Assembly (NCBI RefSeq): GCF_019100495.1
Contig: NZ_JAHRVA010000006.1
Location: 71,164 to 135,163, forward strand
Origin: Falsochrobactrum tianjinense
GTDB taxonomy: Bacteria > Pseudomonadota > Alphaproteobacteria > Rhizobiales > Rhizobiaceae
Reading direction: 5' to 3'
Length of the DNA: 64,000 bases
Part shown: piece by piece, positions 1-64,000 of the stretch
Numbering within the stretch: the stretch's first letter is position 1
How the letters are laid out: each line of letters begins with the position of its first letter
The notes under the pieces: generated by a model
The model's database searches: none
What the model was told of the DNA's origin: nothing
The model's input: the letters and a program-made list of their open reading frames with translations, nothing else
Position numbers and translations under genes: made by a program

Positions 1-1264
1 TATTCCGCATCAGCTTCAGGGCCGTGATATTCTGGGCATCGCCCAGACCGGCTCCGGCAAGACAGCGGCGTTCAGCCTGCCGATCCTGCAAAAGATTATT
101 GCGCTTGGTGACAAGCGCAAGGGCAAGACGGCGCGTGCGCTGATTCTTGCACCGACCCGTGAACTAGCCGTGCAGATCGAGGAAACGATTCGGACCGTTG
201 CCAAGAATGCGCATGTTTCCACTGCCCTCGTTCTCGGTGGTGTGTCGCGCCTGAGTCAGATCAAGCGTATGCAGCCGGGCGTTGATGTGCTCGTTGCCAC
301 GCCGGGCCGTTTGACTGATCTGGTACGTGAAAACTGCATTGACCTGTCGGAAACCCGCTGGCTGGTACTCGATGAAGCCGACCGTATGCTCGACATGGGT
401 TTCATCAACGATGTAAAACGCATCGCCAAGGGTACGCATAAGGACCGGCAAACCGCTCTCTTCTCGGCAACTATGCCGAAGGAAATTGCAGCACTCGCAC
501 AAAGCCTCTTGCGGGATCCCGTGCGTGTGGAAGTAGCCCCGCAGGGTACGACCGCCGCCGAAATCACGCAGGTCGTACACCCAGTCCCGACAAAGGACAA
601 GCGTCGTCTGCTGTCGGCGATGCTGACCAACCCGGATATGAAATCCGTTATCGTCTTCACCCGCACCAAGCACGGTGCGGATGCTGTGGTGCGCCATTTG
701 GAGCGCGACAATTATGATGTTGCCGCCATCCATGGCAATAAATCGCAGAATGCACGTCAACGCGCGCTGACGGGCTTCCGTTCTGGCACGCTGCGTATTC
801 TCGTCGCCACCGACATCGCGGCACGCGGCATCGATGTTCCGGGAATCAGCCATGTCGTCAATTACGACCTGCCGGACGAACCGGAAACCTATGTGCACCG
901 TATTGGCCGCACCGGACGCAATGGCGCAAGCGGCGCTTCGGTAACGCTTTACGACCCGGCTACGGAAGAGGCGAAGCTGAAAGCCGTGGAGCGGGTGACT
1001 CGCAGTAAGTTGATGGTCAGGGAAGCGCCGGTAAAACCTGCACCTGCACCAGTTGCAAAAGATTCGGATGAACGCAAGCCACAGCAAAGCCGCAAGCCCG
1101 GCTCGCAGAATGGCCCGCAAAAACATCGCCGCCCCGCGCAGAATGTAAGTGATCATCGCGGAAATGCCGCTCCCAAAGCAGCTAACAGCGATACCACTGC
1201 GCAGCCAAAGCGTCCATTCAGACGCAAGCGCCGCAACACTGGTGGCGGGCAAAAAGCTGCCTGA
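1..1264 (+). CDS. DEAD-box RNA helicase, RhlE-like (5' end outside window)
   Basis: ATP-dependent RNA helicase that remodels RNA duplexes, probably in ribosome assembly or RNA decay. The frame is open from base 2, so the start and the first part of the Q-motif region lie upstream. Visible motifs in order are AQTGSGKT (Walker A), PTRELA, the DEAD box inside VLDEADRML, SAT in FSATMP, and HRIGRTGR (motif VI). The C-terminal tail of about 80 residues is rich in Lys, Arg, Gln and Pro, as in RhlE proteins, and probably binds RNA. A strong terminator follows the stop. The family is certain; the RhlE subgroup is inferred from the tail. Confidence 0.93.
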   Translation, partial: IPHQLQGRDILGIAQTGSGKTAAFSLPILQKIIALGDKRKGKTARALILAPTRELAVQIEETIRTVAKNAHVSTALVLGGVSRLSQIKRMQPGVDVLVATPGRLTDLVRENCIDLSETRWLVLDEADRMLDMGFINDVKRIAKGTHKDRQTALFSATMPKEIAALAQSLLRDPVRVEVAPQGTTAAEITQVVHPVPTKDKRRLLSAMLTNPDMKSVIVFTRTKHGADAVVRHLERDNYDVAAIHGNKSQNARQRALTGFRSGTLRILVATDIAARGIDVPGISHVVNYDLPDEPETYVHRIGRTGRNGASGASVTLYDPATEEAKLKAVERVTRSKLMVREAPVKPAPAPVAKDSDERKPQQSRKPGSQNGPQKHRRPAQNVSDHRGNAAPKAANSDTTAQPKRPFRRKRRNTGGGQKAA

Positions 1265-1306
1265 CATTTTAATTGCCAGGCACCTTTGTTGAAATGAGTT
1301 TTTCTT

Positions 1307-1336
1307 AAAACCGCCCGATTAAGGGCGGTTTTTTCG
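1307..1336 (+). terminator. Intrinsic terminator after the helicase gene
   Basis: AACCGCCC and GGGCGGTT arms around a short GATTAA loop, followed by a T run. It lies 43 bases after the helicase stop and separates it from cysK. Confidence 0.85.
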
Positions 1337-1452
1337 TTAAGAATATGGATATGAGTACGCAATTGTTAAACGCGATGCAAAATTATCCCAGCCTTGCTTG
1401 AAGATGGGCTTGCTTCCCCATAGTTTCCTTTCAACCAGAAAGGATGGTAGTC

Positions 1453-2481
1453 ATGCTCAGTTCGGTACTCGACGCTGTCGGCAATACGCCGCTGATCCGT
1501 TTGAAGAAGGCTTCCGAGATTACCGGCTGCGAAATCTATGGCAAGGCGGAGTTTCTCAATCCCGGACAATCGGTCAAGGACCGCGCAGCTCTCTATATTA
1601 TTCGTGATGCGGAAAAGCGCGGCCTACTCAAACCCGGCGGCATCATCGTGGAAGGAACGGCTGGCAATACCGGCATTGGCCTGACCATGGTTGCCAAAGC
1701 ACTTGGTTATCGTACGGTCATCGTGATTCCTGAAACCCAGAGTCAGGAAAAGAAAGATGCGCTGCGCCTGCTTGGCGCAGAACTGATCGAGGTTCCAGCT
1801 GCGCCTTACCGTAATCCCAATAATTATGTGCGGCTTTCGGGACGCCTTGCCGATCAGTTAGCGAGGACAGAATCCAATGGCGCGATCTGGGCTAATCAGT
1901 TCGATAATGTTGCCAATCGCGATGCGCATATCGAGACCACGGCGCAGGAAATCTGGCGCGATACAAACGGCAAGATTGACGGATTCGTCTCGGCTGTTGG
2001 CTCCGGCGGTACGCTCGCAGGTGCAGCCCTAGGACTCAAAGGCAAAAACACGGATATCAAAATCGCTCTTGCCGATCCCTATGGCGCAGCCCTTCATTCC
2101 TTTTACACGACAGGCGAACTGAAAGCTGAAGGCGATTCGATCACTGAAGGCATTGGGCAGGGGCGTATTACCGCCAATCTCGAAGGCTTCACCCCAGATT
2201 TTTCCTATCGCATTCCCGATGCGGAGGCGATCGAAATTCTGTTTGATCTGGTGCAGGAAGAGGGACTTTGCCTTGGCGGCTCTTCCGGCATCAACATTGC
2301 AGGCGCAATCTGCCTTGCAAAAGATCTCGGACCGGGCCACACAATCGTGACGGTGCTTTGTGACTATGGTAATCGTTACCAATCTAAACTGTTCAATCCG
2401 GTATTCCTGCGCGGTAAGAACTTGCCGGTGCCGGGCTGGCTGGAAACCAAAACCGAGATTAATATACCGTTTGAGGAATAA
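1453..2481 (+). CDS. cysK: Cysteine synthase A (O-acetylserine sulfhydrylase)
   Basis: Makes L-cysteine from O-acetylserine and sulfide with pyridoxal phosphate, in the cytoplasm. The PLP lysine is in SVKDRA (residue 42 from the chosen start), and GTAGNTG near residue 73 is the phosphate/substrate loop. The length of 342 aa suits the family. An ATG at 1444 is in frame but its AAAGG would touch the codon; from 1453 the AAAGGA lies about 8 bases upstream, so 1453 is preferred. The gene is followed after 2 bases by alaX, so the two are probably cotranscribed. A cystathionine-beta-synthase-like activity cannot be excluded, but the sequence is CysK-like throughout. Confidence 0.93.
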   Translation: MLSSVLDAVGNTPLIRLKKASEITGCEIYGKAEFLNPGQSVKDRAALYIIRDAEKRGLLKPGGIIVEGTAGNTGIGLTMVAKALGYRTVIVIPETQSQEKKDALRLLGAELIEVPAAPYRNPNNYVRLSGRLADQLARTESNGAIWANQFDNVANRDAHIETTAQEIWRDTNGKIDGFVSAVGSGGTLAGAALGLKGKNTDIKIALADPYGAALHSFYTTGELKAEGDSITEGIGQGRITANLEGFTPDFSYRIPDAEAIEILFDLVQEEGLCLGGSSGINIAGAICLAKDLGPGHTIVTVLCDYGNRYQSKLFNPVFLRGKNLPVPGWLETKTEINIPFEE

Positions 2482-2483
2482 TC

Positions 2484-3227
2484 ATGGCCTATGAGACCGA
2501 AGCACTGTTCCGCGAGGATGCTTATCTTTCAACAGCGGCAGGCTCGGTCGTGGCTATTACCGAAAACGGCGGGATCATTCTCGATCGGACAATTTTCTAT
2601 GCGACTTCCGGTGGACAGCCGGGGGACACTGGATATTTCGAGCGAACGGACGGCTCTCGCATCGATATTACCGCAACGGTTACCGGCGAAAACAAGAATG
2701 AAGTCGTCCATGTTCCCGCAGACGGACAGCCCTTGCCGGAAATTGGTGAAGAACTAATGCTGCATATTGATTGGGCGCGGCGTTACAAACTGATGCGCAT
2801 GCATACGGCCTGTCATCTGCTCTCTGTCGCTTGTCCATTTTCAATCACCGGCGCTGCCGTTGGCGAAGACGAAAGCCGCGTTGATTTCGATCTGCCAGAC
2901 GCCAGCTATACAAAGGAATTTGTAACCGAAAGGCTGATGAAACTGGTACGCGCCGATGATCCAGTAAGCCTGCGCTGGATCAGCGACGATGAGTTGTTGG
3001 CCAATCCCGATATTGTGAAATCGAAGAATGTTCGTCCTCCTGTCGGTCTGGGACGTATTCGCCTGGTCATCATCGGTGAAAATGGATCCGTGGATTCGCA
3101 ACCATGCGGCGGAACGCACGTTTCTCAAACTCATGAAGTCGGTGAGATCCACATCGGTAAAATCGAGAAGAAGGGCAAGGAGAACCGCCGCTTCCGCATT
3201 CGTTTCGGCGCTCTTCCACAAGCCTGA
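2484..3227 (+). CDS. alaX: Alanyl-tRNA editing protein AlaX
   Basis: Free-standing relative of the AlaRS editing domain that hydrolyses mischarged tRNA(Ala), mainly Ser-tRNA(Ala). The zinc site is complete: H107 and H111 in HTACH, then C208 and H212 in CGGTH. At 247 aa it has the N-terminal beta-barrel part plus the editing core. It starts 2 bases after the cysK stop and is followed closely by sseA. Linkage of a serine-editing factor to cysteine synthesis may reflect control of the serine/cysteine balance, which is inference. Confidence 0.9.
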   Translation: MAYETEALFREDAYLSTAAGSVVAITENGGIILDRTIFYATSGGQPGDTGYFERTDGSRIDITATVTGENKNEVVHVPADGQPLPEIGEELMLHIDWARRYKLMRMHTACHLLSVACPFSITGAAVGEDESRVDFDLPDASYTKEFVTERLMKLVRADDPVSLRWISDDELLANPDIVKSKNVRPPVGLGRIRLVIIGENGSVDSQPCGGTHVSQTHEVGEIHIGKIEKKGKENRRFRIRFGALPQA

Positions 3228-3246
3228 TCTTTCTCCAGGAGCAATC

Positions 3247-4101
3247 ATGTCTGAGAAAAGCACATTTGTCATTTCCCGTGAAAAGCTGAAGAAAAGATTG
3301 GGCGAACCTGGCCTGGCCATAGTGGATGCATCTTGGTATCTGCCCGCCGCTGGACGTAATGGCCGCGAGGAGTATGACGCGGCACATATTCCCGGTGCGG
3401 TGTTTTTCGATCAGGACGAGATCGCAGACAAGGATTCTGGCCTGCCGCATACATTGCCTTCGCCTGAACTCTTTGCCCGTCATATCGGCTCGATGGGTAT
3501 CACAGCAGATGAAACCATAGTCGTCTATGATGGCCCCGGCATGTTCTCCGCCCCGCGTGTTTGGTGGATGTTCCGCGTCATGGGCGTGCAGAACGTTTTC
3601 TTGCTTGATGGCGGGTTTGATGGTTGGAGGAAAGCTGGTTTTCCTGCCACGGATGAAGTAACGAAGATTGCTCCAACTTTGTTTACGCCTTCTTTTAATG
3701 CCGCACAGGTCGTCGGTTTCGATGAGATGCGAAAAATTGTAGATCAACGCAGTTCGCAGATTGCGGACGCGCGGGCCACCGGTCGGTTTACTGGCCGCGA
3801 CGCTGAACCGCGTGCGGGCATGCGTTCAGGTCATATGCCTGGTGCACGTAATGTTCCTGCCGGTACTCTATCTGAGAATGGCGAACTGAAAGACCTCGAT
3901 AGCCTGCGAAAGATTTTTTCTGACGCAGGTGTCGATCTTAATCGATCGATTGTTACAAGCTGCGGTTCAGGCGTGACCGCCGCAGTTATAACGCTGGCTT
4001 TGACTTCATTGGGCCATCAGGATAACCGGCTTTATGATGGTTCGTGGAGCGAATGGGGCAGCAGGCAGGATACACCTGTAGTCATGGGTGACGCGGAATA
4101 A
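3247..4101 (+). CDS. sseA: 3-mercaptopyruvate/thiosulfate sulfurtransferase
   Basis: Two-domain rhodanese that transfers sulfane sulfur from mercaptopyruvate or thiosulfate to thiols or cyanide. The second domain carries the loop CGSGVT with catalytic Cys at about residue 239; this loop is typical of mercaptopyruvate sulfurtransferases rather than thiosulfate-specific rhodaneses. Length 284 aa is normal. A longer in-frame start at 3028 lies inside alaX and is rejected; ATG 3247 has an AGGAG-type site (TCCAGGAGCAATC) just upstream. It sits in a run with cysK and alaX, consistent with cysteine and sulfur metabolism. Confidence 0.9.
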   Translation: MSEKSTFVISREKLKKRLGEPGLAIVDASWYLPAAGRNGREEYDAAHIPGAVFFDQDEIADKDSGLPHTLPSPELFARHIGSMGITADETIVVYDGPGMFSAPRVWWMFRVMGVQNVFLLDGGFDGWRKAGFPATDEVTKIAPTLFTPSFNAAQVVGFDEMRKIVDQRSSQIADARATGRFTGRDAEPRAGMRSGHMPGARNVPAGTLSENGELKDLDSLRKIFSDAGVDLNRSIVTSCGSGVTAAVITLALTSLGHQDNRLYDGSWSEWGSRQDTPVVMGDAE

Positions 4102-4103
4102 TC

Positions 4104-4628
4104 ATGGCCGAGAAACTGATAGCCAGAATAACGCACCTGGAAATGATGGCTCGGTCAACGATCGCGGTACCGGTTCCGTCCGGCATGCGTCTGGCAATCA
4201 TGCGTGCAACCCATATGCCTGTGCACTTTTACCGCTACCTGTATGAGTATGTAGGACGAGAGCATCATTGGATGTTGCGCCGATTGCAAAGCGATACGGA
4301 GGTCGCGCAAATCATTCATGCAGATACAACAGAGATTCATGTGCTCTATGCAGATGGCTGCCCTGCAGGCTTTCTTGAACTTGACCTGTCAGCCATGCCA
4401 GATGTTGCCGAGATCATCTATTTCGGGCTTGTCGGTGATTATCAGGGCAGGGGCTTGGGTAAATTCTTCCTAAGCGAAGCAATTTCTGCCGCTTGGGGGC
4501 ATGGGCCGCAGAAAGTGGCTATCCACACTAATACGCTCGATAATCCACGAGCCTTGCAGCTATATCAGAAGATGGGTTTTGTGCCTGTTGGCTGGTCCGA
4601 AGAAGAAGTCGTCCCGTGGGAGGACTGA
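4104..4628 (+). CDS. GNAT family N-acetyltransferase
   Basis: Acetyl-CoA-dependent N-acetyltransferase of unknown substrate, 174 aa. The CoA pyrophosphate loop is visible as YQGRGLGK in the middle third, and the C-terminal part (NPRALQLYQKMGFVPVG) is the usual GNAT strand-helix-strand ending. It begins 2 bases after the sseA stop, so it is probably the last gene of the cysK-alaX-sseA run. It converges with the diguanylate cyclase gene, with only 4 bases between stops and no obvious terminator there. Confidence 0.88.
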   Translation: MAEKLIARITHLEMMARSTIAVPVPSGMRLAIMRATHMPVHFYRYLYEYVGREHHWMLRRLQSDTEVAQIIHADTTEIHVLYADGCPAGFLELDLSAMPDVAEIIYFGLVGDYQGRGLGKFFLSEAISAAWGHGPQKVAIHTNTLDNPRALQLYQKMGFVPVGWSEEEVVPWED

Positions 4629-4632
4629 CACA

Positions 4633-5424
4633 CTATCCTCTCATCGCAGATCCACGCCCGTTAGCGATTGAAACAACCGAGGCGCTGACCTGAATATCGC
4701 CTTCCTCATCGAAGACAACGCAATTACGTCCACGCTGTTTTGCCATGTACAGGCAACGATCAGCGTGGCTTAGGACTTGCGAATTGGTTTCGTGTTTGGG
4801 TGCAGAGGCAACGCCAACACTGATTGTCAGCGGATAAATTTCATATTCCGTTGCATGAAATGGCGTATTTTCAACTTCTGCGCGTATGCGTTGGGCAACG
4901 CGCATCCCGGTTTCTCCGCTTGCGCCCGGCAAGAAGACACAGAACTCCTCGCCACCAATCCGTCCAACCAGATCGCCTTTTCGCGTTACATTTTGCATCG
5001 CAAAGGCGATCAGCTTCAAAGCACGATCACCTGTACCATGCCCAAACGTATCGTTGATGGTCTTGAAATGATCGGCATCAATGACCAGAACAGCCCCGTT
5101 TTCAATGCGTGATCGGCTGATTTTCATCGATTCAAACAGTGCTTCACGATTGAGCAAGCCAGTCATGTGGTCCATACGCGAGCGCGCCTGTAGCTCGATA
5201 TGAGCCTTTTCAAGCTGTGCATAGGTTTCGCGGAGCTTGCTATGCTGGATAAAAATATAAGTTAGGGAAGGGAAGGCTGTGGCGATGGGAATAGCGATAC
5301 TAAGACTCGTAGCAACAAAGCCCGGTATAGAACCGGTCATAAAACCGACAGCCCAGGTTACCCCTAATGAACAAAGGGTAACAGACAGCGTTATCAACGC
5401 CGCCTTCATCAAAGCCATTTTCAT
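4633..5424 (-). CDS. Membrane-anchored GGDEF diguanylate cyclase
   Basis: Makes cyclic di-GMP from two GTP. From the longest start (5499) the protein is 288 aa with two membrane segments (about residues 32-53 and 61-84), a short coiled linker and a GGDEF domain with an active GGEEF signature (182-186). An RxxD inhibitory site (R173, D176) lies exactly five residues before the signature, so product feedback inhibition is expected. The start at 5424 is preferred because GGAG lies about 9 bases upstream and 5499 has no clear ribosome binding site; this removes 25 residues before the first membrane segment. Signal and output are unknown. Confidence 0.88.
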   Translation of the reverse strand: MKMALMKAALITLSVTLCSLGVTWAVGFMTGSIPGFVATSLSIAIPIATAFPSLTYIFIQHSKLRETYAQLEKAHIELQARSRMDHMTGLLNREALFESMKISRSRIENGAVLVIDADHFKTINDTFGHGTGDRALKLIAFAMQNVTRKGDLVGRIGGEEFCVFLPGASGETGMRVAQRIRAEVENTPFHATEYEIYPLTISVGVASAPKHETNSQVLSHADRCLYMAKQRGRNCVVFDEEGDIQVSASVVSIANGRGSAMRG

Positions 5425-5499
5425 GTCCAGTCCACTCCCACCCAGATAAGGATATTTCGGCCGCCTGCTTCCGATCTTTCGTATAGGCAAGGCATCCAA

Positions 5500-5819
5500 A
5501 CGATAAAAAACAGCATTTAGCTACCGTGAGATGCGTACGCAATGCATATACAATCTAAGGTAGTTAATATTTATTTATCTTAGGGAGAAACGTGCTTTTC
5601 GGCAACTATGATTCAAGTCAATCTTTTCTCAATAGTATTTTATTATTTGCTAATAAATGGATTACTGGTTTTTTTCAGCATTTAAGTCGAAGGCTATGCA
5701 AGGAGATTAAAAGCCTGCTACATCAGTCAATTGCATAATCTATCTTATGGAACTATCTCATATGTATGAAACCTGAAGCGTATAGCCTCACATTCACGGC
5801 GGATATATGCTTTCGTCGT
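5500..5819. other. 320-bp AT-rich intergenic region
   Basis: Lies between two minus-strand genes and is clearly more AT-rich than its surroundings. It should hold the promoter of the diguanylate cyclase gene. A 10-base palindrome, TGCGTACGCA, is at 5532-5541. I see no convincing gene, RNA or terminator; the reading frame reaching into the next gene on the plus strand is its antisense shadow. Confidence 0.6.
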
Positions 5820-6665
5820 TCACTTACGTCGCGCTACATAAAGATGCCCCGGCACAGGAGAACCTTGTTCGCTCCGAACTGTTATGTTCTCGCAGCGCAC
5901 GCATTCCATACCATGCTTGGCAAGCATGGTCCGCACATAGGATTGTGCATGCGCGAAGCGATGGAAATCACCAACTATGAAGTCGCGCCCGGAAAACCGC
6001 TCATCGGACTGCGTTTCACTCGAAAAGCCGAAGTATCCTGCTGATTGCAGATGCGCCGATATACCAGCAAAGAAACGGTCAAGTTCTCCCATGTAAGGCA
6101 GCACATCAGTTGCGGCGATCAAATCCCAGACACCGTCCGCCGCTGTTTCGAGGAACCGCACTGCTTCACCGACAAAAAGCGCATCATAATCGCCTTTTTC
6201 ATAGGCTACTTCGATCATATTCTCGGATATATCTACGCCGGTCTTGTGGCTGGCCATATTATCTAGAGCGTCAGCCGAAAGCCCTGTTCCACAGCCAAGG
6301 TCGAGCATGCGTGCGGCATGAAATTCGCCATCTATTTCAAGGAACATTTCGCGCAATTGCAAAGGCACATCATAGCCAAGCTGATCGACAAGAATAGTAT
6401 CGAACATTTCCGCATGCTGATCGAAGAGCGTCGCTACATAGGCATCAGGCGCTTTTGGCGGCACAATGCCACGCCCCATGCTCGCCAGGCGCACGGCAGC
6501 ACCGCCATGATCGTCTGGATCTATTTCCAGAACTTTCTGGTAAGCCATGGCTGCACCATCCAGATCACCCGCTTTCTCAAGAGAAAGGGCCCGATTATAA
6601 GCCTCTGCGAGCGCGTCCTGATCCAGCATTTTGGGCTTGTGGGGTTTATCATTATGATGAGTCAT
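5820..6665 (-). CDS. TPR-containing SAM-dependent methyltransferase
   Basis: About 281 aa. Residues 18-62 form a tetratricopeptide unit (AYNRALSLEKAGDLDGA, then AYQKVLEIDP), and a class I methyltransferase domain follows with motif I LDLGCGTG near residue 121. The acceptor is unknown; the TPR could recruit a protein partner. ATG 6665 starts 7 bases after the stop of the transporter gene; a start at 6722 would run back into that gene and is less likely. It is probably transcribed with the transporter and perhaps galE. Confidence 0.82.
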   Translation of the reverse strand: MTHHNDKPHKPKMLDQDALAEAYNRALSLEKAGDLDGAAMAYQKVLEIDPDDHGGAAVRLASMGRGIVPPKAPDAYVATLFDQHAEMFDTILVDQLGYDVPLQLREMFLEIDGEFHAARMLDLGCGTGLSADALDNMASHKTGVDISENMIEVAYEKGDYDALFVGEAVRFLETAADGVWDLIAATDVLPYMGELDRFFAGISAHLQSAGYFGFSSETQSDERFSGRDFIVGDFHRFAHAQSYVRTMLAKHGMECVRCENITVRSEQGSPVPGHLYVARRK

Positions 6666-6672
6666 GTTTGCC

Positions 6673-7659
6673 CTACTCTGCCGCAGCAGGAACTCTTTCA
6701 GTAATCGGTTTATGGTGGGCAAGCTTGCGCGCGATAATGGCGCAGGCCATCAACTGTATCTGATGAAACAGCATCAAAGGCAAAACGATGCTTCCCACAT
6801 TTGCACCTGCGAAAATTGCACTCGCCATCGGCGCGCCACTGGCCAGACTTTTCTTCGAGCCGCAAAATAGGATTGTAATGCAGTCCGCATGATTAAAACC
6901 AAGCCACTTGCTACCATACCAGGTAGCGCCCAGCACGACCACCAGAAGCATGAGACTCATGCCGATCATCATTCCAAGATCGTTCCAGGATACGGTGCGC
7001 CAGAGACCGGAAACGACTGACTCGCTAAAGGCCAGATAGACGACCATGAGAATCGACCCTCGGTCGACGATGCCAAGTGACTTGCTGTGGCGGCGTAGGA
7101 ATCTGCCGATCCATGGCTGTAATATCTGCCCCAGCAGGAAAGGTGCCAGCAATTGAAGCAGTATGGATTGCAGCGCATCGACTGAAACGCCGCCGCCGCC
7201 CTTGATTGCAAAGAGCAACCCGACGAGCAAGGGCGTGAGAAACATGCCAAAAATATTGGATGCAGAAGCGGAAACGATGGCTGCGGAAACATTACCGCCT
7301 GCGATCGAAGTAAAGGCGATGGAGGACTGCACTGTCGAAGGTAGCAAACAAAGATAAAGAATGCCGGTATAAAATGCCGAATGGGAAAGGCCGGGAACCA
7401 GCCAACCGGCCAGTAATCCCAATAGTGGAAACAGTACGAAGGTAGCGGAAAGAACTGCAACATGCAGTTTCCAATGGGTAAGACCGGCAATAACGGCCTC
7501 GCGGGAGAGGCGCGCGCCATGCAGAAAGAACAAGAGTCCGACTGCAATTTTGGTTGCCAAGGCGAACCAGTCGGCGAATTCGCCCTGTACTGGCAGCAAG
7601 GATGCCAGCAACATGGTGGCAACCAGCATGGTGGTGAATTTATCAGGCAGGAAACGCAT
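6673..7659 (-). CDS. Bile acid:sodium symporter family (YfeH-like) transporter
   Basis: Polytopic inner-membrane protein, about 328 aa and some ten hydrophobic segments, of the SBF-like superfamily. The N-terminus (MRFLPDKFTTML, then LLFFLHGARLSREAVIAG) resembles E. coli YfeH-type members, for which no substrate is firmly known. A start at 7683 is possible, but its would-be Shine-Dalgarno touches the codon; 7659 matches the family N-terminus and has AAGGA upstream. It follows galE with a short gap on the same strand. Confidence 0.85.
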   Translation of the reverse strand: MRFLPDKFTTMLVATMLLASLLPVQGEFADWFALATKIAVGLLFFLHGARLSREAVIAGLTHWKLHVAVLSATFVLFPLLGLLAGWLVPGLSHSAFYTGILYLCLLPSTVQSSIAFTSIAGGNVSAAIVSASASNIFGMFLTPLLVGLLFAIKGGGGVSVDALQSILLQLLAPFLLGQILQPWIGRFLRRHSKSLGIVDRGSILMVVYLAFSESVVSGLWRTVSWNDLGMMIGMSLMLLVVVLGATWYGSKWLGFNHADCITILFCGSKKSLASGAPMASAIFAGANVGSIVLPLMLFHQIQLMACAIIARKLAHHKPITERVPAAAE

Positions 7660-7698
7660 TATGCCATCAGTTCCTTCATACATCCTGCCGGTATCGGT

Positions 7699-8706
7699 TC
7701 ACTCATAACCGTCCGGGTTCTTCGATTGCCAATGCCACATATCCTGGCACATTTCGCGCAGATTCTTTTCCGCTGACCATCCTAGAAAATCGCGGGCAAA
7801 GGCGGGGTCCGCGTAGCATTCTGCTACATCGCCGGGGCGCCGTGGGGCAATCTCGTATTTGATTTCGCGATTAGAAGCGTGTTCAAACGCCTTGACCACG
7901 TCGAAAACGCTATAGCCCTGCCCTGTTCCAAGGTTGACCGAAAAACATTGCGGCTCGTCGAGTTTAGTGAGCGCTTTGAGATGGCCTGCAGCAAGGTCGA
8001 CCACATGGATATAGTCGCGAACACCGGTGCCATCCGGGGTCGCATAATCATTGCCCCATATACTGAGCTTCTCGCGGCGCCCAGTCGCGACCTGCGCGAT
8101 AATTGGCATCAGATTGTTGGGGATACCCTTGGGGTCTTCGCCGATCAGTCCGCTTTCATGCGCGCCAACCGGATTGAAATAACGCAGGATCGCAATCCTC
8201 CAGCTATCATCGCTGATATAAAGATCGCGCAGCATGTCTTCGATAACCAGCTTGGTCCGGCCATAAGGGTTGGTGGCGGAAAGCGGCTGGTCTTCTGTGA
8301 TCGGCAGTTTTTGCGGGTCGCCATAAACAGTCGCCGAAGAACTGAAAACCAGCTTCTTGAGGCCAGTAGCTTCCATGGCCTGTAACAGACGCAATGTACC
8401 AAGAACATTGCAGTCATAATAATGCAACGGCTTTTCGGTGGATTCTCCCACAGCCTTGAGACCGGCAAAGTGAATGACCGCCGTGCATTTATTGCGTCGA
8501 ATAACCTTCTCCAGAAATGCCTGGTCACGAATATCGCCCACTTCCTGTCGTGGCGTTTGGCCGGTAATTTTTTCTATCCTGCGCAAAGATTCGGGGTGGC
8601 TATTGGCAAAATTATCAACGATGACAACGTCCTGGCCAGCCTCGATCAACTGAACGCAAGTATGCGAGCCGATGTAGCCAGCGCCGCCTGTCACAAGAAT
8701 CGTCAT
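7699..8706 (-). CDS. galE: UDP-glucose 4-epimerase
   Basis: Interconverts UDP-glucose and UDP-galactose with bound NAD, supplying galactose for surface polysaccharide. An extended short-chain dehydrogenase fold is seen: GGAGYIG at residues 7-13, catalytic S124 within SSSATVYG, and Y148xxxK152. Length 335 aa is typical. The gene diverges from mazG across a 138-bp region. Confidence 0.93.
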   Translation of the reverse strand: MTILVTGGAGYIGSHTCVQLIEAGQDVVIVDNFANSHPESLRRIEKITGQTPRQEVGDIRDQAFLEKVIRRNKCTAVIHFAGLKAVGESTEKPLHYYDCNVLGTLRLLQAMEATGLKKLVFSSSATVYGDPQKLPITEDQPLSATNPYGRTKLVIEDMLRDLYISDDSWRIAILRYFNPVGAHESGLIGEDPKGIPNNLMPIIAQVATGRREKLSIWGNDYATPDGTGVRDYIHVVDLAAGHLKALTKLDEPQCFSVNLGTGQGYSVFDVVKAFEHASNREIKYEIAPRRPGDVAECYADPAFARDFLGWSAEKNLREMCQDMWHWQSKNPDGYE

Positions 8707-8844
8707 TCTTCACCTATCCGCATGTTGAACATAAAGCCCCGATGTGCGATCCACGGCTGACTATGCAAAAACAGCCGCAGACTGCAAGCCGCGCTTGCGC
8801 AATTTTTACGAATTGCTGTTCCAATCAATTGTCTCGGAGTGAAG

Positions 8845-9669
8845 ATGGAACCTTCCCGCAACATTGATCGCCTGCTGGAAATCATGGCCGCCCTTCGTGA
8901 CCCCGAAGCCGGCTGTCCGTGGGATATAGAACAAACTTTCCGCACCATAGCGCCTTACACGCTTGAGGAGGTCTATGAAGTTCTCGACGCCATTGAACGC
9001 ACTGACATGGACGATCTGTGCGAAGAGTTGGGCGATCTGCTTTTGCAGGTGGTGTTTCATGCACGCATAGCTGAAGAACAGGGTGATTTTTCTTTCGGCG
9101 ATGTCGTGGAAGCCATTACGCGTAAAATGATACGTCGGCATCCGCATGTATTTGGTGATGTGGAGGCCAGAAATGCTGGCATGGCAAAGGGATCGTGGAA
9201 TCACATCAAGGCTGTAGAAAAAGCCGAACGTGCCGAACGCCGCGCGCGGCTCGGGTTGGAGACAGCGCACAAAGATGGCTATCTCGACGATATACCAAAT
9301 GCCTTTCCGGCCCTCCTGCGAGCGCTGAAGCTACAGCAGAAAGCCGCAAGAGTTGGCTTCGACTGGACCGAGGCAGCTCCAATTCTCGACAAGATCGCAG
9401 AGGAAACCGGGGAACTCAAGGAAGCCATGGCAGGCAGTGACAAAGCGGCTATTCAAGAGGAATATGGCGACCTTTTATTCGCTATGGTCAATCTTGGCCG
9501 CCATCTTGAAATTGATGCTGAAACGGCGCTCGTTTCTGCAAATGAAAAGTTCTGCCGCCGTTTCCATTTTATCGAGAAAAGCCTGAACGAAACCGATCGC
9601 AGTCTGGAAGCGGCAAGCCTTGACGAAATGGAATCGATCTGGTGCGAAGCGAAGAAAAACGGGCTTTGA
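8845..9669 (+). CDS. mazG: Nucleoside triphosphate pyrophosphohydrolase MazG
   Basis: All-alpha NTP pyrophosphohydrolase that converts (d)NTPs to NMPs and clears aberrant nucleotides; in E. coli it also lowers ppGpp. Two MazG repeats are visible: the N-terminal one with CPWDIEQTF and ELGDLLLQVVFHA, and the C-terminal one with EETGELKEA and EEYGDLLFAMVNLGRH. A GTG at 8839 is an alternative start; the ATG at 8845 is preferred because CGGAG ends about 5 bases upstream. Length about 274 aa is standard. Confidence 0.92.
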   Translation: MEPSRNIDRLLEIMAALRDPEAGCPWDIEQTFRTIAPYTLEEVYEVLDAIERTDMDDLCEELGDLLLQVVFHARIAEEQGDFSFGDVVEAITRKMIRRHPHVFGDVEARNAGMAKGSWNHIKAVEKAERAERRARLGLETAHKDGYLDDIPNAFPALLRALKLQQKAARVGFDWTEAAPILDKIAEETGELKEAMAGSDKAAIQEEYGDLLFAMVNLGRHLEIDAETALVSANEKFCRRFHFIEKSLNETDRSLEAASLDEMESIWCEAKKNGL

Positions 9670-9684
9670 TTGGGGTCGCACAAT

Positions 9685-10296
9685 TCAGGACTTGCCGTCC
9701 CATTTGGGGCGGAACATCTGATAGGCATTTTCGGTGGTCGCATAATCCATATAGCCAAGACGCGTAACCGGCTTGGCTTTTTTTATGTCAACCAGACCAT
9801 CCGTCAGAACGCGTTCATCAAGATGCACGCCCACCACCTCGCCGATAACCATATAATTATCAGTCGCCCTACCCTTCTTATCCTGCAAGCGCCTGACCTC
9901 GACTGCCACGCATTCAAGCGCTGCATAAGCCTCTTTAACATAGGGCGCCGCAATCAATTTGCTTGGCGCTGCGGTCAGCCCGGCATAGCCGAATTCGCTC
10001 ACGCCGCGCGGTGCATTCACGGATGAAGCATTCATCTGGATCTTCAGATCGTCACTGACCGCGCTGGCAGTGAATTCGCCCGTTTCCTCAATGAACGCCA
10101 GACTGTCTTTTGCGCCCGTCGAAGAGAACATCACCATAGGCGGTGTATCGGAAATGGCATTGAAAAACGAATAAGGCGCGAGATTCACTGCCCCGCTTCT
10201 GGAGCAGGTGCCGATCCAGCCGATCGGGCGCGGCGACACAATCGCTTTGAATGGATTATGGGGTAGGTTATGACCATTCCTAGGTTCATAAAACAT
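9685..10296 (-). CDS. Flavin reductase-like domain protein
   Basis: FMN-binding split-barrel protein of the flavin reductase family, 203 aa. The N-terminal SPRPIGWIGT and the NLAPYSFFN stretch are the characteristic flavin-binding part. The reaction is unknown; relatives are reductase components or oxygenases. It converges with mazG and shares strand and neighbourhood with a nitroreductase gene, but a 40-bp gap gives no strong evidence of an operon. Confidence 0.85.
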   Translation of the reverse strand: MFYEPRNGHNLPHNPFKAIVSPRPIGWIGTCSRSGAVNLAPYSFFNAISDTPPMVMFSSTGAKDSLAFIEETGEFTASAVSDDLKIQMNASSVNAPRGVSEFGYAGLTAAPSKLIAAPYVKEAYAALECVAVEVRRLQDKKGRATDNYMVIGEVVGVHLDERVLTDGLVDIKKAKPVTRLGYMDYATTENAYQMFRPKWDGKS

Positions 10297-10336
10297 ATTT
10301 TTTCCATAACTTACCGATTATATTTAAATAAATGGC

Positions 10337-10921
10337 TCAAGGCCTCCATGGCCCATCGTAGTAGGAAACGATCTGATCCATATCCGCCCTTGGCCGTTCA
10401 GGCATCTTGTTTCCGGCGGTCCCGATATGGACGAACCCGGCCACGCGCTCATCTGGAGCCAGACCGAGAAAGGCGCGAGCCGGAGCATCGTCCGAATACC
10501 AGTTGGTGATCCAGTTCGTCGCATAACCCAACGCATTGGCTGCGACACACAGATTCAAGGCCACAGCTCCTGCCGAAAGAAACTGCTCCCATTGCGGGAT
10601 ACGCTCATGTGCGACAGGCGCTGAAATGACGCCGATAACCAGCGGTGCACGCGCAAAACGCGCCCTCTCCTGGTTTACACGGCTTTCTGGTAGCGGCCCT
10701 TCCCGCTCTTGTGCACGGCTGGCAAGATAATCCCCCACCTGATGACGGATCTCACCGCGATAAAGAATGAAACGCCATGGCGTCAGACGACCGTGATCCG
10801 GCACGCGCGCGGCAACTTTTAAAAGTTCGGCAAGTTCATCACCTTCGGGAGCCGGTTCGGTAATAGCTGAAATCGGCGTGGAACTGCGCTGCGCGAGAAA
10901 TTGGAAAACCGGATACGTCAC
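10337..10921 (-). CDS. Nitroreductase family protein (YdjA-like)
   Basis: Small FMN-dependent NAD(P)H oxidoreductase, 194 aa. It resembles the YdjA subgroup: RVPDHGRLTPWRFILYRG near the N-terminus contacts FMN, and a later GYATNWITNW segment lines the active site. The physiological substrate is unknown. It diverges from the secreted-protein gene at 11104. Confidence 0.87.
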   Translation of the reverse strand: MTYPVFQFLAQRSSTPISAITEPAPEGDELAELLKVAARVPDHGRLTPWRFILYRGEIRHQVGDYLASRAQEREGPLPESRVNQERARFARAPLVIGVISAPVAHERIPQWEQFLSAGAVALNLCVAANALGYATNWITNWYSDDAPARAFLGLAPDERVAGFVHIGTAGNKMPERPRADMDQIVSYYDGPWRP

Positions 10922-11034
10922 AGGAACACCTTACCGCTGAAATTACAAAATGCCGCCCCTATTCAGGGCTACCCCCTTCTCGCCCGTCTCGATTATACTG
11001 TAAAGTCTGTTCTAACGGGATAAGGGCCAATGTT

Positions 11035-11052
11035 GCTGGCTGAAAAGCCAGC
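11035..11052 (+). other. GAAA-tetraloop hairpin in the probable 5' leader
   Basis: GCTGGCT and AGCCAGC close a GAAA loop about 50 bases before the start at 11104. There is no T run, so it is not a terminator. It could stabilise the mRNA leader. No known riboswitch is recognised. Confidence 0.45.
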
Positions 11053-11103
11053 CCAATTGCGATTTGGTCTTGAATTTGCCGCAGGCTTAGGCTCAAAAGC
11101 ATC

Positions 11104-12135
11104 ATGTCTTATAAAATGGACCTACTCCGCGCAAAAAATAAAGCGGCATTACGCAGCACATCGCTTGCCGGTGCTCTTGTGCTGTCACTGATGGCGTCTT
11201 TTGCCAGTGCGCAAGGTATTGATCCTATAACAGGCGGCAGCGCTGGGTTGAGCCTTCCGGAGCCAAAGCTTGATCTGCCCACGCTCAGTCCCTATGCAGC
11301 GCCTGACAGTCCTGAGAACAACCCGCTGATCGGGACTCATGAACTGGATTTGAAAGCACGACTTAATCAGGATGGAGCGGATATATCGACCGGGATTGTA
11401 TGGCGCGTTTTCACGCCGGATGCCGGACCTGACGGGCAATTGCCGCTCGTTGCTTCGTCGAAAGGCGGGAGTGCCGTTTTTGATCTGCCGGAAGGCAGCT
11501 ATCTGGTGCACGCGGCCTATGGACGTGCAGGCGCGACCAAGCGCATAATGCTTACGAATGCCAACCGAAACGAAGTCATGATTCTTGACGCTGGTGGCAT
11601 GAAGCTCAGCGCAGTCTTGCCCGACGAGGGCAAGATAAAGAGTGATCTTGTTCGCTTCTCCATCTATGCCGATGACGATAACAGCGAACGTTCGCTAATC
11701 GTGCCCGACGTGAAGCCGGATACGATCATCAGGCTTAACAGCGGCACCTATCACGTCGTCTCCAATTACGGTTCCGCAAATGCAATCATTCGTGCAGATA
11801 TTCGCGTGGAAGCGGGCAAGCTGACTGAGGCCACTGTGCAGCACCGTGCAGCCGAGGTCATATTGAAACTCGTGCGCGAAAAAGGCGGCGAGGCGCTCGC
11901 CGACACTGCATGGTCGATCCTCAACGCATCTGGCGACGTGGTTCGCGAGAGTGTGGGAGCCTATTCTTCGATGGTTTTGATGGAAGGCGAATACGTTGCC
12001 GTCGCCAAGAACAAGGATCGGATCTACCAGCGCGATTTCAAGGTTGCCTCCGGCAACAATGAAGAAGTCGAAGTCGTGGCCAATGGCAATTATGAAATTC
12101 CGGACGATGCCGCTGATTCAACCATTTCCGAATAA
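11104..12135 (+). CDS. Secreted protein of unknown function with three beta-rich repeats
   Basis: 343 aa. An N-terminal signal peptide is clear: positive residues, hydrophobic LAGALVLSLMASF, then a likely cleavage at ASA-QG near residue 37. After a Pro-rich linker come three units of roughly 75-90 residues, each ending in a pattern like GSYLVHAAYGRAG, GTYHVVSNYGSAN or GEYVAVAKNKD, followed by a strand and a V-x-(A/S)-G turn. This suggests tandem beta-sandwich (transthyretin or carboxypeptidase-regulatory-like) domains. I cannot name a function. Periplasmic or envelope location is inferred. An internal ATG at 11116 is an alternative start. Confidence 0.85.
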   Translation: MSYKMDLLRAKNKAALRSTSLAGALVLSLMASFASAQGIDPITGGSAGLSLPEPKLDLPTLSPYAAPDSPENNPLIGTHELDLKARLNQDGADISTGIVWRVFTPDAGPDGQLPLVASSKGGSAVFDLPEGSYLVHAAYGRAGATKRIMLTNANRNEVMILDAGGMKLSAVLPDEGKIKSDLVRFSIYADDDNSERSLIVPDVKPDTIIRLNSGTYHVVSNYGSANAIIRADIRVEAGKLTEATVQHRAAEVILKLVREKGGEALADTAWSILNASGDVVRESVGAYSSMVLMEGEYVAVAKNKDRIYQRDFKVASGNNEEVEVVANGNYEIPDDAADSTISE

Positions 12136-12173
12136 AAAAGGCCCGTTTGAAATGCCCAAACAGGCCTTTCTTT
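12135..12173. terminator. Bidirectional terminator between the secreted-protein gene and thrS
   Basis: Imperfect stem AAAGGCCCGTTTG / CAAACAGGCCTTT with A and T runs outside both arms. It can end transcription from both convergent genes. Confidence 0.85.
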
Positions 12174-12175
12174 AA

Positions 12176-14155
12176 CTAGTTTTTCTTGCTACTCAAACGC
12201 AGGAGATCGGGAGGCGTCGCTTCTTCGGACAGGCGTGAGATCGCCTCTTCGAGCGTCATTGATTCCTGATCGCGCGAACCAAGACGGCGCATATTAACGC
12301 TCTTTTCTTCCGCCTCACGCTTGCCGCATACGAGAATGACCGGAACCTTCTGAAGCGAATGTTCGCGCACCTTGTAGTTGATTTTCTCATTGCGCAGATC
12401 GGTTGTGACCTGTAGGCCCGCAGCCTTAAGCCTAGCGGCAGCTTCTCGCGCGTATTCGTCAGCCTCTGAAGTGATAGTCGCGACGACCACCTGAACCGGC
12501 GCGAACCATAGCGGCATGTGACCGGAAAAGTTCTCGATTAGAATGCCCAGGAACCGTTCCATCGAACCGCATATGGCGCGATGGATCATCACGGGCTGGC
12601 GCTTCTCCGAATCCTTGTCGATATAAAATGCGCCGAAACGTTCGGGAAGATTGAAATCAACCTGCGTTGTTCCGCACTGCCATTCGCGACCGATGGCGTC
12701 TTTCAGCGTATATTCGAACTTCGGGCCATAGAAAGCACCCTCGCCCGGCAGAATGCCGGTCTTGATGCCGTTCGACTGCTGCTGAATCTGCTCCAGCACC
12801 TTTGTCATCACGCTTTCGGCGCGATCCCAAAGCTCGTCCGATCCCACGCGCTTTTCAGGGCGAGTGGAAAGCTTGATGGTGATCTCTTCAAAGCCGAAAT
12901 CCTTGTAGACCGACAGGATGAGATCGTTGATGCGCAGGCATTCCGCCGCCATCTGGTCTTCGGTGCAGAAAATATGCGCATCGTCCTGCGTAAAACCACG
13001 CACGCGCATCAAGCCATGCAGCGCGCCTGATGGTTCATAGCGATGCACATTTCCAAATTCTGCAAGCTTGATCGGCAGATCGCGATAGGATTTGAGGCCG
13101 TGCTTGAAAATCATCACATGGCCGGGACAATTCATCGGCTTGAGGGCAAACACGCGATCATCGTCGGTTTCGTCCGCGGCCACCGTCACCTTGAACATGT
13201 TGTCGCGATACCAGCCCCAGTGGCCGGACGTCTCCCAAAGCGACTTGTCAAGCACCTGCGGCGCGTTGACTTCCTGGTAGCCATGAGTGTCGAGACGGCG
13301 GCGCATATAGCTCACCAGAGTCTGGAACATCTTCCATCCCTTGGCATGCCAGAAGACTACGCCTGGACCTTCTTCCTGAAAGTGGAACAGGTCCATTTCG
13401 CGGCCAAGACGACGGTGGTCGCGCTTTTCGGCTTCTTCAAGCATATGCAGATATGCCTGAAGGTCATTATCATTGGCAAAGGCAGTGCCATAGATACGCG
13501 TCAGCATCGGATTGTTGGCATCGCCGCGCCAATAAGCTCCTGCAACCTTCATCAGCTTGAAGGAATTGCCGATCTGGCCGGTGGAGGCCATATGCGGCCC
13601 ACGGCACAGGTCGAACCAGTCGCCTTGATAGTAAATCTTGAGGTCCTGCCCTTCGGGAATCGCATCGACCAGTTCGACCTTGTAGTTCTCGCCCTTATCG
13701 GCAAATACCTGCTTGGCCTTGTCGCGTGACCAGATTTCCCTTGTGAACGGTTTGTTGCGCGCAATGATTTCGCGCATCTTCTTTTCGATCACCGGCAGAT
13801 CATCGAGCGTAAAAGGCTCGTTGCGGGCAAAGTCGTAATAGAAGCCGTTTTCAATGACAGGGCCGATCGTGACCTGCGTACCAGGGAAAAGTTCCTGCAC
13901 GGCCTCGGCCAGCACATGGGCCGTATCGTGGCGGATGAGTTCCAGCGCACGCGGGTCCTCGCGGGTCAGGATTTCCACTTTGCCGGAATTGCCCAGCGGA
14001 TCGGAGAGATCGCGCACCGTACCATCGACAGCATAGGCCACGGCCTTTTTCGCCAGCGATTTCGAGATCGATTGCGCAAGTTCGGCACCGCTCATTGCGG
14101 CGTCATATTCGCGGGACGATCCATCGGGAAATTGCAGGGAAACATTATTCGACAT
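12176..14155 (-). CDS. thrS: Threonyl-tRNA synthetase
   Basis: Charges tRNA(Thr). Domain order is TGS (residues about 1-65), an editing domain with [10 protein letters not shown] and a later CRGPH-type motif, the class II catalytic core ([10 protein letters not shown], zinc-binding Cys, and [14 protein letters not shown]), and an anticodon-binding domain. The ATG at 14155 gives 659 aa and begins MSNNVSLQF; the longer frame from 14218 adds 21 unconserved residues and would cross the 24-bp dyad at 14207-14230. yidD lies upstream on the same strand. Confidence 0.96.
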
Positions 14156-14206
14156 TCTATTCTTCCTTATCCAGTCCCGCCAACGATTGCGGGTGGTTTT
14201 CGAAAT

Positions 14207-14230
14207 GTATGTAAACATATATTTACATAC
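14207..14230. promoter_or_regulatory. 24-bp inverted repeat upstream of thrS
   Basis: Perfect 9-base arms GTATGTAAA and TTTACATAC around CATATA, 52 bases before the thrS start and after yidD. The size and AT-rich arms fit an operator for a dimeric regulator. There is no T tract, so it is not a terminator. The regulator is unknown. Confidence 0.55.
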
Positions 14231-14263
14231 CAGGACATGCTTTCGCCCATAAGGAGCGGGAGT

Positions 14264-14635
14264 TCAACTCTTTTCGCGCCACCAGAAACGCCACGGCATA
14301 TACCAGCGCTGACGCGCGGAAAGCGTTTGCGGCACCGGATCGTAACCATGCGTACCAAACGGACCGCAGCGTGCGACGCGGAAAAGCCCGAGCCAGCCGC
14401 CATTCCATAGGCCATGACGTGCAATCGCCTCATAGGCATATTCGGAACAGGTCGGCATATGGCGGCAGGAATTGCCGATAAAAGACGAAAGCGTCAACTG
14501 ATAAATGCGTATCAGCGCGGTTCCGAACAGCCGTCCGGGCGTTTTTTGCCACGAATCGGTGAAATTCCGCGTTTGCGGCTTAACATTTTGCCTATTGCGC
14601 CCAGTTTCCGCATTATTTCGGCCACACGAACACAT
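14264..14635 (-). CDS. yidD: Membrane protein insertion efficiency factor YidD
   Basis: Small YidD family protein, 123 aa, that assists YidC-dependent membrane insertion. The family core is IRIYQLTLSSFIGNSCRHMP, then CRHMPTCSEYAYEAIARHG and CGPFGTHGYDPVP, with the conserved cysteines. The ATG at 14635 begins MCSCGRN and starts one base after the IscU-like stop; the longer frame from 14689 would overlap that gene. The N-terminal 30-residue extension before the core is longer than in E. coli. Confidence 0.9.
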   Translation of the reverse strand: MCSCGRNNAETGRNRQNVKPQTRNFTDSWQKTPGRLFGTALIRIYQLTLSSFIGNSCRHMPTCSEYAYEAIARHGLWNGGWLGLFRVARCGPFGTHGYDPVPQTLSARQRWYMPWRFWWREKS

Positions 14636-14636
14636 A

Positions 14637-15077
14637 TCAGGCGGCCTTTGCCTTTTCCTCGATCTGGCGAATGCAATCGGCGACAGCATCGAATGTCAGC
14701 AGCGTGGAAGCGTGGCGGGCCTTATATTCGCGTACCGGCTCGAAATATTTCAGATCCTCGAAACGGCCTTGCGGGGCCGGAGCATTTTCCTTGAGCATTC
14801 GATACATCGCGTTGCGCGCAGTTTTAAGTTCTTCTGCGGAAGCACCGATGATATTACGCGCCATAACCGAAGAAGATGCCTGCCCCAGCGCGCAGGCCTT
14901 CACTTCATGGGCGAAATCGATGACGATTCCATCGCTCATCTTGAGATAGACGGTGACGGTCGAACCGCACAGTTTGGAATGGACTGTTGCCACCGCATCC
15001 GCATCCTCAAGCCGCCCAAGGCGCTCGATATTGCCTGCAAACTCAAGAATACGTTTATTATAAACATCGTCGATCAT
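14637..15077 (-). CDS. IscU-like iron-sulfur cluster assembly scaffold
   Basis: NifU N-terminal/IscU domain protein, 146 aa. The three cluster-ligand cysteines are visible in LCGSTVTVYLK, then CALGQASSS, and in the C-terminal region (DAVADCIRQIEEKAKA). It probably builds or carries [Fe-S] clusters. The C-terminal Lys/Ala tail and lack of isc neighbours suggest the SufU/IscU-like class common in Rhizobiales. It is immediately followed by yidD and diverges from folE. Confidence 0.85.
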   Translation of the reverse strand: MIDDVYNKRILEFAGNIERLGRLEDADAVATVHSKLCGSTVTVYLKMSDGIVIDFAHEVKACALGQASSSVMARNIIGASAEELKTARNAMYRMLKENAPAPQGRFEDLKYFEPVREYKARHASTLLTFDAVADCIRQIEEKAKAA

Positions 15078-15139
15078 TTAGACGAACCTTCCGCCCCGCC
15101 GGGCAAAAACGAAAAAATGTCAGCCAGCCATGGTTTGAA

Positions 15140-15177
15140 GTTGCAATCTCCTATCTATATAGTAGGCAAGTCGCAAC
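15140..15177. promoter_or_regulatory. Nested inverted repeat between the IscU-like gene and folE
   Basis: Outer arms GTTGC and GCAAC enclose CCTA-T-CTATATAG-TAGG, an imperfect dyad with one unpaired base. It lies 62 bases before the IscU-like start and about 160 bases before folE. It looks like an operator or a promoter-overlapping site; it does not match any motif I can name with confidence. Confidence 0.4.
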
Positions 15178-15338
15178 TGCGCCATGGGCAGATTATCACA
15201 TGGTGACGGGCGACCGCACTAATATCCATCCGGCAGCCTGATGGTGCCGGATCAATACATCGCCCGCTCGCAAAAGCGCATCGTTGTATTGTCCGTTTAA
15301 CTCGTCTCCTCTTCGAAGGAGACTACTGGAGAATACTG

Positions 15339-15959
15339 ATGGACGCTCGTATCCTCAAAAAAGATGACGAATCCAACCTGCCCGTAAAATTGCACAGACC
15401 TACGCAGGCCGAAGCCGAAGCTGCCGTGCGTACGCTTCTTCTCTGGGTAGGTGACGACCCGACGCGCGAAGGTCTTCTGGAGACCCCTAAACGCGTCGCC
15501 AAATCCTATGGCGAATTGTTCAGCGGCTATGCCGAAAGCCCCGAAGACGTGCTTGGCACGACTTTCGAAGAAGTGTCGGGCTATGACGATATCGTATTGC
15601 TGAAGGATATTTCCTTCTTTTCCCATTGCGAGCACCATATGGTGCCTGTCATCGGAAAAGCGCATGTCGCCTATCTTCCCGATGGCAAGGTTCTGGGCCT
15701 TTCCAAGATCGCACGCGTGGTCGATATGTTCGCCCGCCGCCTGCAAACGCAGGAAAGCATCACTGCCCAGATCGCGGACAGCATCCAGCGCATTCTCAAG
15801 CCGCGCGGCGTTGCCGTCATGATTGATGCCGAACATATGTGCATGGCAATGCGAGGCATCCGCAAGCAGGGTTCCAGCACGATCACGACCACTTTTACCG
15901 GCGCTTTCAAGGAAAATGTCGATGAACAGGTGCGCTTCATGAACCTTATTCGTCAATAG
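15339..15959 (+). CDS. folE: GTP cyclohydrolase I
   Basis: First step of tetrahydrofolate (and possibly queuosine/pterin) synthesis: GTP to dihydroneopterin triphosphate. Zinc ligands and active-site residues are in [10 protein letters not shown] and in [11 protein letters not shown]. 206 aa. ATG 15339 has GGAG about 8 bases upstream. hisI follows after 8 bases, so the two are probably cotranscribed. FolE also feeds preQ0 synthesis, which may connect to tgt and queA farther along this window. Confidence 0.95.
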
Positions 15960-15967
15960 GGCCGAAT

Positions 15968-16393
15968 ATGAGCTTTTTCCCCTCACAGCTTTCGGACAAG
16001 AAGGCGATTGAAGAAGGCGCGGTTTTCATGCCGCGTTTTGACGCCTCTGGTCTCATAACCGCAGTCGTAACCGATGCGCGCGACGGTGAACTGCTGATGG
16101 TCGCTCACATGAACGAAGAAGCCCTGCGCCTGACGCTTGAAACCGGCATCGCCCATTACTGGTCACGCTCACGCAGCACGCTCTGGAAAAAAGGGGAAAC
16201 CTCCGGCAATCTGCAAAGCGTGGTCGAACTGCGCACCGATTGTGATCAGGACGCGCTATGGCTTAAGGTGCGCGTTGTAGGCGACGGTCCCACCTGTCAT
16301 ACAGAACGTCGTTCGTGTTTTTATCGTAAGGTTCGTTCGGAAGACAATGCGAGCAATATCAGGCTCGAAATTACTGGTGATCACACTTGCTGA
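15968..16393 (+). CDS. hisI: Phosphoribosyl-AMP cyclohydrolase
   Basis: Third step of histidine synthesis: opens the adenine ring of phosphoribosyl-AMP. HisI domain only (141 aa), without the HisE fusion seen in enterobacteria. Zinc/magnesium residues are in [12 protein letters not shown] and [14 protein letters not shown], and HYWSRSR is the family signature. It sits just downstream of folE; both reactions open a purine ring by hydrolysis. Confidence 0.95.
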
Positions 16394-16504
16394 TTACTTT
16401 CAAATCTATGTGATGGCGCAATCAGGCGCGCGCCATCAATTTGCGGCATTTATTGTTTGGATACCGTGCTTTGTTAAATTAAGAAAACAAAGAGGTGTTC
16501 ATTA

Positions 16505-17449
16505 ATGCTTGCATGGGGAGCGAGGCGTAAGGCTGCGACCATAGAGGCCGAGACGCCGCAAGAAGAAATCATCCAGCACCCGCAGGGCGAGCAGGAACCG
16601 CATCGAATTGCGCTGGCGCTTGGCGGTGGCGCTGCGCGCGGCTGGGCGCATATTGGAGTGCTTCGCGCGCTCGATGAAGCGGGTATCGAGATTGCAATGA
16701 TTGCCGGCACTTCCATCGGTGCGCTGGTTGGCGGCTGCTACCTTGCCGGAAAACTCGACGAGCTGGAAGATTTTGCCCGTAGCCTGACGCGGCGGCGCAT
16801 GTTTAACCTTCTCGATATTACATTTCGCGGCAGCGGCCTGTTCGGGGGCATGAAGCTCGATAACCGCATGCGCGAGCATCTTGATGGCGTATCCATAGAG
16901 AACCTTGCCAAGCCGTTTGTCGCCGTATGCACCGAGTTACATACTGGTCACGAAATCTGGCTGTCCACCGGGCCGCTGGTGGAAGCCATGCGCGCATCCT
17001 ATGCCCTGCCTGGCGTTTTTGCGCCCGTGCGCTGGCAAGGACGCGTCCTGGTGGACGGCGCGCTTGTCAATCCGGTTCCTGTATCTGTTTGCCGCGCCTA
17101 TGAGCAGCGGCTCGTTCTGGCCGTGAACCTGCATTACGATCAGTTTGGACGCGCCGCAGTCATTAAGCACGCACAATCACAGCAGGAATCCTTTTCCGAC
17201 ACATTGCGCAGTGAAAAAGAAAGCCGTTTGGGCATTACCGGCGTGATGATGGAAGCATTCAATATTATCCAGGATCGCATTTCACGCGCCCGCATGGCCG
17301 GTGATCCGCCGGACGTGACACTGATGCCGACCGTCGGCCAGATCGGTCTTGCCGATTTTCATCGTGCAGCGGAAGCAATCGATGCGGGTTATACTGAAAC
17401 AATCAAGCGTCTCGAAGATATAAAGCGTCTTCAGGGTGTTATGGGCTGA
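16505..17449 (+). CDS. Patatin-like phospholipase
   Basis: Ser-Asp dyad lipid acyl hydrolase, 314 aa. The oxyanion loop GGGAARG (40-46), nucleophile elbow GTSIG (S70) and catalytic Asp in DGALVNP (D184) are intact, so the enzyme should be active. No signal peptide is seen; residues 1-35 are polar and unlikely to be a domain. Related to the RssA/YchK group rather than to secreted effectors such as ExoU. Substrate unknown. A GAGG site precedes ATG 16505. Confidence 0.9.
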   Translation: MLAWGARRKAATIEAETPQEEIIQHPQGEQEPHRIALALGGGAARGWAHIGVLRALDEAGIEIAMIAGTSIGALVGGCYLAGKLDELEDFARSLTRRRMFNLLDITFRGSGLFGGMKLDNRMREHLDGVSIENLAKPFVAVCTELHTGHEIWLSTGPLVEAMRASYALPGVFAPVRWQGRVLVDGALVNPVPVSVCRAYEQRLVLAVNLHYDQFGRAAVIKHAQSQQESFSDTLRSEKESRLGITGVMMEAFNIIQDRISRARMAGDPPDVTLMPTVGQIGLADFHRAAEAIDAGYTETIKRLEDIKRLQGVMG

Positions 17450-17574
17450 AATCGCGGTACGCGCGAATCTTGCCCCATGATGATTCTGGCCTCTACCGGA
17501 TTGGCCTGTTTTCTGTGAGAATTTTGCGCTTATGTGAAGAAGTTCTGATATTCTTTATGATTGGCGAACTCGTT

Positions 17575-17601
17575 GAAAAAGCCCGGATTTCCGGGCTTTT
17601 C
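17575..17601 (+). terminator. Intrinsic terminator downstream of the patatin gene
   Basis: AAAAGCCCGG and CCGGGCTTTT arms with an ATTT loop and T run. It lies about 125 bases after the stop at 17449. The rest of the stretch 17450-17739 holds only the presumed tRNA promoter. Confidence 0.8.
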
Positions 17602-17739
17602 TCAATTGCCTGGCTCAACGGCCAAAATCTTTTTCGCATTCCTTCATAAAAAGATCAGTTCAGCACACAGATGGGGCTTGTGCACCCCCAATCGATTTGC
17701 TACATGCCCCTCGCCGACACTGTTCGGCTCCTACCACGG

Positions 17740-17824
17740 GCGGTCGTGGCGGAATTGGTAGACGCGCAGCGTTGAGGTCGCTGTGGGGCAACCCGTGGAA
17801 GTTCGAGTCTTCTCGACCGCACCA
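17740..17824 (+). tRNA. tRNA-Leu (anticodon GAG)
   Basis: Acceptor arms GCGGTCG and CGACCGC pair perfectly and are followed by A and an encoded CCA. The anticodon arm is CAGCG-TTGAGGT-CGCTG, giving anticodon GAG for CUC/CUU leucine codons. A long variable arm (GGGGCAACCC) and the T-loop GTTCGAGTC fit a class II leucine tRNA. No integrase or repeated 3' end follows. Confidence 0.95.
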
Positions 17825-17892
17825 TTTCTTCTCATAAGAGCTGATGATATTTTCTTCCACCCCGGAAGATCGTCTGTGTTTTTCGGCATGGC

Positions 17893-17925
17893 TAAAACGC
17901 GCCCTCCGTTGGGAAGAGCGCGCTA
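17893..17925 (-). terminator. Candidate terminator after the CoA-transferase gene
   Basis: On the minus strand CGCGCTCTTCC pairs with GGAGGGCGCG (some G-T pairs or a bulge) and is followed by TTTT. It begins 5 bases after the CoA-transferase stop. Confidence 0.5.
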
Positions 17926-17929
17926 TCTT

Positions 17930-19075
17930 TTATTTGTAGTCTAGCTCGGCCAGAATTGCTTCTTCATCTTCGCCAAGTTTTGGCGAACGCCGGTCGAGCT
18001 TGAGTTCTGCATCCGAGAACCGGATCGGCGTACGCAAACCCGGAATGCCCTGCGGATCGATCATCATGCCGCGAGCGATAAATTGCGGATCGGCAAACAC
18101 ATCAGCCACCGTATTGATCGGCCCCGCAGGAACACCAATGCTTGCCAGTTCGGCCAGAAGATCGTCCCGTTGCCACAGTCGCGTTTTTTCTTCCAGTAGA
18201 ACTGTAAGGGCGGCACGATTGGCGACGCGCGCTGCATTGGTCACGAAGCGCTCGTCCCGAATCAGCGCGTCAACACCCAGCAAGGTTGCCAGCTTTGCGA
18301 ACTGCCCGTCATTGCCGCACGCTATGATGAAATAGCCGTCAGATACCGGTAATGTCTGGTAAGGCGCGATATTGGGATGCGCATTGCCCATGCGCTTTGG
18401 CGTGATGCCTGATGCCTGATAATTCATCGCCTGATTGGCGAGAACCGCCGCCATGCAGTCGAACAGCGCCATATCGATATGCTGTCCTTGCCCTGTGCGC
18501 TCGCGCATAATGAGAGCCGATTGAATGGCGATCACGCTATAAAGCCCGGTAAATATATCGGCAAAAGCGACACCGATCTTTTGCGGCTCGCGATCCGGCT
18601 CACCGGTCAAATCCATGATGCCGCCCATGCCCTGAATCATGAAATCATAACCCGCGCGCTCGGCATAAGGACCGCTGTGCCCGAAGCCAGTGATCGAGCA
18701 ATAGATCAGGCGCGGATTGATCGCCTTGAGGCTTTCGTAATCGAGTTGGTATTTATCCAGCCCACCAAATTTGAAATTCTCTATAACGATATCGGCATCC
18801 GCCACGAGTCGCCGGACAAGCTCCTTGCCCTCATCGGTGCGGAAATCAGCTCTGATCGAGCGCTTGCCCCGATTGCAGGCGTGAAAATAAGCTGCGGACT
18901 TCTCGCCCTCGACCTCAATGAAGGGAGGCCCCCATTGGCGAGTGTCATCGCCTTCCGGGCTTTCTACCTTTATAACATCAGCACCAAGATCAGACAGGGT
19001 TTGGCCGACCCATGGTCCGGCCAGAATGCGAGCGAGTTCGATCACTTTGAGACCGGCAAGCGGTGTATTCTGCAT
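17930..19075 (-). CDS. CaiB/BaiF family CoA-transferase, probably glutarate-specific
   Basis: Class III CoA-transferase, about 381 aa. The start PLAGLKVIELARILAGPWVGQTLSDLGADVIKVE, here given only by its ends, is the family CoA-binding region, and the catalytic Asp is expected in the GLYSVIAIQSAL-preceding helix. Its neighbour is glutaryl-CoA dehydrogenase, so it probably activates glutarate with succinyl-CoA as donor (like SUGCT/GcoT). ATG 19075 with GGAAGG upstream is preferred over 19090, which sits on the T run of the preceding terminator. Formyl-CoA transferase activity is the main alternative. Confidence 0.85.
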   Translation of the reverse strand: MQNTPLAGLKVIELARILAGPWVGQTLSDLGADVIKVESPEGDDTRQWGPPFIEVEGEKSAAYFHACNRGKRSIRADFRTDEGKELVRRLVADADIVIENFKFGGLDKYQLDYESLKAINPRLIYCSITGFGHSGPYAERAGYDFMIQGMGGIMDLTGEPDREPQKIGVAFADIFTGLYSVIAIQSALIMRERTGQGQHIDMALFDCMAAVLANQAMNYQASGITPKRMGNAHPNIAPYQTLPVSDGYFIIACGNDGQFAKLATLLGVDALIRDERFVTNAARVANRAALTVLLEEKTRLWQRDDLLAELASIGVPAGPINTVADVFADPQFIARGMMIDPQGIPGLRTPIRFSDAELKLDRRSPKLGEDEEAILAELDYK

Positions 19076-19090
19076 GTTGAAACCTTCCAT

Positions 19091-19122
19091 GAAAAAGCCC
19101 GCCCACAGGAAGCGAGCGGGCC
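19091..19122 (-). terminator. Terminator or attenuator between gcdH and the CoA-transferase gene
   Basis: On the minus strand GCCCGC and GCGGGC arms are followed by TTTTTC, ending just before the CoA-transferase start. It should reduce read-through from gcdH. Confidence 0.7.
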
Positions 19123-19147
19123 ATCGTGACGGCGGCAGGAATGGCGA

Positions 19148-20332
19148 TCAGAAAAACGCCTGAATGCCAGTCTGTGCCCGCCCAAGGATCAGGGCGTGAA
19201 CATCATGCGTTCCTTCATAGGTATTCACGGTTTCCAGATTCTGCGCGTGGCGCATGACATGATATTCGATCTGGATACCGTTACCGCCATGCATGTCGCG
19301 CGCCTGCCGGGCAATATCGAGTGCCTTGCCGCAATTGTTGCGCTTGACGATGGAAATCATTTCCGGCGCCATTTTGTCTTCATCGAAAAGGCGTCCGACC
19401 CGAAGGCTTGCCTGAAGGCCAAGCGCGATCTCCGTCTGCATATCGGCCAGCTTCTTCTGGTAAAGCTGTGTGCCTGCAAGCGGTTTATTGAATTGCTTGC
19501 GGTCAAGGCCATACTGGCGCGCACGGAACCAGCAATCTTCCGCAGCGCCCAGAACACCCCATGAAATGCCGTAGCGCGCACGGTTGAGACAGCCAAACGG
19601 TCCCTTGAGGCCAGAAACATTGGGCAGCAAAGCATCCTCGGAAACTTCCACGCCATCCATGACGATTTCGCCGGTGATGGAAGCACGCAGCGAAAGTTTC
19701 CCTCCGATTTTCGGGGCAGAAAGTCCCTTCATGCCTTTGTCGAGCACAAAGCCGCGAATGGCATTGTCATGTGCTGCTGACTTTGCCCATACGACGAAAA
19801 CATCGGCGATCGGGGAATTGGAAATCCACATTTTTGAACCGGACAGGCGATAGCCGCCATCGATTTTCTCGGCGCGGGTCTTCATCCCGGCTGGATCGGA
19901 ACCAGCATCAGGTTCGGTCAGACCGAAACAGCCGATGAGCTCGCCCGATACGAGGCCCGGCAGATATTTCTTGCGCTGCTCGTCCGAGCCATAGGCATAG
20001 ATCGGATACATGACGAGGGAAGATTGCACGCTCATCATCGAGCGGTAACCGGAATCCACGCGCTCGACCTCCCGCGCGACCAATCCATAGGAAACATAGC
20101 CTGCATTGGCTGCGCCATATTCTTCCGGAAGCGTGACTCCCAGCAGACCTGCCTGCCCCATGAGTCGGAACAATTCGGGATCGGTGGTTTCGTCCATATA
20201 AGCTTTCTCGACGCGCGATTGCAGAACGTCGCTGGCAAATGCCTTGGCTGAGTCGCGGATCATGCGCTCGTCTTCGGTCAATTGCTCATCAAGCAGAAAT
20301 GGATCTTCCCAGTTAAAAGCCGCGCGTGACAT
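19148..20332 (-). CDS. gcdH: Glutaryl-CoA dehydrogenase
   Basis: FAD enzyme that oxidatively decarboxylates glutaryl-CoA to crotonyl-CoA, in lysine, tryptophan and glutarate breakdown. 394 aa; begins [20 protein letters not shown], typical of GcdH. Acyl-CoA dehydrogenase signatures are [17 protein letters not shown] and the C-terminal [10 protein letters not shown], then the [17 protein letters not shown] stretch with the catalytic Glu. ATG 20332 has a strong GAGGAG upstream; the frame from 20386 adds 18 unconserved residues. It diverges from a LysR gene. Confidence 0.93.
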
Positions 20333-20407
20333 GCATAGTCTCCTCAAATTCGGTTGGTGCAAATATGACGCGGTACAGAAAGCCATGCAATCGACGTTTA
20401 CTCATCG

Positions 20408-20430
20408 ATCTATTCCATTTAGTAATAGAT
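20408..20430. promoter_or_regulatory. LysR-type operator between gcdH and its regulator gene
   Basis: Inverted repeat ATCTATT-N9-AATAGAT containing a T-N11-A core, ending one base before the LysR start. This is the expected form of a LysR binding site and suggests autoregulation plus control of divergent gcdH. Confidence 0.65.
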
Positions 20431-20431
20431 T

Positions 20432-21364
20432 ATGAACTCACTATCCCGACGCCTTCTTCCCTCTACCAGTGCGCTGGCCGCGTTTGACGCCGTGGCTCGG
20501 CATAAAAGTTTTTCTGCCGCCGCCGAAGAATTGTCTCTGACCCAAGGCGCCGTGAGCCGTCAGATTGCCGTGCTGGAGGAACAGCTTGGCGCAGCGCTTT
20601 TCGACCGCAGCAGCCGCCATGTAGTGCTTTCCGATGCCGGCCGCACCTATCTCGATATTGTTGGACCGGCGCTGGCGTCCATTCGCGCTGCTTCACTCCA
20701 GGTGATGTCGCAAATGCGCGGAACGACGCTCAATCTGGCATTCCTGCCGACATTCGGCACACGATGGCTGATCCCGCGCATCCCGCGTTTTGTGGCGCAA
20801 TATCCGGATATTATCCTGAATTTTGCGACGCGCATCGGCCAGTTCGATTTCGAACGCGAAGGGCTTGATGCGGCAATCCATACCGGCCAGGCTGATTGGC
20901 CCAATGCCGACTGCACATTTTTACTTGAGGAGATTGTAGCGCCGGTATGCAGCCCAAAGTTTTTGCAAGAGCATCCGATAAGTGCAGCGCAAGATTTGCT
21001 GCGCTTGCCGCTCTTCAATATGGCGTCGCGCCCAGGCGCTTGGAAGCACTGGTTCAAAAGCCTTGATATTACAGCCCCCGTTTCCGGCGGCATGCGTTTC
21101 GAGCAATTTTCAAACGTTTCACAGGCTTGCATTGCCGGACTTGGCATCGCGCTCATGCCTCTGTTTCTCATCAGCGCTGAAATCGAGAACAGGCAACTCG
21201 TCATCGCCTATCCGCATACGGTAAAAAGCCCGAGCAGCTATTATTTCATAACGCCTAAAGCGCACGCCAATGCACCTGCGGTCGCCGCGTTCCGCGACTG
21301 GCTTCTGGGCGAAGTCAGCCGCGAATTCGACCCTCATGCAATTGAATTGCTGACGATTTCATAA
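20432..21364 (+). CDS. LysR family regulator (GcvA-like), probable glutarate regulator
   Basis: 310 aa. The N-terminal winged helix-turn-helix ([29 protein letters not shown]) is of the GcvA-like subgroup, and the C-terminal part is a LysR substrate-binding domain. It diverges from gcdH across 99 bp that hold a matching inverted repeat, so it most likely senses glutarate or glutaryl-CoA. This resembles the gcdR-gcdH-gcoT arrangement of Pseudomonas. The 3' end overlaps the convergent monooxygenase gene by 31 bases. Confidence 0.88.
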
Positions 21365-22317
21365 GAGCGCAAACGCTTTTGATGGTCATAAATCATGCCG
21401 GTGATCATCAGTTCATCGGCACCGGTCCGGTCCGCAAATTCGCTTATGCCTTTTGCCACCGTTTCAGGTCTGCCCACAACGCGGCATGACAGCATCTGAC
21501 GAATGAGCGCCTTCGCGGAAGGGTCCAGCTGTTCCGCATAACCTTCCACCGGAGGAGGAAGCTTGCCCGGACGACCGGTGCGCAGATTGACGAAAGACTG
21601 CACCTGCGAGGTGAACAGATAATTTGCTTCCTCGTCCGTATCGGCGGCAATCACGTTCAATCCCAACATGACATGAGGCTTGTCGAGATATTGCGATGGT
21701 TCGAAACGCTCGCGATAAAGCGCAACGGCTCGTTCCATTTCTGCAGGGGCAAAGTGTGACGCAAAGGCATATGGCCGACCCAATATAGCGGCAAGCTGCG
21801 CGCCGAATAGGCTCGAACCCAATATCCAGATCGGCACGTTCAGCCCACCGCCCGGCACAGCCTGCACCCGCTGCCCCGGCTCGACAGGACCGAAATAATT
21901 AGTCAGTTCGACCACATCCTGCGGAAATCCATTCGGGTCGCTGTCAAGCGTGCGTCGCAGCGCATGGGCTGTGACCGGATCGGTTCCGGGCGCGCGCCCA
22001 AGGCCCAGATCGATGCGTCCGGGAAACAGAGATTCGAGCGTGCCAAACTGCTCCGCCACCACAAGAGGCGCATGATTCGGCAACATAACACCCCCGGCCC
22101 CAACGCGAATGGTCGAGGTACCTGCAGCAACATGGCCGATCACCACCGCGGTCGCAGCACTGGCGATTCCCGGCATATTGTGATGTTCGGCAAGCCAGTA
22201 GCGGTTGAAACCGAGATGTTCCGCCTGCCGGGCGAGTTCCAGTGTATTGCGCAGAGACTGTCCGGCATCGCTGCCTTCGGGAACGGGTGAGAGATCGAGA
22301 ACGGATAAAGGTATCAT
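21334..22317 (-). CDS. LLM class flavin-dependent oxidoreductase (luciferase-like)
   Basis: Bacterial luciferase-like TIM-barrel monooxygenase using FMNH2, 327 aa. Begins [12 protein letters not shown] and contains [17 protein letters not shown] and [13 protein letters not shown], marks of the MsnO8/YhbW subgroup. Substrate unknown. The separate flavin reductase-like gene at 9685 could in principle supply reduced flavin. Its 3' end overlaps the convergent LysR gene. Confidence 0.88.
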
Positions 22318-22362
22318 GCCTGCTCATATGGGTTGATAACTTAAGGTTGCAACATCAGCCAG

Positions 22363-22397
22363 AAAAAAGGGCAACCTACTTCTAGGCTGCCCTTCAA
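22363..22397 (-). terminator. Terminator after the RND permease gene
   Basis: On the minus strand GAAGGGCAGCC pairs with GGTTGCCCTT around TAGAAGTA and is followed by a T run. Confidence 0.85.
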
Positions 22398-22416
22398 GTG
22401 TTCTTCAATGCAAGTT

Positions 22417-25400
22417 TCAGTGATGCGGAGCAGGCTCTGGCGCACCGCTGCCTTCTTGGGCGGGCTGGGCGGGCAAGAACTCGCCCTCCACATCCTTCTT
22501 GGCGATGAAAGTATAGAACATCGGCACCACGAAAAGCGTGAAGATCGTGCCGATGGTGATGCCGGTGAAAATAACCAGGCCCATAGAATAGCGCGCCGCA
22601 GCGCCCGCGCCGCTGGCGGTGATCAGCGGTACAACGCCAAGCGCCATGGCCGCCGTCGTCATCAGAATCGGGCGCAGGCGGGTTTCAGCAGCGATCACGA
22701 TCGCTTCGCGGCGCGTATGCCCATGTAGGCGGCGCTGCTGATTGGCAAATTCCACCATCAGAATACCGTGCTTGGTTATCAATCCTACGAGAGTGATCAG
22801 ACCGACCTGCGTATATATGTTCAGCGTACCTAGACCGAGATTGAGCGGCACGATAGCACCAAAGATTGAAAGCGGCACCGACATCATGATGATGAATGGA
22901 TCACGGAAACTTTCAAACTGCGCCGCCAGAACCAGATAGATGACGATAACGGCCAGACCAAAAGCGATCAGGATCGTGTTGCCCTGCTCCACTTCAAGTC
23001 GCGATTGGCCCGAATAATCGAGGAAGAAGCCTTCCGGCATCTTCTGCCGCGCCAGATCGACCAGTGTCTGAAGCCCTTGGCCCGTGGTCACGCCCGGTAG
23101 AGGCAAAGCTGAAATTGTTGCGGAGTTCAACTGGTTGAACTGCTCGATAGCTGCCGGAGAGGCGTTCTGCTTGATCTGAATGACAGATGACAAAGGCACC
23201 ATGGAACCCGAAACGCTGCGGACATAGAAGTCGCCGAGGTTTTCCGGATTGGCACGATAGACATCAGGAACCTGCGTTATGATGTCATAGCTGTTCGAAT
23301 CGCGATCGAATTTGGCGATTGACGCGCCGCCCGTAAGAAGACCCAGAGTCGCCCCGATCTCGCTCACCTGAATACCAAGTGTTGCGGCACGGTCGCGATC
23401 GATGGTGATCGTCGTTTGCGGCGCATTAAAGGAGAGCGAGTTCTGCACAATGATATACTGACCCGTCGCCTGCGCTTCGTTCTTGATTTCTTCCGCAAGT
23501 TCAAAGACCTGATCGGCCGGGCCGGTAGACTGCAAAGCGATAGAGATTGGCAGGCCGCCGCCTGTACCCGGCAAGGAGGGCGGCGCAAAAATGAATGCCT
23601 CGACGCCGGCCAGCTTGTTCAGGCGTTCGGTCAGATCCTGCTGGATTTCCTTTTGAGAACGCGTGCGATCTCCCCAATCATTGAGCACCCACAGCGCGAT
23701 ACCGGAGTTGGTGCCGCCATCCATACCGACGATCTGAAAACGCGTTTTCAGTTCCGGCAGGTCTTTCGTCAATTCATCAATCTGCTCGGCGTAAAGATTA
23801 GTATAGGCCGAGGTCGCATATTGCGGCGCATTGAAGAGCGAGAATAGCGCCCCGACATCTTCTTCCGGGGCGAGCTCACTCGATGTATTCATAAACAGAA
23901 AACCGGTCAGGCCAACCAGAGCCGCCACGATCATCAAGGTGATCGAACGATAATCCAGCGAGTTCGACACGCGGCGGTGATACCACTTTTCAACTTTGGT
24001 GAATGTATTGTCGATAAAGGTCTGGAAACGTGATGTATCCCCGTGCTTGAGGATGCGCGCGCACATCATCGGCGAGACAGTCAAAGCCGCTACACCTGAA
24101 ATAATAACGGCACCCGCCAACGTGAAGGCGAACTCACGGAACAGCGCACCTGTCAGTCCGCCAGTAAAGCCAAGGGGAGCAAACACCGCTGCCAGCGTAA
24201 TTGTCATGGCAACAATCGAGCCGGTGATTTCCTTCATGCCTTTGAAGGCCGCGTCCATCGGGCGTAACCCTTCCTCGATATGCCGATGGATGTTCTCCAG
24301 AACGACGATGGCGTCATCCACCACCAGACCGATTGCCAAAACCATCGCCAGAAGTGACAGAAGGTTGATCGAAAAACCAAGCACATAAAGGAAGAAACAG
24401 ACCCCGATCAGGGAGATCGGAATTGTGACGATCGGAATTATAACCGAGCGAAAAGATCCCAGAAACACGATAATGACAAGAATGACGATCGCCATCGCTT
24501 CGGCAATAGTCGTAAACACTTCCTCAATGGACGAACTGATCTGCTCGGTCGCGTCATAGACGAGTTCGATGGACATGCCTTCGGGCAGTGAGGCCTGAAT
24601 GGAAGGCAGTTCCTTGCGCACGGCAGTCGCCATATCGATGGGATTGGCGGCAGGAGTTGGGAAGACGCCAAGGAATGTGCCCGCAGAGCCATTGAACGAA
24701 ACGATGGTATCGGTGCTCTCGGCAGCCAACTCGACCCTCGCCACGTCGCGCAGGCGCACCACATCATCGCCCGACGTTTTGAGCGGCATCGCGCCAAAAG
24801 CTTCCGGTGTCTGCAACGTCGATTCCAGCGTGATCGAAGACGAAACATATTCGTTCTTGGTCTTGCCGGGTGCGGAAAGGAAGTTCGACGCTCGGATGGC
24901 CGCAAGAACTTCAGACGCCGTAATCTCATGTGCCGCAAGCTGGATCGGATCGAGCCAGACACGCATCGAATAAATCTGCCCGCCAAGAATTTCAGCCTTG
25001 GCGACGCCCTGAATGGTCGACATGCGGGGCTGGATGACGCGTTCCAGATATTCGGTGATCTGCTCGCTTGTCATATTCGGGTTCTGCGCAGCCAGATACA
25101 TCGTGGCGAAGCTCTGCCCCGTACCCTTAACAATCACCGGATCTTCTGATTCGGATGGCAACTTGCCGCGAACCTGATTAACTTTGGCAATGACTTCGGT
25201 CAGCGCCGCATCCGGATTTGCGCCGAGCTTCATCTGTACTGTCACCACCCCCATGGACGGGCGGCTCGATGAAGTCACATAATCAATATTTTCGGTTGTC
25301 GCGACGGCCTCAGCGATTGGCGCTGTGATAAACCCCTGAATTAGCTCGGCGCTAGCACCGGCATAGGTGGTGGAAATCGTGATAACCGTTTCATCTACCT

Positions 25401-25515
25401 TTGGATATTCGCGTACTGAAAGCTGTGCGATCCCCTGTAGACCTAGAAGAATGATCATGAGGGCAACCACGGTGGCAAGCACGGGTCGCCGGATGAAAAT
25501 ATCGGAAAAACTCAT
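22417..25515 (-). CDS. RND efflux permease (HAE1 family)
   Basis: Inner-membrane drug/proton antiporter of a tripartite pump, 1032 aa with about 12 membrane segments and two large periplasmic loops. The TM4 proton-relay motif is present as AIGLVVDDAIVVLENIHRH, and the N-terminus (SDIFIRRPVLATVVALMI) is typical of the family. It starts 9 bases after the adaptor stop. No outer-membrane channel gene is in the operon, so a shared TolC-type channel (BepC in Brucella) is probably used. Substrates are unknown; I do not assign it to the characterised BepE or BepG. Confidence 0.93.
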   Translation of the reverse strand: MSFSDIFIRRPVLATVVALMIILLGLQGIAQLSVREYPKVDETVITISTTYAGASAELIQGFITAPIAEAVATTENIDYVTSSSRPSMGVVTVQMKLGANPDAALTEVIAKVNQVRGKLPSESEDPVIVKGTGQSFATMYLAAQNPNMTSEQITEYLERVIQPRMSTIQGVAKAEILGGQIYSMRVWLDPIQLAAHEITASEVLAAIRASNFLSAPGKTKNEYVSSSITLESTLQTPEAFGAMPLKTSGDDVVRLRDVARVELAAESTDTIVSFNGSAGTFLGVFPTPAANPIDMATAVRKELPSIQASLPEGMSIELVYDATEQISSSIEEVFTTIAEAMAIVILVIIVFLGSFRSVIIPIVTIPISLIGVCFFLYVLGFSINLLSLLAMVLAIGLVVDDAIVVLENIHRHIEEGLRPMDAAFKGMKEITGSIVAMTITLAAVFAPLGFTGGLTGALFREFAFTLAGAVIISGVAALTVSPMMCARILKHGDTSRFQTFIDNTFTKVEKWYHRRVSNSLDYRSITLMIVAALVGLTGFLFMNTSSELAPEEDVGALFSLFNAPQYATSAYTNLYAEQIDELTKDLPELKTRFQIVGMDGGTNSGIALWVLNDWGDRTRSQKEIQQDLTERLNKLAGVEAFIFAPPSLPGTGGGLPISIALQSTGPADQVFELAEEIKNEAQATGQYIIVQNSLSFNAPQTTITIDRDRAATLGIQVSEIGATLGLLTGGASIAKFDRDSNSYDIITQVPDVYRANPENLGDFYVRSVSGSMVPLSSVIQIKQNASPAAIEQFNQLNSATISALPLPGVTTGQGLQTLVDLARQKMPEGFFLDYSGQSRLEVEQGNTILIAFGLAVIVIYLVLAAQFESFRDPFIIMMSVPLSIFGAIVPLNLGLGTLNIYTQVGLITLVGLITKHGILMVEFANQQRRLHGHTRREAIVIAAETRLRPILMTTAAMALGVVPLITASGAGAAARYSMGLVIFTGITIGTIFTLFVVPMFYTFIAKKDVEGEFLPAQPAQEGSGAPEPAPHH

Positions 25516-25524
25516 CGCGCGCGC

Positions 25525-26658
25525 CTATTGGTTGCCAACCGCAGGGGTCGGGTTGATGGTATTGTCGATTGTTACCGGCATGCCCGGCGCAAGGCGATTC
25601 TGGCCTGCTGTAATGATGACATCGCCCTGCTTGAGACCATCGGTGATCTCGGCAACACCACCATAACGCCGACCGATCTTCACGAATACCTGTCGTGCGA
25701 CCTGTCGGTCAGCCTGATCCTCCGGGGCTTCCTCGCCTTCCTTTGGCTCCTCCGGGCGAACCGCATAGACATAATCACCATAGAGGCTTGTCACAATTGC
25801 AGTTTGCGGCAATGCGAGCACATTATCCTCTTGTGGAAGTTCAACGCGCACCTGCACGAATTGGCCCGGCGTTAGCCGGGGTTCGGAATTTTTTACTTCC
25901 GCACGAACCGAAACAAGTCGAGTGGACGGATCGATCTTCGGATCGATGCCGACAATCGTGCCCTTATAATTGAGGGACTGGCTGTTCGATCCAGCTTCGA
26001 CGTTTTGGCCAAGCTTGATGGCAGAAAGCGATTGTTCGGGTACTGTGAAATCGATGCGCATCGTATCAGTTTCCTGCAAGGTGGCAATCACCGTGCCGGG
26101 CGTGAGATACTGGCCTATGTCGACCTTAGCGATTCCGATAACCCCGGAAAACGGCGCTGTGACGGTCTTCTGCTCCAATACAGCCTGAAGCTTGGCAACC
26201 ATTGCCCGCTTGGCGCTTGCCGCCGCGGCAGTCGTATCGACATCGGACACCGCACCGACACCGCGTGTGCGCAAGGTATCGGCACGTTTGAGGTTCTGCT
26301 CGGCAAGAACCGCCTCGGCCTGTGCGGCGGCGAGATCAGCTTTCTCGATACTGTCCTCAAGCTTCAGTAAAACATCGCCCACTTCGACGGTCTGGTTCGC
26401 CTTGAAACCAATTTCCTGCACGATACCGTTGACCTGTACCGTCAGATCGATACCGTTTCGCGCATTGGCCGTGCCGATCGCTTCTATCCCCGGCGTCCAG
26501 GTACCCGGCTCCAGCGTAATAGTCGAAACAGTCTTGGCTGGCTGTTGCATATTGGCGAAGAAATCCTTGATCGCCTGTGTTCGGAAAAGATTGAATCCGA
26601 CGAGTCCGCCAACGACGATCGCCAGAAATATTATTGCCAAAATAAGGCGCTTGATCAT
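25525..26658 (-). CDS. RND pump periplasmic adaptor (membrane fusion protein)
   Basis: 377 aa. One N-terminal membrane anchor (LILAIIFLAIVVGGLVGF), then a barrel/lipoyl region (VNGIVQEIGFKANQTVEVGDVLLKL), a helical hairpin (about residues 105-150), and a beta-barrel with GVIGIAKVDIGQYLTPG and VRAEVKNSEPRLTPGQFV. No lipobox, so it is membrane-anchored rather than a lipoprotein. It is the first gene of the pump operon and diverges from a TetR gene. Confidence 0.92.
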   Translation of the reverse strand: MIKRLILAIIFLAIVVGGLVGFNLFRTQAIKDFFANMQQPAKTVSTITLEPGTWTPGIEAIGTANARNGIDLTVQVNGIVQEIGFKANQTVEVGDVLLKLEDSIEKADLAAAQAEAVLAEQNLKRADTLRTRGVGAVSDVDTTAAAASAKRAMVAKLQAVLEQKTVTAPFSGVIGIAKVDIGQYLTPGTVIATLQETDTMRIDFTVPEQSLSAIKLGQNVEAGSNSQSLNYKGTIVGIDPKIDPSTRLVSVRAEVKNSEPRLTPGQFVQVRVELPQEDNVLALPQTAIVTSLYGDYVYAVRPEEPKEGEEAPEDQADRQVARQVFVKIGRRYGGVAEITDGLKQGDVIITAGQNRLAPGMPVTIDNTINPTPAVGNQ

Positions 26659-26755
26659 TGCGGATGCACTCCAAAGGCGGCGTTGGCGAACTGCCTGTCG
26701 GTTTCCGTTGCAGCGCTCGCACGTATTTTACTTGAACTAAAGAGGCGAAAAACTG

Positions 26756-26771
26756 TACCGTCCAGACGGTA
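26756..26771. promoter_or_regulatory. TetR-type operator between the pump operon and its regulator
   Basis: Palindrome TACCGTC-CA-GACGGTA, 36 bases before the TetR start and 97 before the adaptor start. This is a typical TetR-family site for efflux pumps. Confidence 0.75.
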
Positions 26772-26806
26772 ATGTCAACTATCGAACTGTCAGGAAGCCA
26801 ACGAAA

Positions 26807-27352
26807 TTGCTATCAAGGAACAAGGTATCTTCGCGTGAGCGCATTGTGCGTGCAGCAGTGGAACTGGCCCAGGAAGTCGGTCCTGCACATATATCCCTTG
26901 ATGCGGTAGCCGCCCGTGCCGGACTTTCGAAAGGAGGACTGCTTTATTCTTTTCCCACCAAGGCCCGGCTCCTGGAAGCTGTAGTCGAAGAATATATGAA
27001 AGAACATGAGCGCGCCATGAAGGTGCAGGAAAATCTTCAGCAGGGTGAACAAAACCGTGTGGCGCGGGCTTTTGTCGATGTTTATCGTGTTCACTCCGAC
27101 GATGCGCCGCCCGGTTGCGGTGTTCTTGCCGCCCTCATGGAAAACCCAGATTTCATGATTCCGGTGCGCCATTACCACCGAGTCCTGCTCAACCGAATGC
27201 TTGATGATGCCAGCGACACCGACATTGCCCTGATTGCCTACCTCGCCCTGACGGGGCTTGAATGCGGCAAGCTTCTCGACTGCGAAGTACTCTCGGAGAA
27301 GGAACGCCACTCCGTTATCTGTCGGCTGGAAAAAATACTCGAAGCTGGCTGA
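26807..27352 (+). CDS. TetR family repressor of the adjacent RND pump
   Basis: 181 aa. N-terminal helix-turn-helix (SRERIVRAAVELAQEVG, then LDAVAARAGLSKGGLLYSF) and a ligand-binding C-terminal domain with conserved C-terminal TetR-like features. The start is TTG at 26807 with AGGA about 11 bases upstream; no in-frame ATG exists between it and the operator. Divergence from the pump operon over an operator-like palindrome makes it the probable local repressor. Ligand unknown. Confidence 0.87.
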   Translation: MLSRNKVSSRERIVRAAVELAQEVGPAHISLDAVAARAGLSKGGLLYSFPTKARLLEAVVEEYMKEHERAMKVQENLQQGEQNRVARAFVDVYRVHSDDAPPGCGVLAALMENPDFMIPVRHYHRVLLNRMLDDASDTDIALIAYLALTGLECGKLLDCEVLSEKERHSVICRLEKILEAG

Positions 27353-27363
27353 TCACACTTCGA

Positions 27364-28497
27364 TCAAAGGGCAGGAATATCACCCCGCTCCCATCCTGCC
27401 GTGGTTTCAGCAGAAAAATCGACGAAATTGCCTTCGGCAATCGCCGCGCGGATGCCCTTCATCAGATATTGATAATAGGCAAGATTGTTCCAGGTAAGCA
27501 GCATGGCGGCGAGCGCCTCGCCGGATTTCACCAGATGATGCAGATAGGCGCGGCTGTAATCGCGCGCCGCCGGACAATCGGATTCCGGATCGAGCGGGCG
27601 ATGATCCTCTGCATGGCGCGCATTGCGCAGATTGACCTTGCCAAACCGCGTGAAAGCAAGACCATGCCGTCCGGCGCGGGTCGGCATGACGCAATCGAAC
27701 ATATCGATACCGCGTGCAACCGATTTCAGAATATCATCGGGCGTCCCTACCCCCATCAGATAGCGTGGCTTTTCTGGTGGCAGGATCGGACAGACCACCT
27801 CGAGCATATCAAGCATGACTGCCTGTGGCTCACCCACCGCAAGGCCGCCGACAGAATATCCCTTGAGATTCATCGCCTTCAATGCTTGCGCAGAACATTC
27901 GCGCAGACGTGCATTGTCGCCGCCCTGTACAATGCCGAACATAGCCTTGCCCGGCTGTTCGCCGAAGGCCACCTTGCAGCGTTCGGCCCAGCGCAGCGAA
28001 AGTTCCATCGCCCGTTCCGTATTGGCTTCTGACGACGGCAGCGCCACGCACTCGTCAAGCTGCATCTGGATATCGGAATCAAGCAGTCCCTGAATTTCGA
28101 TGGAGCGTTCAGGCGACATTTCATAGGCTTTCCCGTCAATATGCGACTGGAAAGTGACACCATTTTCGTTCAGCTTGCGTAATTGCGCCAGCGACATGAC
28201 CTGAAATCCGCCGGAATCGGTCAGGATTGGCCCCTTCCAGCCGCCGAACTGGTGCAGCCCGCCGAGGCGCGCGACTCGCTCGGCACCTGGACGCAGCATG
28301 AGGTGATAGGTATTACCCAGAATAATATCCGCGCCCAGCTCCTTCACCTGATCCATATACATGGCCTTGACGGTCCCGGCAGTGCCGACCGGCATGAAGG
28401 CGGGCGTGCGCACCACACCGCGCGGCATGGAGATTTCACCCTGCCGGGCCGCGCCATCGCGCGCCAGCACTTTAAACTCAAACTTTTCGCTGCTCAT
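27364..28497 (-). CDS. tgt: Queuine/preQ1 tRNA-ribosyltransferase
   Basis: Exchanges G34 for preQ1 in tRNAs with GUN anticodons. 377 aa. Catalytic Asp residues are in [11 protein letters not shown] and [12 protein letters not shown], and the C-terminal zinc site includes [16 protein letters not shown]. Its start overlaps the queA stop by 4 bases (ATGA), so the two are translationally coupled. A 3'-overlap with the TetR gene is avoided by only 11 bases. Confidence 0.96.
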
Positions 28498-29585
28498 GTG
28501 GTGTGTCTATCTTGGTCGGCCCGTTCGAGCAAGCCGGCGTCGCCATACGAATAGAAGCGGTAATTGCCCACAATCGCATGTCCGTAGGCTTCACGCATCG
28601 TATCAAGGCCGCTGAATGCCGAAACCAGCATAAAAAGCGTCGAACGAGGCAGGTGAAAATTGGTCATCAGAAGATCGACCGCGCGAAAACGATAGCCGGG
28701 CGTGATGAAAATATCGGTCGCACCCGACCATGGCCGGATAATGCCGTCTTCGCCGCACGCACTTTCGATCAACCGCAACGAGGTCGTCCCGACGCAGACG
28801 ATGCGCCCGCCGCGCTCATGTACGGCATTCAACGCGTCGGCGGTTCTTTGCGAAACATGGCCGATTTCCGAATGCATCTTGTGGTCGCCCGTATCGTCGG
28901 CTTTTACCGGCAAAAACGTGCCCGCCCCGACATGCAGGGTGACGAAATGTTCTTCAATGCCGCGCGCTTTGATTTTTCCGAGAAGCTCGGACGTAAAATG
29001 TAGCCCTGCCGTGGGAGCCGCGACTGCACCCTCCTCACGGGCATAAACAGTCTGGTAGTCCTTGCGATCACGCTCGTCTTCCGCTCGCTTGGAAGCAATA
29101 TAGGGCGGTAGCGGAATATGGCCGACAGCGGCAATCGCTTCATCGAGAATTGGCCCGGACAGGTCGAACACAAGCAGCGCCTCGCCCGCATCGCCCTTCT
29201 CTGTGACCGTAGCATCAAGCGTACCCATGAAGCAGCTTGAACCAGAATGGCCGAACCGGATACGATCGCCTTCCTTAACGCGCTTACCGGGCCGGAGAAA
29301 GGCTTTCCAGCGATCAGGGCCGGTGCGCATATGCAGCGTCGCGCTTACCTGCGCAATGTTGCCATCGCGTTCACGCATACCTTCAAGATGTGCTGGTATC
29401 ACTTTGGTATCATTGAAAACAAGGGCGTCGCCAGGTTGCAACAGGTCGGGGAGCTCAAATACCTGGCGGTCCACGAAGGGCTGGCCGGGGCGGACACATA
29501 ACAGTCTGGCATGGTCGCGCGGCTCCACCGGGCGCAGGGCGATGCACTCTTCCGGCAGATCAAAATCGAAAAGATCAACGCGCAT
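28494..29585 (-). CDS. queA: S-adenosylmethionine:tRNA ribosyltransferase-isomerase
   Basis: Adds epoxycyclopentanediol from SAM to preQ1 in tRNA, the step after Tgt. 363 aa; the family start is [16 protein letters not shown] and internal signatures are [12 protein letters not shown] and [14 protein letters not shown] at 29597 is in frame, but ATG 29585 is preferred because GAGG lies about 7 bases upstream. It forms an operon with tgt; the two upstream cyclophilin genes share the strand. Confidence 0.95.
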
Positions 29586-29703
29586 AGGAAACCTCACAAA
29601 GCATTTCCGGCAAAAGCGCGAAGCGGTTTATGTCCGAAAATGCGGCAAACAAACTACGGCCCCGGCGGGGTTACGCCGGAGCCGCGATCATATGCATAAA
29701 CGA

Positions 29704-30210
29704 TCAGATATCCGCAGCGATCCGCGCGGCCACGATCACGTCCGGATCAGCGACTGGCTCACCGCGCTTGATCTTGTCGACATTATCCATGCCTTCAATC
29801 ACCTGGCCCCATACCGTATACTGGCGGTCGAGCCACGGCGCATCGGTAAAGCAGATGAAGAACTGCGAATTGGCCGAGTTAGGATTCTGTGAACGTGCCA
29901 TCGAAGCCGTGCCGCGCTTGTGCTGCGTGTTGGAGAATTCGGCCTTGAGGTCTGGCTTCTCCGAACCGCCCATGCCAGCACGCGAGCCGTTGAAATCGGC
30001 GCCGCCCGTCTTTCCGAACTTCACATCGCCCGTCTGCGCCATGAAACCGTCGATCACACGATGGAAGACGACGCCGTCATAAGCACCTTCGCGGGCCAGT
30101 TCCTTGATGCGCTCGACATGACCGGGAGCAAGATCGGGATAGAGTTCGAGAATCACATTGCCTTTGGTGGTTTCCAGAACGAGCGTATTTTCAGGGTCTT
30201 TGTAAGCCAT
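29704..30210 (-). CDS. ppiB: Cytoplasmic cyclophilin (peptidyl-prolyl isomerase)
   Basis: PPIase of 168 aa without a signal peptide. Cyclophilin core: VVFHRVIDGFMAQTGD, GTASMARSQNPNSANSQFFI and LDRQYTVWGQVIEGMD, with the catalytic Arg in FHR. It lies 21 bases after a periplasmic paralogue; the two share most of the core, so they arose by tandem duplication. Confidence 0.93.
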   Translation of the reverse strand: MAYKDPENTLVLETTKGNVILELYPDLAPGHVERIKELAREGAYDGVVFHRVIDGFMAQTGDVKFGKTGGADFNGSRAGMGGSEKPDLKAEFSNTQHKRGTASMARSQNPNSANSQFFICFTDAPWLDRQYTVWGQVIEGMDNVDKIKRGEPVADPDVIVAARIAADI

Positions 30211-30231
30211 GCGGGCCTCTCCTTTTCAAAC

Positions 30232-30822
30232 TTATTTTTTGTCGGCCTCGATAGCGGCCTTGATGATCTTATCCGGGTTTTCAACCGAACCATTATCGGC
30301 TTCATCACCCTTCTTGATCTTGTCTACGGCTTCCATGCCACTGGCAACCTTACCGACCACCGTATATTGCCCGTTCAGGAACGCGCCATCGGCAAACATG
30401 ATGAAGAATTGCGAATTGGCCGAATTCGGATCCTGACTGCGCGCCATACCAACCGTACCACGCACAAAAGGTTCCTGCGAGAATTCAGCGGGAATATTTG
30501 CATAATCAGAACCGCCGGTGCCAACGCTCGATGCATTGAAACCCTTATCCATATTTCCGAATTTCACGTCGCCGGTCTGCGCCATGAAACCTGGAATAAC
30601 GCGATGAAAGGCAACGCCGTTATAGGCCCCGTCGCGAACCAGCCTCTTGATCTGCTCCACATGCTTGGGCGCGAGGTCCGGGCGAAGTTCGATTGCAACG
30701 TCCCCATCCTTGAGCGTCAGAACGACAGTATTTTCAGGATCGGCCGCGGAAGCGATATGAGAGGTTCCCAGCGAAAGCGCGAGAAAGGCGGCGGCGGCAA
30801 GCGCCGAACGGATGAATGACAT
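30232..30822 (-). CDS. ppiA: Periplasmic cyclophilin (peptidyl-prolyl isomerase)
   Basis: 196 aa with a signal peptide (SALAAAAFLALSLGTSHIASA, here 21 residues counted from Ser7; likely cleavage after ASA near residue 27). The core VAFHRVIPGFMAQTGD and VGMARSQDPNSANSQFFI match the cytoplasmic paralogue just downstream. It probably helps fold envelope proteins. coaD lies 20 bases upstream on the same strand. Confidence 0.92.
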   Translation of the reverse strand: MSFIRSALAAAAFLALSLGTSHIASAADPENTVVLTLKDGDVAIELRPDLAPKHVEQIKRLVRDGAYNGVAFHRVIPGFMAQTGDVKFGNMDKGFNASSVGTGGSDYANIPAEFSQEPFVRGTVGMARSQDPNSANSQFFIMFADGAFLNGQYTVVGKVASGMEAVDKIKKGDEADNGSVENPDKIIKAAIEADKK

Positions 30823-30842
30823 GATCGAAAAACTCCCTGCGA

Positions 30843-31337
30843 TCAGGATTTGAATTTTGCTTCGAGCGCAGCGGCAACCACTGCGGGAACGAAAGGACGG
30901 ATATCGCCGCCCATGGAAGCAATCTGGCGGACCAATGTGGCGGTAATCGTGCGCACCGCCGGATCGGCGGGCAGGAACACTGTCTGCAATTCCGGCGCCA
31001 TGGTTCCGTTCATACCCGCCATCTGCATTTCATAATCAAGATCGGTGCCGTCGCGCAATCCGCGCACCATCAGTTGTGCGCCATGTTTGCGCGCGGCGTG
31101 GATTACCAGATTATCGAAGGAAATAACCGAAATGCGGCTGGCGTCTTTTCCCAGCCCGTGCTCCGCGCTCATGCCAATCAGTTCAAGGCGCTCCTCAAAG
31201 CTGAAAAGCGGCTTTTTCCCCGGATGCAGGCCAATCGCAACAATGACGTGATCCGCTAGGCGCAGTGCACCTTTGAGGACATCCATATGGCCATTGGTCA
31301 CAGGGTCGAAGGAACCCGCATAAATCGCGATCGTCAT
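30843..31337 (-). CDS. coaD: Phosphopantetheine adenylyltransferase
   Basis: Penultimate step of coenzyme A synthesis: phosphopantetheine plus ATP to dephospho-CoA. 164 aa. The nucleotidyltransferase signature is [15 protein letters not shown] (TNGH in place of HxGH), with [13 protein letters not shown] and the C-terminal ATP loop. It is probably first in an operon with the cyclophilin genes and perhaps queA-tgt. Confidence 0.95.
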
Positions 31338-31403
31338 TTCTCCCAGCTAGCCTTTTCTGATCAGATTTTCAACAACAACCACAAGAATAAGAAAGTGGAA
31401 ACC

Positions 31404-31535
31404 ATGAAAGCAGATGACTGTGGCATGAACAATGATTTCAGAGAAAGTTCACGACCGATTTACCAGAACAGGTGCAAGGATGATGCAACCTTTTCGCGTC
31501 TCAAGCGTATATATGTCGAAAGGATACCGCGATGA
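31404..31535 (+). CDS. Possible 43-residue ORF overlapping the next start
   Basis: Begins MKADDCGMNND and is polar and Arg-rich. Its stop overlaps the start of the 49-residue ORF as ATGA. GTGGA lies about 4 bases upstream. It has no recognisable domain, and a leader or noncoding role is equally likely. Low confidence. Confidence 0.25.
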   Translation: MKADDCGMNNDFRESSRPIYQNRCKDDATFSRLKRIYVERIPR

Positions 31536-31681
31536 TGATATTTCTTCTGGCATTATCCATGATGGTAGCAATGGCTGCTTCGGCAATCGTACTGCTTCTG
31601 GAAGAGAACGAAGCAAAGAAACAGCGCGTCCGGCCGGTAGCTTTCAATCTGAGCACAATACGCAATCTGCGCTCGCATTAG
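31532..31681 (+). CDS. Small single-pass membrane protein, 49 residues
   Basis: Too short for most gene callers. Begins MMIFLLALSMMVAMAASAIV with a hydrophobic segment of about 21 residues, then a charged cytoplasmic-type tail (EENEAKKQRVRP) and NLSTIRNLRSH. AAAGGA lies about 7 bases before ATG 31532. The gene is alone between coaD and gyrA and followed by a strong terminator 42 bases later. Function unknown; a bitopic regulatory peptide is possible. Confidence 0.55.
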   Translation: MMIFLLALSMMVAMAASAIVLLLEENEAKKQRVRPVAFNLSTIRNLRSH

Positions 31682-31722
31682 GCAGTTTTAAGGATTGCCA
31701 ACTCCTCCAGTCTTGGCATCTT

Positions 31723-31757
31723 AAAAAAGGCCGATGATTAGTCATCGGCCTTTTTTC
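31723..31757. terminator. Bidirectional terminator between the small ORF and gyrA
   Basis: AAAAAAGGCCGATGA and TCATCGGCCTTTTTT arms around TTAG: a near-perfect stem with A and T runs on either side. Ends gyrA on the minus strand and the small ORF on the plus strand. Confidence 0.93.
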
Positions 31758-31818
31758 ATTGGGGTCCAGCAGAACCATCCGATACAGTTTCAACGCATCT
31801 TGCGTGAAACCAGCCAGA

Positions 31819-34629
31819 TCATTCTCCGTTTTCAATAGGCGTTTCGCCTGATGACACCGAATCGTCAGTTACTGCATCGTCGCCATTCTCTTCATCGCTT
31901 TCCGCTTCCGAAATGCGCTCGACCGAGACGACTTTCTCGCCGTCAGCCGTATTGAAGATCGTGACGCCCTTTGTCGAACGTCCGGCAATGCGAATACCGT
32001 CGACCGGCACACGGATAAGCTGACCGCCATCCGAAACGAGCAGAATCTGGTCGCGCGGCTCTACGGGGAACAGAGCCACGAGCTTGCCAATTTCATCGGT
32101 CTTCGACGTATCGGTCGCGCGGATGCCCTTGCCGCCACGGCCTGAAACGCGGAACTCATATGAAGAAGAACGCTTGCCGTAGCCATATTCGCTAACGGTG
32201 AGTACAGTCTGCTCGCGCGCACTCAGTTCCTGATAACGCTCTTCCGAAAGCTCTGCATCGACACCGACTTCCTCGCCCACCACGACGATATCATCCGCAT
32301 CGTCCGCGCCCTGGGCACGCCGTTCGGCGATTGAGCGTTTGAGATAGGCCGAGCGTTCGGCTGCATCTGCCTCGACATGTTGCAGAATCGCCATGGAGAT
32401 GACCTTGTCGCCATCCGCCAGATTGATGCCGCGCACGCCGATCGAATTGCGACCTGCGAAGACACGTACATCGGTGGCGGGGAAGCGAATGCACTGGCCA
32501 CCAGCACAAGTCAGAAGGACGTCATCGAATTCCGTACAGGTTTCGACGGAGAGGATTTCGTCGCCCTCGTCTTCCAGCTTCATCGCAATCTTGCCGTTAC
32601 GATTGACCTGAACGAAGTCCGACAATTTGTTACGGCGAACAGTACCGCGCGTCGTCGAGAACATTACGTCGAGGTTAGCCCAGGATTCTTCATCTTCCGG
32701 CAATGGCATGATTGTGGTGATGCGCTCGCCCTGCTGCAAAGGCAGCATGTTTATGAGCGCCTTGCCACGCGATTGCGGATTGCCGATCGGCAGGCGCCAG
32801 ACTTTCTCCTTGTAGACGATACCGCGTGAGGAGAAGAACAAAACAGGCGTATGCGTGTTGGCCACGAACAGGCGCGTGACAAAATCCTCGTTCTTGGTCG
32901 CCATGCCCGAACGGCCCTTGCCTCCGCGGCGCTGCGCGCGGTAGGTCGCAAGCGGCACCCGCTTGATGTAGCCGGCATGGCTGACGGTGACGACCATATC
33001 TTCGCGGGCGATTAGGTCCTCATCGTCCATTTCTGCGCCGCCAAGACCAAATTCGGTGCGACGCGGCGTGGCGAATTCGTCGCGAACGGCAATCATCTCA
33101 TCCTTGACGATTGTCATGACGCGCAGACGCGAACCGAGAATATCCAGATAGTCGCGAATTTCCTCACCGATTTTGTTCAACTCGTCCGCCACCTCGTCGC
33201 GTCCAAGCGCGGTGAGGCGCTGAAGCCGCAGTTCGAGAATCGCGCGAGCCTGTTCCTCGGAAAGATTATAGGTGTTGTCGGCATTGAGCGTATGCCGCGG
33301 ATCATCGATCAGCTTGATCAGCGGGGCGACATCGGCTGCGGGCCAACGGCGCTCCATTAACTGTTCGCGTGCAGTCGCCGGATCAGGAGCGCGGCGGATA
33401 AGCGCGATCACCTCATCGATATTGGCGACAGCAATCGCAAGTCCAACCAAAACATGAGCGCGGTCGCGTGCCTTGTTGAGCAAGAACTTGGTGCGGCGCG
33501 TCACCACTTCCTCACGGAAGGCAACGAATGCACGCAGCATGTCGAGCAGCGTCAACTGTTCGGGTTTGCCGCCATTGAGCGCGACCATGTTGCAACCAAA
33601 CGAAGTCTGGAGCGGCGTGTAGCGGTAAAGCTGATTCAACACCACGTCGGCCACGACATCGCGCTTCAGTTCGACCACCACACGATAGCCGTCACGGTCG
33701 GATTCGTCGCGCAGATCGGAAATGCCCTCGATACGCTTGTCGCGCACCAACTCAGCCATTTTCTCGATCATCGTCGCCTTGTTCACCTGATAGGGAACTT
33801 CGGTGATAATGATTGCCTCACGATCGCCACGCATCGGCTCGATCACAGCGCGACCACGCATGATAACGGAACCGCGGCCTGTGCTGTAGGCGGAATTGAT
33901 GCCCGCCCGCCCCAGAATGATGCCGCCGGTCGGAAAGTCCGGGCCGGGAATGATCTGCATCATTTCTTCAAGCTCGATGGCCGGATCATCGATCAGCGCA
34001 ATGCAGCCGTCGATGATCTCGCCCAGATTGTGCGGCGGAATATTGGTCGCCATACCGACCGCGATACCACCGGACCCATTGACCAGCAGATTGGGGAACC
34101 GCGCTGGAAGAACCGACGGCTCGCGTTCACGGCCATCGTAATTGTCCTGAAAATCGACCGTATCCTTGTCGATGTCGGAAAGAAGAGATTCCGTAACCTT
34201 TTCCAGACGGCATTCCGTATAACGCATTGCCGCTGGAGGGTCGCCGTCGATGGAGCCGAAATTGCCCTGCCCGTCCACAAGCGGGTCACGCAGGGAGAAG
34301 TCCTGCGCCATGCGTACAAGGGCGTCATAGATCGAAGCGTCGCCATGGGGATGGAATTTACCCATCACTTCACCGACCACACCCGCCGATTTGCGGTACG
34401 GCCGGTTATAGGCGAGGTTCATCTCGTTCATGGCATGGAGAATGCGCCGGTGCACGGGCTTGAGACCGTCGCGCACATCAGGCAACGCACGACTCACGAT
34501 AACGCTCATGGCGTAATCGAGATAAGAGCGCTGCATCTCTTCAATGATGGAAATCGGCTCGATGCCGCTCGGACCGATAGGGTCGTCGCTCATATCACCG
34601 GAGCCGGGTGGAGGCGTTTGATCTGACAC
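31819..34629 (-). CDS. gyrA: DNA gyrase subunit A
   Basis: Breakage-reunion subunit of gyrase, 936 aa. The catalytic Tyr is in [12 protein letters not shown], and the C-terminal region has beta-pinwheel GyrA boxes such as [10 protein letters not shown]. In the quinolone region the sequence is [10 protein letters not shown]: Ala98 occupies the place of E. coli Ser83 and Asp102 that of Asp87. The start is GTG 34629; ATG 34593 is an alternative and would remove 12 residues. The acidic C-terminal tail ([17 protein letters not shown]) is longer than in E. coli. Confidence 0.96.
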
Positions 34630-34878
34630 TATTCAGATATCTTTCTCAACAGAATCGATAAAGTAACTTTATAAAGGAAGATATCACAAAATGCCAGTTT
34701 CAGGGCCATTTCAAGCCACCGATTTCTTTTGTTGAATCAATAACTTAAAAGATGTTCACATAAAGATCGCGCAATGATGTTGCCCGGACCTGCCCTTTGC
34801 GTCGACCATAGGCCGCACATCGGCTACAATCCGCATCACAGTTCAGGCAGTAAGCAACACCAACGGGGCAAGCACGAT

Positions 34879-35508
34879 ATGGGCTTCTACGATACGGTTT
34901 TCAGCGCCTTCGTCACCTTGCTCGTCACCATAGATCCGCCCGGGCTTGCGCCATTGTTTCTGGCGCTTACCCCCGGTATGGATCGTCATTCGCGCGGCCA
35001 GGTCGCGTTGCGGGCGTCCGTGATCGGTTTCTGCGTCATGACGCTCTTTGCCGTGGCAGGCGTCGAGATTCTGGGCATGTTCGGCATTACTATTGGTGCT
35101 TTCCGCGTCGCGGGCGGTCTGCTTCTGTTTTGGATCGCTTTCGAAATGATTTTCGAAAAACGTACTGAACGAAAGGAAAAGAGCGCCGAAGTCGCCATTA
35201 CCAAGGATCATATCCGCAATATTGCGGCCTTCCCGCTGGCAATACCGCTCATTGCCGGACCCGGTGCAATTTCAGCCATCGTGCTGACGTCTGATTCCTT
35301 TCAAGGCATCGGCGCGAGGCTGACACTCGTCGGCGTGATTTTCGTATGCTTGCTGATCACTTATCTGGTTCTGCTGCTCGCGGAACGCGTCGACCGGTTT
35401 CTTGGCGAAACCGGTCGTTCTATCCTCACCCGGCTTCTCGGCGTTATACTGGCCGCGCTGGCCGTACAGTTCGTCGCTGATGGCATCAAGGCGCTGATAG
35501 GTGGTTAA
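34879..35508 (+). CDS. MarC family integral membrane protein
   Basis: 209 aa with six predicted membrane segments; begins MGFYDTVFSAFVTLLVTIDP, the standard MarC start (NTVF/DPPG region). Despite the name, no antibiotic role is established for the family. Frames from 34774 add 35 hydrophilic residues; ATG 34879 is preferred. Its stop overlaps that of the convergent phnE by 3 bases. Confidence 0.87.
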   Translation: MGFYDTVFSAFVTLLVTIDPPGLAPLFLALTPGMDRHSRGQVALRASVIGFCVMTLFAVAGVEILGMFGITIGAFRVAGGLLLFWIAFEMIFEKRTERKEKSAEVAITKDHIRNIAAFPLAIPLIAGPGAISAIVLTSDSFQGIGARLTLVGVIFVCLLITYLVLLLAERVDRFLGETGRSILTRLLGVILAALAVQFVADGIKALIGG

Positions 35509-36377
35509 GCGGATTTAAGCGCTTTCTTGCCGATCATCGCATGCCGCAATCTGGAAGAAACCCAGTCGATTACGGCAACGGCCACGAGAATCATCAGGAT
35601 CAGGAACGACACATCCTGAAGATTGAGCACCTTTATCTGCTCGGCCAGATGCGCACCGATGCCCCCTGCCCCGACAATACCGATAATAGTCGCTGAACGA
35701 GTGTTCGATTCAAAGTAATACAGAACCTGACTGCCCATCAACGGCAATACCTGCGGCAGCACACCGAAGCGATAGCCATGCAGATTTCTACCGCCCGACG
35801 AAACAACGCCTTCGACCGGCTTTTTGTCCGCACCTTCGATCGCTTCCGAGAACAGTTTACCGAATGCGCCGAAGTCGGAACAGGCAATGGCCAATATGCC
35901 TGCAAACGGTCCAAGACCGACCACGGACACCCATATCAGCGCCCATATCAGCGTGTCGACACCGCGGATCGTATCCAGAAAGCGGCGAATGCCGAAATGC
36001 AAAAAGACATTCGGAATGATGTTTTTTGCCGCGAGAAAACCGAACGGAAAGGCAAGGACGGCCGCGAGCAATGTGCCCAGATAGGCAATTGCCAGTGTCT
36101 CAAGCAGCGACCACATATAGAGGCTAAAGCGGCCCCCGGAACTGGGCGGCATCATCATCAGGGCGAAATCGCCAAGGCGAGCAAACCCGTTGAGAATACG
36201 CAACAGCGAAAAATCGAGCCAATAGAAGGAAAACGCAACCGAAGCGAGAACAAGCACGCCAGCAATGGTCAGGTTGCGCCAGATGCGCCCATTGCCAAAC
36301 AGATCGGCATATTCTGCCCTGAGTTCCTTTTCATGTGCATGGGCTTCACGCGAAAGGCTTTGTGCAATGTCGGACAT
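35505..36377 (-). CDS. phnE: Phosphonate ABC transporter permease (distal copy)
   Basis: Inner-membrane permease of the phosphonate importer, about 290 aa with several membrane segments. The EAA-type loop is FSEAIEGADKKPVEGVVSSGG (here 21 residues; key parts EAIE and GVVSSGG). Follows the first phnE, so the importer is PhnC2-D-E1E2 rather than a homodimer. ATG 36377 has GAGGGG about 6 bases upstream; 36407 overlaps the previous gene. Confidence 0.91.
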   Translation of the reverse strand: MSDIAQSLSREAHAHEKELRAEYADLFGNGRIWRNLTIAGVLVLASVAFSFYWLDFSLLRILNGFARLGDFALMMMPPSSGGRFSLYMWSLLETLAIAYLGTLLAAVLAFPFGFLAAKNIIPNVFLHFGIRRFLDTIRGVDTLIWALIWVSVVGLGPFAGILAIACSDFGAFGKLFSEAIEGADKKPVEGVVSSGGRNLHGYRFGVLPQVLPLMGSQVLYYFESNTRSATIIGIVGAGGIGAHLAEQIKVLNLQDVSFLILMILVAVAVIDWVSSRLRHAMIGKKALKSA

Positions 36378-36390
36378 TATAACCCCTCGC

Positions 36391-37263
36391 TCAACCGATG
36401 CGGCCAAGAAGTGCGTGACGGACGCGCTGCGTGATGAGATCGATCACGACAATCGTGACGATGATGAGAAGCAGGATCGCGCTGACATCGCTATAATAGA
36501 ACTGGCGAATGGAGGTGAGCAGTTCCTGCCCGATGCCGCCTGCCCCGACAAAGCCCATCACCGATGCGCCACGCACATTGATTTCGAAACGCAGCAATCC
36601 GTAGGATGCGAAATTGGGCGCGACCTGTGGCAGCACGGCGAAGCGGATCACTTGCAGACCCGAACCGCCCGAAGCGCGGATGCCCTCGACCGGGCGCATG
36701 TCGATATTCTCGACCACCTCGGAAAAAAGCTTGCCCAGGGAACCGGCGCTATGGAGCATCAGCGCCAGAACACCCGCCATGGGACCAAGGCCAAAAGCAA
36801 TGACGAACAGAAGCGCAAAAACGATTTCCGGTACGGTACGCAGCAGCTCAAGGCCACGACGCACGACGAAGCGTGTTTTTGAATTGGGACTCATATTCGA
36901 CGACGCTGCAAAAGAAGCAGCGAATGCGATCACAATGCCAATCAAGGTTGCGAGATAGGCGATCAGCAATGTCTCGAACAGCAGCTTGAGCCAGCCGCCG
37001 AAATTCCAGTACCATGCGGCGAGATCGCCCCAAAAATTGGCGACTGTCAGTTCCGGCAGGATGCGGCCAAGATAGCTCGTGAAACGAAAGAGGTTTTCAG
37101 CCAGCGTGCCCGGCCGGACATCGGCGACAACGGATGCAGCCATGGCGATAACGACAAGTGCGAGAAGCAGCCCTATGCCGTAAAGACGCCGCCTGCCGAC
37201 TTCCCTGCGATACTCGGCAAGAAGCCCCCTGGCCCCGCTAACGTCAAAAGTGGACACCGTCAT
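36391..37263 (-). CDS. phnE: Phosphonate ABC transporter permease (proximal copy)
   Basis: About 290 aa, membrane permease with the EAA loop FSEVVENIDMRPVEGI and a C-terminal GAGGIGQELLTSIR stretch like its neighbour. ATG 37263 (AAGGAA upstream) is preferred over 37314, which would lie inside the hairpin after phnD. Forms a heteromeric permease with the next gene. Confidence 0.91.
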   Translation of the reverse strand: MTVSTFDVSGARGLLAEYRREVGRRRLYGIGLLLALVVIAMAASVVADVRPGTLAENLFRFTSYLGRILPELTVANFWGDLAAWYWNFGGWLKLLFETLLIAYLATLIGIVIAFAASFAASSNMSPNSKTRFVVRRGLELLRTVPEIVFALLFVIAFGLGPMAGVLALMLHSAGSLGKLFSEVVENIDMRPVEGIRASGGSGLQVIRFAVLPQVAPNFASYGLLRFEINVRGASVMGFVGAGGIGQELLTSIRQFYYSDVSAILLLIIVTIVVIDLITQRVRHALLGRIG

Positions 37264-37281
37264 GCGCGTTTCCTTATCATC

Positions 37282-37316
37282 AAAAATGCCCGGAGCTTGA
37301 TCTGCTCCGGGCATTC
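37282..37316 (-). terminator. Hairpin with T run between phnD and phnE
   Basis: On the minus strand AATGCCCGGAGC and GCTCCGGGCATT form a 12-base stem around AGATCAA, followed by TTTTTG. It lies inside the transport operon, 16 bases after the phnD stop, so it probably stabilises the phnD message and lowers permease expression. Confidence 0.8.
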
Positions 37317-37331
37317 CGATTGTTTGACCGT

Positions 37332-38273
37332 TCAGGACTTGCGAGCCTTGTCGTTAAACTTGAGCATTTCGATGATCGGCTCGTATTCCTTGGCGTCGGT
37401 AGCCACGAATTCCTTATCCTTGCCGTCGGAAAGGGCGTCGAAACCGGCCTTGTCCTTCTTTGGCATATCAAGGAAAGCCTGCTTGATATCAGCCTTGAGC
37501 TGTTCCGGCAGGCCGGTCAGAACCGTAAAAGGACCTTCAGGAAGGAAGTCCGACTTGAAGATGATGCGAAAATCGTCCTTGGTCAGTTGCTTGCCATCGG
37601 CATTCTTGACAATTCCGCGATCCAGCATGCGCACCAGATTGGAGTCGTTTTCCGAGTTCCAGGAATTGGCGGCAGCGTCTGCTGTACCTTGCGAGAGAGC
37701 CAGAATGGCGTTTTCATGGCTACCGGCGAAGAAGTTCTTGCCGAAGAAACTGTCAACGCTGTAGCCCTCACGATTGAGGAAGTAACGCGGTGCATTATTG
37801 CCGGACGTCGAGTTTGGGTCGACGAGAGCGATGGTCTTGCCCTTGAGATCGTCCATGGTCTTGTACGGGCTGTCGGCGCGGACATATACGACCGAATAGT
37901 AACCGTTGACGCCTGTGTCGTGACGCTGGTTAACAAGCGGCGTGGTTTCCACGCCCGTCATAACGGCGCGCGAATAGGACGCCGGCCCATAGAAAGCGAT
38001 ATGGATATTACCGGCGCGCTGGCCTTCGATAACGGCGGCATAGTCATTAGCGACGCGTAGCGTAACCTTCGTGCCGAGCTCCTTGCCCAGATAGGCTGCG
38101 AGCGGTGCATAACGATCGCTGGTCGTCGAAGCATTTTCAGCCGGAATGACGCCCAGAACCAGTTCCGGATAATCCTTGCTCCAGTCAGCAGCCTGTGCGT
38201 TGTAGGCCATCATGGGGAATGTCATGGTGGCGGTCAGCGCGACAGCCGCCAGAAAACTTCTACGGTTGAACAT
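37332..38273 (-). CDS. phnD: Phosphonate-binding periplasmic protein
   Basis: Solute receptor of the importer, 313 aa. Begins MFNRRSFLAAVALTATMTF, a signal peptide with twin arginines (RRSFL), so Tat export is possible; cleavage is expected near AQA-AD (about 28). Ligand-pocket region: YAAVIEGQRAGNIHIAFYGPASY. Usually the most highly expressed gene of such an operon. Confidence 0.93.
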   Translation of the reverse strand: MFNRRSFLAAVALTATMTFPMMAYNAQAADWSKDYPELVLGVIPAENASTTSDRYAPLAAYLGKELGTKVTLRVANDYAAVIEGQRAGNIHIAFYGPASYSRAVMTGVETTPLVNQRHDTGVNGYYSVVYVRADSPYKTMDDLKGKTIALVDPNSTSGNNAPRYFLNREGYSVDSFFGKNFFAGSHENAILALSQGTADAAANSWNSENDSNLVRMLDRGIVKNADGKQLTKDDFRIIFKSDFLPEGPFTVLTGLPEQLKADIKQAFLDMPKKDKAGFDALSDGKDKEFVATDAKEYEPIIEMLKFNDKARKS

Positions 38274-38318
38274 GAGTCTCTCCTGTTAATCCTTGATTTG
38301 GAGCGTAATTTATCGGTC

Positions 38319-39146
38319 TCAGGCAGAAATCTGCCGCAATGCGGATTGATCGGCTTGTGGAACCGGAACAGGCATCGGCTCAATCGCCTCACCCATATCC
38401 ACGACATCGGCGGCTTCCATGCCGTAAAGATCGCGTGCCGCCATCTCGGTCAGCATGGACGGAGTGCCCCGAAACACGATCTTGCCCGCAGACATGCCGA
38501 CCAGGCGATCACAGTAGCTGCGCGCAATATCGAGCGAATGCAGATTGCAAAGCACCGTGATGCCATATTCACGATTGATGCGTCGCAACGCGTCCATGAC
38601 GCTGCGCGTATTGCGCGGGTCGAGTGATGCAATCGGCTCGTCGGCGAGAATAATGCGCGGTTGCTGCACAAGCGCACGCGCGATGGCCACGCGTTGCTGC
38701 TGACCGCCGGAAAGTTCATCGGCACGATTGGCGGCAAGATGTGCGATATCGAATTGTTGCAAGGCAGAAAGCGCGATCAGGCGCTCTTCGTCGCTCCAGA
38801 TACGCAGCAGCGATTTTGGCGTCGAAACGTAGTTCAGACGCCCCATCAGCACATTGGTTAGAACATCGAGACGATCAACCAGATTGAAATGCTGGAAGAT
38901 CATGGCGCATTGTGCGCGCCAGTCGCGTAGTCCCGTGCCTTTCAGACAGGTCACATCGCGGTCATCCCAATGGATTGTACCCTCGGAAGGCTCCACGAGG
39001 CGGTTGACCATGCGCAAAAGCGTAGATTTTCCTGCACCCGAACGCCCGATAATCCCCACGAAAGTACCGGGTTCAATCTCAAGATTAACATCCGAAACCG
39101 CCACCTTATCATTGAAGCGGCGGGTTATGCCTTTAAGCTGAAGCAT
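38319..39146 (-). CDS. phnC: Phosphonate ABC transporter ATPase
   Basis: Energises the importer, about 275 aa. Walker [10 protein letters not shown], signature [15 protein letters not shown], and Walker [12 protein letters not shown] are complete. ATG 39146 (MLQLKG) has GGAG about 8 bases upstream; 39164 or 39191 are possible, but 39191 would reach the Pho-box array at 39185-39213. First gene of the import operon phnC-D-E-E. Confidence 0.92.
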
Positions 39147-39184
39147 GAATTCATCTCCATTCATGCTCACTCTGACGCTGGTCC

Positions 39185-39213
39185 ATGACACTGCAATGAA
39201 AGCATCATGACGT
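39185..39213 (-). promoter_or_regulatory. Triple Pho-box array upstream of phnC
   Basis: On the minus strand ACGTCAT, CTTTCAT and GTGTCAT follow each other with exact 4-base spacers (11-base period), all ending TCAT. The PhoB consensus half-site is CTGTCAT. It lies 39 bases before the phnC start. Confidence 0.75.
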
Positions 39214-39248
39214 TTATGTAAACTTGGTCACTACCGAGAGAATCTCAA

Positions 39249-39833
39249 CTAAAGTTTTGTTTTTTCACCCGTTTTTATAAGATGGTGGATGAGGGCCTGC
39301 GTGGATATCTGCACTTCACCAGAATTATCAATCGTAACGACATCATTATCCGTACTGTCAAACCGGATTTCCCGTGCAAGTCGCTGTTCGATCTCCTCGC
39401 GCGTTTCACGGCCACGCGAGGCCAGCCGGTCAGCCAAAACCTCCTGCCTTGCGGTAATCACCACGATCAGGCGCGAAGGGTAGAGCCTGCGTACATCGCC
39501 CAGAATGCGGCGCGATATATTGGCGATGACCACCCGGCCCTGCGTTATTTCCGCGTCAAGCGACTTCGGCAAGCCGTAACTCAGGCCGTGCGCCTGCCAA
39601 TGAAGTGCGAATGCGCCTTCACGGGAGGCTCTTTCAAAAGTCGCCTCATCAAGGCTGTCATGATCTTCATTTTCCGGCATTTGCGGACGTGTGATGACGC
39701 GCCGCACGAAATGAAAACGTGCATCGTCTTTCAGTGCCGCGCGCGCACCATTCATGATCGTGTCCTTGCCTGCCCCGCTGGGGCCGACCACGGCGACAAA
39801 ATAGCCTTGGGATTTATATGGTGTGTGCATCAC
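39249..39833 (-). CDS. phnN: Ribose 1,5-bisphosphate phosphokinase
   Basis: Converts ribose 1,5-bisphosphate to PRPP at the end of the C-P lyase route, 194 aa. Walker A GPSGAGKDT resembles guanylate kinases, to which the family is related; LPKSLDAEITQGRVVIANISR is the central region (split here: LPKSLD and GRVVIANISR). The start overlaps the phnM stop by 4 bases. Last gene of the phnG-to-N operon. Confidence 0.9.
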   Translation of the reverse strand: MMHTPYKSQGYFVAVVGPSGAGKDTIMNGARAALKDDARFHFVRRVITRPQMPENEDHDSLDEATFERASREGAFALHWQAHGLSYGLPKSLDAEITQGRVVIANISRRILGDVRRLYPSRLIVVITARQEVLADRLASRGRETREEIEQRLAREIRFDSTDNDVVTIDNSGEVQISTQALIHHLIKTGEKTKL

Positions 39834-40969
39834 AACACGCGCATGCCTTCGCGCCAGACAGTACGAACCACCGGAATAGCTCCCTTTCTATGCACGCGTA
39901 CCAGATCGGCGCGCCTGCCTACAGCGATTTCACCACGGTCATCCATGGCCATTGCATCGGCGGGATTCTTCGTAACCAGACGGATAGCTTCGGGCAGCGC
40001 TATCGCTTGCTCTCCAGACGCCAGCCCAAACGCCGACTGTATCAGGCTGAACGGAATATAGTCGGACGAAAGAATGTCCAGACTGCCATTCTCCACCAGA
40101 TCGCGCGCCGCAATATTGCCTGAATGCGATCCACCGCGAACAATATTCGGCGCGCCCATAAGAATCGAAAGCCCGGCATTCTTCGAAGCTGTGGCGGCTT
40201 CCATCGTAGTCGGGAATTCGGCGATCCGCACACCATGATCGAGCGATTCGCCCACATGTGCGCTTGTCGCATCGTCATGGCTTGCCAGAACGATATTGCG
40301 AGTGGCGGCAAGATCGGCAATCGCGCGGCGATGCCGCGCGGAATAGACGTCCGAATCCGCCATGCGCTTTTCGCAATGCACCCGGAACTCCTCATCGGTA
40401 AGCTTCATCTTGCGCATGTAATAGGTGCGATAAGTTTCAAGATCAACGAATTGCCGCTGGCCTGGTGCATGATCCATGAGCGAGACCAGCTTCACCCGGT
40501 CATCATTCTCGAACAGGGCGAGTGTCTCCAGACAATCCGCCGAGGAAACTTCACAGCGCAGATGCAGGAAGTGATCCGCACGCAGACGGTTTTCCTGAAC
40601 GCCGCTTTCGATGGCGTCGGCCAGCGTCCGCATATCTTTGCCCGCAAAATCGCGATCGTAATCGGTGCCGACTCGCATGGCATCGAATACGGTAGTGATA
40701 CCGGAAGCGGCCACCTGCGCATCATGGGCCTGCACCGCCGCATCGACGTGCCAGCGTACTTTCGGACGCGGCGCATAATGGCTTTCGAGCTGGTCGGTAT
40801 GTAACTCAATCAATCCCGGAATGACGAAATCGCCAGCCATATCCTCACCGCTATTGACATTGCCCCGATTGATGGCTGCGATTTTTCCATCCCGGATCAG
40901 AATGGCGCCGGAAACGATTTCATCCGTGAGTACGATACGGGCATTTTTCAGAACGGTTTCTCTTGTCAT
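39830..40969 (-). CDS. phnM: RPnTP diphosphatase (alpha-D-ribose 1-methylphosphonate 5-triphosphate hydrolase)
   Basis: Releases diphosphate from the 5-triphosphate ribose-phosphonate. Amidohydrolase fold, 379 aa. Metal-binding ELHTDQLESHYAPRP near residue 55 and later VLASHDDATSAHV; Lys and Asp motifs are consistent. Translationally coupled to phnN and 8 bases after phnL. Confidence 0.93.
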   Translation of the reverse strand: MTRETVLKNARIVLTDEIVSGAILIRDGKIAAINRGNVNSGEDMAGDFVIPGLIELHTDQLESHYAPRPKVRWHVDAAVQAHDAQVAASGITTVFDAMRVGTDYDRDFAGKDMRTLADAIESGVQENRLRADHFLHLRCEVSSADCLETLALFENDDRVKLVSLMDHAPGQRQFVDLETYRTYYMRKMKLTDEEFRVHCEKRMADSDVYSARHRRAIADLAATRNIVLASHDDATSAHVGESLDHGVRIAEFPTTMEAATASKNAGLSILMGAPNIVRGGSHSGNIAARDLVENGSLDILSSDYIPFSLIQSAFGLASGEQAIALPEAIRLVTKNPADAMAMDDRGEIAVGRRADLVRVHRKGAIPVVRTVWREGMRVL

Positions 40970-40977
40970 GATATCTC

Positions 40978-41697
40978 CTACGCCGCAGCTTTCGGCGCGA
41001 ATGCGGTCACGTCAATGATGCGGTCGGCCACTTCGCCGCGCACGTCCTCATCGTGGAAAATGCCCAGCATGGCCACGCCTTGCATCTTCTTGGCCTTGAT
41101 AAGATCGACCACGACAGCGCGGTTCTTCGCATCGAGCGAAGCAGTGGGTTCATCAAGCAGCAGCACCGGATGGTCGGTGATGAATCCGCGCGCGATGTTG
41201 ACGCGCTGCTGCTCACCGCCCGAAAATGTCGCTGGCGGCAGGGACCAAAGACGTTCCGGCAGATTGAGGCCCGATAGAAGTTCAGCCGCGCGCTCCCTGG
41301 CAGCTTCACGATCCGTTCCCCGCGCGACCAGCGGTTCCGCCACCACGTCAATGGCGGCCACACGCGGCAGTGTGCGCAGGAACTGGCTGACATAGCCGAT
41401 TGTATCGCGCCGCACCTCCAGAACCTCGCGCGGATCGGCTGTCGCCAGGTCCACCAGACGTCCGGCATGCCGGACGGTGATAGAGCCGACATTGACGGCA
41501 TAATTGCCATAGACCATTTTCAGTATGGAGCTTTTGCCTGCACCCGAAGGCCCGCCCAGCACCGCACATTCACCTGATCTAAGTTCAAAACTTACGCCAT
41601 GCACAACGGGCAACTCGATGCCACCTTGCAAATGCATGGTGAAGGTCTTCGCCACATCGGACACGGCCAACGGAAAGGGGGTTTCCAGAAAAGTCAT
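40978..41697 (-). CDS. phnL: C-P lyase ABC-type subunit PhnL
   Basis: 239 aa. Walker A GGPSGAGKSS, signature FSGGEQQRVNIARG and Walker B VLLLDEPTASLD are intact. It is an ABC ATPase-like partner of the core complex, not a transporter; PhnL binds PhnK in E. coli. A 68-bp gap separates it from phnK, the largest gap within the G-to-N operon. Confidence 0.92.
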   Translation of the reverse strand: MTFLETPFPLAVSDVAKTFTMHLQGGIELPVVHGVSFELRSGECAVLGGPSGAGKSSILKMVYGNYAVNVGSITVRHAGRLVDLATADPREVLEVRRDTIGYVSQFLRTLPRVAAIDVVAEPLVARGTDREAARERAAELLSGLNLPERLWSLPPATFSGGEQQRVNIARGFITDHPVLLLDEPTASLDAKNRAVVVDLIKAKKMQGVAMLGIFHDEDVRGEVADRIIDVTAFAPKAAA

Positions 41698-41765
41698 TTT
41701 TTATTTTGCACATGAAGTTTCGCTAACTTACGAACAACACGCTACAACCTTCTGTTTTAGTTGAG

Positions 41766-42542
41766 TTATACCTGTAATATAGACGACACGAGCAACTGCG
41801 TGTAAGGCGCTTGCGGGTCATCCAGAACGCGATCTGTCAGGCCTTGCTCGACGATATAGCCATCTTTCATCACCATAATGCGATGCGAAAGAAGACGCGC
41901 CACCGCCAGATCATGCGTGACGATGACGACCGAAAGGCCGAGGTCGCTGACAAGCCCGCGCAACAGATCAAGCAGCCGCGCCTGCACCGAGACATCAAGG
42001 CCGCCCGTCGGCTCATCCATGAAAACGAGACGTGGAGCCGTGACGAGATTGCGCGCGATCTGCAAACGCTGGCGCATGCCGCCGGAAAAGGCACGCGGCT
42101 GGTCATCAATGCGATCAGCCGCAATTTCCACGCGTCCAAGCCATTGCGTGGCCGTCGAACGGATATTGCCATAGTGGCGTTCACCGACAGCCATCAGCCG
42201 TTCGCCGACATTGGCGCCCGCGGAAACCGTCATACGCAGCCCATCCGCCGGGTTCTGATGCACAAAACCCCAATCGGTACGCATCAGAAAGCGGCGTTCC
42301 GCTTCGCCGATCCTGTAGAGATCGCGAAATTCGCCATCTCGCATCCGGTATTCCACCGTTCCGGATGTCGGCTCCAGCCGCGTGGCGAGACAATTGAGCA
42401 ATGTGGTCTTGCCCGACCCTGACTCACCGACGATTGCCAGCACTTCACCCGGCCACAAGTTGAAGGAAACATCCTCGCAACCACGGCGATTGCCATAAAA
42501 CCTGGACAGGCTGTCCACTCTCAGCAGAGGTTCGCCGCTCAT
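41766..42542 (-). CDS. phnK: C-P lyase ABC-type subunit PhnK
   Basis: 258 aa. Walker A GESGSGKTT, signature FSGGMRQRLQIARNL and Walker B LVFMDEPTGGLDVSVQ. PhnK docks on the PhnGHIJ core next to PhnJ and with PhnL makes phosphonate cleavage ATP-coupled. Start overlaps phnJ stop by 4 bases. Confidence 0.94.
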   Translation of the reverse strand: MSGEPLLRVDSLSRFYGNRRGCEDVSFNLWPGEVLAIVGESGSGKTTLLNCLATRLEPTSGTVEYRMRDGEFRDLYRIGEAERRFLMRTDWGFVHQNPADGLRMTVSAGANVGERLMAVGERHYGNIRSTATQWLGRVEIAADRIDDQPRAFSGGMRQRLQIARNLVTAPRLVFMDEPTGGLDVSVQARLLDLLRGLVSDLGLSVVIVTHDLAVARLLSHRIMVMKDGYIVEQGLTDRVLDDPQAPYTQLLVSSILQV

Positions 42543-43432
42543 TGAGCTGTCTCCTTGGCCGCAGCCTTGTTATTTGCTGCCAGATGCCCGTAATGGCCTG
42601 CCGCCTGACGTTCGTCACAGTAATCGGTATCGGAACAGACAAACATCGAGCCGCCGCGATCATCGAGCACGACTTCATCGAGATAGACGCCCCGCGCGGC
42701 GCACAGGGCGCAGGGTTCCTTGAACTTCTGCACCTCGAAAGGATGATCCTCGAAATCGAGGCTCACCACGTCCGTATAGGGCGGCACGGCATAGATGCGC
42801 TTCTCACGGCCAGCGCCGAAAAGCTGCAAGGCTGGCGACATATGCATCTTGGGATTGTCGAATTTCGGCGTCGGCGAGGGAGCCATCACATAGCGCCCCT
42901 CGATCATCACCGGATAATCATAGGTTTTGGCGATATGGCCGTGATGCGCAATGTCTTCGTAAAGCTTCACATGCATGAGGCCGTATTCAGCAAGGGCGTG
43001 CATCTTCCGGGTTTCGGTTTCGCGCGGCTCCAGAAAGCGCAATGGTTCGGGGATCGGCACCTGATAGACGAGTACCTGCCCCTCGCGCAGCGGATATTCC
43101 GGGATGCGATGGCGGGTCTGGATAATGGTCGCCTCGCCCGTATGGGTCGTGACCGCAACATCCGCCGTCTTCTGGAAGAAGGCACGGATCGACACGGCAT
43201 TGGTCGTGTCGTCTGCCCCCTGATCAATCACCTTGAGCACATCGTTCGGCCCCAGTATGGAAGCCGTCACCTGCACGCCGCCTGTTCCCCAACCGTAGGG
43301 CATCGGCATTTCGCGGCTTGCAAACGGCACCTGGTAACCAGGAATGGCGATGGCTTTAAGGATAGCGCGGCGAATCATCCGCTTGGTCTGTTCATCCAGA
43401 TAGGCAAAATTATAGGTGGCGAGATCGCTCAT
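42539..43432 (-). CDS. phnJ: C-P lyase radical SAM subunit PhnJ
   Basis: Breaks the carbon-phosphorus bond, 297 aa. Four cysteines fall at residues 241, 244 (CALC), 266 and 272 (CSDTDYC), exactly the E. coli numbers; C241, C244 and C266 bind the [4Fe-4S] cluster and C272 is the catalytic thiol. Gly32, proposed to carry a glycyl radical, is also present (PGYQVP). Overlaps phnI and phnK by 4 bases each, so expression is coupled. Confidence 0.96.
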   Translation of the reverse strand: MSDLATYNFAYLDEQTKRMIRRAILKAIAIPGYQVPFASREMPMPYGWGTGGVQVTASILGPNDVLKVIDQGADDTTNAVSIRAFFQKTADVAVTTHTGEATIIQTRHRIPEYPLREGQVLVYQVPIPEPLRFLEPRETETRKMHALAEYGLMHVKLYEDIAHHGHIAKTYDYPVMIEGRYVMAPSPTPKFDNPKMHMSPALQLFGAGREKRIYAVPPYTDVVSLDFEDHPFEVQKFKEPCALCAARGVYLDEVVLDDRGGSMFVCSDTDYCDERQAAGHYGHLAANNKAAAKETAQ

Positions 43433-44526
43433 TCTGCGGCCTCCTTGATTGGGTTCTGCGCTTCCTCATATTCGGAACGCATACGGCGGATGAGTTCGAG
43501 TTCAGCCTGAAAATCCACATAATGCGGCAGCTTCAGGTGTTCGACGAAGCCCGTTGCCTGCACGTTGTCGGAATGCGAAATGACGAATTCCTCATCCTGC
43601 GCAGGAGCGGTCACATCGCTATCGAATTCGCGCGTTCGAAGGGCGCGGTCGCAAAGCGACATGGACATGGCCTTGCGCTCGCTCTGGCCGAAGACCAGAC
43701 CATAGCCGCGCGTGAATTGCGGCGGCTGCCTGGCCGATCCCTTGAACTGGTTTACCATCTGGCATTCGGTCAGTTGCACGCGACCAAGCGAGACAGCAAA
43801 ACCCAGTTCCGGCACGTCGAATTCAACATCTACTTCACCGATGCGGATTTCGCCGACAAATGGATGCGAATTGCCGTAGCCGCGCTGTGTGGAGTAGCCG
43901 AGCGCCAGAAGAAAACCTTCGTCGCCGCGCGCCAGCGCCTGCAAGCGCAAATCGCGCGGCATGGGGAACGTCCACGGCTCGCGGGTAAGATCGCCCGGCT
44001 CATGGCCTTCCGGCATCGCGCCGTCTTCCTCGATCATGCCATTGACACCGAGAATATCAGTCACTCGCGGGGTCGCTTCCTTTTCGCTCTCGCGCAATTC
44101 CGGCTCCGCCACCGCAGCATTGCCCGCCAGTTCTGGATCGAGCAGGCGATGCGTATAGTCGAAAGTCGGGCCGAGCAACTGCCCGCCGGGCAGATCCTTG
44201 TAGGTTGCGGAAATGCGGCGCTCAATCAGCATATCAGCCGTTTCCATTGGCCGCGAATAACCAAAGCGCGGCAGGGTCGTGCGATAGGCACGCACCAGAA
44301 AAATCGCCTCAATCAGATCGCCGCGCGACTGGCGAACAGCCAGTGCGGCCAACTCACGATCATAAAGCGAGCCTTCCGCCATGACGCGATCCACAGCCAG
44401 CGCAAGCTGTTCGGCGATCTGGTCGAGGCGCAGAGCAGGAACCGAACGGTCGCCGCGACGGCGATCATCCAGCAAACGGTGAGCGTTACGGATGGCCGCT
44501 TCGCCACCCTTGACGGCAACATACAT
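43429..44526 (-). CDS. phnI: C-P lyase core subunit PhnI
   Basis: 365 aa. Begins MYVAVKGGEAAIRNAH. Nucleosidase that, with PhnG and PhnH, couples phosphonate to ATP-derived ribose. The stretch HPFVGEIRIGEVDVE is typical. Phn core subunits need each other for stability, in line with the 2-base gap to phnH and 4-base overlap with phnJ. Confidence 0.94.
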   Translation of the reverse strand: MYVAVKGGEAAIRNAHRLLDDRRRGDRSVPALRLDQIAEQLALAVDRVMAEGSLYDRELAALAVRQSRGDLIEAIFLVRAYRTTLPRFGYSRPMETADMLIERRISATYKDLPGGQLLGPTFDYTHRLLDPELAGNAAVAEPELRESEKEATPRVTDILGVNGMIEEDGAMPEGHEPGDLTREPWTFPMPRDLRLQALARGDEGFLLALGYSTQRGYGNSHPFVGEIRIGEVDVEFDVPELGFAVSLGRVQLTECQMVNQFKGSARQPPQFTRGYGLVFGQSERKAMSMSLCDRALRTREFDSDVTAPAQDEEFVISHSDNVQATGFVEHLKLPHYVDFQAELELIRRMRSEYEEAQNPIKEAAE

Positions 44527-44528
44527 AT

Positions 44529-45140
44529 TCAGCCCTCCAGAGGTGTAATACGGGTTGTGCGGGGAAGTGCAGCAAGCGTCCCGTCACAGACGAGAACCAG
44601 ATCGACACCGAGCGGATATTGAGCACCGTTCTCGCGCCATTGCTCGATAAAGTCCTGCGGCAGACCATCGACATGAAACACACGCTCGCCATCTATGCCC
44701 GGCCCCTTCAGAGCGAAGCCCTGCCCCCCGCCCAGCGAAGCTACCGCAAGCACCACGGTCGTGGAGCGATCGGGGAATTCCGGTTCCCCTTGCGAAAATA
44801 CTGCAAGCTTTGGCAAAGCCGCGACATTGCCGACGAGAGCAAACTGCGCCTGAGAAGTCTCATCCACACGAGGCGCGCCGGTGTGAAACACAAGCCAGTC
44901 ACAGGCATTCCCGTCGGCCGCGATTTCAGCATCGCACCAGACGGTCGTGTCATGATCGAGCAATGTGGCAGCGACCGTACCAAGCTCGGCAGATAGCGGT
45001 GGCGGCGGCGTAGCGGCACGCAGCAACGGCTGGATACATCCGGGATTTGCCATCGCATGCATGACCGCATGAAACACCGACTGCGCCTCAGTGACCGGAT
45101 CGGCCAGACCACCTTCGAATACAGGAGAGGAATGAAGCAT
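44529..45140 (-). CDS. phnH: C-P lyase core subunit PhnH
   Basis: 203 aa. A PLP-transferase-like fold without PLP in the family, supporting the PhnGHI complex. The C-terminal region PGIDGERVFHVDGLP, then PLGVDLVLVCDGTLAALPRTT, is characteristic. Starts in a one-base overlap with phnG (TGATG). Confidence 0.92.
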   Translation of the reverse strand: MLHSSPVFEGGLADPVTEAQSVFHAVMHAMANPGCIQPLLRAATPPPPLSAELGTVAATLLDHDTTVWCDAEIAADGNACDWLVFHTGAPRVDETSQAQFALVGNVAALPKLAVFSQGEPEFPDRSTTVVLAVASLGGGQGFALKGPGIDGERVFHVDGLPQDFIEQWRENGAQYPLGVDLVLVCDGTLAALPRTTRITPLEG

Positions 45141-45640
45141 CAGTTGTCTCCCCGAACCATAGTGAAGAAATCGACTTTGGTGGCGGCGACCTCGCCGCGC
45201 ATTTTCGCATCGGCCTGTTCCATACGGCTGCGCAATGCATCGAGGACTTTCCGTTCCACCGCATCACGCCTGCCTTCATCAAGCCAGAGCGCATCGAACA
45301 AGGCGGCCAGACGCGCTTTCACCTTGTCTCGACCAAGGGCGTAGGAATGACCGACCGAACCATCAGCCAGACGAACCGTGGCGCGTGTCACGGTTGCCTC
45401 ACCCACGTTAAACGACGCTCCGCCACCACCCATGCGCCCGCGCAGCATCACCAGTCCGGTTTCGGGACCGCGAAGAATTTCAAATTCAGGCTGTTCCGGC
45501 CATTGCCCCCAGAACGTTTCGAGTTCTTCCGTGCTTGCCTGCGCAAGAACCGCCATGCTGGCCTGCCGCGCAATCTGCGTCGCATCCAGCGGCGCTTCAT
45601 TTCCTGCGGTCTTCTTGCCGCCGTCATCCGTTCTGTGCAT
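45140..45640 (-). CDS. phnG: C-P lyase core subunit PhnG
   Basis: 166 aa. The family core GLVMLRGRMGGGGASFNVGE is present. First gene of the degradation operon; its upstream region carries a Pho box and the presumed PhnF operator. The ORF is shared closely with phnH. Confidence 0.92.
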   Translation of the reverse strand: MHRTDDGGKKTAGNEAPLDATQIARQASMAVLAQASTEELETFWGQWPEQPEFEILRGPETGLVMLRGRMGGGGASFNVGEATVTRATVRLADGSVGHSYALGRDKVKARLAALFDALWLDEGRRDAVERKVLDALRSRMEQADAKMRGEVAATKVDFFTMVRGDN

Positions 45641-45683
45641 GAGTTTCCTGCCCTGTTCGGCCCCGTTGACTTATCATCTCAAA

Positions 45684-45703
45684 TTGTCTATTCATATAGA
45701 CAA
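45684..45703. promoter_or_regulatory. Probable PhnF operator between phnG and phnF
   Basis: Perfect 8-base arms TTGTCTAT and ATAGACAA with TCAT between them. It lies 44 bases before phnG and 54 before phnF. GntR/PhnF-type sites elsewhere have similar TATAGAC cores. It overlaps the phnF promoter and falls just downstream of the phnG promoter. Confidence 0.78.
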
Positions 45704-45712
45704 CTATACAAT
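45684..45712 (+). promoter_or_regulatory. phnF: Candidate sigma70 promoter of phnF
   Basis: TTGTCT (45684-45689), a 17-base spacer and TACAAT (45707-45712). The -35 and most of the spacer are the operator itself, which predicts repression of phnF by its own product. Confidence 0.6.
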
Positions 45713-45735
45713 AGCCTAATTTTTACACCCTGCCA

Positions 45736-45753
45736 ATGACAGGACGATGACAA
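45736..45753 (-). promoter_or_regulatory. Pho box upstream of phnG
   Basis: On the minus strand TTGTCAT-CGTC-CTGTCAT, nearly the PhoB consensus direct repeat. TAAAAA follows 10 bases later and can act as a -10, so the Pho box would replace the -35. It ends 3 bases before the phnF ATG on the other strand. Confidence 0.8.
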
Positions 45754-45756
45754 TCC

Positions 45757-46506
45757 ATGGCGAAGACAAGACGAATTGAGAGAAACAGCGGCGTAGCGAT
45801 CTGGCGGCAGATCGCCGATGAGATACGCAGCGATATAATGGCTGGCAAACTCCAGCCCGGCGCTCGCATGCCTGCGGAGATGGAGCTCGCGGAACGTTTT
45901 GGTGTCAATCGTCATACGGTGCGCAGCGCCATTGCCGCCCTGACACAGGAAGGCGTTCTGCGCGCCGAGCAGGGACGCGGCACTTTTGTTGCCAATGCCA
46001 GACGCCTCACCTACAGGATCGAACGACGTACCCGCATTTCGCAGGCACTGGCGATGCAGGTGAGTGAAACCAAAGGCATTCTGCTAGGTTCATCTATCGA
46101 GGCTGCAACTGCGGAAATCGCGCAGAACCTTGCCATCGACGAAGGCGCGCGGGTAACAAGGCTGGAAACCATGCATAGCGCCGATGGTCACCCCATATCC
46201 ATCGCTACCCATTGGATTGACGCCGAACGGTTCCCTACAATTGCCGAAGATTATACCGTAAACGCTTCTATGACGCTTGCTTTCAAGGCAGCCGATCTGA
46301 ATGATTATTTCAGAAAATCAACCATCATATCAGCTCATCATGCTGCCCCCGGCGACCTCCGATATTTGAAACTTTCGCCTGGAGCCATCGTGCTGACCGC
46401 GCGCGCAATCAATATCGATGCACAGGGAAGACCTGTTCAATACTCTCTGACACGCTTTTCCGCCGACCGCATGGAGCTTTCAATAGAGAGCGAAACAGTA
46501 CAATAA
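45757..46506 (+). CDS. phnF: GntR/HutC-type phosphonate regulator PhnF
   Basis: 249 aa. N-terminal GntR winged helix (RMPAEMELAERFGVNRHTVRSAIAAL, key parts AERFGVNRHTVR) and a C-terminal UTRA ligand-binding domain (RLETMHSADGHPISIATHWIDAERF, given by its ends). Divergent from phnG across the inverted repeat. Probably a repressor that senses a phosphonate or pathway intermediate; the signal is not known. Confidence 0.92.
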   Translation: MAKTRRIERNSGVAIWRQIADEIRSDIMAGKLQPGARMPAEMELAERFGVNRHTVRSAIAALTQEGVLRAEQGRGTFVANARRLTYRIERRTRISQALAMQVSETKGILLGSSIEAATAEIAQNLAIDEGARVTRLETMHSADGHPISIATHWIDAERFPTIAEDYTVNASMTLAFKAADLNDYFRKSTIISAHHAAPGDLRYLKLSPGAIVLTARAINIDAQGRPVQYSLTRFSADRMELSIESETVQ

Positions 46507-46628
46507 TTTTTAAAATCATATAGATATAGTAAAGTATGAAACTAATAATTCAAGCTAAAACAATGGATGCCATGAGCGCCCATTGTTTGAATTCTTTTTC
46601 AATCTTGCTAGATGGTGATCCGCTCCGG

Positions 46629-47138
46629 TCAGAACGGAATCTCGTCATCCAGATCGCGGGAAAAACCACCGCCACCGCTACTCGAAGAGGATGGTCCGGA
46701 CGATCCAAAATCGCCGCCCGAATGATCCTGCATTTGATTGCGATTACCTCCGCCACCAAATGAGCGGCCCTGTTCGCCACTGTCGCCACGACTGTCGAGC
46801 ATCTGGAGTTCACCACGAAATTTCTGCAGCACGATTTCAGTCGTGTAACGGTCATTGCCGTTCTGGTCTTGCCATTTGCGCGTCTGGAGAGCGCCTTCAA
46901 TGTAAACCTTGGAGCCCTTTTTCAGATATTGCTCGGCAACTTTGGCCAGGTTCTCATTGAAGATGACGACACTGTGCCATTCGGTGCGCTCTTTGCGTTC
47001 ACCGGACTGACGATCGCGCCAGCTTTCCGACGTCGCGATTCGCAGGTTGGCGACCTGATCGCCCGAGTTGAGGCGACGGATTTCCGGGTCGGCCCCAAGA
47101 TTGCCGACCAGAATGACCTTGTTGACGCTACCAGCCAT
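46629..47138 (-). CDS. ssb: Single-stranded DNA-binding protein
   Basis: Coats ssDNA and recruits partners by its tail. 169 aa: OB fold ([19 protein letters not shown]), a Gly/Ser/Gln-rich linker ([13 protein letters not shown]) and the conserved acidic tip DDEIPF. ATG 47138 starts MAGSVNK; the frame from 47168 adds ten unconserved residues. SOS-type box 193 bases upstream, diverging toward uvrA. Confidence 0.95.
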
Positions 47139-47330
47139 AAAATTATACTCCGGGTCTCTCGCATACACACGCTTGGCGAACCTTAATATCCAGCCAAATA
47201 GAGTGCGCTTCCTAAAGATAGATCAGGCGCAGACATACGCCATCGCCAAAATTCAGTTGCCACTTTATAGCAGCCATCCCATCCGCGCTCATTCTGGCGC
47301 GGCGAATTTCATACTGTCCACAGAGTTTAT

Positions 47331-47345
47331 GTTCTTGATTTGTTC
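47331..47345. promoter_or_regulatory. SOS (LexA) box upstream of ssb
   Basis: GTTC-TTGATTT-GTTC, an exact match to the alphaproteobacterial LexA pattern GTTC-N7-GTTC. It lies 193 bases before the ssb start. Confidence 0.75.
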
Positions 47346-47445
47346 GAAAAACAAGGGGCCTTGGCTAATTTTAGGTCAGATCCTGGTATTTTCCACATAT
47401 CAGTCAAAACTGCATCACCGGCTTGTAAAACTGTTTCCATAGGAA

Positions 47446-47484
47446 AAGCCCTGCCGCTCACTGTTTCTCTGGCGCGCAGGGCTT
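47446..47484 (-). terminator. Unassigned hairpin in the ssb-uvrA gap
   Basis: AAGCCCTGC and GCAGGGCTT arms with a 21-base loop; on the minus strand TTTTCC follows. It may end a minus-strand transcript starting in the gap, such as an unannotated small RNA, or mark nothing. Confidence 0.4.
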
Positions 47485-47874
47485 GGGGTTGAGCAAAGCT
47501 CTTAGATCGACAATAATTCGCCGATAATTTTTTCGGAGATCAATGGCACACAGCCATTTAATCACCGCGCATGGTTGAAGTTTTCGGCAATCGCTTCTTT
47601 TAATCAACTATGCATCGTTCCTTACAGAAGATGCGCTACGATCAGATGCGATTGTGCTTTCATCATCATGAAAGCTAGACGACGTGGTCAGGTGGACTCA
47701 TGCTCCTTTACCTCCTCTTGCGTCTACCCGCTCAGCTTGGACCTCTTGGCGATATCGTTTCATCCCTTAACGATGTCTCTCCGTCACTGGCGAGTAATGA
47801 TAGTCTGCACCTGTCAGGAGTCACAGTCAACGCTCTTGCGTTCACATTTCATATCGCCTATCAGAAAGCAGCTT

Positions 47875-47889
47875 GTTCGATATTTGTTC
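47875..47889. promoter_or_regulatory. SOS (LexA) box upstream of uvrA
   Basis: GTTC-GATATTT-GTTC, an exact LexA pattern, 133 bases before the uvrA start. Two exact boxes in one gap are unlikely by chance. Confidence 0.8.
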
Positions 47890-48022
47890 TAATGTTAAAT
47901 GGCATGGAACGATTTTTCGACCCCTTCTTCTTGGAAGGTTCCACCCCATATTATGGAGCGGAGCGACGCATCCCTATCCGGCGCCCGTACATCCATGGCA
48001 TGACCAAAAAGCAGGACGCGGA

Positions 48023-50950
48023 ATGAGCGATCAGAAATTCATTTCCATACGTGGTGCACGCGAGCACAATCTAAAAAATGTCGATCTCGATTTGCCTCGT
48101 GACAAGCTGATCGTAATGACGGGTCTTTCAGGCTCCGGAAAGTCTTCGCTTGCTTTCGATACGATCTATGCGGAGGGCCAGCGCCGTTATGTCGAAAGCC
48201 TTTCGGCCTATGCACGCCAATTCCTTGAAATGATGCAAAAGCCGGATGTCGATCAGATCGACGGTCTTTCCCCGGCAATTTCCATCGAGCAAAAAACGAC
48301 GAGCCGCAATCCACGCTCAACCGTTGGAACCGTTACCGAAATTTACGACTATATGCGCCTTCTTTTTGCGCGCGTTGGCATTCCTTATTCGCCTGCGACC
48401 GGTCTGCCCATCGAGAGCCAGACCGTCAGCCAAATGGTCGACCGTGTTATGGCGCTGGAAGAAGGCACTCGCCTTTATGTTCTGGCGCCTATCGTGCGTG
48501 GTCGGAAGGGCGAGTACAAGAAGGAGTTAGCCGAGTTACAGAAGAAGGGTTTTCAGCGCGTCAAGGTTGACGGCGTTTTTTATGAAGTCGCCGATGTACC
48601 CGCGCTCGACAAGAAATATAAGCACGACATTGATGTCGTCGTGGATCGCATTGTCGTTCGTCCCGATCTTTCGACACGTCTTGCCGACAGTCTTGAAACC
48701 AGCCTCAAGCTAGCCGAAGGGCTGGCAATTGCCGAATTTGCCGACAAGCCATTGCCTTCTGGAGAGACTGCGGAAGGAGGTGCTGCAAATAAATCGGCGA
48801 ATGAAACGCATGATCGGCTTTTGTTCTCGGAAAAGTTCGCCTGCCCTGTTTCGGGCTTTACGATCTCGGAAATCGAACCCCGATTGTTTTCCTTCAACAA
48901 TCCGTTTGGTGCCTGCCCGACCTGCGACGGCCTCGGCACGCAGCAGGCCATTGATCCCAGTCTGGTGGTTCCTGACGAAAACGCGATACTAAAAGAGGGA
49001 GCTATTGCACCTTGGTCGCGCTCTTCATCACCATACTATAACCAGACCCTCGAAGCGCTTGGCAAAGCTTACGGCTTCAAGATCGGAGCTCATTGGGCCG
49101 ATCTTCCGCAGGAAGCGCAACAAGCTATTCTTTACGGCACAAAAGGGCGCGAAATCGTCTTCAACTATGATGACGGCCTGCGTTCCTACCAGACCACCAA
49201 GGCTTTCGAAGGCGTCATTCCCAATCTTGAACGCCGTTGGAAGGAAACGGATTCGGCCTGGTCGCGCGAGGAAATTGAACGTTTCATGTCCTCGACGCCC
49301 TGCCCTGCCTGCAATGGCTACCGTTTGAAGCCAGAAGCTCTCGCGGTAAAAGTCGGCATGAAGCACATTGGCGAAATCACGCAGATGTCAATCAAGAATG
49401 CCGATATCTGGTTCCGCGACATCGATGGCAGCCTTAACGAGAAGCAGCGTGAGATAGCGGTCAGAATTCTCAAGGAAATCCGTGAACGGCTGCAATTTCT
49501 AAACGATGTCGGCCTCGAATACCTCACACTGGCGCGTAATTCAGGCACGCTTTCAGGCGGGGAAAGCCAGCGCATCCGCCTCGCTTCACAGATTGGCTCC
49601 GGCTTGACTGGTGTGCTTTACGTACTCGACGAGCCAAGCATCGGTCTGCATCAGCGTGACAATGCGCGGCTACTGGACACGCTGCGCCATCTGCGCGATC
49701 TTGGCAATACGGTCATTGTCGTTGAGCATGACGAAGACGCCATTCTGACTGCCGATTATGTGGTCGATATCGGCCCTGCCGCCGGTATCCATGGCGGTCG
49801 CGTGATCGCACAGGGCGCTCCCAACGATGTCATGTCGAATCCTAACTCGCTCACCGGTCAATATTTGTCAGGCGTACTGGAAGTCGCCATTCCCTCGGAG
49901 CGGCGCAATATTTCCGAGGAAAAGCGCATCCGCGTCGTGGGCGCACGCGGCAATAATCTAAAAAATGTCTCCGCCGATATTCCGTTGGGAACATTTACTG
50001 CTGTTACAGGCGTTTCCGGTGGCGGCAAATCTACCTTTTTAATCGAGACCCTGTTCAAGGCGGCGTCACGCCGCATCATGGGGTCACGTGCGCATGCTGC
50101 GGAACACGACCGCATTGAGGGACTGGAATTTCTCGACAAGGTAATCGATATCGACCAGTCGCCGATTGGCCGCACGCCGCGCTCCAACCCGGCGACCTAT
50201 ACCGGTGCATTCACGCCGATCCGTGACTGGTTTGCAGGGTTGCCGGAGGCCAAGGCGCGTGGCTATCAGCCTGGACGTTTTTCCTTCAACGTGAAAGGTG
50301 GGCGTTGTGAAGCCTGCCAGGGCGATGGCGTCATCAAGATCGAAATGCACTTCCTGCCGGATGTTTATGTGACTTGTGATGTCTGCCACGGCAAACGCTA
50401 CAATCGCGAAACGCTGGAGGTCCTTTTCAAGGGAAAATCCATCGCTGATGTCCTCGATATGACGGTCGAAGAAGGCGCAGAATTCTTTGCTGCCGTCCCC
50501 GCTGTCCGCGACAAGCTCAAAACCCTCGTCAAGGTAGGGCTTGGCTATATCAAGGTCGGGCAACAGGCAACTACACTTTCGGGCGGTGAAGCCCAACGCG
50601 TGAAGCTAGCCAAGGAGCTTTCACGCCGCGCGACGGGACGCACGCTCTATATTCTTGATGAACCCACCACGGGCCTGCATTTTCATGACGTGGCAAAGCT
50701 TCTCGAAGTGCTGCATGAACTTGTCGAACAGGGCAATTCGGTTGTCGTCATCGAACATAATCTTGAAGTTATCAAAACCGCCGACTGGGTGATCGATCTC
50801 GGTCCCGAAGGCGGCGATGGCGGCGGCGAAATTGTCGCTGTCGGACGTCCGGAGAACATTGTGAAGGAGCCACGTTCCTATACCGGGCACTTTCTCAAGG
50901 AATTGTTGGAACGCCGCCCTGGAAGGGGTAAGGCTGAAGCTGCCGAATAA
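48023..50950 (+). CDS. uvrA: Excinuclease ABC subunit A
   Basis: DNA damage sensor of nucleotide excision repair, 975 aa. Two ABC modules: GLSGSGKSS and [14 protein letters not shown], then [10 protein letters not shown] and [15 protein letters not shown]. Zinc regions are CPVSGF...[10 protein letters not shown] and the C-terminal CEACQGDGV...CDVCHG. In the first zinc site the second Cys is Ser (CPVS), so that site is incomplete. ATG 48023 is used; the open frame from 47873 crosses the SOS box and lacks conservation. Confidence 0.96.
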
Positions 50951-50960
50951 ATGCCAAAAG

Positions 50961-50991
50961 CAAAAAAGCCCGGACCAATCCGGGCTTTTCG
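50961..50991. terminator. Bidirectional terminator between uvrA and hup
   Basis: AAAAAAGCCCGG and CCGGGCTTTT arms around ACCAAT, with A and T runs, so it ends uvrA on the plus strand and hup on the minus strand. Confidence 0.88.
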
Positions 50992-51018
50992 CACAATTAT
51001 TCGCAACACCCCAGAAGA

Positions 51019-51294
51019 TCAGCCGTTAACGGCTTCCTTCAGGCTCTTGCCAGCCGAGAACTTCGGCACATTACGAGCCGGAATGGCAACTTCCTTGCCA
51101 GTCGACGGATTGCGGCCCGTTGAAGCAGCGCGGTGCGAAACCGAGAAAACGCCGAAACCGGGCAGACGAACTTCTTCGCCGGCCTTCAATGCGCCAGTAA
51201 CTGCGGCGAGCACAGCATCGACGGCCGTACCAGCATCAGCCTTTGTCAGACTGCCTTTTTCCGCTACAGCGGCCACCAATTCGTTCTTGTTCAT
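51019..51294 (-). CDS. hup: DNA-binding protein HU
   Basis: Nucleoid protein that bends DNA, 91 aa (MNKNELVAAVAEKGSLTKAD). The beta-arm signature GFGVFSVSHRAASTGRNPSTG is visible (21 residues; key Gly-Phe-Gly and Arg-Asn-Pro). ATG 51294 is preferred over 51300 because AAGGAA lies 7 bases upstream. Placed between lon and uvrA as in many Rhizobiales. Confidence 0.95.
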   Translation of the reverse strand: MNKNELVAAVAEKGSLTKADAGTAVDAVLAAVTGALKAGEEVRLPGFGVFSVSHRAASTGRNPSTGKEVAIPARNVPKFSAGKSLKEAVNG

Positions 51295-51387
51295 AGGCAT
51301 TTCCTTTCTCTATTGACCGGAACGGATAACGTGACCGGATTGAGTGGAGTTTATTCAAAACGAATGACAAACCAAGCCTGTCAACAA

Positions 51388-51412
51388 TAAAAAACCCCAG
51401 AAATCCGGGGTT
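51388..51412 (-). terminator. Distal terminator after lon
   Basis: On the minus strand AACCCC and GGGGTT arms around GGATTTCT, then six T. Second of two after lon. Confidence 0.75.
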
Positions 51413-51420
51413 AAACACAG

Positions 51421-51447
51421 AAATGCCGGGCAAATAGCCCGGCATTA
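51421..51447 (-). terminator. Proximal terminator after lon
   Basis: AATGCCGGGC and GCCCGGCATT arms around TATTT, beginning 26 bases after the lon stop. Tandem terminators insulate the downstream hup gene. Confidence 0.75.
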
Positions 51448-51472
51448 TTACATTATATGACAATGACGAAGG

Positions 51473-53896
51473 TCAATGAGCGGTCGTAACGCCTGCTTCG
51501 TCGTCCGCAACAGGGGCTGTAACCGGCGTTGCTGGCTCGGTCCATTCTATCGGTTCGGGTTGACGAACCAGTGCATGCTTAAGCACTTCGCCAACACGCG
51601 ATACCGGAACGATCTCAAGATTGTTCTTCACATTGTCCGGAATCTCTGCCAAATCCTTGGCGTTTTCTTCCGGGATCAGAACTTTCTTGATGCCACCGCG
51701 CAGAGCCGCGAGGAGCTTCTCCTTGAGGCCGCCGATAGGCAGGACACGACCGCGCAACGTGACTTCGCCCGTCATTGCGATATCCTTGCGAACCGGAATG
51801 CCGGTCAACACGGACACAATGGCCGTAACCATCGCGATACCCGCCGATGGACCGTCCTTCGGCGTTGCGCCTTCAGGAACGTGAACGTGAATGTCACGCT
51901 TGTCGAAGAGCGGCGGTTCAATGCCGAAGTCAACCGCACGCGAACGGACATAGGACGCCGCAGCAGAGATCGATTCCTTCATCACGTCACGAAGATTACC
52001 CGTGACAGTCATGCGTCCCTTGCCGGGCATCATCACGCCTTCAATAGTGAGCAACTCACCGCCAACTTCCGTCCAGGCAAGACCTGTAACGACACCGACC
52101 TGATCCTCGCCGTCGATTTGACCAAAGCGAAATTTCTCCACACCCAGATAGTCGGAGAGATTCTTATCGGTTATTTTCACCGACGTCTTCTTCGACTTGA
52201 GAATTTCGGTCACGGCCTTACGGGCAAGAGTCATCAGTTCGCGTTCGAGATTACGTACACCTGCTTCCCGCGTATAATGACGGACGACATGGCGCAGAGC
52301 CTCTTCAGTGACCGAAAATTCCTTCGGCTGCAAAGCGTGATCCTTGATCGCCTTCGGCAACAAGTGCCGCTTGGCGATCTCCAGCTTTTCATCTTCGGTG
52401 TAACCGGCAATACGAATGATTTCCATGCGATCCAGTAGCGGACCAGGGATGTTCATCGTATTGGCAGTCGTCACGAACATGACGTTCGACAGATCATATT
52501 CGACCTCAAGGTAATGGTCCATAAAGGTCGAGTTCTGTTCCGGATCGAGCACCTCCAGCATCGCCGAGGACGGATCTCCACGGAAATCCTGGCCCATCTT
52601 ATCGATTTCATCGAGCAGGAAAAGCGGGTTGGATTTCTTCGCCTTCTTCATCGACTGAATGACCTTGCCGGGCATCGAACCGATATAGGTGCGACGGTGA
52701 CCGCGGATTTCGGCCTCGTCACGCACACCGCCCAGCGACATGCGGATATATTCGCGTCCGGTCGCCTTGGCGATTGAACGGGCCAGCGAGGTCTTGCCGA
52801 CGCCGGGAGGTCCGACGAGACAAAGGATCGGACCCTTGATCTTGGTCGAACGAGCCTGAACGGCAAGATATTCGACGATACGCTCTTTGACCTTGTCCAG
52901 ACCAAAATGCTCAGTGTCAAGAATTTCCTGTGCAAAGTTCAGGTCCTGCTTCACCTTCGACTTCCTGCCCCATGGAATGGAGAGCAGCCAGTCGAGATAA
53001 TTGCGAACGACCGTTGCTTCGGCAGACATCGGGCTCATGCTGCGCAACTTTTTCAGTTCGGCCTGCGCCTTTTCGCGTGCTTCCTTGGTTAGCTTGGTCT
53101 TGTTGATGCGTTCTTCGAGTTCAGCCGCCTCGTCACGACCGTCCTCTCCATCGCCAAGCTCCTTCTGAATCGCTTTCATCTGCTCATTGAGATAATATTC
53201 GCGTTGCGTCTTCTCCATCTGGCGCTTGACGCGGCTGCGAATACGCTTCTCGACTTGCAGAACTGAAATTTCAGCTTCCATAAAGGAAAGCGCCTTTTCC
53301 AGACGCTCGCGCACCGAAAGAATCGATAGCATTTCCTGTTTTTCAGGTAGCTTGATCGCAAGGTGCGAAGCCACTGTATCTGCGAGCTTGGAATAATCAT
53401 CGATCTGGCTTGCGGCACCAACCACTTCCGGCGAGATTTTCTTGTTCAGCTTGACGTAATTTTCAAAATCGGAGACCACCGAGCGGGACAGCGCCTCGAT
53501 CTCGACCGCATCTTCCTCCGGCTCCGGCATGGCCACAACATAGGCCTCGTGGTAATCCTCACGATCCGTAAATTTGGAAACCTTCGCACGCGCAATGCCT
53601 TCGACCAACACCTTGACGGTACCGTCTGGCAATTTCAAAAGTTGCAACACATTGGCAATCGTACCGATTTCGTAGATTGCATCGGGCGCCGGATCATCGT
53701 CGGCAGCGTTCTTCTGCGTCGCAAGCAGAATCTGCTTGTCCACACCCATCACTTCTTCGAGGGCGCGGATCGACTTTTCACGCCCGACAAAAAGCGGGAC
53801 GATCATATGAGGGAAGACTACGATATCGCGCAACGGGAGGACGGCAAGCAGCCCGTCTTCGCCGCCCACTGGCGTCTTCTGTTCAATACCCGTCAT
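51473..53896 (-). CDS. lon: ATP-dependent protease Lon
   Basis: Cytoplasmic AAA+ serine protease, 807 aa. N-terminal substrate-binding domain, Walker [14 protein letters not shown], Walker B-type [11 protein letters not shown], and the proteolytic Ser-Lys dyad in [11 protein letters not shown] with a later Lys. Followed by two terminators. Upstream of ATG 53896, CTTGAA at 54011-54016 (minus strand) is a possible part of a heat-shock promoter, but I see no good -10. Confidence 0.97.
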
Positions 53897-54132
53897 TATT
53901 CAAGTCCTTTCTCAGGTCGTTCGACCCGATTGCCACACCTGTGTCCCCTTTCCTTACAGGCAGATCACAAAGCGTGCTTCGGTCCATACTTGGAGAGCCG
54001 AACCCCTTAATTCAAGCAGCATTCATAGAATCGTCAACTATCCTGCGCCGTCTCGACATTTTGCACAATATCAGGCCCGTACGATATGCCGTTTGCAAAC
54101 ATCAATTACCGCTCCGAGCAAGACGTAGACAA

Positions 54133-54160
54133 GGAAAAGGCCGCTTTCGCGGCCTTTTCG
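54133..54160. terminator. Terminator after clpX
   Basis: AAAAGGCCGC and GCGGCCTTTT around TTTC, with runs on both sides. It is 22 bases after the clpX stop (54182) on the minus strand. Confidence 0.87.
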
Positions 54161-54181
54161 CATCTATTCCGCTAAATCCTA

Positions 54182-55456
54182 TCAGGCGGAAGCATTCCCC
54201 TTCTCTTCCTGACGTTCCGCATAGATATACAGCGGGCGCGCGCTGCCATCAACCACATCTCCGGAAATGACCACTTCCTGCACGCCTTCCAGGGTCGGCA
54301 ATTCGAACATGGTGTCGAGAAGAATCTTCTCCATGATCGAACGCAGGCCGCGTGCACCTGTCTTACGCTCAACCGCCTTGTTGGCGATCGCACGCAAGGC
54401 GTCGTCATGGAAGCTCAGCTCGACGTTCTCCATGTCGAACAGGCGTTGATATTGCTTGACCAACGCATTCTTCGGCTCGGTGAGAATTGTCACCAGCGCG
54501 TCAACATCAAGGTCTTCCAGTGTCGCTATCACCGGCAAACGGCCTACAAATTCGGGGATAAGTCCGAATTTGAGCAGGTCTTCCGGCTCCAGTTCCCTGA
54601 AAATATCGCCGATCCGGCGTTCATCGACGGATCTAACCGTCGCACCGAAACCGATAGAGGTTTTCTCGCCACGCGCCGAGATAATCTTGTCGAGGCCGGC
54701 AAAAGCACCACCACAGATGAACAGGATGTTCGTTGTATCCACCTGCAGGAATTCCTGCTGTGGATGCTTGCGCCCACCCTGCGGTGGAACCGACGCAACG
54801 GTGCCTTCCATGATCTTGAGAAGCGCCTGCTGCACACCCTCGCCTGAAACGTCGCGCGTGATCGACGGATTGTCGGACTTTCGGCTGATTTTGTCCACTT
54901 CATCGATATAGACAATACCGCGCTGCGCCCGTTCCACATTGTAATCGGCGGACTGAAGCAGTTTCAGAATGATATTCTCTACATCTTCACCGACATAGCC
55001 AGCTTCCGTCAGTGTCGTCGCATCGGCCATAGTGAATGGCACATCAATGATGCGGGCCAGCGTCTGGGCAAGATATGTCTTGCCGCAGCCCGTAGGGCCG
55101 ACCAATAGGATATTCGACTTCGCCAGTTCGATATCGTTGCTCTTCGACTGATGCGCGAGACGCTTGTAGTGATTGTGCACGGCAACCGAGAGAACGCGTT
55201 TGGCGTCCTTCTGGCCGATGACATAATCGTCAAGAACACCCATGATTTCCTGCGGAGTCGGTACACCTTCGCGCGACTTTACCATCGAGGTCTTGTTTTC
55301 CTCGCGGATGATGTCCATGCAAAGTTCGACACATTCGTCGCAGATAAATACGGTCGGGCCTGCAATCAGCTTACGCACCTCATGCTGGCTTTTTCCACAG
55401 AACGAGCAATAAAGCGTATTCTTTGAATCGCCGCCGCCGTTGCTGACTTTGCTCAT
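54182..55456 (-). CDS. clpX: ATP-dependent Clp protease ATP-binding subunit ClpX
   Basis: Unfoldase for ClpP, 424 aa. N-terminal zinc finger CSFCGKSQ...CDECVELC, Walker [11 protein letters not shown], Walker B YIDEVDKI, the ClpP-contacting IGF-like loop (IGFGATV region) and C-terminal domain. Separated from clpP by 323 bp, which probably carries its own promoter. Confidence 0.97.
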
Positions 55457-55779
55457 TGCAGTTTCCTTTCAATAAACCAAAATGAACGCCAGTTTCATCG
55501 CAGTTCATTTTGATCGTTTCTTCCGGTTCGGACCTATCACCGTCACTGCGGACTTCCCGACCGAAGAAGTCCTTGCAGTGACTTTTGCAGAACCAGCAAC
55601 AGGGGACAATTGAAAAATCCGCTTCCCTGCGAAGATTCGGCATAATCAGGGTAATTCTAGCGTCCCGAACCCCAACAGATGCTTAACGCTACTCGTTAAC
55701 CTTCACGTACGGCCAAGAAATAAGCCGCTTTTGTGGCAACGTGCGCTAAAAATTAGGAAACCGGACAAACCGGTCCCTT
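55457..55779. other. 323-bp clpP-clpX intergenic region
   Basis: Contains the clpX promoter region. A dyad TTAACG-CTACT-CGTTAA is at 55683-55699, and a weak hairpin after clpP (ACCGG-ACAAA-CCGGT, 55760-55774, minus strand T-rich afterwards) could be a terminator. No gene is seen; the frame at 55380-55643 mirrors clpX. Confidence 0.5.
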
Positions 55780-56409
55780 TTACTTCGATTCCTCAGCACT
55801 TGAATCGCGCGATTCGATAACTTTATCGATCAGGCCGAATTCGAGCGCTTCCTGCGCTGTCATGAAATGGTCACGGTCAAGGGTCCGTTCAATGGTCTCG
55901 TAGTCGCGACCGGTATGCTTGACATAGACTTCATTGAGGCGGCGCTTCATCTTGATAATGTCCTGCGCATGCCGCTCGATATCTGAAGCCTGGCCCTGGA
56001 ATCCGCCCGAAGGCTGGTGAACCATGATACGCGCATTGGGCAAAGCATAACGCTGGCCCGTAGTGCCTGCAGTCAGGAGAAGCGAACCCATCGAAGCGGC
56101 CTGCCCCATGCAAAGCGTGGAAACCGGCGGACGAATGAATTGCATGGTGTCATAAATCGCCATGCCCGAAGTTACGACACCGCCCGGCGAGTTGATGTAC
56201 ATGTTGATCTCTTTCTTCGGATTTTCCGATTCCAGAAAGAGCAGCTGAGCGCAGATCAACATCGACATACCGTCTTCGACAGGACCATTGACGAAAATGA
56301 TACGCTCTTTGAGCAGGCGCGAAAAAATATCATAGGCCCGCTCACCACGGTTGGTCTGCTCGACCACCATCGGCACGAGGTTCATGACGGTTTCAATGGG
56401 ATCTCTCAT
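55780..56409 (-). CDS. clpP: ATP-dependent Clp protease proteolytic subunit ClpP
   Basis: Serine protease that forms the Clp chamber, 209 aa. Triad S106 (ASMGS), H131 (MVHQPSGG) and D180 (LDRDHF). ATG 56409 begins [10 protein letters not shown]; the frame from 56469 adds 20 unusual residues. Upstream neighbour hflX, downstream clpX, as in many Rhizobiales. Confidence 0.97.
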
Positions 56410-56502
56410 TATTGGCCTCTGGATATTTATGGCGATAGGATGAATTTGAATCGTTGATGCCCCATACATAGGGCGAGGCGCCCCTGTTCTGCAAGATGCC
56501 GA

Positions 56503-57921
56503 TCAATCCAGTTCCGAATCCTCATCGACAGGCTTAATGCCGCGTTTCTTGTCGAGCATTTTCCGTGCATTTTCAGTCAGACGCACGCGAATACGAACCG
56601 AGCCGTCATCAAGGTTTTCCCGCTCAACGTCACTGCCGTGCTGGTAAATCCAGTCAAGAATATGCAATTCGAACGGCGAGAGTGCCACTTCGACCGTTCC
56701 CAACGCGCCTGCTATGCGGGTTTCGATCAGCGAAAGCAGCCTGTCAATGCCTTCACCCGTTAAGGCCGACAGGGGAACGGGACGCCCCTCTTCGCCGCCT
56801 GCGGCGGCAAGGCGAAGCGCCGCTTCACGCCCGGATTCATCGAGATTGTCTATCTTGTTCCATACTTCAATGACGCGATGACGATCTTGCGCCTCAATGC
56901 CGAGGCTGGTCAGAATGCTTTCGACATCTTCAGACTGCGCCGCATTGTCCGGGTCGGAAATGTCGCGTACATGCAAAATGAGATCCGCCTCGACCACTTC
57001 TTCAAGCGTGGCGCGGAAAGCTGCGACCAGATGGTGCGGCAGGTTCGAAATAAATCCGACCGTATCCGACAAGATGACAGTTTCGCCGTGAGGAAGCCGG
57101 ATGCGTCGCAAGGTTGGGTCGAGCGTTGCAAACAGCATGTCTTCCGCGAGCACTTCCGCACCGGTCATGCGATTGAAAAGCGTCGACTTCCCGGCATTGG
57201 TATAGCCCACCAGCGCCACCACTGGATGAGGCACCTTGCGTCGCTTTTGCCGGTGCAGATTGCGTGTCCGCACAACCGTCTCAAGCTCGCGTTTGATGCG
57301 CAGGATTTTTTCCTGAAGCATGCGGCGGTCGGCCTCGATCTGCGTTTCGCCCGGACCGCCGAGAAAGCCGCTACCGCCGCGCTGTCGCTCAAGATGAGTC
57401 CAGCTTCGGACCAGACGGCCCTTCTGGTAGTTGAGATGTGCCAGTTCGACCTGTAGCGTACCTTCCTTAGTACGCGCCCTTTCGCCAAAAATCTCCAGAA
57501 TAAGGCCGGTCCGGTCGATGACCTTGACGTTCCATTCCCTTTCGAGATTGCGTTGCTGCACCGGCGTCAGGGAATGATCGACAATCACAAGTTCGATTGC
57601 TTTTTCTTCCACCGTCTCGGCAATCGCTTCGACCTTGCCCGTTCCAAGCAGTGTTGCCGGACGCGGAGTATTCACGATTACGCTTTCAGCATGGACGATA
57701 TCGAGGTCGATGGCACGCGCTAATCCCACGGCTTCTTCAAGCCGCGCCTCACTGGATCGCTGGAACCGGGATTTTGCCGTTTCCTCATTGGCAGCGCTCG
57801 AACTATACCGCTCCGGCAGTATGGGAACGATAACCGCAGCCTTGGTCGGCTCTACCTTGGATAGATCAATGCCTTTTTGCTGATCGGCAGGCGGCGTGTT
57901 TTTATCCTCGAATTTGGGCAA
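56503..57921 (-). CDS. hflX: Ribosome-associated GTPase HflX
   Basis: GTPase that splits stalled ribosomes, 472 aa. HflX N-terminal domain then a GTPase with G1 GYTNAGKST, G3 SDTVGFISNLPH and G4 NKID. Contains the glycine-rich GGSGFLGGPGETQIE. Lies between hfq and clpP, a common order. Confidence 0.95.
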   Translation of the reverse strand: MPKFEDKNTPPADQQKGIDLSKVEPTKAAVIVPILPERYSSSAANEETAKSRFQRSSEARLEEAVGLARAIDLDIVHAESVIVNTPRPATLLGTGKVEAIAETVEEKAIELVIVDHSLTPVQQRNLEREWNVKVIDRTGLILEIFGERARTKEGTLQVELAHLNYQKGRLVRSWTHLERQRGGSGFLGGPGETQIEADRRMLQEKILRIKRELETVVRTRNLHRQKRRKVPHPVVALVGYTNAGKSTLFNRMTGAEVLAEDMLFATLDPTLRRIRLPHGETVILSDTVGFISNLPHHLVAAFRATLEEVVEADLILHVRDISDPDNAAQSEDVESILTSLGIEAQDRHRVIEVWNKIDNLDESGREAALRLAAAGGEEGRPVPLSALTGEGIDRLLSLIETRIAGALGTVEVALSPFELHILDWIYQHGSDVERENLDDGSVRIRVRLTENARKMLDKKRGIKPVDEDSELD

Positions 57922-58067
57922 ACAGATTTACTCCGGGGCTGCGGATAACTTACCCTTGCAGATAGGCGATCATACAAGCGGTTTCAAATAGAATACGCCC
58001 CGGCCTGTCAGAACATGGCCCCGAACCGTTTCCGGTCCGGACCATGATTGAATGAAAACTGAGGATA

Positions 58068-58304
58068 TCAGACTTCCTCGCCTTCGAACATCTGCACGGG
58101 CTGGCTCGGCATGATGGTCGAAATCGCATGTTTATAGACAAGTTGCGAATGGCCATCGCGGCGCAGCAGCACGCAGAAATTATCGAAAGACGTCACAATG
58201 CCGGTAAGTTTCACGCCATTGATGAGGAAGATGGTCAGTGAAATCTTCTGCTTGCGTACAGAGTTGAGAAAAAGATCTTGAAGATTTTGCGATCGTTCAG
58301 CCAT
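58068..58304 (-). CDS. hfq: RNA chaperone Hfq
   Basis: Hexameric RNA chaperone that pairs small RNAs with mRNAs. 78 aa, Sm1 ([17 protein letters not shown]) and Sm2 (YKHAISTI) motifs. Short C-terminal tail, as in Brucella and other Rhizobiales. hflX follows on the same strand with a 146-bp gap. Confidence 0.97.
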
Positions 58305-58592
58305 TGTTTTTATTCCTTTAATCGATCAGCAGTCAGTTCGCCTAGTTGCAGACGAACATGCGCGCACATATAAATCAAGTTGCCGGAGCGCGCAAAACCG
58401 GGGCCTGATTGCAATTGCTGTGGAAAGACAACTGCTTCGCTTTCACAACTCGGTTAACAGGATGGGAATCTTTAGGCAACCGACAATTTTGGAAGTCCTG
58501 TTTCAAATTTCACCGATCACAGCAATCTTCCGTTATTTTCGATCGGCCTCAAGCAATTCGGCCTTTTCTGGTTGCGCCCCCAAAAAAACAGA

Positions 58593-59969
58593 TCAAAAGA
58601 ATTCAAGACTGACGCGGAACATCTGTTCCACATGCTTGATCGCATCGGCTATCGCAAAAATCACAACCCGATCCCTGGGTTTTATCTGGACATCACCATC
58701 GGGCTGGATGACCTTTCCGTCGCGATAGATCGCCCCGATCCGCAATCCTTCCGGCAAGTCCAGATCGCGCAACGGCGCCCCGACAAGCGAAGACGTCTCC
58801 AGTGCTTCAGCCTCGATGATTTCTGCCATGTCGCGGTAGACACTGTAAACTGCACGAATACGGCCTCGACGCACATGCTGGAGGATTTTCGATACGGTGA
58901 CTGCCTTTGGATTTATATAGGCATCTATGCCCACCATATGGGTGAAATCCTGATAGGCTACGGTATTGATCAGCGCCATATTCGTCTTGCAGCCCAGCCG
59001 CTTGGCCATGATACTCGATAAAATATTAACCTGATCCTGATTGGTGAGAGCGACCATCAGATCTGCATCTTCAATATCGGCTTCTTGCAGAAGTGCCTGA
59101 TCAAGCGCGCTGCCATGCAGCACCATGGTCCGGCTAAGCTGGTCGGCGATTGCAAAAGCGCGTTCATGCTCGCTTTCGATCATTTTGACACGCGTATGCC
59201 ACTTACGGTCTTCGATGGCCTTCGCCACATACAGGCCAATATTACCGCCGCCCGCAATCACGATACGACGCGCTTCGGGCTTTTCATGGCCAAACAGCGA
59301 CAGCGTTCGACGCACCTGCTCACGCGTTGTGACTACATAGGCAAGATCGCCTACATGAAGCTGATCGGAAGAACGTGGAATAAAAAGGCTGCCATTGCGA
59401 ACCACGCCGACTACGGTCGCGGTAAGGTCGGGAAAAAGGTCCGACAATTGCTTGAGAGGTGTGTTGATAACCGGGCATTCCTCAAGGCATTCAATGGCAA
59501 GGCCAACGATTTTGTCGTCGGCAAATCGCAGCACATCGGTCGCTCCCTGTAGCGCGATGCGCCGCAAAACCACCTCCCCCACCTCAAGTTCGGGCGAGAT
59601 GATGACGTCGATCGGCAGGTTTTCCCGCAAGAACAGATCCTGATATTCGGCCTGAAGGTAGGACTGAGCGCGGATGCGCGCGATTTTGGTCGGCACATTA
59701 AACACCGAATGCGCCACCTGGCAGGCCACCATATTGACCTCGTCGGAGAGCGTGACGGCAATGATCATATCCGCTTCGTCGGCACCCGCCGCCGCAAGAA
59801 CATCCGGCTGCGACCCATGGCCCACGAAGCCGCGCACATCGAGCGTATCCCGCACGATCTCGATATGCCGCGCCGACGTATCGATTACGGAAACGTCATT
59901 TTCTTCCGCAGCAAGCCGTTCGGCAATACCATAACCAACCTGCCCTGCTCCGCATACGATTACCCGCAT
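58593..59969 (-). CDS. trkA: Trk system potassium transporter NAD-binding regulator
   Basis: Peripheral RCK/KTN subunit for K+ uptake, 458 aa, with two NAD-binding domains: GAGQVGYGIAERLA at residues 7-20 and GGGNIGLYVAKAIE in the middle, each followed by a TrkA-C domain. Downstream of ntrX on the same strand; coupling of K+ and nitrogen regulation is known in other bacteria. Confidence 0.95.
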   Translation of the reverse strand: MRVIVCGAGQVGYGIAERLAAEENDVSVIDTSARHIEIVRDTLDVRGFVGHGSQPDVLAAAGADEADMIIAVTLSDEVNMVACQVAHSVFNVPTKIARIRAQSYLQAEYQDLFLRENLPIDVIISPELEVGEVVLRRIALQGATDVLRFADDKIVGLAIECLEECPVINTPLKQLSDLFPDLTATVVGVVRNGSLFIPRSSDQLHVGDLAYVVTTREQVRRTLSLFGHEKPEARRIVIAGGGNIGLYVAKAIEDRKWHTRVKMIESEHERAFAIADQLSRTMVLHGSALDQALLQEADIEDADLMVALTNQDQVNILSSIMAKRLGCKTNMALINTVAYQDFTHMVGIDAYINPKAVTVSKILQHVRRGRIRAVYSVYRDMAEIIEAEALETSSLVGAPLRDLDLPEGLRIGAIYRDGKVIQPDGDVQIKPRDRVVIFAIADAIKHVEQMFRVSLEFF

Positions 59970-60010
59970 GATCGTTCCGCCTGATCTGAGATATTCTGTT
60001 CGCTATAGGC

Positions 60011-61372
60011 CTATACGCCGAGAGATTTCAGTTTGCGATGCAATGCCGAGCGTTCCATGCCTACAAATTCGGCGGTGCGCGAAATATTGCCGCCAAAACG
60101 ATTGATCTGGGCAATCAGGTATTCCTTCTCGAAACGCTCACGCGCTTCACGCAGGGGCAGCGCCATGATGTGCTGATCTGATTCCGTAGGCGCGCGCGGC
60201 AGCGTGTCGCCGATTTCGGCAGGTAGCAAATCGGCTGTCACCGGCGCTTCCGGGTCGTCACCGCGCGCCAGAATCATCACGCGTTCCACATTATTGCGTA
60301 ACTGACGGATATTACCCGGCCAGCTATGTGCCTGCAATACAGCCATGGCGTCCGAGCCGATCTTGCGAGGCTTTATGCCCGCCTGTTCGGCAATCTGCGT
60401 CATGAAATATTCCACCAGCGCCGGAATATCCTCGCGCCGCGCTGCAAGTGCGGGGACATGCACCGGCACCACAGACAGACGATGGAACAGATCTTCACGA
60501 AATGTACCTTCGGCAATCATTCCTTCCAGATTTTGTGCGGTGGAGGAGATAATGCGGACATCGACTTTCACGCGCTTGGTTCCGCCCACGCGCTCAAACT
60601 GCTGATCGACCAGCACACGCAGAATCTTGTTTTGTGTCTCGCGCGGCATATCGGCAACCTCATCAAGATAAAGAATGCCGCCATGCGCTTCCTCAAGCGC
60701 TCCTACCTTGCGTTCGCCGCCATCCATTTCCGTACCGAAAAGCTCGATCTCCATGCGTTCCGGTGTAATCGTTGCAGCGTTGACCGTAACGAACGGTCCG
60801 TTGGCGCGGCCCGATTGCGCATGAATGGCGCGGGCGGCAAGCTCCTTGCCTGCTCCGGAAGGCCCCGTAATCATGATACGGCTATTGGTCGGCGCGACGC
60901 GCTCGATGGTCTGCCGCAACTGGTTGATGGCCAGCGACGCACCGATCAAATCGAGATTATGACCGCCCCGCTTGCGCAGGCTTGAGACTTCGCGCTTGAG
61001 CTTTGACGTTTCCAGTGCTCGCTCCGCAACCAGAATGAGGCGGTCGGCCTTGAAGGGTTTTTCAATAAAATCGTAAGCCCCCCGACGGATTGCTGAAACC
61101 GCCGTTTCAATATTGCCATGGCCCGAAATCATCACCACCGGCAAGCCGGGATGCTGCTTCTTGATTTCATCAAGCAGGGCAAGACCGTCGAGCCTGCTGC
61201 CCTGAAGCCAGATGTCGAGAAACACCAGCCGCGGCACACGGTCGTCAATGGCGGCGAGCGCGCTGTCCGCATCGAAAGCCGTGCGGGTTTCATATCCCTC
61301 ATCGCTCAGGATACCCGCTACCAGATCCCGAATATCTGCTTCATCGTCAACTACAAGAATATCGGCTGCCAT
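60011..61372 (-). CDS. ntrX: NtrX response regulator
   Basis: 453 aa: receiver (phospho-Asp in RLVFLDIWLQGS), AAA+ domain with P-loop GPSGAGKE, and C-terminal Fis-type HTH. In the place of GAFTGA the sequence reads ELFGTEMDGGERKVGALEEA, so the sigma54-contact loop is missing; it should bind DNA without activating sigma54. Its start overlaps none but lies one base from the ntrY stop. Regulates nitrogen and redox genes in Rhizobiales. Confidence 0.96.
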   Translation of the reverse strand: MAADILVVDDEADIRDLVAGILSDEGYETRTAFDADSALAAIDDRVPRLVFLDIWLQGSRLDGLALLDEIKKQHPGLPVVMISGHGNIETAVSAIRRGAYDFIEKPFKADRLILVAERALETSKLKREVSSLRKRGGHNLDLIGASLAINQLRQTIERVAPTNSRIMITGPSGAGKELAARAIHAQSGRANGPFVTVNAATITPERMEIELFGTEMDGGERKVGALEEAHGGILYLDEVADMPRETQNKILRVLVDQQFERVGGTKRVKVDVRIISSTAQNLEGMIAEGTFREDLFHRLSVVPVHVPALAARREDIPALVEYFMTQIAEQAGIKPRKIGSDAMAVLQAHSWPGNIRQLRNNVERVMILARGDDPEAPVTADLLPAEIGDTLPRAPTESDQHIMALPLREARERFEKEYLIAQINRFGGNISRTAEFVGMERSALHRKLKSLGV

Positions 61373-61373
61373 A

Positions 61374-63653
61374 TCAATTCACCTGTCCAATTATCCTGTT
61401 TGCGTGATTTCCCTCTTCCGCACCGGCTGAACCGGAAGAAGCTTCGGGAAAGATCATGCGTATCATCGCGCCGCGACCTCCGTGGAAATCCGTCGGCGCA
61501 TCATGCAATTCCAGATGACCGCCATGTTCCTCCACGATCTTGCGAACGATGGCGAGGCCAAGACCGGTACCCTTTTCGCGGGTGGTCATATAAGGCTCCA
61601 GCAGTTTCTGGCGGTCGTCGCCCGGCAGGCCCTTGCCGTTGTCGATGACATCGACCACCAACTGCCCTTCGGATTTGCACGCACGAACGAGAATATGCCC
61701 CTCTTCCCGCTCTTCCTTGGCGACCGCATCTATGGCCTCACTGGCATTCTTGATGACATTTCCGAAGGCCTGACCGAGCATACGGCTGTCGAAAGAGCCC
61801 ATCATCGGGACATTGCCAAACTCGTGATTGAAACGAATATCCTGACGACTGACCTCAATCAGGAACGACGCCTCCCGCAATGCCTCGCGTAAATCCATGA
61901 CGCGCATTTCGGGCTTGGGCATCCGGGCAAATGCCGAGAATTCATCGACCATGCGGCCAATATCGCCAACCTGCCGGATGATCGTTTCCGTGCATTGATC
62001 GAACACTTCGCGGTCTTCGGTGATCACTTTTCCATAGCGGCGGCGAATGCGCTCGGCAGAAAGCTGGATCGGGGTCAGAGGGTTCTTGATTTCATGCGCG
62101 ATACGGCGGGCCACATCTGCCCAGGCCGAAGAACGTTGCGCCTGAACGAGATCGGTAATGTCATCGACTGTCACCACATAGGAATGATCGTCCGATTCGG
62201 CATCTTCCACCGTCACCTGTACATTGAAGTTGCGAGCGATGTTCGCACGGGTCATGCTGACCTGCTCGCGATGCACTGTGCGTCCCGTAGTACGTGCCAC
62301 CTCGAAAGCCTGCCCAACTTCCGGCGCGATGCTGCTGAGGCTTCTGCCGATAGCGTCTTCGGAACTCACCCCGAACATATACTCCGCCGAACGGTTCAGA
62401 ATGGAAATGGACCCGTCCGTCTCGATACCGATAACACCAGCGGTAACGCCCGAAAGCACGGCTTCCGAAAAACGGCGGCGTTCATCGATCTGGACATTTG
62501 CGAAAAGAAGTTCGTTGCGCTGGCTTTTGACTTCCGCGACCATTTTATTGAATGTATCCGAAAGCGCGCCCACATCGCCATCCGACGAGCGCACAGGTAC
62601 GAAAATTTCCAGATTACCCGCCGCCACTTCGTCTGCCGCACCGATCAGAAGCCGGATTGGACGCACCAGACGGTCGGCCACGGCGATGCCTGTCCATATG
62701 GCCGAAAGCAGCACGATCAGCGTCAGCCCGAAATAAAGCAGTGCAAAGGCGATCTGCGTCGGGACGCGATTGGCATCCATTTCCTGATAGCGCTGCGTAT
62801 TGGCTTCCATCAGGCGCATCGCTTCCAGAACCTGCTGGTCAACCGTGCGCACCGTATAAAGATAGACGTCGGGTATCTCCCGCATCTGGATGACAGCGCC
62901 GACAAAATTACTGTTTCCCGGCGGAATGATGACCGGCTTGCCATCGACTGCGGTCTTCAGCGCATCGTCGGTCGGCGGCGGCAGGCGGCTTTCCACACCT
63001 GTTTCGCTTTTTACGACAACATCGCCGTTCTCGCGCACAAGGAACGCTCCAAGCAGGCCGCGCCCGCCGGTCTGTAGAGTAAGGTAGCGAATGAAACCGC
63101 CGCGGTCGAGGCTGTAAAGCGTCCTTTGCGCGTCCAGTTCCTGCAACATCGAATAGGACGTACTTTGCAGATTGAGCGCCGTTTCGCGAATATAGGCCGT
63201 CGAGAGGCTTTGCGAGGAACTTACAATGTCGCGGGTATTGGTATCAAACCAGCGGTCGAGACCCAGATTGAGTGTCACCGAGGCCACAATCGCCACAACG
63301 ATAGCGGGAACTGCCGCTATCAGCGAAAACAGAGCCACGATGCGCACATGAAGGCGCGAAGCCGCTTTTCCCAATCGCCGCGCGGTGATGATACGATAGA
63401 CTTCGCGGCAGATCAGCAGGATCAGAAAAGAAATCAGCGCAACATTGACTATGACCAGCGCAAGCGTGACGGTACGATCCGGCGTTAGCGGCGTAATTCC
63501 GATGAGAATGGCAAAGGAGAGTGAGGCCGTTATCAAAGCGGAGACAACGGTGATTATTCCCGGCAAGGCCAGGAGTCTGCGCCCCTCATTGCCTGATGAT
63601 TGGTCCGCCGTATCCGTATCCGTCATCAAATGCGCTGTTTCCATGTTAACCAT
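61374..63653 (-). CDS. ntrY: NtrY sensor histidine kinase
   Basis: About 760 aa. Several N-terminal membrane segments with a periplasmic loop, a HAMP region (SAIWTGIAVADRLVRPI), a PAS domain (GIETDGSISILNRSAEYMFG) and a HisKA/HATPase core (RRIAHEIKNPLTPIQLSAER, then EKGTGLGLAIVRKIVEEHGG). Phosphorylates NtrX. Start uncertain: ATGs at 63653, 63644 and 63626, and the frame opens at 63686; 63653 is preferred for GGGTAA just upstream. Confidence 0.93.
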   Translation of the reverse strand: MVNMETAHLMTDTDTADQSSGNEGRRLLALPGIITVVSALITASLSFAILIGITPLTPDRTVTLALVIVNVALISFLILLICREVYRIITARRLGKAASRLHVRIVALFSLIAAVPAIVVAIVASVTLNLGLDRWFDTNTRDIVSSSQSLSTAYIRETALNLQSTSYSMLQELDAQRTLYSLDRGGFIRYLTLQTGGRGLLGAFLVRENGDVVVKSETGVESRLPPPTDDALKTAVDGKPVIIPPGNSNFVGAVIQMREIPDVYLYTVRTVDQQVLEAMRLMEANTQRYQEMDANRVPTQIAFALLYFGLTLIVLLSAIWTGIAVADRLVRPIRLLIGAADEVAAGNLEIFVPVRSSDGDVGALSDTFNKMVAEVKSQRNELLFANVQIDERRRFSEAVLSGVTAGVIGIETDGSISILNRSAEYMFGVSSEDAIGRSLSSIAPEVGQAFEVARTTGRTVHREQVSMTRANIARNFNVQVTVEDAESDDHSYVVTVDDITDLVQAQRSSAWADVARRIAHEIKNPLTPIQLSAERIRRRYGKVITEDREVFDQCTETIIRQVGDIGRMVDEFSAFARMPKPEMRVMDLREALREASFLIEVSRQDIRFNHEFGNVPMMGSFDSRMLGQAFGNVIKNASEAIDAVAKEEREEGHILVRACKSEGQLVVDVIDNGKGLPGDDRQKLLEPYMTTREKGTGLGLAIVRKIVEEHGGHLELHDAPTDFHGGRGAMIRMIFPEASSGSAGAEEGNHANRIIGQVN

Positions 63654-63716
63654 GTTACCCAATAGCGTTGCATCTATGCAACGCATTGTGGCGAAAATGC
63701 AACGGTATTTTACAGT

Positions 63717-64000
63717 TTAGTTGCCTGATCTGGTTCCGCGATAGATGTTGACGCCCAGTTCGCGGATTTTCTTGCGCAATGTATTGCGATTAAGGCCCAG
63801 AATTTCTGCTGCCTTGATTTGATTGCCACGCGTGGCAGTCAGGCAGGCGAGGATGAGCGGATACTCAAACTCCGCCAGAACCCGATGATAGAGGCCCGGC
63901 GGCGGCAAATCAGGGCCGAAGGATGCGAAATAGCGCTGCATATTCTGCTCAACCACCTGAGATATGGTAATATTGTCGGTACTTCCCTCCCCGACCGCCG
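63717..64000 (-). CDS. ntrC: NtrC nitrogen regulator (3' end only)
   Basis: The frame is open to the window edge, so the gene starts beyond 64000. Only the C-terminal end is visible: SQVVEQNMQRYFASFG and the Fis-type helix-turn-helix ATRGNQIKAAEILGLNRNTLRKKIRELG. The order ntrC-ntrY-ntrX is the standard alphaproteobacterial one, so NtrC rather than another AAA+ regulator is almost certain. Confidence 0.9.
   Translation of the reverse strand, partial: AVGEGSTDNITISQVVEQNMQRYFASFGPDLPPPGLYHRVLAEFEYPLILACLTATRGNQIKAAEILGLNRNTLRKKIRELGVNIYRGTRSGN

What the first reader, a model, noticed from the sequence alone, without database searches (positions are those of the whole stretch)
45684..45753. 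phnF-phnG intergenic region: PhoB site, PhnF operator and both promoters in 70 bp
Seen: Pho box TTGTCAT-CGTC-CTGTCAT (minus strand, 45736-45753) followed 10 bases later by TAAAAA; perfect arms TTGTCTAT/ATAGACAA (45684-45703) about 10-29 bases downstream of the inferred phnG start; and TTGTCT-N17-TACAAT for phnF with the operator inside it. Prediction: phosphate starvation turns on phnG, and PhnF blocks phnG elongation and its own promoter until its ligand appears, an AND gate. PhoB control of phn operons and PhnF-type repressors are known; this arrangement is inferred.
Basis: partly seen in the sequence, partly recalled or inferred. Interest (0 to 1): 0.72.

Follow-up and report, generated by a model that had tools for sequence, protein, structure and literature searches.

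The report
Phosphonate operon's two-input genetic switch
A short stretch of DNA between two bacterial genes appears to let the cell break down phosphonates only when phosphate is scarce and, probably, a phosphonate is present; the parts are of known kinds, but their tight, widely conserved layout and an unusual repeat spacing are details worth testing.

Summary
The 20-bp palindrome (45684-45703) is the genome's only match with at most 2 mismatches; the Pho box (45736-45753, minus) is one of four 1-mismatch sites. Among 107 distinct divergent phnF-phnG regions the palindrome (at most 2 mismatches) occurs in 28/28 of the window's genus group, 29/29 of the rest of its family, 16/22 of other families of the order and 3/28 of other orders. 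In the genus group it lies 32 bp from the Pho box in 28/28, and TA stands 10 bp past the Pho box in 28/28. In 30 phnG loci, half-site pairs occur in 18/19 with phnF beside them and 0/11 without, so this is very probably the PhnF operator. PhoB-plus-PhnF control is known in kind. Binding, start sites and ligand are untested.

The parts
45684..45703 (.). PhnF operator core, TTGTCTA-N6-TAGACAA (GT-N12-AC), about +10 to +29 of the inferred phnG transcript
   Evidence: tracks phnF
45705..45711 (+). Third PhnF half-site TATACAA, 8 bp after the right arm (TAGACAA in L118, L120, L132, L134); overlaps the phnF -10 TACAAT
45684..45689 (+). Candidate phnF -35 TTGTCT (inside the left operator arm)
45707..45712 (+). 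Candidate phnF -10 TACAAT; 5 of 6 matches to TATAAT in 27 of 28 of the genus group
45666..45671 (+). Alternative phnF -35 TTGACT, 17 bp before TATTCA in the operator; TTGAC in 26 of 28 of the genus group
45720..45725 (-). phnG -10 TAAAAA (TAnnnAT in 28 of 28 of the genus group), 10 bp past the Pho box
45736..45753 (-). Pho box TTGTCAT-CGTC-CTGTCAT for phnG; at about +18 to +35 of the inferred phnF transcript
45140..45640 (-). phnG, first gene of the C-P lyase operon
45757..46506 (+). phnF, GntR-type regulator with UTRA domain
39185..39213 (-). Pho box of phnC: ACGTCAT, CTTTCAT, GTGTCAT at 11-bp pitch; no PhnF operator within 3 mismatches anywhere else in the window

Best explanation
The region is a composite switch for the C-P lyase operon. 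Phosphorylated PhoB binds the Pho box and recruits RNA polymerase to the phnG promoter when phosphate is short. PhnF binds a row of half-sites just downstream of the phnG start, which also covers the phnF promoter, and so blocks both genes until a phosphonate-related ligand releases it. Because each promoter lies inside the other gene's first transcribed bases, the two promoters should exclude each other, and PhoB bound at the Pho box should also hold down phnF. In the window's genus group phnC has its own Pho box without an operator, so uptake could start on phosphate starvation alone and admit the inducer. Shown by sequence comparison: site conservation, fixed spacing, link to phnF, 8-bp lattice, separate phnC Pho box. 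Inferred: protein binding, start sites, mutual exclusion, number of PhnF dimers, ligand.
For: Operator with at most 2 mismatches in 76 of 107 distinct divergent regions, by group 28/28, 29/29, 16/22, 3/28; only the 6-bp inner spacing, of 0 to 12 tried, gives this. Of 30 phnG loci, half-site pairs at gap 4, 12 or 20 in 18/19 with phnF (one of them the window) and 0/11 without; a Pho box with at most 3 mismatches in 15/19 and 4/11. Operator-to-Pho-box distance 32 bp in 28/28 of the genus group and 30-35 bp in the 20 of 29 family regions whose Pho box has at most 3 mismatches. TA 10 bp past the Pho box in 28/28, 19/20, 10/14 and 1/6 of the regions with such a box, by group. GT..AC gaps up to 30: 134 on the 4+8n lattice, 11 off it, over 107 regions; reversed half-sites 0 and 2. 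phnC Pho box (2-3 mismatches) at -53 in 11 of 12 genus loci, best operator match there 4-6 mismatches. PhoB encoded above the family cut-off; a Pho box also precedes a PstS-like gene.
Against: No binding, start-site or expression data. The Pho box has at most 3 mismatches in only 6/28 other-order regions, so the two-input layout is not universal. Operator-to-Pho-box distances of 17, 21 and 25 bp occur outside the family, so a block just past the start is not a fixed rule. L078 has phnF beside phnG but no recognisable operator. Some pitches are off the lattice: gap 29 in 5/29 family regions and in S. meliloti, AC-to-AC 17 in 5/29 and 9 in 4/29, and 19 and 27 in 6/28 each of the genus group; at least the gap-29 ones seem to be the TATAC of the phnF -10. 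In the genus group TA stands also 22 bp past the Pho box in 28/28, so offset 10 is not unique there. The link of PhnF residue 55 with the half-site base is strong in raw counts (Fisher 4.9e-6, best of 196 residues, 48 loci) but not after tree correction (4 supported independent pairs). Which of two phnF promoters is used is open.
Confidence: 0.72

Rival explanations
1. PhnF binds as one dimer that bridges the two outer arms (GT-N12-AC), with no lattice and no extra dimers; the third half-site is merely the phnF -10.
For: The outer arms are the best conserved positions, and the inner GT/AC letters are degraded in the window's genus group.
Against: Gaps of 4, 12 and 20 and same-strand pitches of 8 recur across groups; the third half-site is TAGACAA in L118, L120, L132 and L134, where the -10 match is only 3-4 of 6; other orders mostly show GT-N4-AC (18/28).
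Confidence: 0.35
2. PhnF blocks phnG by keeping RNA polymerase from binding or opening, not by stopping elongation; the operator is an ordinary promoter-overlapping operator.
For: With the third half-site the footprint reaches 45711, next to the inferred phnG start (45713) and -10; in family f35 loci the operator lies only 17 bp from the Pho box.
Against: In the genus group the core arms lie about +10 to +29, past the inferred start, at a fixed distance.
Confidence: 0.45
3. The palindrome is an RNA hairpin in the phnG leader (attenuator or stability element), not a protein site.
For: An 8-bp stem with a 4-base loop would lie in the inferred phnG leader.
Against: Outside the genus group 12 of 48 operators carry different letters at the M/K pair of the two arms, which breaks that base pair (counted from the rows); half-site pairs are absent in 11/11 phnG loci without phnF; an unpaired half-site lies on the same lattice.
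Confidence: 0.04
4. The conserved TTGACT (45666-45671) with TATTCA in the operator is the real phnF promoter, and TACAAT is only an operator half-site.
For: The position scores 4.82 of 6 against TTGACA over the 28 of the genus group; L120, L132 and L134 of the same family carry TTGACA at the same place.
Against: The matching -10 (TATTCA, TAGTTA and the like) is poor, while TACAAT is nearly invariant in the genus group; L008 and L100 lack TTGAC.
Confidence: 0.4

Closest known systems
Mycobacterium smegmatis PhnF / phnDCE (GntR-type repressor, divergent)
   Same: A PhnF of the GntR family, divergent from its target, represses it by binding two sequences in the bidirectional promoter region; the target rises on phosphate limitation (passages of review PMC7866108).
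   Different: There the target is a phosphate transporter; here it is the C-P lyase operon, while phnC has a separate Pho box. The original papers were not held.
E. coli phn operon (Pho box upstream of phnC, phnF within the operon)
   Same: Pho-regulon control of C-P lyase and a PhnF gene (passages of PMC10574752).
   Different: E. coli has one 14-gene operon (abstract line of PMC9947105 in the listing); here phnF is divergent and phnG and phnC each have a Pho box.
E. coli NanR on (GGTATA)3
   Same: A GntR-type repressor whose three dimers bind closely spaced repeats cooperatively (abstract and passages of PMC8012715).
   Different: NanR uses direct repeats and a 32-residue N-terminal extension, and is not of the HutC subfamily (recalled); multi-dimer binding of PhnF is untested.
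HutC-subfamily operators (GT-N4-AC, as in NagR and DasR) with weak extra boxes
   Same: Same half-site GTMTA (passages of PMC4494728); extra half-sites 7-12 nt from the site centre were reported for four HutC groups (its section 17, read whole). NagR DNA-binding domains pack side by side along DNA in a crystal (PMC4333415 section 14, read whole).
   Different: In the window the strong half-sites are 12 and 20 nt apart, on an 8-bp lattice, instead of 4.

Membership tests
PhnF (TIGR02325) | Match above curated cut-off | tested here: met
   330.7 bits against 156.8
PhnF (TIGR02325) | GntR wHTH plus UTRA domain | tested here: met
   PF00392 and PF07702 above their cut-offs
PhnF (TIGR02325) | Linked to phosphonate genes | tested here: met
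   phnG, phnH, phnM, phnD in the window by NCBIfam; two further frames sent in the same call matched nothing there
HutC-subfamily canonical operator | GT-N4-AC palindrome | tested here: not met
   Window gaps are 12 and 20 (L074); gap 4 occurs in 9/22 other-family and 18/28 other-order regions
PhoB-dependent promoter | Two 7-bp direct repeats at 11-bp pitch | tested here: met
   1 mismatch to CTGTCATN4CTGTCAT; the consensus is recalled
PhoB-dependent promoter | -10 about 10 bp past the box (distance recalled) | tested here: met
   TAAAAA in the window; TA at offset 10 in 28/28 of the genus group
PhoB-dependent promoter | PhoB encoded in the genome | tested here: met
   TIGR02154 334 bits, cut-off 296.2
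PhoB-dependent promoter | PhoB binding and phosphate-dependent expression | not testable with these tools
   needs footprint and reporters
NanR-like multi-dimer operator | Closely spaced regular repeats | tested here: met
   8-bp lattice, 134 gaps on and 11 off
NanR-like multi-dimer operator | Several dimers bind cooperatively | not testable with these tools
   needs EMSA or ultracentrifugation
AND gate | Expression needs both low phosphate and PhnF ligand | not testable with these tools
   ligand unknown; needs reporters

The most novel reading that the evidence does not exclude
Alphaproteobacterial PhnF assembles as a row of dimers on an 8-bp lattice of half-sites. Together with the Pho box it forms a reciprocal roadblock: each regulator sits inside the first transcribed bases of the other's gene, so PhoB-driven phnG and phnF transcription exclude each other and give a sharp, substrate-gated switch.
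Probability: 0.3. Interest if true: 0.62.

Novelty: new variant of a known kind. Interest (0 to 1): 0.42.

Why it matters
C-P lyase decides whether many bacteria can use phosphonates such as methylphosphonate or glyphosate (general knowledge), and how PhnF gates it is poorly defined. The comparison gives a concrete operator for PhnF across Hyphomicrobiales, a spacing rule that other GntR operators can be checked against, and a testable split between phosphate-only control of uptake and dual control of breakdown.

Tried and rejected
RNA hairpin: rejected because arm letters differ in 12 of 48 operators outside the genus group and half-site pairs are absent where phnF is absent. Inner spacings other than 6 (0-12 tried): none gives comparable matches. 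Co-evolution of PhnF residue 55 with the half-site base: strong raw association but only 4 supported independent pairs on the tree, so not used as proof. PhnF operator at phnC: not found. Extending the lattice beyond Alphaproteobacteria: five distant loci with phnG on the same strand (L220, L221, L222, L224, L234; 28-31% identity) show no half-site pair in the 300 bp upstream of phnF; their operator may lie elsewhere. Pho box of phnC in the rest of the family: inconclusive (3-4 mismatches in the 6 of 8 loci that have a phnC at 57-62% identity, and 3-5 on the opposite strand). Print: the rows listed (the best 2 to 20 of each) showed no paper on this operator; supplements of PMC4494728 could not be opened and RegPrecise was not searched, so an earlier prediction cannot be excluded. 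No structure was predicted.

Dropped or grouped by hand: L030 and L102 (partial phnF hit) and 20 duplicate regions among 127. The 28 of the genus group include L007, L016 and L023, which bear other or no genus labels (Paracoccus, 'Rhizobiales bacterium', Pseudochelatococcus) but were grouped by similarity; L025 went to the family, and L026-L032 (without L030) and L034 to the rest of the order. L049, whose phnF hit is a weak other GntR (39 bits), stays in the 107. Of the nine family regions without a Pho box of at most 3 mismatches, four (L109, L110, L125, L131) end at the phnF hit inside the likely Pho box (seen) and five have one of 4 mismatches at 33-34 bp. The 30 phnG loci are the 30 best matches among 222 genomes with a match.

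Full report
WHAT IS THERE. phnF (45757-46506, plus) and phnG (45640-45140, minus) are confirmed by family models. The nearest named relative of the window's PhnF found is Falsochrobactrum shanghaiense (83% identity). The genome itself is unnamed; its genus, as the tool groups genomes, also holds genomes whose phnF regions are identical to those of records named Brucella and Ochrobactrum.

CHANCE. The palindrome has no other match with at most 2 mismatches in 3.5 Mb. The Pho box is one of four 1-mismatch sites in the genome. I looked at the frames beside six of the 35 sites, two of which overlap: the overlapping pair precedes a PstS-like gene, one 1-mismatch site a gene resembling a Na/Pi cotransporter, one a substrate-binding-protein-like gene, one (L167) has no clear gene after it, and one is the site itself; gene names here are my reading of the proteins. 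A PhoB above the curated cut-off is encoded.

COMPARISON SET. I collected loci with PhnF or PhnG. tblastn found both genes in 129 loci; 2 with partial phnF were dropped, 127 were divergent, and 107 remained after removing duplicates. Groups: 28 in the window's genus group, 29 in the rest of its family, 22 in other families of its order, 28 in other orders (grouping by hand, see Tried and rejected). The divergent layout is therefore widespread, though the searches favoured the best PhnF matches.

OPERATOR. TTGTCTA-N6-TAGACAA with at most 2 mismatches occurs in 28/28, 29/29, 16/22 and 3/28. No other inner spacing from 0 to 12 behaves so. The most telling control: of the 30 best phnG loci (the window among them) have phnF beside them and 11 do not. 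Half-site pairs (GTMTA..TAKAC) at gaps 4, 12 or 20 are present in 18 of 19 and 0 of 11; the exception is L078. A Pho box with at most 3 mismatches is present in 15 of 19 and 4 of 11 (counted from the rows). The operator thus follows phnF; the Pho box does not need it.

EIGHT-BASE LATTICE. GT..AC gaps are 12 in 25/28, 25/29, 17/22 and 5/28 regions, 20 in 22/28 and 12/29, and 4 in 9/22 and 18/28, with shuffles at 0.00-0.22. Over gaps 0-30, 134 fall on 4+8n and 11 off it; reversed half-sites give 0 and 2. AC-to-AC pitch 8 occurs in 20/28, 10/29, 2/22 and 1/28, GT-to-GT pitch 8 in 1/28, 0/29, 5/22 and 8/28; but other pitches recur too (AC-to-AC 19 and 27 in 6/28 each, 17 in 5/29, 9 in 4/29; gap 29 in 5/29). 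At least one pair at gap 4, 12 or 20 is found in 27/28, 27/29, 20/22 and 19/28. In the window the 8-base units read GTCTATTC, ATATAGAC, AACTATAC: two strong outer half-sites and a third one 8 bp on. HutC-type operators are described as mostly GT-N4-AC (PMC4494728, passages), with weaker extra boxes 7-12 nt from the centre in some groups (its section 17). Isolated NagR DNA-binding domains were seen packed side by side along DNA in a crystal (PMC4333415 section 14), and three NanR dimers bind a repeat operator cooperatively (PMC8012715, abstract and passages). A row of PhnF dimers is therefore physically reasonable, but untested.

PROMOTERS. For phnG, TA lies exactly 10 bp past the Pho box in 28/28, 19/20, 10/14 and 1/6 regions whose Pho box has at most 3 mismatches; 28/28 of the genus group read TAnnnAT there. 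In that group TA also stands at offset 22 in 28/28, inside the third half-site. This puts the phnG start near 45713 and the operator core at about +10 to +29 (inference). For phnF, TACAAT at operator positions 24-29 matches TATAAT in 5 of 6 letters in 27 of 28 of the genus group but 2 of 29 of the rest of the family. There the inner bases read TTG at positions 8-10 in 23 of 29 and TA stands at 31-32 in 25 of 29, against 0 of 28 and 1 of 28 in the genus group (counted from the rows). So the phnF promoter seems to be TTGTCT-N17-TACAAT in the genus group and TTGAT-N17-TAnnnn elsewhere in the family; both use operator bases as -35. A second -35-like TTGAC at 45666 is kept in 26 of 28 of the genus group, so the phnF start is open.

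HOW IT LIKELY WORKS. PhoB opens phnG at low phosphate; PhnF on the lattice blocks phnG and itself until a ligand frees it. Since phnF's promoter bases lie in phnG's first transcribed bases and the Pho box lies in phnF's, one polymerase should exclude the other, and PhoB should lower phnF. These steps are inferred from geometry. In the genus group phnC has its own Pho box (2-3 mismatches) 53 bp before the coding match in 11 of 12 loci fetched (the twelfth, L204, has no close phnC in the fetched stretch) and no PhnF operator in the 160 bp upstream (best match 4-6 mismatches). Uptake would then need only low phosphate, and breakdown low phosphate plus inducer.

LIMITS. Related sequences are not independent. 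The residue-55 association fails tree correction. Spacing between operator and Pho box varies outside the family: 17, 21, 25 and 33 bp, and 48-50 bp in L028, L029, L031 and L032, whose boxes have 4 mismatches. I saw no wet evidence for this region in the listings of the print searches named under Tried and rejected. Verdict: a real, conserved, well-formed regulatory region of a known kind, with an operator geometry that is a new variant as far as I could see.

Noticed in passing
window 39185-39213 (minus): Three Pho half-boxes at 11-bp pitch upstream of phnC; a Pho box at the same place in 11 of 12 genus loci, without PhnF operator.
   Followed up: partly
window 45666-45671: TTGAC kept in 26 of 28 of the genus group between phnG and the operator; not on the 8-bp lattice; may be a second phnF -35.
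   Followed up: partly
L030, L102: phnF of a Brucella oryzae record (L030) and of an unnamed genus member (L102) gives only a partial best hit; one search lists the latter in two pieces in different frames, as if interrupted.
   Followed up: no
L007, L023, hit H1 (NZ_CP035515.1): PhnF 72-78% identical to the window's in records labelled Paracoccus, Pseudochelatococcus and a Haematobacter plasmid: transfer between families, or mislabelled contigs.
   Followed up: no
L214-L219, L223: In family f35 of the order (unnamed; Bradyrhizobium-like is only my guess) the operator lies 17 bp from the Pho box, which would place it over the phnG start.
   Followed up: no
L153: A locus from another order carries the exact TTGTCTA-N6-TAGACAA operator and a 3-mismatch Pho box 35 bp away.
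   Followed up: no
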